NCBI GenBank assembly: GCA_002168115.1
Contig: NHCC01000018.1
Location: 203,002-244,083, forward strand
Direction: 5' to 3'
From: Rhodospirillaceae bacterium TMED23
GTDB lineage: Bacteria > Pseudomonadota > Alphaproteobacteria > Rhodospirillales > UBA2165
Length of the DNA: 41,082 nucleotides
The position numbers were made by a program, and so were the translations under genes. This document shows, one piece after another, positions 1-41,082 of the stretch; position 1 is the first letter of the stretch, and the number at the start of each line of letters is the position of its first letter. The notes beneath the pieces were generated by a model that did no database searches, was not told where the DNA came from, and was given only the letters and a program-made list of their open reading frames with translations.

Positions 1-692
1 TTGGAACTTGGGAATTTCTTTTGTCGTTTTATTTTTAACTTTTTTTCCGCATCTTTTACTAAATTTATCATATTGTTATATGCTTCTTTAGCACTTGCGC
101 CAAAGGAAAATATGCCATGCTTCGTGCAAATAACGCTTTTACAATCTTGAATTTTATTCCTTGCATTAACAACCTTTTTAGCCAGCTCAAACCCTGACAT
201 TGAATACGTAATAACACCAACCTTATTACCAAAAAGGCTTTTACAAAGAGCCATTCCATTAGGTTGATTACTCAACGCCAAGATTGCATTTGCATGAGTG
301 TGATAAACAAATTTATCGGGTAAAAATGCATGAACCAATGTTTCCACAGAAGGATCAATAGCATCAGGGTTTAACTTCGATCTTCTCAGGATCGCAATCA
401 TTTGCTTATCCGAGACCTCGCCTAAAGATTGCTTTTTAATAAGGTATTTTAGATCAAGCGCTGGAAAATTATTTGGTGCAGCAAACGCCATATCTGATCC
501 ACTTCCTTTAACATACAAAATATCATTCGAAGTTTTTACAGATGAGTTTCCACCGCCATGCATAACCAATTCATTATTCCGACCTAATAATTGTGATCCA
601 TATATACAAAGTGCTAAATCTTTATTCACGTGACACTTCAATTGGCGCCTTAAAAAAGAACGTTCGTCTTTATCATTATAATTATTCTTCAT
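1..692 (-). CDS. Class II aldolase, RhaD-like (bifunctional aldolase/short-chain dehydrogenase family), 3' part missing
   Basis: The frame opens at an ATG at 692 and runs without a stop to the window edge, so only the N-terminal ~230 residues are present. The start is followed by a LLGRNNELVMHGGGNSS segment, then VKGSGSDMA, the PSVETLVHAFLP block and HTHANAILALSN. HTHA holds the metal-binding histidines of the class II aldolase/adducin fold. KHGIFSFG further on is another family landmark. This pattern matches the aldolase half of the bifunctional rhamnulose-1-phosphate aldolase/alcohol dehydrogenase proteins, which normally carry a short-chain dehydrogenase C-terminal half. That half would lie beyond the edge and is inferred. 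The substrate is not certain; a sugar 1-phosphate split to a C3 phosphate and an aldehyde is the family reaction. No clear Shine-Dalgarno is seen. Confidence 0.85.
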   Translation of the reverse strand, partial: MKNNYNDKDERSFLRRQLKCHVNKDLALCIYGSQLLGRNNELVMHGGGNSSVKTSNDILYVKGSGSDMAFAAPNNFPALDLKYLIKKQSLGEVSDKQMIAILRRSKLNPDAIDPSVETLVHAFLPDKFVYHTHANAILALSNQPNGMALCKSLFGNKVGVITYSMSGFELAKKVVNARNKIQDCKSVICTKHGIFSFGASAKEAYNNMINLVKDAEKKLKIKRQKKFPSS

Positions 693-744
693 AATCTTAT
701 TTACTCTAAAAAGGTTTTCTACGATTCTAAATAAATATTTCTCA

Positions 745-1155
745 TTAAGACTGTTTTTCGATTTTTGGTATATTATCGAGGTTAAAAGCCCATAATTGCG
801 CGGATCGACACCAAATCTGTTTTTTTGGAACAAGCCCCTGATTATTATCAACCGTACCTAATCTTATATTAAAGATCCGATCACCACTTTCTTGGGTTGA
901 GGTGGCATAAATGTGAGAACCACACTCTGAACAAAAAGCTTGTATTCGAGGAGTCCCATTATTAGATTTTTTTATATAAATTTTTGGCTCACTTCCTAAC
1001 AAAGTGAAGTTTTTTTCATTTGCTGGTATTACTATTCGATAAGCCGCTGCAGATAATTTTTGGCAGTCTGTACAATGACATATCCCAACCCCCTTCTCAT
1101 CAGCCTCAGCTTCGTATAAAATATTCTCGCAGTGGCAGCCACCTGAGATTCTCAT
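745..1155 (-). CDS. GFA-family (CENP-V/GFA domain) zinc-binding protein
   Basis: A 136-residue protein with the cysteine pattern of the glutathione-dependent formaldehyde-activating (GFA) fold: GGCHCE near residue 7, CHCTDCQ near residue 26, and FCSECGSHIY near residue 74. These cysteines bind structural and catalytic zinc in the family. The ATG at 1155 has a good GGAG Shine-Dalgarno about 8 bases upstream. Most members of this family have no proven reaction, and the formaldehyde-glutathione role of the namesake is disputed, so only the fold is assigned. It lies 14 bases downstream of the arylsulfotransferase-like gene on the same strand, so the two are probably cotranscribed. Confidence 0.85.
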   Translation of the reverse strand: MRISGGCHCENILYEAEADEKGVGICHCTDCQKLSAAAYRIVIPANEKNFTLLGSEPKIYIKKSNNGTPRIQAFCSECGSHIYATSTQESGDRIFNIRLGTVDNNQGLVPKKQIWCRSAQLWAFNLDNIPKIEKQS

Positions 1156-1169
1156 TAATATCTCTCCTA

Positions 1170-2231
1170 TTAAAGTGGCGTAACCCGACCCTTAATTTCC
1201 GGTCCATCAATGTCATATCGGTATGCTCTAAAAACACAATTAGATTGTGGGTCTTTAGAATCCTGAGATGTAAAGTATGGAGAAATATATTCCCATACTA
1301 ATTTATTATTTTTTGTAACCTCAAAAATTCTACCCCAAATTCCCTCGCAAATAAGAGTATTTCCAGACTTTAGCCTTTGAGCGCCAGAAATCATTGGACT
1401 ATAAAACGTGTACCTAGGACTACCCGAATACTCCCAAACTATCTCTTTTGTTGCTGGATTAAATTCTATTACCTTAGAACCCATACCAGGACCTGGAACC
1501 TGATTAATAAAAACCATATAATTTCCATTCTCTAAAACCTGAAAATCATGCTGATAACCCAGTTCAGCCCCACACCATGAGAATTTGAATTGTCCTGTCT
1601 TTTTATCTATTACAGCAATTAAATTATTATGCCTGCAACTTAACATTACGTCACTATTGGGAAGAAGCATGATTGAATTTGCGTGAGCCCACTCTCTTCG
1701 ACCAGAATTAAATGAATTTGGAAAGGACTCAATCTCAATGTGCTCCCACATACGCCATTCCCAAACCAGTTCACCTTCCGAGTTGACCTCTCGAATACAA
1801 TCACCCCAAATACCATCCGGATGTGTGCGGCTGGGATCCCCACCCTTAACACGATGAGAATAATTATCAGGTATGAGGTCCCATGCTAAGTATATTGTAT
1901 TTCCGTTCGGACAACGCCGAAAATCATGGTGCTGATAATCATCGCAATATTCCCAGATTATATCACCGTTCCAATTAATCTCGAGAATCTTTCCACCTTT
2001 AGCATTTAATTCAGATGGCCCATTTGGTGTGAGAACTGCAACTAACAAATTACCATTTGGTAATAGATAAGCATAATTTCCTGGTTGAGACTCAAGATTC
2101 CAACTATGGAGGACTTCACCTTGCATACCAATCAAATATGTTGTTTTTTGAAGTAATGGGGAAAATAAAGTAGCACCTGGAGAGGATAGAACCCTATCAT
2201 ATTCAGTCACACCAAAATTAGAAAACCTCAT
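1170..2231 (-). CDS. Arylsulfotransferase (ASST)-family beta-propeller protein
   Basis: 353 residues built of repeated blades with PNGN-type turns and WEY/WEW strands (GDIIWEY, GELVWEW, KEIVWEY, KLVWEY), typical of the ASST/Arylsulfotran_2 propeller. Histidine-rich family landmarks are present: YQHHDFRRCPNGN near residue 98, EWAHANSI in the middle, SCRHNNLIAVIDKKTG and YQHDFQVLENGN. Characterised ASSTs move sulfate between phenols using a catalytic histidine. I cannot tell whether this member is catalytic. It starts MRFSNFGVTEYD with no signal peptide, so it looks cytoplasmic, unlike the periplasmic enterobacterial enzyme. The ATG is at 2231, shortly after the DUF3126 gene. Confidence 0.75.
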   Translation of the reverse strand: MRFSNFGVTEYDRVLSSPGATLFSPLLQKTTYLIGMQGEVLHSWNLESQPGNYAYLLPNGNLLVAVLTPNGPSELNAKGGKILEINWNGDIIWEYCDDYQHHDFRRCPNGNTIYLAWDLIPDNYSHRVKGGDPSRTHPDGIWGDCIREVNSEGELVWEWRMWEHIEIESFPNSFNSGRREWAHANSIMLLPNSDVMLSCRHNNLIAVIDKKTGQFKFSWCGAELGYQHDFQVLENGNYMVFINQVPGPGMGSKVIEFNPATKEIVWEYSGSPRYTFYSPMISGAQRLKSGNTLICEGIWGRIFEVTKNNKLVWEYISPYFTSQDSKDPQSNCVFRAYRYDIDGPEIKGRVTPL

Positions 2232-2282
2232 TTATTTGAATTCCTATAAATTTAATTCAATAATTATTTGAAATATTTAAAA

Positions 2283-2495
2283 CTATTCTGGTAGGTCAAT
2301 TTCTAAAATCGCCATGTTAAAATCATATGAGACCTCACCCTCTTCTTCATCCCGATACAAAGTACCTATGAATTCCTCACTTAAATAAACCTCCAAAGAG
2401 TCTTGTGCCTTAATCCGACTAACAAGTCTAAAATTATCATTTTTAAACTTACTACGTAGATATTTTTGAAGCTTTTGTACTTCTATCTCGGTCAC
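2283..2495 (-). CDS. DUF3126 family protein
   Basis: A 70-residue acidic protein with the DUF3126 pattern: VQKLQKYLRSKF at the N-terminus, then DSLEVYLSEEFIGTLYRDEEEGEVSY and MAILEIDLPE at the end. As far as I know the family is almost confined to Alphaproteobacteria and has no known function. The start is a GTG at 2495 with an AGGAGAAGG Shine-Dalgarno immediately upstream. No cysteines, membrane segments or signal peptide are seen. It sits between the GST and the ASST-like gene on the same strand, with short gaps. Confidence 0.85.
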   Translation of the reverse strand: MTEIEVQKLQKYLRSKFKNDNFRLVSRIKAQDSLEVYLSEEFIGTLYRDEEEGEVSYDFNMAILEIDLPE

Positions 2496-2554
2496 GTCCT
2501 TCTCCTAATTCAAAGTTTTTACTAATCTTAAATAATATTATATTTTTTACTATT

Positions 2555-3238
2555 CTATTGTTGATTTTGACTTAATATTTCGGCTGCCAGTGTTTTCCTA
2601 TTATAGAGATTAACCCGATAAACTTCAGAAAAATCATTTGGAACAGAATTTATAATAAAGTCATTATTCATTAGCGCATCAGACCACGCGATTATTTTCG
2701 GATACTGTTTTAAAATATGTGTTGGGTTTATTTTCTCGACAATCTCAAATCGCATTATAAATGGTGCGTAAGCTGCATCTACAAGAGATATTTTTTCATC
2801 ATTAAAATACGGGCCATTATTACTACGGCGAGACAATGCGCCTTCCAGTTTTTGCAATGTAAATGGTAATTCGTTCAAAGCCGACGAATGTTCCTTGATA
2901 GTTTTAGCATACGTCACTTGATTAAGTGCCCTAGCCCAATTTCCCGTAAAATCAGTCCACGCTCTATTGTAAGCGCGCATGATCGGATCCTCGGGAGCTA
3001 GACGTGGTTCAACCACTTCATCAAGAAACTCTGCAATTGCATTTGACTCAAATAGTGCAATATCATTAACTTTAAGAACTGGAACTTTTCCATGGGGGGA
3101 AATCTCTAAAAACCATTTAGGTTTTTCTTCTTTATTAATGTATGTTACGTCAAAATCTACTTTTTTTGCACGCAATACAATCACGGCGCGCTGAACCCAT
3201 GGTCAGGTTTTGAAACTTATTAGGTGATAATTATCCAA
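2555..3238 (-). CDS. Selenocysteine-containing glutathione S-transferase (TGA at 3203-3205 read as Sec12)
   Basis: A GST of 227 residues if the in-frame TGA is decoded. From the TTG at 3238 the protein begins MDNYHLISFKT-U-PWVQRAVI, and TGA falls exactly where Cys-active GSTs have the catalytic Cys of a C-P-[WFY] motif. The thioredoxin-fold half continues with the cis-Pro segment GKVPVL (Pro53) and ESNAI (64-68, glutathione binding), then an all-helical C-terminal domain. An AAGGAG Shine-Dalgarno lies 7 bases before the TTG, and an in-frame TAA precedes it. The shorter reading from GTG 3184 loses the first beta strand and active site, has no Shine-Dalgarno, and starts inside the predicted SECIS stem. 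The sequence directly shows the TGA, the continued family homology and the hairpin. Sec insertion is inferred; the alternative is a gene with a single nonsense mutation. Likely role: glutathione-dependent thiol or peroxide chemistry. Confidence 0.8.
3168..3191 (-). promoter_or_regulatory. SECIS-like stem-loop downstream of the GST UGA codon
   Basis: On the GST mRNA the 11 bases after the UGA lead into a stem: GCGCGC (3191-3186) pairs with GCGUGC (3173-3168), five G-C pairs and one G-U. Inside is a C/U mismatch and a possible short GUG/UAU extension closing an AUUG loop. The apical part starts about 17-21 bases after the UGA. A G-containing loop on a short GC stem at this distance is what bacterial SelB-binding SECIS elements show. 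The fold was done by eye, without energy calculation. Confidence 0.6.
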
Positions 3239-3245
3239 TTAAATG

Positions 3246-3251
3246 CTCCTT
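3246..3251 (-). promoter_or_regulatory. Shine-Dalgarno deciding the upstream TTG start of the GST
   Basis: AAGGAG, 7 bases before the TTG at 3236-3238. It is one of the best ribosome-binding sites in the window. It serves a frame that has only eleven codons before the TGA, which makes sense only if ribosomes continue through that TGA. Confidence 0.75.
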
Positions 3252-3377
3252 CTTATTTTTTAAACGATGGCATATGAAGAGTTTTAATTCAATCAATATT
3301 GATGCCTTAAAAAAATTTGAATTAAAAATAGAGATAATTTCTGGAAACATGAAAAGAAACGAGCTAAAACCTATATT

Positions 3378-5534
3378 ATGAAACAAATTATTCAGAGCGC
3401 AAAATCAGGTGACCTGAAGGTGAAAGACCTACCTGCTCCCCAGGTTGGGAGAGGACAAATTCTAGTGAAAACAAGTGCTTCACTAATTTCATCAGGGACA
3501 GAGCGAATGATCGCAGAATTTGCAAAAAAGAATATAATATCAAAAGCGCGGCATCGTCCTGACCTTGTGAAAAAAGTGTTGTCTAAAGTAAAAACTGATG
3601 GCCTCAAAGCAGCGACAAGGGCTGTTATCACAAGATTAGATGAGCCGATCCCACTTGGATACTCGGCATCAGGAAGAGTAGTGGAAGTTGGTAAAGGTAT
3701 TGAGGGTAAATTTGCAATTGGCGAACGGGTAGCAATTGCAGGAGCTGGTATTGCCAACCACTCTGAATATAATGTCGTACCTGAAAATTTAGCCGTATCA
3801 ATTCCTGAATCCGTTAGTGATGAAGAAGCCGCTTTCGCAACAATAGCTTCAATTGCCATGCATTCAGTTAGAAATTTATCTGTTCAACTCGGTGACGTTG
3901 TTGCTGTGTTTGGTGCCGGCCTTGTGGGACAATTAGCTGCTCAATTTTTAAATTTATCCGGCGCACGAGTTATTATCCTTGATTATGATCAATCGAGATT
4001 AGATCTTGGGGAAAAATTAGGTGCTGAAAAGGTAATTAACCTTCAAGATAACAATATATGCAATAATATTCTTTCTTTAACTGAAGGCATTGGTTGCGAC
4101 GCTATTTTAATTGCAGCATCAACTCCAACTAATGAACCCTTTAATTTAGCAGCACAAATAAGCCGCGATCGGGGTAAAATTTGTTTGGTTGGAATGAGTG
4201 GAACAGAATTCCCCTATGCAGAGTTTATGAAAAAAGAGTTGTCTATCATAGTTTCAAGATCGTATGGGCCTGGCAGATATGATGATGATTATGAAAAACG
4301 TGGTCTAAAATATCCCGTTGGATTTGTTCGTTGGACTGAAACTGCCAACCTCGCAGAAGTCATGCGACTCTTATCAGAAAAGACAACAAATCAACTCGAT
4401 GTTAAATCGCTCATTACGCATCGTTTTAGTATTGAGTCATCAGTTAACGCTTTTGAGATGGTTTTATCAAAAACTACCCCTCACTTAGGTATACTGATAA
4501 ATTACCCAGAAAATACTTCTATACGGCATGATCCAAAAGAAGCAAATAAGAGAATTAAACGCACCAAATCATGTGTGATTGGTGTATTTGGGGCTGGTAA
4601 TTTCAGTAAATCCATTTTACTTCCAGCATTATCCAAAATTAATGATGTAAGCCTGCACACGATTGTCTCAAACAATGGTAAATCTTCTAACCATTTAAAA
4701 GAAAAATTTGGCTTCTTAAATGCTAGTAGAGATCCGTTGAAAATTTTAGATGATCCAAGTATTAACGCTGTAATAATTACAACCCGCCATGATAGTCATG
4801 CTGAATTGACAATAAAAAGTCTGAATGCAGGTAAGCATGTACTAGTTGAAAAACCGTTAGGGTTAACAAAAAAAGAGTTAATCGACGTTCAAAAAGCCTA
4901 TGAGAAAAATAATGGTTTTCTACAAATTGGCTTTAATAGAAGATTTGCACCTATAACAAATAAACTTGATACCGAATTAGCAAAAATTGATGGGCCACGC
5001 TTTATGCTTTTCCGCATAAATGCCGGGCATATTCCCAATGGTAGTTGGATCCATAACGATAAAGAAGGTGGGGGAAGAATTATTGGAGAAATGTGCCATT
5101 TTATTGACTTTGCGCGCCACTGCGCCAGATCAAAAATATTGTCTGTACAAGCAGATGCAGCGAGAAATACGGGGGGATCTCCCGACGACGTTACGGCCAT
5201 AATACGTTTTGAAAGTGGTAGTCTTGCTACAATTGCGTATACTGGACTGGGTGACACAACTGTCCCAAAAGAACAATATGAAATATTTTCAGGTGGCACT
5301 GTATTAGCTATAAATAACTTTCGGGAGTTAACCATAACTTCGAATGGTAATACAAAAAGTTATAATAGTTATGGACAAGATAAAGGCTTCAAAAGTGCGT
5401 TAGAGGCATTCAAATCATCTATAAACGGAAAGGTTCATAATCCATGTAATCTGGATGAAATTTTTGATAGCAGTAGGGCAACCCTCGCTGTCATGGAATC
5501 TTTACGTTTAGGTTCAAAAGTTGATCTTATTTGA
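3378..5534 (+). CDS. Bi-domain oxidoreductase: zinc-type alcohol dehydrogenase fused to Gfo/Idh/MocA dehydrogenase
   Basis: 718 residues with two nucleotide-binding modules. Residues ~1-375 resemble medium-chain alcohol dehydrogenases: a GroES-like part (PLGYSASGRVVEVG), then a Rossmann segment VAVFGAGLVGQLAAQF. Residues ~395-718 are a Gfo/Idh/MocA protein: VIGVFGAGNFSKSILLPAL, then EKPLGLTKKEL, where the Lys of EKP is the family's catalytic lysine. Such fusions are known from surface-polysaccharide and sugar-modification clusters, where they are thought to oxidise or reduce a sugar or a sugar-linked intermediate; the substrate is unknown. It ends in TGA 15 bases before hldE, so the two form an operon. 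The ATG lacks a clear Shine-Dalgarno. It is transcribed divergently from the GST. Confidence 0.85.
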   Translation: MKQIIQSAKSGDLKVKDLPAPQVGRGQILVKTSASLISSGTERMIAEFAKKNIISKARHRPDLVKKVLSKVKTDGLKAATRAVITRLDEPIPLGYSASGRVVEVGKGIEGKFAIGERVAIAGAGIANHSEYNVVPENLAVSIPESVSDEEAAFATIASIAMHSVRNLSVQLGDVVAVFGAGLVGQLAAQFLNLSGARVIILDYDQSRLDLGEKLGAEKVINLQDNNICNNILSLTEGIGCDAILIAASTPTNEPFNLAAQISRDRGKICLVGMSGTEFPYAEFMKKELSIIVSRSYGPGRYDDDYEKRGLKYPVGFVRWTETANLAEVMRLLSEKTTNQLDVKSLITHRFSIESSVNAFEMVLSKTTPHLGILINYPENTSIRHDPKEANKRIKRTKSCVIGVFGAGNFSKSILLPALSKINDVSLHTIVSNNGKSSNHLKEKFGFLNASRDPLKILDDPSINAVIITTRHDSHAELTIKSLNAGKHVLVEKPLGLTKKELIDVQKAYEKNNGFLQIGFNRRFAPITNKLDTELAKIDGPRFMLFRINAGHIPNGSWIHNDKEGGGRIIGEMCHFIDFARHCARSKILSVQADAARNTGGSPDDVTAIIRFESGSLATIAYTGLGDTTVPKEQYEIFSGGTVLAINNFRELTITSNGNTKSYNSYGQDKGFKSALEAFKSSINGKVHNPCNLDEIFDSSRATLAVMESLRLGSKVDLI

Positions 5535-5549
5535 TTAAGGAAAAAATTA

Positions 5550-7022
5550 ATGTCGAATGAAAAATGGTCATTAAATACCTTAGTTGAGCGCCTTTCCGAA
5601 GCAAAAGTACTATGCATCGGTGATTTAATGTTGGATAAATTTGTATACGGCGAAGTGAATAGAATTTCACCTGAGGCTCCTATACCTATACTTAAAACAA
5701 AATCCGATAAATTATTATTAGGGGGGGCTGGTAACGTAGCAAATAATCTTTCTTGTTTGGGGGTAGAAACGCATTTTATTTCTGTCATTGGAAAGGATCA
5801 GACCGGAAAGACCATAGCAAAATTAATTAAAAAGATTCCAAATATCATAGCTAACCTTATTACGGATGAAAAACGACCAACTACTTTTAAAACACGCTTT
5901 ATTGCAAATGGGCAGCAAATGATGCGAGTTGATAGTGAAACAACATTAAACATAGATAACACAATCGAGAGTAATATTATTGAGTTAACACGATCAGCTC
6001 TAGATCACTGTGGCGCCTTAGTGCTGGCTGATTATGGTAAAGGTGTTTTAACTAGATTTCTTCTTAAAAAGATTATTACAATCGCAAAATCTAAAAAAAT
6101 TCCCGTTATAATAGATCCTCAGGGTTTTGACTACAGTGCTTACAGTGGGGCTGATCTTATAACACCAAATCTAAAAGAACTCTCAGAAGCAACAACGAAG
6201 CCAACTGATAATGATGAAGAAATCAGTTCAGCTGCAATATCACTAATATCAAAATACAAAATTAATTCGGTACTTGCTACGCGCTCAAGCGATGGGATGA
6301 GCCTTATTAACAAGAAATGCTTTACTACATTTGCGGCAGAGGCGCGTGAAGTTTTCGACGTATCAGGGGCTGGCGATACAGTGGTAGCAACGTTAAGTGC
6401 ATGTTTGGCTGCTAATATTAAACTTGATCACGGTGTCAAGCTGGCGAATATCGCGGCTGGTATCGTTGTTGCTAAATTAGGGACAGCAGTAGTCTATACA
6501 AATGATTTAATATCGAACTTTAATAATGGAAGTGTTAAATCAATTGACGAAAAATTATATACAATACACTCCATTACCGACCAAATCAAAACATGGAGAT
6601 CTAAAGGTTTAAAAATAGGTTTTACAAATGGATGTTTTGATATTCTACACCCAGGTCATTTATCTACCATTACAAAAGCAAAGTCATTATGTGATAAATT
6701 AATTGTGGCTTTAAATAGTGATAGTTCTGTAAAAAGCCTGAAAGGTGATAATCGCCCAGTGCAATCAGAGGTTACTCGCTCCAAAATACTTATTTCTTTA
6801 GAACATGTAGATGGGGTAATAATATTTAACGAAAAAAATCCTAATAATATCCTAAAACTTATAAAACCCGAAATTTTTGTGAAGGGAGCAGATTATTCTA
6901 TTAAAAATATTCCAGAAACAAAGATTATTAATTCCTATGGTGGTAAAATAATATTAGCTGACATTAAGGATGGCTTTAGCACAACAAATACAATTGTAAA
7001 AATAAATAAAAATAACTCATGA
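5550..7022 (+). CDS. hldE: Bifunctional heptose 7-phosphate kinase / heptose 1-phosphate adenylyltransferase
   Basis: 490 residues, the usual length of HldE (RfaE). Residues ~1-320 form the PfkB-type kinase: LCIGDLMLDKFVYGEVNRISPEAPIPIL near the start, GGAGNVANNLS, and the anion-hole/catalytic motif DVSGAGDTVVA near residue 270. Residues ~345-490 form the nucleotidyltransferase: GFTNGCFDILHPGHLSTI with the HxGH signature, and VKGADYS. It makes ADP-heptose precursor for the lipopolysaccharide inner core in the cytoplasm. The ATG is preceded by AAGGAAAAAA, a good Shine-Dalgarno. It follows the bi-domain oxidoreductase in one transcription unit and converges with the PBP gene, leaving only 33 bases between them. 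Confidence 0.95.
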   Translation: MSNEKWSLNTLVERLSEAKVLCIGDLMLDKFVYGEVNRISPEAPIPILKTKSDKLLLGGAGNVANNLSCLGVETHFISVIGKDQTGKTIAKLIKKIPNIIANLITDEKRPTTFKTRFIANGQQMMRVDSETTLNIDNTIESNIIELTRSALDHCGALVLADYGKGVLTRFLLKKIITIAKSKKIPVIIDPQGFDYSAYSGADLITPNLKELSEATTKPTDNDEEISSAAISLISKYKINSVLATRSSDGMSLINKKCFTTFAAEAREVFDVSGAGDTVVATLSACLAANIKLDHGVKLANIAAGIVVAKLGTAVVYTNDLISNFNNGSVKSIDEKLYTIHSITDQIKTWRSKGLKIGFTNGCFDILHPGHLSTITKAKSLCDKLIVALNSDSSVKSLKGDNRPVQSEVTRSKILISLEHVDGVIIFNEKNPNNILKLIKPEIFVKGADYSIKNIPETKIINSYGGKIILADIKDGFSTTNTIVKINKNNS

Positions 7023-7055
7023 AGGGGCACTTTTTGCCTAAACCACAGCACGTTA

Positions 7056-8903
7056 TCAATTATTAGGTATAATAATATCGATAAATTTATTCCAAAATGA
7101 TTTTTCTTTCTGAATTTTAATTGGCCTTGTGTTTTGTTCAAGCTCTAACTTATTAATTTGGTTTTGGGCATAACGCATGAAATCTCTCCAAATAAATGAC
7201 GGCAACCCTCCACCAACAACTTTTTTCATGGAACCATCATTATCATTACCAACCCAAACGCCACCTACAAGATTATTTACATAACCAACAAACCAAGCAT
7301 CACGAAATCGTTGACTAGTGCCAGTTTTGCCTTTTTCTTGACCTGAAAAACGAGCATTCCTTCCTGTTCCAGATATAACCACTTCTTTCAACATCTCATT
7401 CATTAATGACACATTATTTTGATCAACAATCTGTCCGGTTCCCCCTCCACTTCGCTTATATATTACATTGCCAATATTATCCTCAATTTGTAAAATACCG
7501 AAAGGCAAAACACCGCGACCTCCATTCGCAAACACTGCGTAAGCGCTTGTTAACTCAAATAAACTCAATTCAGAAGTTCCAAGCGCGAGGCTAGGTGATC
7601 GGGTTAAGGGCGAAACTATTCCCAATTGCCTAGCAGTCTTAATTACTTCATCCCTACCAGCATATTCTGAAACCTGAACTGCTATTGTATTAACAGATTT
7701 AGCTAATGCGCTCTTTAGAGACAACTCTCCAATAAATTTATTATTATAGTTTTTTGGAGACCAGCCTTCAACTGAGACCCGTGAGTCTACAAATTTTGTA
7801 TCCGGTTTAAGACCAGCCTCCAATCCTGCCAGGTAAACAATAGGTTTGAATGCTGAACCCGGCTGACGAAGCGCTTGAGTTGCTCTATTAAATTGGCTTT
7901 TATTATAATCCCTACCCCCAGCCATTGCCAGAATAGCGCCGTGACTCGTCATCAATATCGAAGCGCCTTGTGAAACTTTTAGTTTTTTGCCATATTTTGA
8001 TAAATATTTTTCCAGAATCAACTCTAACTTTATTTGAAGTAGCGGATTTAAAGTTGTTCGCACTATGACATTACTGGTATTGGGACCGGCAAACCCTCGT
8101 ATTTGATCAGAAACCCAATCAGTAAAATATTGCCCAATTTTCTTCGATTTTCTATGCTGTTTGTATCTAAATTTACTCTCAATCAACTGTTTTGCCTGAA
8201 TCTCATTAAGATAACCAGACTTTACCATATTTGAAATGACCACCTTAGCCCGATCGATCGCTCCCTTAGGGTTATGGGCTGGATTTAGCCTAGATGGTGC
8301 TTTTACGATTCCCGCAATAATTGCCGACTCCAGAACGGTCAGTTTTTTAGCTTCTTTCCCAAAATATGTTCTTGAGGCACTATCAACACCGTATGACCCA
8401 GAGCCAAAATAAACTCGATTCAAATAAATAGACATTATTTGATCTTTTGTGAATTTTTGTTCTAACCAAAGAGCTAATATTAACTCTTGGTATTTCCGCT
8501 TAAATGTTCTTTCTGAATTTAAAAATAAATTTTTTGCAGCTTGTTGGGTTATTGTGCTGCCACCTTGCACAATATGGCCTGCTTTGAGGTTGCTAACCAT
8601 TGCCCTAACAATTCCCACTACATCGACCCCAAAATGCGAATAGAATCTACGATCTTCAGTAGCTATAAAAGCATTAATCAGATGAGCGGGAAGATCTTCA
8701 ACAAAAACTTTATCGCCCATTAGGTCTCCAAAACGAGCCAACCTTGAACCATCGTTTGCTAAAATTGTTATGGATGGGCGACGGGATACCTCCAAAGCCT
8801 TATCAATCGGGGGTAGGTCATATGCAAAATATAATGTAATAATTGTAATTACTAACACTGTCCATATTGATAGAGTAAAAAACCACTTAAACAAAAACCT
8901 CAA
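7056..8903 (-). CDS. Class A penicillin-binding protein (PBP1-type transglycosylase/transpeptidase)
   Basis: 615 residues. One N-terminal membrane anchor (~6-28, FKWFFTLSIWTVLVITIITL) is followed by a GT51 glycosyltransferase domain (~50-220) with ATEDRRFYSHFGVD (catalytic Glu), GGSTITQQ and KNLFLNSERTFKRKYQE. The transpeptidase domain (~300-580) has SAFK (Ser nucleophile, GSAFKP), SVN and KTGT. It polymerises and cross-links peptidoglycan in the periplasm. It is shorter than MrcA/PBP1a and shows no inserted OB domain, like the short PBP1 forms of other alphaproteobacteria. The start is TTG at 8903 with a GGAG about 10 bases upstream. It lies 55 bases after gyrB on the same strand, which may be simple proximity. 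Confidence 0.9.
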   Translation of the reverse strand: MRFLFKWFFTLSIWTVLVITIITLYFAYDLPPIDKALEVSRRPSITILANDGSRLARFGDLMGDKVFVEDLPAHLINAFIATEDRRFYSHFGVDVVGIVRAMVSNLKAGHIVQGGSTITQQAAKNLFLNSERTFKRKYQELILALWLEQKFTKDQIMSIYLNRVYFGSGSYGVDSASRTYFGKEAKKLTVLESAIIAGIVKAPSRLNPAHNPKGAIDRAKVVISNMVKSGYLNEIQAKQLIESKFRYKQHRKSKKIGQYFTDWVSDQIRGFAGPNTSNVIVRTTLNPLLQIKLELILEKYLSKYGKKLKVSQGASILMTSHGAILAMAGGRDYNKSQFNRATQALRQPGSAFKPIVYLAGLEAGLKPDTKFVDSRVSVEGWSPKNYNNKFIGELSLKSALAKSVNTIAVQVSEYAGRDEVIKTARQLGIVSPLTRSPSLALGTSELSLFELTSAYAVFANGGRGVLPFGILQIEDNIGNVIYKRSGGGTGQIVDQNNVSLMNEMLKEVVISGTGRNARFSGQEKGKTGTSQRFRDAWFVGYVNNLVGGVWVGNDNDGSMKKVVGGGLPSFIWRDFMRYAQNQINKLELEQNTRPIKIQKEKSFWNKFIDIIIPNN

Positions 8904-8958
8904 AAATTTATCTCTCCAATAAAAATAGTGTTATTTATTAAAATTTTGCCAAATTATA

Positions 8959-11424
<2,466 letters not shown>

Positions 11425-11469
11425 CTATTAGTAAGTAGCTATATGGTAGTTTATTTTTTGTCTTTATTA

Positions 11470-12636
11470 TTAATCTGCCCCAATTGTAAAATGTTGCGCA
11501 CTATTTTTTAAGGAAGAAAAAGTCTCTGGGTCTGTCCCAGTAATCCATGCCTGAACACCTAAATCTACAATTAGATCAAATAAAGAAGTTCGACGGTCTT
11601 GGTCTAGGTGCGCCGTAATTTCATCAAGTAAAAGAAATGGTGCATAACCACGCTCTTGTGTCTGAAGAATTACAGCTGCAATTACAAGACTAATGAGAAG
11701 CGACTTTTGCTCTCCTGTCGAACATAACTTAGCCTCCATCTTATTTTTTGTATGGTAAACCATTAAGTCACTTTTATGGGGTCCAAACGACGTATGACCT
11801 ATAATACTATCACTTTCGCGAGATGCCTTAAGCTCGATACGTATTTTCTCTTCAACAGCCAAAGCTGGTTCTTTTTCCAACCATCGCTCTACTTGTCCAT
11901 TAAGTTCAATTAACGAACCCGGAAAAATACCATTACCGATTGAGCAAAATTTTCTTAACCGTTCTACTGTTTGTAACCGTTGAACCGTTACAGCTACCCC
12001 ATGACGGGAAATTGAAGCTTCGATAGAATCCAGCCATTCCGAGTTATTACAATTATTTCTCAATAACTTATTACGGCTTCTGATAGAATGTTCATACGCA
12101 CTAACGGGACCAATATGGGAAGGATCAAGTGCATAAGTAATTTGATCAATAAATCGACGTCGACCAGATGCACCCTCAGCAAACAATCTATCCATTTGAG
12201 GAGTTAACCATTGAGCACTAACGTATTCACCCAATTCGGATTGGCTCTTAACCATGTTACCGTTGATTTTAATAACACGTTTTATATTTTTTTGATTATT
12301 GTTATCATAATCAGGAAATTGACAACCCGTGCCAACATCCATCATATTTTTGCCAATTTTTAATTTAGCAGCTACAGCCCAATTTGATATTTTATCTTTG
12401 CATTGGGATGATTTATGCAAAATTTCACTTAATGGCGCTCGCCTTAACCCCTTACCTGGAACTAAAAATGATAGCGCCTCCAACAAATTAGTTTTTCCTG
12501 CTCCATTTAAACCGGTTAAAACAACGAGATTGCTATCAATTTCAAAGCGTTTAAACTTATAGGATCTAAAATTAGACAAAGTGAGCGAACTAATGACAGT
12601 TTTGTTGAATACAGGTTTTTTATTTACCTGGTTCAT
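11470..12636 (-). CDS. recF: DNA replication and repair protein RecF
   Basis: 388 residues of the SMC-like RecF family. Walker A is GLNGAGKTN near residue 43, the ABC-type signature is in STGEQKSLLISLV, and Walker B is PFLLLDEITAHLD near residue 345. LTLSNFRSYKFKRFEID is the typical first strand. It helps RecOR load RecA on gapped DNA at stalled forks. It lies between dnaN and gyrB on the same strand. The ATG at 12636 has no good Shine-Dalgarno. The 130 bases upstream are AT-rich without a clear promoter. Confidence 0.95.
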   Translation of the reverse strand: MNQVNKKPVFNKTVISSLTLSNFRSYKFKRFEIDSNLVVLTGLNGAGKTNLLEALSFLVPGKGLRRAPLSEILHKSSQCKDKISNWAVAAKLKIGKNMMDVGTGCQFPDYDNNNQKNIKRVIKINGNMVKSQSELGEYVSAQWLTPQMDRLFAEGASGRRRFIDQITYALDPSHIGPVSAYEHSIRSRNKLLRNNCNNSEWLDSIEASISRHGVAVTVQRLQTVERLRKFCSIGNGIFPGSLIELNGQVERWLEKEPALAVEEKIRIELKASRESDSIIGHTSFGPHKSDLMVYHTKNKMEAKLCSTGEQKSLLISLVIAAVILQTQERGYAPFLLLDEITAHLDQDRRTSLFDLIVDLGVQAWITGTDPETFSSLKNSAQHFTIGAD

Positions 12637-12766
12637 ATTTCTAACACTATTTGATAGTTTCTTAAAAAAAATCTCAAAAATTTTTATTCCATTTTTTATT
12701 ATAAATACTCATCCTTAGTTACTTGGAATAAATATCGACATAGTTATTTAATTTAAAATCAACCTA

Positions 12767-13885
12767 TTAAACCCTCATTGGCATTAAAACGTATAACGCT
12801 CCTTGATCTTCTAAATCTTCTATTAGTGTGGGTGACGATGAATTTGCCAAAGTGAAACGTATGCGTTTACCCTCTATTTGTTGAGCTATATCCAATAAAT
12901 AGCGAGAGTTAAAACCGATTTCCATCTCTGCCTCATCATAATCCACTTGCAACTCTTCAGTGGCAGAATCATTATCTGAACTATTTGCTGAAAGCATTAA
13001 ATTACCTCTTGAGACAGATAACTTAACCGATCGAGATTTTTCGTTAGAAATGGCAGATACTCGATCCACCGCCTGAGCAAATAAAAGGGTATCTACCTCA
13101 AGCACTTTATCGTTATTATCTGGTATAACACGATCATAATCTGGAAATGTCCCGTCAATCAACTTTGATGTTAAAGCCGTACCATCAAAACTAAACTTTA
13201 TCTTAGTATCAGAGAGACCTATTTCAATATTTTCCTCGCTTTCGTCAATTAATTTGCGCATTTCCGCAACTGCTTTACGAGGCAAAATAACTCCTGGCAT
13301 ATCTGATGCACCCTGTGGCAAAGCTAATTCTACACTAGCTAGCCTGTGTCCATCCGTTGCAACAGCACGCAATACATCTACATCGCCCCTTTTTGCAGCG
13401 TGGATATATATTCCGTTCAAATAATAACGGGTTTCCTCTGTAGAAATAGCAAATTTTGATCTATCAATTAAGCCTCTCAAATCGGCAGATTTAAGTACAA
13501 AATTTGTTGGGAAATCCTCAGTTGCCACTACTGGAAAATCCTCAGTTGGCAAACACGTTAACTTAAAATTAGAACGACCAGACATCAATGTTAGCTGTTC
13601 ATCATCTCCGTCCGAGTCTAAAATAATCTGAGACCCATCAGGTAGTTTTCTCACAATATCATATAATGTGTGCGCTGGAGCGGTAGCTGAACCGGTAACG
13701 CTTATATCAGCTGGAATTTGTTCTACTATATCAATATCCATATCGGTTGCATGTAAAGTGAGAACGTTATTTTGAGCTTCAAATTTGACATTTGATAAAA
13801 TAGGGATAGTGTTTCTTCGCTCTACAACTCCTTGGATATGATTTAAAACTTTTAACAATAATCCCCGTTCAATAGTAATTTTCAT
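12767..13885 (-). CDS. dnaN: DNA polymerase III beta sliding clamp
   Basis: 372 residues from the ATG at 13885, starting MKITIERGLLLKVLNHIQGVVERRNTIPILSNV, the standard clamp N-terminus. Three clamp domains follow, ending with LYVLMPMRV, the typical C-terminal hydrophobic strand. It encircles DNA as a dimer and tethers Pol III. A GTG at 13903 in the same frame, six codons earlier, has AGGAG only 3-4 bases before it. Family alignment favours the ATG, while the ribosome-binding site leaves the GTG possible. It is preceded by ~340 bases without a gene, including a possible extended -10 promoter. Confidence 0.95.
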   Translation of the reverse strand: MKITIERGLLLKVLNHIQGVVERRNTIPILSNVKFEAQNNVLTLHATDMDIDIVEQIPADISVTGSATAPAHTLYDIVRKLPDGSQIILDSDGDDEQLTLMSGRSNFKLTCLPTEDFPVVATEDFPTNFVLKSADLRGLIDRSKFAISTEETRYYLNGIYIHAAKRGDVDVLRAVATDGHRLASVELALPQGASDMPGVILPRKAVAEMRKLIDESEENIEIGLSDTKIKFSFDGTALTSKLIDGTFPDYDRVIPDNNDKVLEVDTLLFAQAVDRVSAISNEKSRSVKLSVSRGNLMLSANSSDNDSATEELQVDYDEAEMEIGFNSRYLLDIAQQIEGKRIRFTLANSSSPTLIEDLEDQGALYVLMPMRV

Positions 13886-14228
13886 GATATTACGATTTCC
13901 CACTTTCTCCTAATGAATATTTCTTAATTTAACAACAAAAGGTATTTTTTTTGTTAAAATATATTTTTCAATTTATATTTGAACATCTCTGAATCAACCA
14001 TTAGATACAATTTGAATTTTTACTGTTATCCCTTGCTTAAACTCAATAAGAGTATAACAGATTAGGTGATATAGGTAAGCTTTTTACCATAACAATATAA
14101 ACTTTTTTATTTTTGGCTAATAATTCCAAAATATTAATTTGAGAGCCAGTAATAAGAAAAATAGCATTTGACGAAGGAAATAATCAAATTAACTTTTAAA
14201 TTTGTATAATTAATGTTACAAAAGCCTC
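13886..14228. other. dnaA-dnaN intergenic region, AT-rich, no gene
   Basis: About 340 bases with no supportable coding frame or RNA gene. On the minus strand it holds a TGTTATACT extended -10 (below). A 7-bp A/T hairpin (AACAAAA/TTTTGTT) lies near 13930-13955, too weak to call a terminator. I found no perfect DnaA box; the closest is an imperfect TTATCC at about 14023. Confidence 0.6.
14051..14059 (-). promoter_or_regulatory. Possible extended -10 promoter for dnaN
   Basis: Minus strand TGTTATACT, an extended -10 (TGnTATAcT). A poor -35 (CTTACC) sits 17 bases upstream. It is ~165 bases before dnaN. The same TGnTATA form is seen upstream of dnaA and coaBC. Confidence 0.35.
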
Positions 14229-15677
14229 CTAGCCCTCTAACATACGCTTTAAAAGATCTACATCTTCTGCAAAGCTATTATCGTGATCACACAATTCGTC
14301 TACTTTTTTAACCGCATGCATAACGGTTGTATGATCTCTTCCACCAAATTTTCTTCCTATTTCAGGCAATGATCTAGATGTAAGCTGCTTTGACAAATAC
14401 ATGGCCACCTGGCGTGGGCGCGCAACGGACCGAGCCCGGCGGGCTGAATGCATGTCTGAAATACGAATATTAAAATGCTCAGCTACACTTTTTTGAATTT
14501 CATCAATCGTTACCCTGCGATCATTCGAGCGAAGAAGATCATGAAGTATGTCTTTTGCGGTTTCCAAAGTTAGATCTCTACCAACTAACTGTGTGTGAGC
14601 AGCAACACGATTTAACGCACCCTCCAATTCACGAACATTCGAGGTGATTCTATGTGCCAAAAACTCAACAACGTCACGGGGAACTTCCAATTTCATTTTC
14701 TCAGACTTGGTCTCTAGTATAGCTAAACGGAGTTCATAAGTTGTGGCATGAATATCTGCGACCAACCCGCAATTAAGTCTTGATTTTAATCGCTCTTCAA
14801 CACCTTCAAGGTCTGAAGGTGATTTATCTGCTGATAAAATTATTTGACGACCCTGATCAACCAGTGCATTAAATGTATGAAAGAATTCCTCTTGGGTCGC
14901 ATCGCGCCCACCAATGAACTGAACATCATCAATCATTAACACATCAACCGAACGAAACTGCTCCTTGAAGTTAACAGTATTTTTCTCTCTTAACGCTCTA
15001 ACAAACCTATACATAAATTTTTCTGCAGATAAATACATTACAGTACGCTCGGGTTCACGTTCTAGTATTTCCCAAGCAATCGCGTTCATTAAATGCGTTT
15101 TACCTAGGCCAACACCACCATACAAAAATAACGGATTAAAAAAAACTGAGGATGCCTGCGCCACGCGTCTGGCTGCTGCATAAGCAAATTCATTTGGCTT
15201 ACCAACCACGAATTGATCAAACCTGAATCTGTCATCCAATGGTGCTGAAATTTGACTGTCCGAAATGTGAGGCGAGACAGATTTCTCTATTGGATCTGCC
15301 TTGAAAACAACCTTAGAATCCAAAATATTATCTTTGTTAATACCATCATATTTTGTAGCAATATTCTGCTTAGTTTTCAAACTCGGCTGGATTATAACAT
15401 CAACCGAATTTACGACCTTGTTCTCTTGTGTCCATAGTTCTTTGAGACGTTCAAGATAATTTGCAACCACCCAGTCACGCATAAACCTTGATGGAACAGC
15501 TAATCTGACTTCTGAGTTTCTTAAATCACAGGCTTTTATTGGCCTTACCCAATTTTCAAAAGCGGTTTCCCCGATTTCGGTCTTTAACGTGTCACTTATT
15601 CTAAGCCATTGCTTCTGGAAACTTTGATCCTCATAACTTATGCCCATACTTGCCAGCCCCAATAAATAAACATCCAA
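14229..15677 (-). CDS. dnaA: Chromosomal replication initiator protein DnaA
   Basis: 482 residues. The N-terminal DnaB-interaction domain has FENWVRPIKA. A variable linker (~90-150) follows. The AAA+ domain begins RFDQFVVGKPNEFAYAAA with Walker A GGVGLGKTHL and Walker B MIDDVQFIGG. The C-terminal helix-turn-helix carries the DnaA-box signature GRDHTTVMHAVKKV. It opens the origin and also acts as a regulator. The start is uncertain: ATG 15677 gives the longest form, and ATG 15647 (ten codons later) has a somewhat better GGGG upstream and gives a typical N-terminus. It is separated from rpsT by a 460-base gap on the same strand. Confidence 0.97.
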   Translation of the reverse strand: MDVYLLGLASMGISYEDQSFQKQWLRISDTLKTEIGETAFENWVRPIKACDLRNSEVRLAVPSRFMRDWVVANYLERLKELWTQENKVVNSVDVIIQPSLKTKQNIATKYDGINKDNILDSKVVFKADPIEKSVSPHISDSQISAPLDDRFRFDQFVVGKPNEFAYAAARRVAQASSVFFNPLFLYGGVGLGKTHLMNAIAWEILEREPERTVMYLSAEKFMYRFVRALREKNTVNFKEQFRSVDVLMIDDVQFIGGRDATQEEFFHTFNALVDQGRQIILSADKSPSDLEGVEERLKSRLNCGLVADIHATTYELRLAILETKSEKMKLEVPRDVVEFLAHRITSNVRELEGALNRVAAHTQLVGRDLTLETAKDILHDLLRSNDRRVTIDEIQKSVAEHFNIRISDMHSARRARSVARPRQVAMYLSKQLTSRSLPEIGRKFGGRDHTTVMHAVKKVDELCDHDNSFAEDVDLLKRMLEG

Positions 15678-16137
15678 TATTAATAGTATCTCAGGATTAA
15701 CTCAGCAACAAAAATTCACATTAAACGTAAACTTGGACCCAAGATAGTGCTTAAATTCCAAAAAAGAACAATCTCAGTTTGTCTCAACCCATTAATATTG
15801 CGGTTACGCTTATTTTTCTAAAACAATTATAACATCAGAATTGCCACACAATGTCATCCTTGAAATTTTTGATAACCACTTTTTAATGATTCTTTTTAAT
15901 TTATTACGAAGTTTAGTTTAGTTCCCAATCTCTATACAAATTCAACTGTACATAACATAATTTTTTGATTCAATAGGTCCGAAAGGAGAACGTGTAAAAT
16001 ATTCTTCTTGACATGAAAAAAAGATTCGAATCGTGATCTATAATGCTCCTTTTTAATAACCTGCTAATCAACATTAACAAACTGTCTGGTAAAGCTTGAA
16101 ATTTACCAAATATTAAAAATTTAGGAGCTAATTTCTA
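15678..16137. other. rpsT-dnaA intergenic region, candidate dnaA control region, no gene
   Basis: 460 bases with no supportable gene. It holds an extended -10 for dnaA (below) and four GANTC sites (15888, 15967, 16023, 16028). The last two abut to form a 10-bp palindrome, GATTCGAATC. GANTC is the CcrM methylation target in Alphaproteobacteria and influences dnaA transcription in Caulobacter. I see no perfect DnaA box, so I do not call an origin. Confidence 0.5.
15826..15834 (-). promoter_or_regulatory. Possible extended -10 promoter for dnaA
   Basis: Minus strand TGTTATAAT, a perfect TGn extended -10 with consensus TATAAT, about 150 bases upstream of the longest dnaA start. No good -35 is present at 16-18 bases, which extended -10 promoters tolerate. 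Confidence 0.4.
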
Positions 16138-16404
16138 TTAGGTTTTTATAGATTTAATTTTCTTTGAGAGCCTAGAGAGTTTCCTTGACGCTGTATTGCG
16201 ATGAAGAAGATTCTTTTGAGCGGACCTCATTAATTTCGGCTCAGCTGTTTCTAACGCTTCTTTTGCAGCACCAATATCACCGGATTCTATGGCTTTTTCT
16301 ACCAATTTAACCTGTGTTCTCATCTCACTACGACGGCTACGGTTAACTTCTGATTTTCTCTCAGTTTGTAAAATACGCTTTTTAGCAGATTTGATATTAG
16401 CCAT
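16138..16404 (-). CDS. rpsT: 30S ribosomal protein S20
   Basis: 88 residues, rich in Lys/Arg, starting MANIKSAKKRILQTERK, the standard bacterial S20 start. NLLHRNTASRKLSRLSKKI is the conserved C-terminal helix. It binds 16S rRNA early in small-subunit assembly. The ATG at 16404 has GGAAA 5 bases upstream and is preferred over an ATG three codons earlier. A strong sigma70-type promoter lies ~65 bases upstream. Its place next to dnaA is usual in Alphaproteobacteria. Confidence 0.96.
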   Translation of the reverse strand: MANIKSAKKRILQTERKSEVNRSRRSEMRTQVKLVEKAIESGDIGAAKEALETAEPKLMRSAQKNLLHRNTASRKLSRLSKKIKSIKT

Positions 16405-16467
16405 AATTTCCAACGATATTAATTTCTAAAAACAGATTAAAGGAAGGTATAATCGTTAAGGTTGGTG

Positions 16468-16496
16468 GTTATATATGTGTAGACGGTGGGCGTCAA
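16468..16496 (-). promoter_or_regulatory. sigma70-type promoter of rpsT
   Basis: Minus strand -35 TTGACG (16496-16491), a 17-base spacer, -10 TATAAC (16473-16468). Ten of twelve consensus bases match and the spacing is ideal. It is the clearest promoter in the window, as expected for a ribosomal protein gene, and lies ~65 bases before the rpsT start. Confidence 0.75.
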
Positions 16497-16532
16497 GCCT
16501 TAGTGGTTCTAATTGAAATTTTTAAACAGATT

Positions 16533-16904
16533 TTAGTGTTTTCTTGGTTCCGGAGCTATAGAAAATTTTATTTGAGTATGTCCATTCTCAATTTTGGAAA
16601 AATTAATAGTTAAAATTTCTTCATCTCGTAAAAAAATATTATTACCGCTATCCCTCCAACCTAATTGAGGTAGTGTATCAGCATAAAATCTACGCGCCTT
16701 AAATAATGAGACTTTTCCATCTGCCGCAATCTCAACTATTCTTCCACTTGGTGTATCAAATATTAGTGCGGTTTGGTTTTGTATTTTAAAACCAGACATC
16801 AGTGGCACATCATTGAGTATAGAAATAAATGAACTTTGCGGATAAACCGTGTTTGGAAGAAAGTAAAACGCTACAATAAACGACAAAAAGAAAGTTGTTT
16901 TCAT
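16533..16904 (-). CDS. Small exported protein of unknown function
   Basis: 123 residues. A hydrophobic signal peptide (~1-22, TTFFLSFIVAFYFLP) is followed by a short mature part with LMSGFKIQNQTALIFDTPSGRIVEIAADG and FYADTLPQLGW. This FY..TLPQLGW pattern looks like proteins found beside mutM in other alphaproteobacteria, from memory. No enzyme motif, no cysteine and no lipobox is seen, so it is probably a soluble periplasmic protein. The ATG at 16904 has an AAGG upstream. It begins 21 bases after mutM and is probably cotranscribed with it. I do not assign a function. Confidence 0.75.
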   Translation of the reverse strand: MKTTFFLSFIVAFYFLPNTVYPQSSFISILNDVPLMSGFKIQNQTALIFDTPSGRIVEIAADGKVSLFKARRFYADTLPQLGWRDSGNNIFLRDEEILTINFSKIENGHTQIKFSIAPEPRKH

Positions 16905-16925
16905 AAAACCCTTCTTTCCAATAAG

Positions 16926-17753
16926 CTACCGTTGGCAATTTGAACAAAAAAAAGTTGACCGCCCAGCTTGGATTATTTTTTGTATTTTAGCTTTTTCACA
17001 ATAACCACACAACTCTCCATTTTTGCCATATACAAGAAACTGGTACTGGAAATAACCAAGTTTACCATCCGGTCTTCGATGGTCATTTAACGTTGAACCT
17101 CCAGCATTAATTGCATCGGTCAACACAATTCTTATCATTTTTACCAACTTTTCAGCTTTTTTAAAACTGATATTTTTTGATAAGCGTTTTGGAGATATAC
17201 CTGACCGAAACAAACTTTCACTCACATATATGTTACCCAAACCAGCAACTATTTTTTGATCTAAAAGAGCGCACTTTATAGCAATGTTTCTACCATTTAG
17301 TTTTTTCATCAAGACAACTGCATTAAAACTATTGCTCAATGGTTCTGGTCCTATATTTCTTAATAACTTGTGCGATCCAATAGTCTCTCTTTTAGCAAGA
17401 GTCACAATACCAAACCTTCGTGGATCATTATAACGGATGGTAACTCCATTTTGAGTAACAAAGTCTATATGATCATGTTTGCTTGGTACTGGGATGTTTT
17501 TTTGAAGAACTCGTATGTGCCCAGACATGCCTAAGTGAATAATTAAAACAAGGTCTTTCTCCAAATAAATCAAGAGATACTTTCCTCGCCGAGTTATATT
17601 TATTATCTTTTTTCCAGATAGTTTTTGGCAAAATTGTTCTGGAAATGGGATGCGAAGACCTTTTCGCCTGGTTATGACGGATGATAACACTGTATTTTCC
17701 AAGTGTGGTACCAAGGATCTTTTTACTGTCTCTACTTCAGGAAGTTCGGGCAT
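16926..17753 (-). CDS. mutM: Formamidopyrimidine-DNA glycosylase
   Basis: 275 residues starting MPELPEVETVKRSL, where Pro2 is the catalytic nucleophile after Met removal and Glu3 assists. The H2TH region includes QKIVAGLGNIYVSESLFRSGISPKR. A C-terminal zinc finger has two Cys-x2-Cys pairs (CGYC and CSNC) separated by 17 residues. The glycosylase/AP lyase removes 8-oxoguanine and FaPy lesions. It is divergent from ubiE with an 82-base gap, a typical alphaproteobacterial arrangement near dnaA. All expected catalytic residues are visible. Confidence 0.95.
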   Translation of the reverse strand: MPELPEVETVKRSLVPHLENTVLSSVITRRKGLRIPFPEQFCQKLSGKKIINITRRGKYLLIYLEKDLVLIIHLGMSGHIRVLQKNIPVPSKHDHIDFVTQNGVTIRYNDPRRFGIVTLAKRETIGSHKLLRNIGPEPLSNSFNAVVLMKKLNGRNIAIKCALLDQKIVAGLGNIYVSESLFRSGISPKRLSKNISFKKAEKLVKMIRIVLTDAINAGGSTLNDHRRPDGKLGYFQYQFLVYGKNGELCGYCEKAKIQKIIQAGRSTFFCSNCQR

Positions 17754-17835
17754 AAGTTATAACTATTTTCGTTTTAAAATATAATAATTGTAAGTTAGAG
17801 TGCACCTTATCATTAAGTAAGCTACGGTTCTTATC

Positions 17836-18591
17836 ATGTCTATAAAAAAGAATACTGAATTTCATACCGCTTTTGGATACAAAGATGTATTACGAGAAGA
17901 AAAAGATGCATTGGTCGCAGAAGTATTTGATAGTGTTGCTCAAAATTATGACCTAATGAACGACCTAATGAGTTTAGGTTTACACCGATTATGGAAGAGC
18001 AGACTAATCGAGAAAGTTAAGCCCAATCCAGAGCTTAAGGTTCTAGATGTTGGCGGCGGCACAGGTGATTTACCATTCAAGTTCCTAGAGATGGGCGGCA
18101 GGGAAATTGTTGTTGCCGATATTAATAAAAAAATGCTTGTGGTTGGTCGAGGCCGGGCTTTAAACAGAGCATTAATCAGTGAAATTACTTGGGTATGTGC
18201 GAATGCCGAGGAACTGCCAATTGATGATGCATCGTTTGACTATTATTTAACAGCATTTTGTTTTCGCAATGTTACCAATTTGGATAAGGCACTAAAAGAA
18301 GCTTATCGCGTCTTAAAACCAGGTGGCAGATTTTTGTGTTTAGAATTTAGTTACGTTATCATTCCGCAATTAAGAAAACTTTATGATACTTACTCGTTCA
18401 ATTTTCTTCCATTTCTGGGGTATGCTATCTCAAAAGATCGCAATTCTTATCAATATCTGGTTGAGAGCATTCGCAGGTTTCCGCGTCAGGATGCGTTTTT
18501 GGCCCATATAGAAGACGCGGGTCTAGTTAAGGCCTCATATGAGAATATTTTAGGGGGCATAACGGCCATTCATTCAGCATGGAAAATATAG
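17836..18591 (+). CDS. ubiE: Ubiquinone/menaquinone biosynthesis C-methyltransferase
   Basis: 251 residues. The family N-terminus FGYKDVLREEKDALVAEVFDSVAQNYDLMNDLMSLG is followed by SAM motif I VLDVGGGTGDLPFKF near residue 68, then ANAEELPIDDASFD and AFCFRNVTNLDKAL. It methylates the 2-methoxy-6-polyprenyl benzoquinol ring with SAM. It is first in the plus-strand run ubiE-ubiB-coaBC-dut. A TATAAT at 17780-17785 could be its -10, but the -35 is poor. No Shine-Dalgarno is clear before the ATG. Confidence 0.95.
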   Translation: MSIKKNTEFHTAFGYKDVLREEKDALVAEVFDSVAQNYDLMNDLMSLGLHRLWKSRLIEKVKPNPELKVLDVGGGTGDLPFKFLEMGGREIVVADINKKMLVVGRGRALNRALISEITWVCANAEELPIDDASFDYYLTAFCFRNVTNLDKALKEAYRVLKPGGRFLCLEFSYVIIPQLRKLYDTYSFNFLPFLGYAISKDRNSYQYLVESIRRFPRQDAFLAHIEDAGLVKASYENILGGITAIHSAWKI

Positions 18592-18608
18592 AAATATATT
18601 AATTACTT

Positions 18609-20159
18609 ATGTTTAAAGCTCTTAAAAATATTAGACGTTTAATTTTTATTTTTCGAACGCTCGGAAAATATAATGTGTTATCGCTTCTAAAAGAAGCAGG
18701 TATAGCTAACAACATCATCAATATTTTTGTCTTAATCTCAAAAAAAAATTTAAAATTCAAACCTGGCAAACGTTTAGCTATGGCTCTCGAAGAACTTGGT
18801 CCTACATTTATTAAGTTAGGCCAGGCACTGTCGACACGCTCAGATATTTGTGGTGAGGAAATTGCTTCAGACCTATCTAAACTTCAGGATAAGCTACCAG
18901 CCTTCAGCAAACAAGATGTTAAAAATATTATAGAGAACGAGATGGGAAAACCTGTCGAAAAATGTTTTGCAGAATTTAACTGGAACGCGGTAGCAGCTGC
19001 ATCTATTGCACAGGTTCATTTTGCAACAACTATAGGGGGCTGCGAAGTTGCTGTTAAAATACTACGTCCAAAGATAGAAGAAGCTTTTAAAAGAGATATA
19101 GACTTATTTTATTGGATTGCTGAACTTATCGAACATACGCAACAAGACCTTCGTAGATTTAAGCTTATTGAGATCATTAAAACCTTCGAAACAACTATCA
19201 ATCAAGAAATGGACCTTCGTTTTGAAGCTGCGGCAGCTGGAGAGTTGGCTGAAAACTTTATCGGTGATCAGGAGTTTGAAGTCCCAGAGGTTGATTGGAG
19301 CCTAACATCCAAGCGTATTCTAACACTGCGGCGAGTTGATGGAATTTCTATTGGTGATACTGATTTAATTAAGCATGCTGGTCTAGATCCAAACGAGATA
19401 CTTTCAAAAGCTGCAACGTCATTGTTTAAACAGGTTTTTCGAGATGGTTTTTTTCATGCAGATCAGCATCCGGGAAATATTTTTGTTTCGAGAGAAGGTA
19501 AAATTATTGCGATTGATTTTGGAATCATGGGCCGTCTGGATATAAAAACTCGTTATTATCTGGGACAAATGCTACTATCTTTTCTAAATAGAGACTACAC
19601 TCGAGTAGCCGAACTTCACTTTGAGGCTGGGTACGTGCCTTCCGATAAATCTGTTCACTCATTTGCTCAAGCGTGCCGGTCAATCGCAGAGCCAATATTG
19701 GGAAAACCCCAAAATGAAATATCAATCGCGCGACTACTTGGTTATTTATTTCAAGTATCAAAAGACTTCCAAATGGAAGTGCAGCCCCAATTACTTTTAC
19801 TTCAAAAAACCATGCTCACTGCAGAAGGGGTTGGACGCAAACTAAGCCCAACGGCAAATATTTGGCTCCTTGCACAACCATTAATTGAACACTGGGTTGA
19901 GAACGATTTAAATAAGGAATCTATTTTCATTCAGTCAACAAAGGAAATTGCAGATAAGATAAAGGGCTTGCCAAAAACTTTGTCTTTACTAGAAAAAAAT
20001 ATAAAAACCTTAAGTAAAGAAGGCTTAAAAATTCACGCTGATAGTCTAAAAGAGTTTCAAAGAAAAAGCTCGCGCAGAGCTTTAATCGAGAAGTTAATAT
20101 TATGTTTTTTATTATTTTCTTTGGCGAGCTGGGTTTATTTAATTTACGCAAAACTCTAG
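18609..20159 (+). CDS. ubiB: UbiB family atypical kinase/ATPase, ubiquinone biosynthesis
   Basis: 516 residues of the ABC1/ADCK/UbiB family. The KxGQ motif is in TFIKLGQALSTRSD (Lys69 to Gln72), the alanine-rich loop in VAAASIAQVHFA, VAVKILRP contains the nucleotide-binding lysine, and the metal-binding site is AIDFGIMGRL. A C-terminal hydrophobic segment (LILCFLLFSLASWVYLIYAKL) anchors it in the inner membrane. It supports ubiquinone hydroxylation and methylation, probably as an ATPase. It starts 17 bases after ubiE and is cotranscribed with it. Confidence 0.94.
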   Translation: MFKALKNIRRLIFIFRTLGKYNVLSLLKEAGIANNIINIFVLISKKNLKFKPGKRLAMALEELGPTFIKLGQALSTRSDICGEEIASDLSKLQDKLPAFSKQDVKNIIENEMGKPVEKCFAEFNWNAVAAASIAQVHFATTIGGCEVAVKILRPKIEEAFKRDIDLFYWIAELIEHTQQDLRRFKLIEIIKTFETTINQEMDLRFEAAAAGELAENFIGDQEFEVPEVDWSLTSKRILTLRRVDGISIGDTDLIKHAGLDPNEILSKAATSLFKQVFRDGFFHADQHPGNIFVSREGKIIAIDFGIMGRLDIKTRYYLGQMLLSFLNRDYTRVAELHFEAGYVPSDKSVHSFAQACRSIAEPILGKPQNEISIARLLGYLFQVSKDFQMEVQPQLLLLQKTMLTAEGVGRKLSPTANIWLLAQPLIEHWVENDLNKESIFIQSTKEIADKIKGLPKTLSLLEKNIKTLSKEGLKIHADSLKEFQRKSSRRALIEKLILCFLLFSLASWVYLIYAKL

Positions 20160-20199
20160 ATAATAATCTGAATTATACCAATAATTTATGTAATTTACT

Positions 20200-20208
20200 T
20201 GCTATAAT
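20200..20208 (+). promoter_or_regulatory. Possible extended -10 promoter for coaBC
   Basis: TGCTATAAT, a consensus -10 with TGn extension, in the 116-base gap between ubiB and coaBC. No matching -35. It would drive coaBC-dut separately from ubiE-ubiB. Confidence 0.4.
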
Positions 20209-20275
20209 ATTAATCCACGTCTAACTTTCATTTTTGCTATTAAAAATTAACGCCAAAAATTCTACGGTTTGCAAA

Positions 20276-21505
20276 ATGAATAACAAACAAAGGGTCTTAC
20301 TTATAATCTCCGGTGGTATCGCGGCTTATAAAAGCCTCGATCTTATTCGAGAACTAAATCGCCTTAATATAAGTATTAGATGTATATTAACTGAAAACGC
20401 TGGTAAGTTCGTAACTCCACTTTCGCTTACAGCTCTGAGTAAAGATAAAGTTTATCAAGACCTATTTTCCGTTTCAGATGAAAATACTATGGGGCATATT
20501 CAATTATCTAGAAATACGGATTTAGTATTGGTGGCTCCAGCAACCGCCAATATAATAGCTAAGATGTCCTGTGGCATAGCCGATGACCTTGCCACAACAA
20601 CATTACTTGCCACTGATAAGCCCGTAATCATTGCCCCGTCGATGAATGTGAGAATGTGGAATCATGCAAGCACCCAGACTAACATATCGACCCTTTTAAA
20701 AAGAGGTATAAAAATCATTGGTCCTGAAGATGGCGAGATGGCATGCGGTGAATTCGGGTTAGGCAGAATGTCAGATATAGAAAAGATTAGTGCAACCCTA
20801 AATAATTTTTTTAAAATCAAAACCAATAAAGCTGCGGGCAAGTTAAAAGGCAGAAAAGTGGTTGTAACAGGCGGGCCGACCCATGAAGCAATTGATCCTA
20901 TAAGGTATATAACTAATCACTCGTCAGGAAAACAGGGTTTTGCAATAGCAAGGGCTCTCCATGAACAAGGTGCAACTACTACTTTAATTACCGGTCCAAC
21001 GCAAATACCAGATCCTCCTGGAATTTGTGTTAAACATATTACAACTGCCGAAGAAATGTTACAGTCCTGTTTGGATTGCCTACCTGCGGACATCGTGATT
21101 TGTGCTGCAGCAGTTTCAGACTGGCGTATAAAAAATCAATATTCTGAAAAAATTAAAAAGCAAGACGAAACTTTATCGCTAGAATTAATGGAGAACCCAG
21201 ATATTTTAGCTACTATAGCTAGAACTCAAAAAAATCGACCAAATCTAGTGATCGGATTTGCTGCTGAGACCCAGAATTTACTAGAAAATGCAACTATCAA
21301 ACTCGATAAAAAAGGATGTGACTGGATTTTAGCAAATAATGTCTCAAAGGAGACTGGGGTTTTTGGTGGGGACACTAATCAAATAAAATTTATTTCTAAA
21401 AATAAAATAGAAGAGTGGCCCATTTTGTCTAAAGAAGCCATCGGGAAAAAATTAACTAAAAGGATTATAGCATTTCTGAAAGATCATAAAAATGGAAAAG
21501 ATTAG
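20276..21505 (+). CDS. coaBC: Bifunctional phosphopantothenoylcysteine decarboxylase/synthase
   Basis: 409 residues from the ATG at 20276. A TTG 14 codons earlier would only add a non-homologous extension. The CoaC half (~1-180) has ISGGIAAYKSLDLIREL, MGHIQLSR (catalytic His), APSMNVRMW (substrate clamp) and ACGEFGLGRM (catalytic Cys). The CoaB half (~190-409) has KVVVTGGPTHEAIDPIRYITNHSSGKQGFAIA and DKKGCDWILANNV. It adds cysteine to 4'-phosphopantothenate with CTP and decarboxylates it. The end overlaps the start of dut by 14 bases, so translation may be coupled. Confidence 0.94.
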   Translation: MNNKQRVLLIISGGIAAYKSLDLIRELNRLNISIRCILTENAGKFVTPLSLTALSKDKVYQDLFSVSDENTMGHIQLSRNTDLVLVAPATANIIAKMSCGIADDLATTTLLATDKPVIIAPSMNVRMWNHASTQTNISTLLKRGIKIIGPEDGEMACGEFGLGRMSDIEKISATLNNFFKIKTNKAAGKLKGRKVVVTGGPTHEAIDPIRYITNHSSGKQGFAIARALHEQGATTTLITGPTQIPDPPGICVKHITTAEEMLQSCLDCLPADIVICAAAVSDWRIKNQYSEKIKKQDETLSLELMENPDILATIARTQKNRPNLVIGFAAETQNLLENATIKLDKKGCDWILANNVSKETGVFGGDTNQIKFISKNKIEEWPILSKEAIGKKLTKRIIAFLKDHKNGKD

Positions 21506-21944
21506 CGTTTCTATTAAACGCTTAAAGAATTATCAAGGTCTACCTTTACCAGAAATACAAACAAATTTTTCTGCCGGTGTTGACTTACTTGCAGCAGTTA
21601 ACAACACATTAGTCATAAAACCAAGCCAACGCAAAATAGTTCCTACTGGAATATCAATTGCCTTGCCAGAGGGTTATGAGGCACAAGTACGCCCACGCTC
21701 TGGCTTAGCCATCAAAAATGGAATAAGCGTGCTGAATACGCCAGGAACAATTGACTCAGACTATAGAGGTGAAATTGGTGTAATTCTTATTAATTTTGGA
21801 AATAATACATTTAAAATCGAGCGTGGGATGAGGATCGCTCAAATGGTTGTATCACCAGTAGTTGCGATTGCGTGGAATGAAACCGACGAGTTATCTAAAA
21901 CTACACGAGGTAGTGGGGGTTTTGGTTCTACAGGTACAAAATAA
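21492..21944 (+). CDS. dut: Deoxyuridine 5'-triphosphate nucleotidohydrolase
   Basis: 150 residues with the five dUTPase motifs in order: AGVDLLAA, PRSGLAIKNG, GTIDSDYRGEIGV (substrate-binding Asp/Tyr), RIAQMVVSPV, and the C-terminal RGSGGFGSTG arm. It hydrolyses dUTP to dUMP and PPi, keeping uracil out of DNA and feeding thymidylate synthesis. The ATG lies inside the end of coaBC, a common coaBC-dut pairing. Full length for the family. Confidence 0.96.
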   Translation: MEKISVSIKRLKNYQGLPLPEIQTNFSAGVDLLAAVNNTLVIKPSQRKIVPTGISIALPEGYEAQVRPRSGLAIKNGISVLNTPGTIDSDYRGEIGVILINFGNNTFKIERGMRIAQMVVSPVVAIAWNETDELSKTTRGSGGFGSTGTK

Positions 21945-21977
21945 AATGCGTCATATTAGATGGAGATTAGTATTACA

Positions 21978-22433
21978 ATGTTCCGCCTTTCAAAAAAAGT
22001 ACTGTTTGCCGTTGAAGCGGTAGTTGATATTGCCTATCACGCCGGCAGCCAACCAGTTCAAAGCAGAGATATTACCCGGCGTCAGGGTATTCCACGTCGA
22101 TATCTCGAACAAGCATTACAGGAATTGGTTAAGGCAAACCTTCTTCATGGAGTAAGGGGACCAAAAGGAGGTTATAACCTTGCGAGGGAGCGGCGGCGTA
22201 TCTCGCTGGGAGATATTATTGAAATTATAAGTAAAATGGACCAATCAGTTAATATGTTTGAGAAAGAAGTCGGTTCAAATCTTGCAAAGTTAGTAATTAG
22301 CCCACTGCTATCCGAACACCAAAATGAAATGATGAGGAAGTTGGATCAAATTTCAATCGATGACCTATGCCAAAAAGCTCGTTCCAGTGGAGTAATTAGC
22401 GAAGGCCGTGAAAACTTAGATTTTTCAATATAG
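21978..22433 (+). CDS. Rrf2-family transcriptional regulator lacking the Fe-S cysteines
   Basis: 151 residues from the ATG at 21978, chosen because a GGAG lies 12 bases before it and the family starts MFRLSKK. An in-frame ATG at 21960 has no Shine-Dalgarno. The winged helix-turn-helix has VQSRDITRRQGIPRRYLEQALQELVKANLLHGVRGPKGGYNLAR, the Rrf2 signature. IscR-type regulators have three cysteines around residues 90-105; here that stretch (DQSVNMFEKEVGSNLAKL) has none, and the only Cys is near residue 135. It is therefore more like CymR, the cysteine regulator. It lies 18 bases before cysK, which supports a role in cysteine metabolism (inference). Confidence 0.85.
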   Translation: MFRLSKKVLFAVEAVVDIAYHAGSQPVQSRDITRRQGIPRRYLEQALQELVKANLLHGVRGPKGGYNLARERRRISLGDIIEIISKMDQSVNMFEKEVGSNLAKLVISPLLSEHQNEMMRKLDQISIDDLCQKARSSGVISEGRENLDFSI

Positions 22434-22451
22434 CAATGTATAAAAGTAATT

Positions 22452-23417
22452 ATGAATAAATTATCAGAATTCAGAGGTCGTATATACGATAGTATAATAG
22501 ACACTATAGGTGCTACACCATTAATTAAATTAGACCGGCTTCCGAAAAAATATGATTGTCATGCTATTATACTCGGTAAATGTGAATTTTTTAATCCATT
22601 AGCTTCAGTTAAAGATCGTATTGGACATGCCATGATTATCGCGGCTGAAAATGAGGGAAAATTAAAAGAGGGTTCAGTCATTGTTGAACCAACATCTGGC
22701 AATACTGGTATTGCATTAGCATTCATTGCAGCAGCTAAGGGTTATCGACTAATATTAACGATGCCAGAAAGCATGTCTGAAGAAAGACGAAAAATGTTGT
22801 ATTTGTTAGGAGCGGAAATCATATTAACCCCAGCATCTAAAGGAATGAGAGGGGCTATTGAAAAAGCTCAAGAAATTGAAAGTAACACCCCTAACGCATT
22901 CATGCCACAGCAATTTAGTAACAACTCAAACCCTGAGATCCATTGTCAAACCACGGCTGAAGAGATTTGGTCAGATACAGGGGGAAAGATTGATGCAATT
23001 ATTGCAGGCATTGGCACCGGAGGAACTTTTACCGGAATTGGTAGAACATTAAAAAAAAGGAAGCCCAATATTCGCATGATTGCTATAGAACCTGAAGATA
23101 GTCCAATAATATCGGGGGGCATTCCTGGCCCCCATAAGATACAAGGTATTGGTGCGGGATTTATTCCAGATAATCTTGATACTAGTCTTATTGATGAGGT
23201 AATACAGATTGGAAATGAAACAGCATTAATAACCGCACGTCAGGCAGCTAGGTTAGAGGGTTTACCAATCGGTATATCTTCGGGCGCCGCATTAGCCGCT
23301 GCTCTTGAAGTTGGTTCGCGGTCAGATATGTTAGATAAGAAAATTATTGTGATTCTTCCTTCTTTTGCCGAAAGATATTTATCTACTGCGCTATTTGATG
23401 GAATTAATAATAGGTAA
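22452..23417 (+). CDS. cysK: Cysteine synthase (O-acetylserine sulfhydrylase, CysK type)
   Basis: 321 residues of the PLP fold-type II family. IGATPLIKLDRLP is the N-terminal landmark, FFNPLASVKDRIG contains the PLP-binding Lys, TSGNTGIALAF binds the carboxylate, and GIGTGGTFTGIGR binds the PLP phosphate. GISSGAALAAALEV near the C-terminus is the last active-site segment. It makes cysteine from O-acetylserine and sulfide. It follows the Rrf2 regulator by 18 bases and precedes moeB by 7, one transcription unit. Confidence 0.9.
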   Translation: MNKLSEFRGRIYDSIIDTIGATPLIKLDRLPKKYDCHAIILGKCEFFNPLASVKDRIGHAMIIAAENEGKLKEGSVIVEPTSGNTGIALAFIAAAKGYRLILTMPESMSEERRKMLYLLGAEIILTPASKGMRGAIEKAQEIESNTPNAFMPQQFSNNSNPEIHCQTTAEEIWSDTGGKIDAIIAGIGTGGTFTGIGRTLKKRKPNIRMIAIEPEDSPIISGGIPGPHKIQGIGAGFIPDNLDTSLIDEVIQIGNETALITARQAARLEGLPIGISSGAALAAALEVGSRSDMLDKKIIVILPSFAERYLSTALFDGINNR

Positions 23418-23424
23418 TTAAATT

Positions 23425-24219
23425 ATGTCTCTAACGGATCAACAAGTTGAAAGGTACGCAAGACACATTCTCCTTCCGGAAATTGGTGGCAGTGGACAAG
23501 CAAAAATTCGTGAAGCAAAAGTACTGGTGGTCGGCGCGGGAGGCCTCAGCACACCCATAATCCAATATCTTACCGCAGCCGGTATAGGCACAATCGGGGT
23601 AATAGATGACGACATAGTTGAACTAAGCAATCTTCAACGTCAAGTCATGCACTCAACCTCACGAATAGGAATGAAAAAGGTATTAAGCGCTAAAATCGCA
23701 GCTAGGGAAATTAACCCAGATACAAACATTATCTGCCATTCTGAGCGTTTAACTTATAAGAATGCCCGCCAATTAATATCTGAATATGATATTATTTCTG
23801 ATGGTTGTGATAATTTCTCAACTAGATTTTTAGTAATGGATAGTTGCTACCTTGAACGAAGAACATTAGTCTCGGGAGCTATTATGCGTTTTGACGGACA
23901 ACTGAGTGTTTTTAAACCACATAAAAGAAATGAAGGAGATTGTCCTTGTTATCGTTGCCTATATCCTGAAGCACCAAAACCAAATACAATCCCAACTTGT
24001 GCTGAAGCTGGAGTATTAGGATCACTATGTGGTATTATTGGCTCTATGCAAGCAACTGAAATCTTGAAAGAAATTATTGGTACGGGAGAGAGTTTATCAG
24101 GGTCATTAATTATTTTTAATGCTCTAAGTACTCAGTTTAGGAAAATAAAAATTAAACCAGATCCAAAGTGCTTGTTGTGTAGCCCATCCGCAACCATTAC
24201 AGAGATCAATCAGAAATGA
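23425..24219 (+). CDS. moeB: MoeB/ThiF/HesA-type adenylyltransferase (E1-like)
   Basis: 264 residues. Family start ERYARHILLPEIGGSGQAKI, then the nucleotide loop VLVVGAGGLSTPIIQYL, DDDIVELSNLQRQVMH, and DGCDNFSTRFLVMDSC. Zinc cysteines are CYRC (around residue 175) and CLLC at the C-terminus. It adenylates the C-terminal glycine of a small sulfur-carrier protein (MoaD, ThiS or a cysteine-pathway carrier). No rhodanese domain is fused. Its carrier is not in this window, so the pathway is open; the cysK context suggests sulfur transfer. It ends in TGA, 12 bases before a convergent gene. Confidence 0.88.
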   Translation: MSLTDQQVERYARHILLPEIGGSGQAKIREAKVLVVGAGGLSTPIIQYLTAAGIGTIGVIDDDIVELSNLQRQVMHSTSRIGMKKVLSAKIAAREINPDTNIICHSERLTYKNARQLISEYDIISDGCDNFSTRFLVMDSCYLERRTLVSGAIMRFDGQLSVFKPHKRNEGDCPCYRCLYPEAPKPNTIPTCAEAGVLGSLCGIIGSMQATEILKEIIGTGESLSGSLIIFNALSTQFRKIKIKPDPKCLLCSPSATITEINQK

Positions 24220-24231
24220 TAAACAATATTA

Positions 24232-25254
24232 TTAAATCAATGTTTCCAAAACCCGATTAGGCACCTTATGTCCATCGACAAAAGTTTTAATATTAATTAC
24301 TACAGTTTCACCCATTGCCACTCTGCCCTCCATCGTCGCCGAACCAAGATGGGGCAGAATGACAACATTCTGCATTTTTTTTAGTTTTGAGGGGACATTT
24401 GGTTCATCCTCAAAAACATCGAGGCCTGCGCCAGCAATTAATCCTTCATCGAGTAATTTTATGAGTGCTGTCTGATCAATAATATTCCCACGAGATGTAT
24501 TAATAATAAAACAATGCGGTTGAATAAGCTTAAGGCGTCGTTCAGATAATAAATGGTGAGAAGCTGGGGTTGAAGGGCAGGTTAAAACTATCGTATCCAT
24601 GTGAGCTAACATTTGATCCAAGCTTTCCCAGTAGGTTGCTTCTAACTGTTGTTCTTTTTTAGGTATAATTCGTGTCCGATTATGATAGTGAATCTTCAAA
24701 CCAAATCCCTTTGCACGCTGAGCCACGGCGCTACCAATTCTACCCAAACCAACTATGCCGAGCCTTTTTCCAGTAATTTTACTGCCAAGTAATTGTGTCG
24801 GTGTCCATCCGGTCCATTCGTTATTGCGAATTATGCGCTCACCTTCACCCAATCGTCTTGCTGTCATAAGAATAAGTGCCATTGTAATGTCAGCTGTATC
24901 CTCAGTTAGTACACCAGGTGTATTTGTAATTATTATGTTTCTTGCAGCCGCCGCTCGAAGATCTATGTGGTCGACACCAGCCCCAAAATTAGCGATCATT
25001 TTCAATTGATCACCCGCTGAGTTAATAATTTCAGAGTCAATAACATCAGTAACGGTTGGGACTAATATATCAGAATTTTGTACAGCCATAATCAACTCTT
25101 CCCTACTTAATGCAACATCATCCAAATTTAGGCGCGAGTCAAAAAGTTCCATCATTCGAGTCTCAACCGGGTCTGGAAGCTTCCGAGTAACGAAAACTTT
25201 TGGCCGTATGTTTATTTTGATATTATTAACAGAAATAATAATTAAATCCCCCAA
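24232..25254 (-). CDS. D-isomer-specific 2-hydroxyacid dehydrogenase (glyoxylate/hydroxypyruvate reductase type)
   Basis: 340 residues. The homologous part starts at RPKVFVTRKLPDPVE, near residue 17. The NAD(P) loop is GLGRIGSAVAQRAKGFG, followed by HYHNRTR, whose Arg suggests NADPH preference. Catalytic residues are the Arg of NTSRGNIIDQ, the Glu of GAGLDVFEDEP and the His of LPHLGSAT. It reduces a 2-oxoacid, such as glyoxylate or hydroxypyruvate, to the D-hydroxyacid. The start is a TTG at 25254; no in-frame ATG or GTG is available, so the true start may be another unusual codon closer to RPK. It converges with moeB. Confidence 0.88.
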   Translation of the reverse strand: MGDLIIISVNNIKINIRPKVFVTRKLPDPVETRMMELFDSRLNLDDVALSREELIMAVQNSDILVPTVTDVIDSEIINSAGDQLKMIANFGAGVDHIDLRAAAARNIIITNTPGVLTEDTADITMALILMTARRLGEGERIIRNNEWTGWTPTQLLGSKITGKRLGIVGLGRIGSAVAQRAKGFGLKIHYHNRTRIIPKKEQQLEATYWESLDQMLAHMDTIVLTCPSTPASHHLLSERRLKLIQPHCFIINTSRGNIIDQTALIKLLDEGLIAGAGLDVFEDEPNVPSKLKKMQNVVILPHLGSATMEGRVAMGETVVINIKTFVDGHKVPNRVLETLI

Positions 25255-25406
25255 TATGATAATTTATTAATAAACTAATTTATGCATATTTAATTCATTA
25301 TTATATAAATGGCCATAGTTCCAAAAGCTAGTCCAAATCATGATATTTAATAGGTCGTTAACCTAGATAAAGTAAACTACTTTAATTAGAAATTTTGATA
25401 AAAATA

Positions 25407-25940
25407 ATGAAAAAAATATACAATAAAAATAGTGCTTTTAAAAAGCTATCAATCTTAATTCTACTTCTGGGTTTTATGAGTTTTTATAAAACAAGTCTTG
25501 CAGAAAATTCATTAGAAAAAAAAAATAGTCCGCTGCCACGTTTCGTATCACTAAAGCAAGATAAAACTTATTTGCGTACTGGGCCCGGTGTTCAATATCC
25601 AATAGATTGGGTTTATCAAGTAAAAAACTTGCCTCTAGAAGTAATATTAGAGTTCGGCACCTGGCGTAAAGTACGTGATGTTAGAGGTGGCCAAGGCTGG
25701 ATCCACCAAAGTATGCTTAGCAAGATTCGAACTTTTATTATTACGGGGAAAATAAGAACACTTAGAAAATCTGAGAGCAGCAAATCAAATCCTATCGCTA
25801 AATTAGAGGTAAACGTTGTTGGAAAAATTTCTAAGTGCAAACACTCGTTAAGCTGGTGCATCGTTTCTGTAGATGGCTATAAAGGGTGGTTGCGTCGAGT
25901 AGACTTTTGGGGAGTTTATCCTGATGAAGCTATCAAGTAA
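25407..25940 (+). CDS. Exported SH3-like domain protein
   Basis: 177 residues from the ATG at 25407; a TTG four codons earlier is less likely. A signal peptide (~1-33, LSILILLLGFMSFYKTSLAEN) is followed by two bacterial SH3-like repeats. The first has RFVSLKQDKTYLRTGPGVQYPIDWVY and WRKVRDVRGGQGWIHQSML; the second covers the C-terminal third with WCIVSVDGYKGWLRRVDFWGVYPDE. Such proteins are periplasmic, often near cell-wall enzymes, and have no known reaction in this family. It has its own transcription direction, divergent from the hydroxyacid dehydrogenase and convergent with DUF3501. Confidence 0.85.
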   Translation: MKKIYNKNSAFKKLSILILLLGFMSFYKTSLAENSLEKKNSPLPRFVSLKQDKTYLRTGPGVQYPIDWVYQVKNLPLEVILEFGTWRKVRDVRGGQGWIHQSMLSKIRTFIITGKIRTLRKSESSKSNPIAKLEVNVVGKISKCKHSLSWCIVSVDGYKGWLRRVDFWGVYPDEAIK

Positions 25941-25963
25941 TATATCTCAATCTATTAGCTGTA

Positions 25964-26554
25964 TTATTTAAAATCCATCGCCAATATATCTAGGGTATCT
26001 TTTTGCAAGGTTGTGGAATGACTATATTTTGGATGATTTATACTCAATACAATCTGCTCCGCTTTTCTATTAAATTCTGCAATCTCTAGTTCTGAAAAAT
26101 TAAAATGGACAAATTGAACAGAAGAAGCTTTACCCTTCGAACTCGTGCGATCAACATCTTCTTCTGGCACAGCGGCAATAATTTTTTTGCCAATATGCAT
26201 ATTAATTTTTTCTTCAACTCCCCCCAGCCCCGCTAAGAAAGCGGTCCGTATATCGGGGTTATCAATCTCAAACATTAAAGTGGCAACGAGCTCCATTCCA
26301 TTAGGAATAAGTGGATTGTAAGCTGCCAATTCATCCTTTATTTGCGCCTTCCCACCCTTTTCAATTCGGAGCATCTCCTGCACTTGGTACCACATTGTAT
26401 TGTATGATTCAAAATAGAAAGTGGCATAAGGACCAACCGCTATTCTGCGTAATTTTTTCTCTTCAACGATTTCCTCTCTAAATTTACCCCTAATAGACTC
26501 ATATTTGCTGATGTCTAGTATATCACTTTCTTTGAGAGTAGTTTTCATAGTCAT
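25964..26554 (-). CDS. DUF3501 family protein
   Basis: 196 residues. The conserved DUF3501 region is ISKYESIRGKFREEIVEEKKLRRIAVGPYATFYFES, then TMWYQVQEMLRIEKGGK and AAYNPLIPNGMELVATLMFEID. RTAFLAGLGG and VQFVHFNFS follow. The function is unknown. Its start codon overlaps the stop of the upstream Fe-S gene by one base (TAATG type), so they are translationally coupled, as is usual for this pair. With rubrerythrin and irr upstream, a role in iron or oxidative stress is inferred. No membrane or signal segment is present. Confidence 0.88.
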   Translation of the reverse strand: MTMKTTLKESDILDISKYESIRGKFREEIVEEKKLRRIAVGPYATFYFESYNTMWYQVQEMLRIEKGGKAQIKDELAAYNPLIPNGMELVATLMFEIDNPDIRTAFLAGLGGVEEKINMHIGKKIIAAVPEEDVDRTSSKGKASSVQFVHFNFSELEIAEFNRKAEQIVLSINHPKYSHSTTLQKDTLDILAMDFK

Positions 26555-27882
26555 TATTTAATTCCATATGCTAAAGCCAAAACTTGGATTGGATGTTGAA
26601 CAACTTTACTAAAATTTTCAGGATTAGTTTCATTGAGCTTATCGATTCCCTGGATTATGTGTTCACGCGCCAAAGGGCACTCTGATACGATATATTTAGC
26701 CTTTGACTCTAGAGCCTTTCGTGCGGCAGGGCGACCAATCTTTAAGGCAACGTCAAAATTATCCTTCATTATTCCCCAAGATCCACCATGACCAGAACAT
26801 CTCTCAACCACTTCAACTTGAGCATCTGGTATAAGTCTCAACATTTCCGCAGCTTTCGGGCCCATATTCTGCGCCCTAGAATGACAGGCTAATTGAAGGC
26901 TAATAGAACCATCGAGGCCCACCATTTCATTAGATAATTCTCCCTTCTTCGCTAGGTCAACTATAAACTCCGCAGCGTCAAATGTATTCTCGCTTACAAC
27001 CTTCACATTTATATCATCTGGTAGAATTAATGGCCATTCAAATTTCAGCATCAGTGCACACGAGGGTATCAAAGCAATAATTTGATAATCTTTTTTAATC
27101 CAATTTGCCAATTCAGATGCTACAATCTTCGCTTTCTCTGCAACACTAGTTATATCTCCCTGCTCTAACTGCGGCATGCCACAACAAGCAGGATATACGA
27201 GTTCAACCTCAACATTATTTTTAGCCAATACAGCGCGCATGGCATCACCTATACTAGGATTGTTATAATTTCCAAAGCAAGTTGCATATAGTGCTACTTT
27301 TCTCTTAGGTTTAGTGTGGGTTTTAATCGGGGTACGTTTTGTTAGAGGCATACTTGTAAATTCAGGTAACTCTGCCTCCCTGTGTATCTTTGTAATTTTT
27401 TCCATTACTGGCCGGGTAATTTTATTTTGTCGCTTCGTAGTCCAATTAATAAGGCTTGCGATCGGACTAGCCATTTTGCCATTTCTGTCGGTTTTAGTAA
27501 TTTGTTTTGTCGTGTATGCAACTTTCCCTTGATCAAACTCCATTGCCCGATACCGAAGCATCAAATGTGGAAAATCCAAATCAAATTCGTGGGGAGGAAC
27601 GTAAGGACATTTTGTCATAAAACACATATCGCAGAACGTACATGCATCAACAACCGTCTTGAAATCCTTGCTTTCAACTGTATCCAGTTCTTCACTGTCT
27701 GAGTCGTCAATGAGGTCAAATAATCTTGGAAAGCTATCGCAAAGGTTAAAACAACGTCGACAACCGTGACACACATCAAAAACACGGCGCATCTCACTAT
27801 CAATTGCTTGAGGATTTAAGTAATCTTTTTCTTTCCAAGGGATGTTGTGGCGGGTAGGCGCCTCTAAGCTGCCTTCAGACAT
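26554..27882 (-). CDS. CCG-domain (Fe-S)-binding oxidoreductase, GlpC-like, rubrerythrin-associated
   Basis: 442 residues. Two [4Fe-4S] ferredoxin-type motifs lie in the first quarter: CHGCRRCFNLC (~38-48) and CTFCDMCFMTKCP (~81-93). Two cysteine-rich CCG repeats follow: PACCGMPQLEQGD near residue 233, and CHSRAQNMGPKAAEML with ERCSGHGGSWG near residue 355. This layout resembles GlpC and heterodisulfide-reductase-type electron carriers. In this subfamily the gene is typically beside rubrerythrin and DUF3501, so it may deliver electrons to rubrerythrin (inference). No flavin-binding motif is present. It lies downstream of rubrerythrin, separated by a terminator hairpin. Confidence 0.88.
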   Translation of the reverse strand: MSEGSLEAPTRHNIPWKEKDYLNPQAIDSEMRRVFDVCHGCRRCFNLCDSFPRLFDLIDDSDSEELDTVESKDFKTVVDACTFCDMCFMTKCPYVPPHEFDLDFPHLMLRYRAMEFDQGKVAYTTKQITKTDRNGKMASPIASLINWTTKRQNKITRPVMEKITKIHREAELPEFTSMPLTKRTPIKTHTKPKRKVALYATCFGNYNNPSIGDAMRAVLAKNNVEVELVYPACCGMPQLEQGDITSVAEKAKIVASELANWIKKDYQIIALIPSCALMLKFEWPLILPDDINVKVVSENTFDAAEFIVDLAKKGELSNEMVGLDGSISLQLACHSRAQNMGPKAAEMLRLIPDAQVEVVERCSGHGGSWGIMKDNFDVALKIGRPAARKALESKAKYIVSECPLAREHIIQGIDKLNETNPENFSKVVQHPIQVLALAYGIK

Positions 27883-27918
27883 TAAAGTTGAACCTTATTT
27901 ATTGATAATAAAATAATA

Positions 27919-27941
27919 AGGGGAGACAAAAGGTCTCCCCT
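27919..27941 (-). terminator. Rho-independent terminator after rubrerythrin
   Basis: A 9-bp GC-rich stem (GGGGAGAC 27920-27927 pairing with GTCTCCCC 27933-27940, plus an A-T pair) with a 5-base loop. On the minus strand it is followed by a T-rich stretch. It lies between rubrerythrin and the Fe-S gene, so it could end or attenuate transcription and keep rubrerythrin levels above those of the downstream genes. Confidence 0.75.
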
Positions 27942-27975
27942 AAACATTAAGCGTGTGACTCAGGAGTTTCTATCT

Positions 27976-28395
27976 CTAGTCTAACGAGTCCAACGCTTTC
28001 TGAAAACGTCCAGCATGGGATTTTTCAGCCTTCGCTAAAGTTTCAAACCAATCTGCAATTTCATCGAAGCCCTCTTCTCTGGCTGTCTTCGCCATGCCCG
28101 GATACATGTCAGTGTATTCATGCGTTTCACCTTCAACTGCTGCCGCTAAATTTTGAGCGGTCGCGCCTATTGGGAGACCCGTCGCTGGATCACCGGACTC
28201 TTCAAGATACTCTAGGTGACCGTGTGCGTGACCTGTTTCTCCTTCCGCTGTTGATCTAAACACGGTAGATACATCATTATAACCTTCGACATCAGCTTTT
28301 TGAGCAAAATATAAATATCTGCGGTTTGCTTGTGATTCACCAGCAAATGCATCTTTTAAGTTTTGTTCTGTGTTCGACCCTTTTAATGCAGGCAT
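27976..28395 (-). CDS. Rubrerythrin (diiron domain only)
   Basis: 139 residues of the ferritin-like rubrerythrin family. Two helical pairs carry the diiron ligands: [57 protein letters not shown], and [14 protein letters not shown]. The C-terminal rubredoxin domain of classical rubrerythrins is absent, so electrons must come from a separate protein, possibly the Fe-S protein downstream. It reduces hydrogen peroxide. The ATG has an AAGGA Shine-Dalgarno 8 bases upstream. The gene follows irr, and a palindrome overlaps its likely promoter. Confidence 0.93.
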
Positions 28396-28463
28396 GTCTC
28401 GTTCCTTTCCGATTAACTATTATTTCACTGGTTACGTAATTTAATAACGATTGGATTTCTCAA

Positions 28464-28502
28464 TCTAAAAACAGTTTAGACTATTTTGATTTATTTAGTC
28501 AA
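28464..28502 (-). promoter_or_regulatory. Likely rubrerythrin promoter with an overlapping palindromic operator
   Basis: Minus strand -35 TTGACT (28502-28497), 16-base spacer, -10 TCTAAA (28480-28475). The -10 is part of the inverted repeat TCTAAA-5-TTTAGA (28464-28480). A second related sequence, TTTAATAGTTCTAAA, lies at 28510-28524. Its second half, TTCTAAA, is like the Irr iron-control element half-site as I recall it. A regulator, most simply the neighbouring Irr, could bind here. Confidence 0.4.
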
Positions 28503-28545
28503 TATATTGTTTAATAGTTCTAAAAATATATATAAATTACTGATA

Positions 28546-28968
28546 TCATTTACTTTTATTTTTTACCCGAATAATTACGTCTATTCTCTGCAACTTCTCG
28601 CAACTAGTTAAAATTGGCAGACCCTTCAGTTCTACATTTTTTATTTTAATATCCGTTAATTCATTGTTATCTTCATTAAAAATATGATGATGTTCAGTAA
28701 TATTCGTATCGAAGTAACTACAGCCTGAATCTACGATTATTTCCTTCAACAAGTCGGCAGAAGTAAAAGCATTTAATACATTATAAACAGTAGCCAAAGA
28801 TATCTTTTGTCCAGATAAAATAGCCTCTGAGTGAAGGCCTTCTGCTGTAACATGGCGGTTCTTCCCATCAAAGAGAAGTCTTGATAGGACTAATCTCTGT
28901 TTTGTGGGTCTCAGACCTGCGCTTTTTAGAGTTCTAAGCACTTTACTATACGGACGGATTTTGTCCAA
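28546..28968 (-). CDS. irr: Fur-family iron response regulator Irr
   Basis: 140 residues from the TTG at 28968, chosen because AAGGA lies 7 bases upstream. The frame is open six codons further, to a TTG at 28986 without a Shine-Dalgarno. The winged helix has GLRPTKQRLVLSRLLF and SLATVYNVLNAF. YFDTNITEHHHIFNED carries the HHH motif and the spacing seen in Irr proteins, which bind haem and metal there. Irr controls haem synthesis, iron uptake and iron storage in Alphaproteobacteria. It lacks the CxxC zinc pair of classical Fur. It lies 84 bases downstream of fabI and upstream of rubrerythrin on the same strand. Confidence 0.88.
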   Translation of the reverse strand: MDKIRPYSKVLRTLKSAGLRPTKQRLVLSRLLFDGKNRHVTAEGLHSEAILSGQKISLATVYNVLNAFTSADLLKEIIVDSGCSYFDTNITEHHHIFNEDNNELTDIKIKNVELKGLPILTSCEKLQRIDVIIRVKNKSK

Positions 28969-29052
28969 ACCATAATTCCTTACCAATTAAAATTACAAGA
29001 TAAAACATTTTTCAATTATAGCGTCTATTAAAAACATATTAGTTTAAATATT

Positions 29053-29844
29053 CTATAGATACGGCATACCAATTATATTATAACCAGAATCTACGTGATG
29101 TATTTCACCGGTAACGCCACTGCTTGCGTCACTAAGCAAATATAAAGCCGTATTACCAATTTGGTCAAGAGTAACAGATTTTCTGAGTGGTGAATTTAAT
29201 TCACTTAAATTATAAATTTTACGAGCACTTCCAATTGCACTTCCAGCAAGAGTTCTCATCGGACCCGCTGATAACCCATTCACACGTATTTTATCTGGGC
29301 CAAGGTCTGTCGCTAGGTATCTAACGCTTGCTTCGAGAGCCGCTTTCGCTACGCCCATGACATTATAATTTGGTAAAACCCGTTCCGCACCATAATACGT
29401 AAGCGTAATCATACTTCCACCATTATCCAACATTAATGGGTAGGCGGCTTTAGCAACTGCAGTGAATGAAAAACATGAAATATCTAACGTTCTAGAAAAA
29501 TTTTTCGCAGTTGTGTCAACGTATCGCCCAGATAACTCATGTTTATCAGAATAGGCCAAGGAATGAACGACAAAATCTATCGAACCCCAATCTTGTTGTA
29601 TAGTTGAAAAAACAGAGTTAATACTATCTTGTTTTTCAACATCACACGGCAATATAATATTAGAATTTACTCCCTTTGCCAATGGTTCCAATCTTTTTTC
29701 AAAGGCTTCACCTTGAAATGTAAACGCCAACTCTGCTCCAGACTGTGCCAAAACCTGGGCAATACCCCAAGCAATAGATCGCTCATTTGCTACACCCATA
29801 ATCAGGCCGCGTTTGCCACTCATCGATTGATCAGACTTCAACAT
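29053..29844 (-). CDS. fabI: Enoyl-[acyl-carrier-protein] reductase (NADH)
   Basis: 263 residues. The short-chain dehydrogenase loop is GLIMGVANERSIAWGIAQVL, the FabI form. The catalytic Tyr-x6-Lys is in YNVMGVAKAALEA, and LGPDKIRVNGLSAGPMRTLA is the substrate-loop region. It performs the last reduction of each fatty-acid elongation cycle with NADH. It begins 6 bases after fabB. The ATG at 29844 has no clear Shine-Dalgarno, so it may be coupled to fabB. An alternative ATG seven codons downstream is possible. Confidence 0.95.
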   Translation of the reverse strand: MLKSDQSMSGKRGLIMGVANERSIAWGIAQVLAQSGAELAFTFQGEAFEKRLEPLAKGVNSNIILPCDVEKQDSINSVFSTIQQDWGSIDFVVHSLAYSDKHELSGRYVDTTAKNFSRTLDISCFSFTAVAKAAYPLMLDNGGSMITLTYYGAERVLPNYNVMGVAKAALEASVRYLATDLGPDKIRVNGLSAGPMRTLAGSAIGSARKIYNLSELNSPLRKSVTLDQIGNTALYLLSDASSGVTGEIHHVDSGYNIIGMPYL

Positions 29845-29850
29845 TATAAA

Positions 29851-31077
29851 TTATTCTGCGAGAGGTTTTGAAAAAACCAAACAAGCATTTGTGCCCCCAA
29901 ATCCAAAACTATTAGACATAGCGCAATTAATTTCAACATTATCCATTAAATCACGAACAATGGGCATATCGCCTACTTCTGGCTCTAATTCTTCAATATT
30001 TACAGATGGGCAAATAAAATTATTTTCCATCATAAGTAATGAATAGATCGCCTCCTGAACTCCAGTAGCTCCAAGGGAATGACCTGTGAGCGATTTGGTA
30101 GAATTAAAATAAGGAACATTTTCATAATCTTTAAAGGCCTCCCTCAAAGCCCCCAACTCTTTAACGTCTCCCACAGGCGTAGAGGTGCCGTGAGTGTTTA
30201 TGTAGTCAACTGGATATCTTAGATTTGCCATAGCCTGCCGCATGCAACGTATTGCCCCCTCGCCAGAAGGTTGCACCATATCATAGCCGTCAGAAGTCGC
30301 ACCATAACCCGCCACTTCGGCATAAATTTTTGCACCCCGAGCGACAGCATGGTCATATTCTTCAATAACTACAACACCTCCACCAGCTCCTATTACGAAT
30401 CCGTCTCGATTAGCGTCAAAAGCACGAGAAGCACAAGTGGGATTATCATTATATCCTGATGAAAGCGCTGGCATGGCATCAAACATGACGGACATACCCC
30501 AGCCCAACTCTTCTCCTCCACCTGCAAATACAATATCTTGTTTACCCCACTGTATCATTTCCGCAGCATTACCAATACAATGAGCTGATGTTGAACACGC
30601 CGAAGTTATTGAATAATTAACGCCTTTAATTTTGAAGGGCGTAGCTAACGTTGCCGAGTTTGTCGAGGACATCGTTCTAGGCACCATGAAGGGACTAACC
30701 TTTCTTGGACCCCTGTTTCGAGCAGTATCCGATGTCTCAATCAGATTAATTACAGATGGGCCACCAGACCCCATAATTAGTCCCGTACGCTCATTGGATA
30801 CTAACTTTTCGTCAAGTCCAGAATCTTCTATCGCTTGTTGCATCGCTATATAATTATAAGCTGCACCCTCTCCCATGAAGCGCCTATCTCGACGATCAAT
30901 GTAATCAGCTATATCAATCTCTGGTTTACCCCAAACCTGGCTCCTAAAGCCCATTTCTGCAAATTCTTCAGAAAAGGTTATTCCAGACGAACCAGCACGA
31001 AGAGACTTAATTACATCACGTTTACTATTACCTATACATGATACAATACCTAATCCAGTAATTACCGCTTTTCTCAC
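29851..31077 (-). CDS. fabB: Beta-ketoacyl-ACP synthase I
   Basis: 408 residues with the Cys-His-His triad: [16 protein letters not shown] (nucleophile Cys near residue 163), [11 protein letters not shown] and [11 protein letters not shown]. The N-terminus [16 protein letters not shown] and the C-terminus [15 protein letters not shown] are standard. It condenses malonyl-ACP with acyl-ACP and, with FabA, is needed for unsaturated fatty acids. The start is GTG at 31077 with a GAGGG Shine-Dalgarno. It lies 32 bases after fabA. Confidence 0.95.
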
Positions 31078-31109
31078 ACTACCCTCATTACATATTTACA
31101 CTAATTTTA

Positions 31110-31637
31110 CTATACATCTGCTGGAATGGTACCAACACGCAAACCCTTAGTTTCATAACAAATTTTGCCGTCAACCTCCATAACACCATCCGCAAAAGCA
31201 ATTGCAACCTGTCTATTTACAACCCTTTTAATATCCACTCGGTAGGTTACAAGTTTAGCCGACGGTGTAACCATACCTGTAAATTTAACATCACCTACCC
31301 CGAAGGCTCTGCCACGACCCTTTGCACCGCTCCAACCCAGATAGAACCCGGCCAGTTGCCATAAAGCGTCAAGGCCGAGACAACCCGGCATTACCGGGTC
31401 ACCTTCAAAATGACACAAAAAGAACCACAACTCTGGTTTAATATCGAATTCCGCCAAAACTTGGCCTTTATTGTAAAAACCACCTTTCTCAGAAATTGAT
31501 GTAATACGATCAAACATAAGCATAGGTGGTTGAGGTAATTGAGCATTGCCAGCACCAAAAAGCCGGCCTTTCGCACACGCAATTATTTCATCATAAGTAT
31601 AGCTACCTTGGGGCTCGAATATTTTCTCTGAGGTCAT
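31110..31637 (-). CDS. fabA: 3-hydroxydecanoyl-ACP dehydratase/isomerase
   Basis: 175 residues, the usual FabA length. The catalytic His is in [21 protein letters not shown] and the catalytic Asp in the same motif, as in E. coli Fab[19 protein letters not shown] follows. It dehydrates 3-hydroxydecanoyl-ACP and isomerises the double bond, starting unsaturated fatty acid synthesis. It is first in fabA-fabB-fabI. The 212 bases upstream, to pnp, hold a palindrome at 31684-31703. The ATG at 31637 has only a weak Shine-Dalgarno. Confidence 0.96.
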
Positions 31638-31683
31638 ATTTATTTTCTACCAGGTACATATATCAGTTGTGCAAATTTGGACT

Positions 31684-31703
31684 AAATTAGAAAAAACTAA
31701 TTT
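31684..31703. repeat. Palindrome upstream of fabA
   Basis: Inverted repeat AAATTAG-6-CTAATTT, 7-bp perfect arms with an A-tract between, about 45 bases upstream of the fabA start. It could be an operator for the fab genes. It is AT-rich, so chance is possible, and no T-run supports a terminator reading. Confidence 0.35.
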
Positions 31704-31849
31704 CCTTAAATCATTAATTTTATCATAAGGCCATAATACAAATTTTACCTCTATTTACATATATATGTATTAAAAAGCCAAAAAACGAATAATTTACAAA
31801 AATAATTTTACAAAAAACTATGATTAATATTTGGTATATTCTACCGCAA

Positions 31850-33958
31850 TCAATTACTAATATCTTCACCCGTCTCTTGATTTACGCTTTTCATTGAAAG
31901 TTTTACTTTCCCCCTATCATCTATTCCAACTAACTTAACTTTAACTTTATCTCCAACATTAACAATATCAGTTGTTTTTTCTACTCTCTCAGGACGTAAT
32001 TCACTAATATGGACCAATCCATCGCGAGCACCCATAAAATTAACAAAAGCTCCAAAATCAACCGTCTTTACCACAGTACCGGTATAAATAACACCTACTT
32101 CAGGCTCCGCAGCAATATCATTTATCATTCCTACTGCTGCATCTGATGCCTTTTCATCCATAGCCGCAACCTTTACAGTTCCGTCGTCATCAATATCAAT
32201 CTTTGCACCGGTGGTTTCGCAAATCTCCCTGATCATTTTACCTCCAGGTCCAATAATTTCACGAATTTTATCAACAGAAACTTTAATCACCGTGATGCGC
32301 GGTGCATTATCACTAACAACATCACGAGCAGAAGTTAGAGCTTTTGACATTTCTTTCAATATATGTAGTCTGCCCTCGCGCGCCTGTTCTACTGCATCTC
32401 TCATTATTTCTTCAGTAATCGATGTGATTTTAATATCCATTTGAAGCGCAGTTATCCCGGTCTCCGTCCCCGCAACCTTGAAATCCATATCACCAAGATG
32501 ATCTTCATCACCTAGAATATCTGATAAAATAACGACACCATCCTCTTCTTTTATCAAACCCATCGCTATACCCGCTACTGGTCTGCTTAGAGGTACACCG
32601 GCATCCATCATTGATAAAGAAGTGCCACAAACAGTAGCCATTGAAGACGATCCATTGGATTCAGTGATTTCTGATACTATCCTGATTGTATATGGAAAGA
32701 ATTCTTTTTCGGGCATGACTGGGCGAATTGCTCGCCAAGCGAGCTTTCCATGACCAATTTCTCGACGACCCGGACCCGCCATCCTACCAGCCTCTCCCAC
32801 AGAGTAGGGTGGAAAGTTGTAATGTAACATAAAATGTTCACGATAATCACCATCGAGCCCATCAATTATTTGCTCGTCCTGTCCAGTACCGAGTGTAGCG
32901 ACAACCATTGCCTGTGTCTCTCCGCGGGTAAAAAGTGAGCTCCCGTGGGCCCGTGGAAGAATTCCAACCTCTGATACGATTGGTCGTACCGTTCTGGTAT
33001 CACGACCATCAATTCTTTGGCCTGTCTTAATCAAATCTTTTCTAACAACATCCTTCTCTATTTCCTTGAAAACATTACCAACAACCATATCAGTAGCATC
33101 TTCATTATCGATAAAATTTTCCATGACGGTTGCTTTAATACTGGATATTCTCTCCTGACGCGCGGACTTTTCTGAGATAGAATAAGCCTCTCGCAATCCA
33201 TCTTCCGATAATTTCTGTACCGTAGACCTTATTTGGCCAAAAATCTCTGGTGTTTCTGGAACCTCTCTAGGGTCCTTAGCACAAGCCTGCGCTAGATCAA
33301 CTATAGAAGAAATGATTTCCTGATTAGCTTTGTGCCCAAACATCACGGCTCCGAGCATTATTTCTTCTGAAAGTTCATTTGCTTCGGACTCTACCATTAG
33401 AACCCCTTCATTAGTTCCCGCAACAACCAAATTAAGTTTGGAATCCTGCATAGTTTCCAAAACAGGATTTAAAACGTATTCCCCATCTATGTATCCCACT
33501 CTTGAAGCACCTATCGGGCCCATAAAGGGTATACCAGAAATCGTTAACGCTGCCGAAGTTCCAATCATCGCAATAATGTCCGGATCATTTTCTAGATCGT
33601 GCGCTAATACTGTACAGATCAGTTGCGTCTCACATTTGTAATTTGGATGAAAAAGAGGTCGAATTGGCCTATCGATAAGGCGGGAAGTAAGCGTCTCTTT
33701 TTCAGTTGGACGAGCCTCACGTTTAAAAAACCCACCCGGTATTTTGCCAGCAGCAAATGTTTTTTCCTGATAATTAACCGTTAAAGGAAAGAAATCTAGG
33801 TCAGCCCTAGGTTTTTTTGCACCAACAGCTGTGCATAACACCTTAGTTTCACCATATGTAATCATGACTGCGCCGTCAGCCTGTCGTGCTATTTTTCCTG
33901 TCTCAAACGTAAGTTTACGACCACCTAAATTCATCTCTTTTTTGAATTCAGAAAACAT
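31850..33958 (-). CDS. pnp: Polyribonucleotide nucleotidyltransferase (PNPase)
   Basis: 702 residues from the ATG at 33958, which has an AGGAAGGA Shine-Dalgarno. The frame is open 17 codons further but not homologous. Two RNase PH domains (~1-230 with [20 protein letters not shown]; ~300-550 with [17 protein letters not shown] and [12 protein letters not shown]), a KH domain ([25 protein letters not shown]) and an S1 domain ([19 protein letters not shown]). It degrades RNA 3'-to-5' with phosphate in the degradosome. A stable hairpin sits in its leader. It follows rpsO with a 220-base gap, the classic rpsO-pnp pair. Confidence 0.97.
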
Positions 33959-33987
33959 TATGTTATCCTTCCTACCAACAATGATGT

Positions 33988-34009
33988 TTGTACCTTTGAA
34001 AAGGCACAA
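33988..34009 (-). promoter_or_regulatory. Hairpin in the pnp leader
   Basis: On the minus strand TTGTGCCTT pairs with AAGGTACAA around a TTCA loop: 9 bp with one G-U. It ends ~30 bases before the pnp start and is not followed by a T-run. In E. coli an RNase III-cut hairpin in the pnp leader mediates PNPase autoregulation, and this one is placed similarly. Confidence 0.5.
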
Positions 34010-34179
34010 TTAATAAATATTAATTTACTTAGCTCATTTAATTTATATTCTATTGCCATTCAACCCTAATGTATGAAACTGAAAAGTCGCCACTTTTGCG
34101 AATCAGATTTACCTGAATAATTTATCTTATTAATTGTAAACTGGCGTGTTTAAATATAACCATAGAACCCGAAAATACT

Positions 34180-34449
34180 CTATCGACGCAATCCCAATCT
34201 TTTTATTAAATCATCGTAGCGATCAAATTTCCGTGATTTTAAGTAATCCAAAAGACGTCGTCGCTGCCCAACCATCATTAAAAGCCCACGCCGGGAATGA
34301 TGATCTTTCTTGTGAGTTTTAAGATGGTCAGTCAGATTAGTAATTCTTTCCGTCAAGATTGCTATTTGTACCTCTGGTGAACCAGTATCACCAACTTTAA
34401 TAGAGTATTCATTGATTACATCCTGTTTGCGTTCCGCAGTAATCGACAT
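34180..34449 (-). CDS. rpsO: 30S ribosomal protein S15
   Basis: 89 residues from the ATG at 34449 ([16 protein letters not shown]), preceded by GGAGAAACCG. The upstream in-frame codons are not homologous. Conserved segments are [38 protein letters not shown] and [27 protein letters not shown]. It binds the central domain of 16S rRNA. It starts 17 bases after truB, and pnp follows. Confidence 0.97.
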
Positions 34450-34466
34450 CGGTTTCTCCAATCATA

Positions 34467-35393
34467 TCAAAGGTTTAATACACGATAAGGTCTAATTCTC
34501 CCTGATTCTATCTTAGCTAATGCAACAATTTTACCCCGGCATATTGTATAAAGAGGTGTCGCCACCTCTATTTGCAAGGCTTGTTGACTTTCAGATAATT
34601 GAACCAACGGAATAGCCATACCATCTTTTACTATTTTTGCTTCTTCTTCAGTCAATAGCAGCGCCGGGATGTCGTCCAGCACCGCTTCAACCGGCTGCAA
34701 TTTACTTACAGCGGCCCTCTTATGCCCTAAAACTTTCAATTGATCCAGCGAAATTGCATCTTTTTCTAAAAAATTACCGACTTGTGTTCTTCTCAAACTA
34801 GAGATGCATCCGACCGTTCCTAAGGCTTGAGCTAAATCTCGTGCAAGCGACCTTACATACACTCCCTTTCCACAACACAATTGAAAGCTGGCTTCATTCT
34901 TACTAAGTACCTTAATCAAGTCTAAATCTTCGATAAAAACAGAACGCGGATTTAAAACAACGTCTTTTCCGCCACGTGCCAATTTATAAGATCTTTGGCC
35001 GCTTATTTTAATTGCTGAGTAAATTGGGGGCACCTGATTTATTTTTCCAATGAATCGCTTAAGAATATTACGGATAGAAGAAACATTTGGTCTTTCATCA
35101 CTCGTATCAATAATGTTTCCTTCAAGATCGTCAGTATCTCTGGCTTCACCCCATCTAATGGTAAACTTATACTTTTTTAATTTGTTTGCTGCATAAGAAA
35201 CTGTTTTTGTCGCCTCTCCAAAAGCCAACGGTAGCACCCCAGAAGCCATCGGATCAAGCGTCCCTCCGTGACCCACCTTTGAGGCATTTAGATACTTTTT
35301 TGCATAAAAAACAGCCTTAGCAGAACTCATATTTAAAGGTTTATCAACAACTAGCCATCCATGAACTTGTTCACCTTTTCTTTTTCTAGCCAT
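34467..35393 (-). CDS. truB: tRNA pseudouridine(55) synthase
   Basis: 308 residues. GWLVVDKPLNMSSAKAVFYAKK is the N-terminal motif, KVGHGGTLDPMASGVLPLAFGEATK contains the catalytic Asp, and QVPPIYSAIKISGQRSYKLARGG and KGVYVRSLARDLA follow. The C-terminal part is a small PUA-like domain. It makes pseudouridine 55 in the T-loop of tRNAs. Usual position between rbfA and rpsO. The ATG at 35393 has no clear Shine-Dalgarno. Confidence 0.96.
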   Translation of the reverse strand: MARKRKGEQVHGWLVVDKPLNMSSAKAVFYAKKYLNASKVGHGGTLDPMASGVLPLAFGEATKTVSYAANKLKKYKFTIRWGEARDTDDLEGNIIDTSDERPNVSSIRNILKRFIGKINQVPPIYSAIKISGQRSYKLARGGKDVVLNPRSVFIEDLDLIKVLSKNEASFQLCCGKGVYVRSLARDLAQALGTVGCISSLRRTQVGNFLEKDAISLDQLKVLGHKRAAVSKLQPVEAVLDDIPALLLTEEEAKIVKDGMAIPLVQLSESQQALQIEVATPLYTICRGKIVALAKIESGRIRPYRVLNL

Positions 35394-35452
35394 ATTATTA
35401 TTTAGACCTCATTAAATCGTTCTAGCGTCGTCAAATATTATATTTTCCTCTC

Positions 35453-35830
35453 TCAGTCTATGGATCCCAATAAGTGATCAATATGCATTGCATAATCAAA
35501 TGATGTGTCAGCTTCAAATTTTAATTTAGGAACTCTTCGTAAATAAACACGTTTCGCTAGCTGACGTCGGATAAAAGGAGAAGCACTCTGAGCCGCTTCA
35601 ATTAACACCTTTCGTTCACCGCCACCTAAACGTGTTATAAATATTGTAGCGTTATTTAAATCTGGTGAGACTCGCACCTCTGAGACTGTAATAGTTACAT
35701 TAACCAGGTCCGGATGATTCAACTCTCCGCGATCAAAAATCTGCGACAACAGATGCCTCAATTCTTCGCCAACCCGTAATTGCCGCTGACTGGGAACATG
35801 CCTGGACATGTGTTTAGACTTTTTTCCCAT
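35453..35830 (-). CDS. rbfA: 30S ribosome-binding factor A
   Basis: 125 residues. RQLRVGEELRHLLSQIF is the first helix, VTVSEVRVSPDLNNATIFI-type strands (here VTITVSEVRVSPDLNNATIF) form the KH-like core, and KLKFEADTSFDYAMHIDHLL closes it. It assists maturation of the 16S rRNA 5' end, especially in the cold. It starts 22 bases after infB and is in the same transcription unit. Confidence 0.95.
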   Translation of the reverse strand: MGKKSKHMSRHVPSQRQLRVGEELRHLLSQIFDRGELNHPDLVNVTITVSEVRVSPDLNNATIFITRLGGGERKVLIEAAQSASPFIRRQLAKRVYLRRVPKLKFEADTSFDYAMHIDHLLGSID

Positions 35831-35852
35831 AAATTACCTGTTCTAAATAAAT

Positions 35853-38363
35853 TTATATTTCTGGGGTTTCTTCTTTCACATCAAAACACTCTATGACATC
35901 GCCAATTTTCAAATCAGTATAATTTTCAAAAGACATGCCACATTCCATTGTTTCCCTAACTTCACCCACATCATCTTTAAATCGTTTAAGTGTGGATAAA
36001 TTACCTTCATGAATTACAATATCATCACGTAGCAATCTCACACTAGCTCCACGCTTGACCTCACCGGTAGTCACAAAACAGCCTGCAACTTTTCCAATTT
36101 TTGACACGTTAAAAACTTCTCTTATCTCTGCATTTCCCAAATGCGTCTCACGAACGATCGGGGCCATTAGACCAACAAGCAATTTCTTTATGTCATCTAC
36201 AACATCGTAGATTATTGAATAATACCTGATGTCAATACCCTCTTTTCGTGCCGTATCACGAGCTTGGTGATTAGCTCTTACGTTAAATCCAAAAATTACA
36301 GCGTTTGAAGCTCCCGCCAAAGATACATCTGATTCATTGATGCCGCCAATACCCTGGTGTAGAACCTGAATTTTAACTTCATCTTGTGGAAGTTTTGAAA
36401 ACATACCAACTATTGCTTCGGCAGAACCTTGAACATCCGCTTTAATTACAATCGGCAAGTCCTTTACTTCTCCAGACTTTATTGATTGAAACATTTCTTC
36501 TAAGGTGCCACGTTGGCCCGCAATTGACTTTGCAACTCGATTCTTTTCCCCCCTAAATGCCGCAATCTCTCTAGCACGCGCCTCACTCTCGACAACAAAA
36601 AATTCTTCGCCGGCATTAGGGGCGCCTGAGAAACCAACAACTTCGGCGGGGACCGCTGGACCAACCTCTATAATATTCTCACCTTTATCATTTACAAGTG
36701 CTCTTACCCTGCCAGATTCCGAGCCTGCAACAAAAATGTTTCCCATACTCAAAGTGCCTCTTTGAACTAACACGGTTGCAACTACACCTTTTCCCTGTTC
36801 CACTCGTGATTCTATAATCACGCCTTCCGCTCGTCGATTCGGGTTTGCCTTTAGATCTAGTATTTCAGATTGAAGTAGGATGGTTTCTTCCAATTTTGCA
36901 ATATTGGTTCCCGCAGTAGCCGAGACCTCAACATCAAGTATCTCACCACCCATGGCCTCTAAAACTAACTCATGCTCCAACAATTGGGTTCTAACTTTAT
37001 TAGGGTCAGCATCTGGTTTATCAATTTTATTAATTGCTACGATAACAGGAACATTGGCAGATTTTGCATGATTAATTGCCTCAACAGTCTGGGGCATGAT
37101 ACCATCGTCAGCAGCAACCACTAATACGACGATATCAGTAACCTTGGCACCCCTTGCTCTCATGGCTGTAAATGCTTCATGTCCTGGTGTATCAATAAAT
37201 GTAATTTTTTCGCCATTATCGGCCTCACTTTGATAAGCTCCAATATGCTGAGTAATGCCACCAGCCTCGCCATCAACCACGCTAGCCTTCCTTATTGCAT
37301 CAAGCAAAGAAGTCTTCCCATGATCCACATGGCCCATAACTGTTACGACTGGAGAACGAGCCACCATATCTTCGTCCTTGTCCTGTTTATCGCCCAAGCC
37401 AATTTCAATATCGGAGTCACTCACTCTTTTTGCTGTGTGGCCAAACTCTTCAACCAGCAATTCTGCTGTGTCCGCATCAATCACGTCAGCCATTTTCGCC
37501 ATCACACCCATTTTCATTAAAGCCTTTACCACCTCAACGCCCCTGGAGGCCATTCGATTTGAGAGTTCCTGAACAGAAATTGTTTCTGGGATAATCACCT
37601 CTCTAACAATTTTAATGTGTTCAATGGGCCCCTCTTGCCGTTTTTGCCGCTCACGTTGGCGTTTCAGAGAAGCAAGTGAGCGCTGACGTTCAGTGTCATC
37701 TAATGCTTCAGCTATAGTGAGTTTTCCTTGTCTACGTCTCTCCCCTTGCCTTGGCATTGAAAGTTGTTTTTTTGGCGACACACCTTTTTTCTTCGGGCTT
37801 TCATCATCATCTTTCAGAATCAATTTATCTAAATTGGACTTTGCAGCAGCGGCCTCAGCCGCCTCTAAATCTAACGCCGATTGTCTAATTTTTTCCGCTT
37901 CAATCTCGGCCTCATCTAATTTAATCTGATCTTCTTGGATTTTCTCGGGCTCCAGATCCTTAATTGGTTCGGGTACTGGGCTATCTTTTCTAGCCTGTTC
38001 AGTTTCTTGGGCAACTTGAAGGGCAAGAGCTCTGGCTGTACGCTCTTTTTCAGTAAGATTCTGCTGAGATGTAGGTTTTACCGATTGATTTTCTTGGGAT
38101 TCCGCCTCCTCAACTGGCTTAATATCTGATTCAAGTTCTTTTTCTCCTGACCTATCCACGACCTCTTTCATTCGGCCCGATGAACTCGCCTCGAATGTTC
38201 TCTTCTTTTTTACTTCAACTGCAACTACCTTTGAACGGCCATGCGAAAAACTCTGTCTCACTTGACCTCCTCCAATTGTTTTTTGAAGTTCAAGTTTACC
38301 TGGCCGGGATAAGGTCAGCTTTTTCTTTGGTTTTTTGTCTTTGGTATCAGTATTATCGTTCAT
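35853..38363 (-). CDS. infB: Translation initiation factor IF-2
   Basis: 836 residues from the ATG at 38363; a TTG two codons earlier is also open. A charged, Lys/Glu-rich N-terminal region (~1-255) is followed by the IF2_N segment ([28 protein letters not shown]) and the GTPase domain from ~335: [15 protein letters not shown] (G1), [15 protein letters not shown] (G3), NKIDKPDAD (G4). Domains II-IV follow to residue ~830. It delivers fMet-tRNA to the 30S subunit. Standard position between nusA-ylxR and rbfA. Confidence 0.97.
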
Positions 38364-38439
38364 ATCCAACCAACTATTTTTTTATTATGTTATTAAAAAA
38401 TTCATTAAATATTTTTGCTTAAATTGTATTTGCTAATAT

Positions 38440-39057
38440 TCAAGTACCCATCTTTTGCCTTAAAAAACCCGACAACCTCTTAATTTCAAGTAAAAGGCTG
38501 GTAGCTAATGAACCAGAGCTAATAACAGCGTATACGATTTTATCTCTATCAAAAATTCTACCTAACTCCTGGCTACTAAAACAAAACACGAACTTTGCAT
38601 GAGGAGATATATTTGTATTTTCTATAGAACTTACGCGTCTACTATCATTAGCCACAAATATTACACCAGCCTTTTTAGAAGATATAAACAAACCCACCTT
38701 CGCATAACCACCGACCATTTGTCCTGCTCGCCTCGCCATTCCCATTAATTCATGGCACCGTTTTCTTAATAAGCCCTCAATCAAATCAGCCATATCATCA
38801 GGGACACTTACTTTATCCTTTGCCGCTTTTGGAAAAATACCGTTATTACACGCAGCTATAATAATATCTTTTTTTGCCTTTAACCATAAACCACGACCAG
38901 GGAGACGTCCAGTAACGTCTGGAACAATAAATTTATTTGGCCCTACCACAAATCGAATTAGATCTGATTTATAACATTGTTCTTTAGTGAGAATACATTT
39001 TCTCATATTTCTATCACTTTTTGGGCTTTTTAACAGGACAACCTCTCTACCGAACAA
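38440..39057 (-). CDS. YlxR/DUF448 RNA-binding protein fused to an L7Ae-like domain
   Basis: 205 residues from the TTG at 39057; an ATG at 39006 is a possible shorter start, but family members extend a few residues before RKC. Residues ~18-85 are the YlxR domain: RKCILTKEQCYKSDLIRFVV and DVTGRLPGRGLWL, with the family's GRG motif. Residues ~105-200 look like an L7Ae/L30e fold (LMGMARRAGQMVGGYAKV, KAGVIFVANDSR). Proteins of this type sit between nusA and infB in Alphaproteobacteria, and YlxR is thought to bind RNA or RNase P. Its exact role is unknown. Confidence 0.88.
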   Translation of the reverse strand: MFGREVVLLKSPKSDRNMRKCILTKEQCYKSDLIRFVVGPNKFIVPDVTGRLPGRGLWLKAKKDIIIAACNNGIFPKAAKDKVSVPDDMADLIEGLLRKRCHELMGMARRAGQMVGGYAKVGLFISSKKAGVIFVANDSRRVSSIENTNISPHAKFVFCFSSQELGRIFDRDKIVYAVISSGSLATSLLLEIKRLSGFLRQKMGT

Positions 39058-39102
39058 ATATAAACAATAAATTCTTAAGACTTTTTACCTAATTTTTTAT
39101 CA

Positions 39103-40656
39103 TTACTCGTTTTTCTTTTTATCATCTTCTATCTCCTCGTCCTCAAACCAATGTGCTCGAGCCAGCATTATAATTTTATCAGCAGTATCTTCTGACAAAT
39201 TGCCTTTACCGACAATATCTATTAATTCATCATTCGCTAAATCAGCTAAATTATCTAAGGTTTTAATCTCATTTTCACCAAGAGCTACAAGCATCTCACC
39301 ATTTAAACCATCAATTTCGGCTATCTCATCACTTACACCAGCTTTCTTACGCATGTCTGATAACTCTGTTTCTCGTTGCTCAAGATATTGTCTAGCCCTA
39401 TCTCTCAACTCTTCCGCCACATCAGCATCAAATCCCTCGATTGTTGATAGTTCCTCTATTGGAACAAATGCAACCTCTTCAATTGTTGAAAATCCTTCAG
39501 TCACAAGCAATTGCGCGATAACCTCATCAACATCTAAGCCATCAATGAATAATTGTGAGCGCGACTTAAACTCTTCACCCCTGCGATCGGATTCTTCAGC
39601 CTCAGTTAAAATATCTATATCCCAATTTGTTAGTTGCGAAGCCAAGCGAACATTTTGACCACGACGGCCTATTGCAAGGCTCAATTGTTCATCGGGTACC
39701 ACAACCTCAATTCTATTTTGTTCCTCATCTAGAACTACCTTAGTAACTTCCGCCGGTGCTAAAGCATTCACAATAAAAGTAGCGGGCTCGTCTGACCATG
39801 AAATAATATCAATTTTTTCACCCTGCAACTCAGCAACAACTGATTGCACACGAGAACCCCTCATCCCGACACAGGCTCCAACAGGATCAATCGTAGTGTC
39901 ATTAGAAATAACAGAAATTTTAGCGCGACTACCAGGATCTCTTGACACCGAACGAATTTCAATAACACCGTCGTATATTTCCGGAACTTCCTGAGTAAAA
40001 AGTTTTGCCATAAATTGTGGATGGCTCCTGGAAAGAAAAATTTGTGGTCCCCTCAACTCTTCTCTAACGTCAAAGATATAGGATCTAACTCTATCTCCAT
40101 TATTAAAGTGTTCACGAGGAATACATTCGTCCCGCCGAATTACCCCCTCTGCTCGACCACCCAAATCGACCATAACATTTCCAAACTCGACTCTTTTAAC
40201 TACCCCATTTACAATTTCACCAATTCTATCCTTAAACTCGGCATATTGTCGTTTACGCTCGGCTTCTCGAACCTTTTGCACTATAACTTGTTTAGCCGTC
40301 TGAGCAGCAATTCTGCCAAAATCAATGGGGGGCAACGTATCAATGAAAAACTCCCCAATTTTCGCATCGTCTCTCTTCACTCGCGCGTTAACAAAGGAAA
40401 TTTCAGTGATCTCATTTTCTACTTCCTCGACAATCTCAATATATCTAGCTAACTTTATCTCACCAGATTTACGATCGATTTCAGCGCGAATATCATGTTC
40501 TTGACCATACTTAGAGCGCCCAGCCTTCTGAATCGCTTGCTCCATGGCGTCAAGGACTACTTCTCGCTCAATACCTTTTTCTCGAGCCACAGTATCTGCA
40601 ACCAATAATAATTCTGGGTGGGCATAAATAACACTTGTTTCTATATTATCACTCAT
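39103..40656 (-). CDS. nusA: Transcription termination/antitermination protein NusA
   Basis: 517 residues. The N-terminal RNAP-binding domain begins ELLLVADTVAREKGIEREVVLDAMEQAIQKAGRSKYG. The S1 domain (~135-200) has VNGVVKRVEFGNVMVDLGGRAEGVI. Two KH domains have GSRVQSVVAELQGEKIDIISWS and IGRRGQNVRLASQLTNWDIDI. Two C-terminal acidic HhH repeats (EEVAFVPIEELSTIEGFDADVAEEL, then EIDGLNGEMLVALGENEIKTLDNLADL) are the alpha-CTD/N-binding type. The end is strongly acidic. The ATG at 40656 has AGGT upstream. It follows rimP by 32 bases. Confidence 0.97.
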   Translation of the reverse strand: MSDNIETSVIYAHPELLLVADTVAREKGIEREVVLDAMEQAIQKAGRSKYGQEHDIRAEIDRKSGEIKLARYIEIVEEVENEITEISFVNARVKRDDAKIGEFFIDTLPPIDFGRIAAQTAKQVIVQKVREAERKRQYAEFKDRIGEIVNGVVKRVEFGNVMVDLGGRAEGVIRRDECIPREHFNNGDRVRSYIFDVREELRGPQIFLSRSHPQFMAKLFTQEVPEIYDGVIEIRSVSRDPGSRAKISVISNDTTIDPVGACVGMRGSRVQSVVAELQGEKIDIISWSDEPATFIVNALAPAEVTKVVLDEEQNRIEVVVPDEQLSLAIGRRGQNVRLASQLTNWDIDILTEAEESDRRGEEFKSRSQLFIDGLDVDEVIAQLLVTEGFSTIEEVAFVPIEELSTIEGFDADVAEELRDRARQYLEQRETELSDMRKKAGVSDEIAEIDGLNGEMLVALGENEIKTLDNLADLANDELIDIVGKGNLSEDTADKIIMLARAHWFEDEEIEDDKKKNE

Positions 40657-40688
40657 AACGCTCAGACCTATTTCAGTTAAATTTCGAT

Positions 40689-41082
40689 TTATACATCGAG
40701 TAATTCTTGAGTTAGAATTAATTTTGCTCGAAAAATATCATTATATGATAATTCATAAAAAACATCTCCGGCCAAAATCTTTACCATATCTTTCTCCATA
40801 CCCATTAGTTTACCTTTAAATTTTTTTCGGCCACCAACCATGGTATTCATCTCAATTCGAGCATCGAATCCAATATAATTATCAAAATCCGACGAACTGA
40901 TTAACGGCCGATCAATCCCAGGCGAACTTACTTCTAAAAAATATTCATCATTTATTGGACAATCAGTATCTAAAAGAGGGCTTACTTTTCTTGAGACAAT
41001 TTCACAATCTTCAACTGTTACTTCACTCCCATGATTTTTATCTATCATAATCTGAAGTGTTAAGTTGTTTTCGCGTAAAACC
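40689..41082 (-). CDS. rimP: Ribosome maturation factor RimP, 5' part missing
   Basis: The frame runs open to the right edge. The last 34 bases still match the family: VLRENNLTLQIMIDK leads into NHGSEVTVEDCE, the RimP landmark. So the Met at 41048 is internal and the gene starts beyond the window; about 131 residues are present. YFLEVSSPGIDRPL is the second landmark, followed by the SH3-like C-terminal domain with KFKGKLMGMEKDMVKI. It helps assemble the 30S subunit. It heads the rimP-nusA-ylxR-infB run. Confidence 0.93.
   Translation of the reverse strand, partial: VLRENNLTLQIMIDKNHGSEVTVEDCEIVSRKVSPLLDTDCPINDEYFLEVSSPGIDRPLISSSDFDNYIGFDARIEMNTMVGGRKKFKGKLMGMEKDMVKILAGDVFYELSYNDIFRAKLILTQELLDV

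Follow-up and report, generated by a model that had tools for sequence, protein, structure and literature searches.

GSTs with selenocysteine (Sec) in place of cysteine were listed in 2005 as new selenoproteins from the Sargasso Sea (four sequences; PMC1088965) and again in the Global Ocean Sampling (GOS) survey of 2008 (12 sequences; PMC2398784). Sec-GSTs also appear in later reviews, where their function is described as largely uncharacterised (PMC9312934, PMC13188914). Since Sec-GSTs had already been reported from marine metagenomes, as an earlier note on this DNA had pointed out, the novelty of the locus described here is lowered accordingly. The window, that is, the whole 41,082-nucleotide stretch of DNA analysed, comes from a marine-type alphaproteobacterium and contains a GST gene with an in-frame TGA at codon 12 (Table 1). 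The selenoprotein reading proposed in that note is strongly supported by conservation of the UGA, the presence of Sec machinery, Cys-containing homologues and constraint at the RNA level, together with the GST fold of the product. We put the probability at about 0.97 that this is a genuine selenoprotein gene, encoding a Cys-type GST in which UGA is decoded as Sec via SelB, tRNA-Sec and an in-gene stem-loop.

The translated frame (LDNYHLISFKT*PWVQRAVIVLRAKK...ILSQNQQ*) holds a single internal stop, the TGA. An in-frame TAA immediately 5' of the TTG codon excludes an earlier start, and both the start and the ribosome-binding site are intact, as the earlier note had claimed. The read-through product scores above the cut-offs of the Pfam domains GST_N_2 (E 6.7e-17), GST_N_3, GST_C_2 and GST_C_3. 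These matches begin at residues 5-11, so that GST homology spans the TGA; translation and domain content thus agree with the previous observation that the GST frame reaches upstream past this codon. A standard ORF call, by contrast, starts the gene at GTG 3184 and returns an ORF of 209 residues, the product of which is devoid of the first strand and the catalytic residue. Automatic calling therefore truncates the gene with loss of its active site, as had been predicted.

Table 1. Features of the Sec-GST locus (positions in the window).
Feature	Position	Strand	Details
Proposed selenocysteine GST gene	2555..3238	-	TTG start 3238-3236, TAG stop 2557-2555; 227 residues including Sec12
In-frame TGA (proposed Sec codon 12)	3203..3205	-	position of the catalytic Cys in C-P-[WFY]
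AAGGAG ribosome-binding site	3246..3251	-	7 nt before the TTG start; read directly
Predicted bacterial SECIS stem-loop	3168..3191	-	GCGCGC (3191-3186), apical CGUGAUUGUAUU (3185-3174), GCGUGC (3173-3168); fold inferred
GCCGTGATT motif	3179..3187	-	invariant as GCCGTGAT[T/C] in UGA copies, absent from Cys copies
DUF3126 protein gene, downstream neighbour	2283..2495	-	GTG start; context only

Codon 12 was compared in 135 homologous loci, a count slightly inflated by duplicates (the window itself and loci retrieved twice). It is TGA in 33 of them and a Cys codon in the other 102 (81 TGC, 21 TGT), with no other codon found. Such a distribution, with TGA at exactly this position and TGC or TGT in the remainder, excludes chance. 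It bears out the suggestions that the TGA occupies the active-site Cys of a Cys-Pro-[WFY] motif and that a random nonsense mutation is an unlikely cause. The deduplicated set comprises 30 UGA and 101 Cys sequences, and the codon statistics rest on the 29 UGA and 101 Cys proteins that were long enough. One further UGA copy (L127, genome G014), whose contig breaks off shortly 5' of the TGA, was left out of the counts. The nearest homologue, from Rhodospirillales assembly BS30m-G14, is 89% identical. For the part of the gene after the UGA, this pair gives dN 0.057 and dS 0.461; the 11 codons preceding the UGA show 0 nonsynonymous changes. Close relatives carry intact GST copies with the same UGA, and not the decayed copies which, according to the earlier note, would have spoken against a selenoprotein.

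The sequence downstream of the UGA is constrained at the RNA level. Among 101 conserved degenerate codons of the UGA set, codons 18, 19, 16, 23 and 17 have the lowest entropy. All five of these least variable codons fall within codons 16-23, the region expected to hold a SECIS stem-loop (hypergeometric chance ~3e-7); their ranks in the Cys set are 55, 48, 56, 8 and 7 of 86. All codons share one tree, and relatedness alone therefore does not explain the frozen ones. At the nucleotide level, positions 12-26 and 31-37 after the first UGA base are nearly invariant in UGA copies, third codon positions included (CAGCGCGCCGTGAT[T/C]....TGCGTGC). The motif GCCGTGAT[T/C], located 18-26 nt downstream, is present in 29 of 29 distinct UGA proteins versus 0 of 101 Cys copies, both inside the UGA clade (0/14) and elsewhere (0/87). 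Every UGA copy has Val (GTG) at residue 19, where Cys copies from outside the clade mostly have Ala, suggesting that the RNA dictates the identity of this residue.

The predicted stem-loop lies within the coding sequence, starting 14 nt after the first UGA base and spanning 14-37 nt. Most UGA copies can form GCGCGC/GCGUGC arms around a 12-nt apical part (CGUGAUUNNNNU), and a description with a 6-bp stem, 12-nt apical part and G at position 2, 17 nt from the UGA, fits most of them. The altered arms of L143 (AAGGGC-CGUGAUU-GCCCUU) and of L138 and L141 (GGGC-CGUGAUU-GCCC) enclose the same apical sequence. In all, five UGA copies (L107, L138, L139, L141 and L143) have arms unlike the GCGCGC/GCGUGC type with apical GCCGUGAU kept, which may represent covariation of the SECIS stem. 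The published bSECIS model (loop of 3-9 nt, G in the first two loop positions, 16-37 nt from the UGA, MFE <= -7.5) fits 17 of 30 UGA copies, the window's own not among them, versus 64 of 102 Cys copies. Since the two sets conform to it about equally, the model does not discriminate between them, and we relied on the comparative signal instead. In single-sequence folding, the corresponding stretch of the window has an energy unremarkable against shuffles (z -0.84 to 0.09). A scan of the window gave no Rfam match, and hence Rfam neither supports nor excludes a SECIS.

The components for which the earlier note had advised a genome-wide search, selA, selB, selD and tRNA-Sec, are all present in the same genome (a multi-contig assembly, 86% complete), on contigs other than that of the GST. 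The selA gene (592 bits; L001) is directly followed by selB, which was identified by reading the ORF translation rather than by profile search. The tRNA-Sec scores 73.5 bits (cut-off 47) and has anticodon TCA. It is found on the selAB contig (L002 1500-1595), ~35 kb away, and neither lies inside nor adjoins selB; in some alphaproteobacteria, tRNA-Sec is reported to be located inside or next to selB. The selD gene (401 bits; L120, G000:C18:21501-22427) resides on another contig than selAB and has an in-frame TGA of its own just before GAKVAP, as in known Sec-containing SelD. Judging from this codon, the selenophosphate synthetase of the same genome is thus probably a selenoprotein too.

The UGA gene also tracks selA across 199 related genomes: selA was found in 17 of 20 genomes with the gene versus 14 of 179 others (Fisher p 1.4e-13, a value that treats kin as independent and, the genomes being interrelated, overstates the number of independent observations). 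The three UGA-gene genomes without selA are all incomplete assemblies. Two of them have tRNA-Sec, and in the 85% complete G012 neither selA nor tRNA-Sec was found. In the genus of the window, selA accompanies the UGA gene in six of six other genomes; two members, G003 (57% complete) and G006 (88% complete), lack both the gene and selA.

These data bear on three other explanations of the TGA. If it were a recent stop in a decaying gene, or if translation began at the downstream GTG, the 209-residue ORF call would be accounted for. However, the same codon is TGA in 33 loci with intact frames, and purifying selection continues after it, with the 11 codons before it unchanged in amino acid; a protein started at the GTG would be missing strand 1 and the nucleophile. 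We hold this explanation to be highly improbable, and conservation of the UGA across several families refutes a pseudogene. An artefact in which TGC or TGT became TGA might be suspected from the metagenome-style assembly, some loci of which have ambiguous bases. The chance of this is smaller still by our estimate, since the identical TGA recurs in independent assemblies, each time coupled to a downstream motif that no Cys copy possesses, which refutes an error.

Decoding of UGA as Trp, Cys or another ordinary residue, through a different code or a natural suppressor, found no support, an open frame under a changed code being no evidence. Against it, the window's housekeeping genes are full-length ORFs under the standard bacterial code, in line with the earlier argument that codon reassignment is no explanation. 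The genome encodes complete Sec machinery, the UGA gene co-occurs with selA, and the frozen nucleotides lie downstream where a SECIS belongs. On this conservation pattern, codon reassignment was rejected, and we give ordinary decoding very little credence. Under the preferred reading, decoding as Sec, SelB and tRNA-Sec would insert selenocysteine at codon 12, with the stem-loop guiding the process.

AlphaFold2 predicts a confident GST fold (pLDDT 93.7) with a strand at residues 4-8 and a helix at 13-24. Residue 12 lies between them where helix 1 begins, the arrangement of omega-type Cys-GSTs. C12-P13 and the glutathione-binding motifs V52-P53 (cis-Pro) and E64-S65 are invariant in 33 sequences. 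Among PDB structures, tau and omega GSTs match best, and sequence matches place Sec12 on the Cys-Pro of omega GSTs, in which this Cys is catalytic. Together, these matches point to an enzyme that uses a selenolate nucleophile for glutathione-dependent thiol transfer or reduction. In sequence, this Cys-type GST is nearest to the omega, lambda and DHAR-like thiol-dependent classes. Its active-site nucleophile, where helix 1 starts, would be Sec rather than Cys, and the enzyme would most likely act via a selenyl-sulfide with glutathione. The neighbouring genes (DUF3126, arylsulfotransferase-like and GFA), kept at least in part in the nearest relative, give no pointer to the substrate. The GFA-domain gene (glutathione-dependent formaldehyde-activating type; 745-1155, minus strand), three genes downstream of the GST, may be functionally linked to it through glutathione.

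In the maximum-likelihood tree, the UGA copies group with 14 Cys copies in a single clade (support 98/96) inside Cys GSTs. Parsimony on the UGA/Cys state gives five changes, interpreted as a single gain with four reversions, and a tree built without the active-site and stem-loop codons also gives five. A single split of the UGA copies occurs in 0% of bootstrap trees but is not rejected by the AU test (p 0.146), so that the reversion count is favoured rather than proven. Among the Cys lineages inside the clade, selA was not found in the gene-carrying f27 genomes or in the pair G009/G019 and is kept in f18 and f23; both f23 genomes and the single f18 genome tested also have tRNA-Sec. One Cys (TGT) copy inside the clade, L124 (G060:C189), has a frame broken late, near a contig end, owing to either sequencing error or decay. 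We lean slightly towards a scenario in which an alphaproteobacterial Cys-GST gave rise to Sec-GST a single time, with about four later returns to Cys. Each return would have released the stem-loop constraint, with the Sec machinery sometimes lost and sometimes kept. According to a 2026 review (PMC13188914), Sec-to-Cys changes are rare in bacteria, with FdhA and SelD as the main documented cases. If the scenario is true, Sec-GST would be the third family with matched natural Sec/Cys pairs. The matched UGA and Cys copies, with their clear RNA signature, make a clean test set for the contribution of Sec to a GST and for the gain and loss of a SECIS inside coding sequence.

The Sec-GST family is known, from computation only, and the gene in the window is a well-supported further member. 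In both the Sargasso/GOS family (COG0625/PF13409) and the present case, a GST of marine bacteria has Sec for Cys and was recognised by Cys/Sec comparison. Compared by description only, the two likely belong to the same subfamily. The accessible text of the Sargasso and GOS reports gives no motif or host detail, whereas the present work adds the host machinery, the distribution and a subfamily-specific SECIS signature; its extra value lies in the latter two and in the probable Sec-to-Cys reversions. Omega, lambda and DHAR-type Cys GSTs (e.g. GSTO1) share the fold and an active-site C-P-[FWY]-x-Q-R that aligns with Sec. The window's GST differs from them in being bacterial and having Sec instead of Cys, and is ~22-30% identical to solved structures over the aligned parts. 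Cys-type proteobacterial GSTs are closer, being mostly 42-60% identical and sharing the motif S-F-K-T-C-P-W-V-Q-R-A, but these have TGC or TGT at codon 12, usually Ala rather than Val at residue 19, and no GCCGTGAT[T/C].
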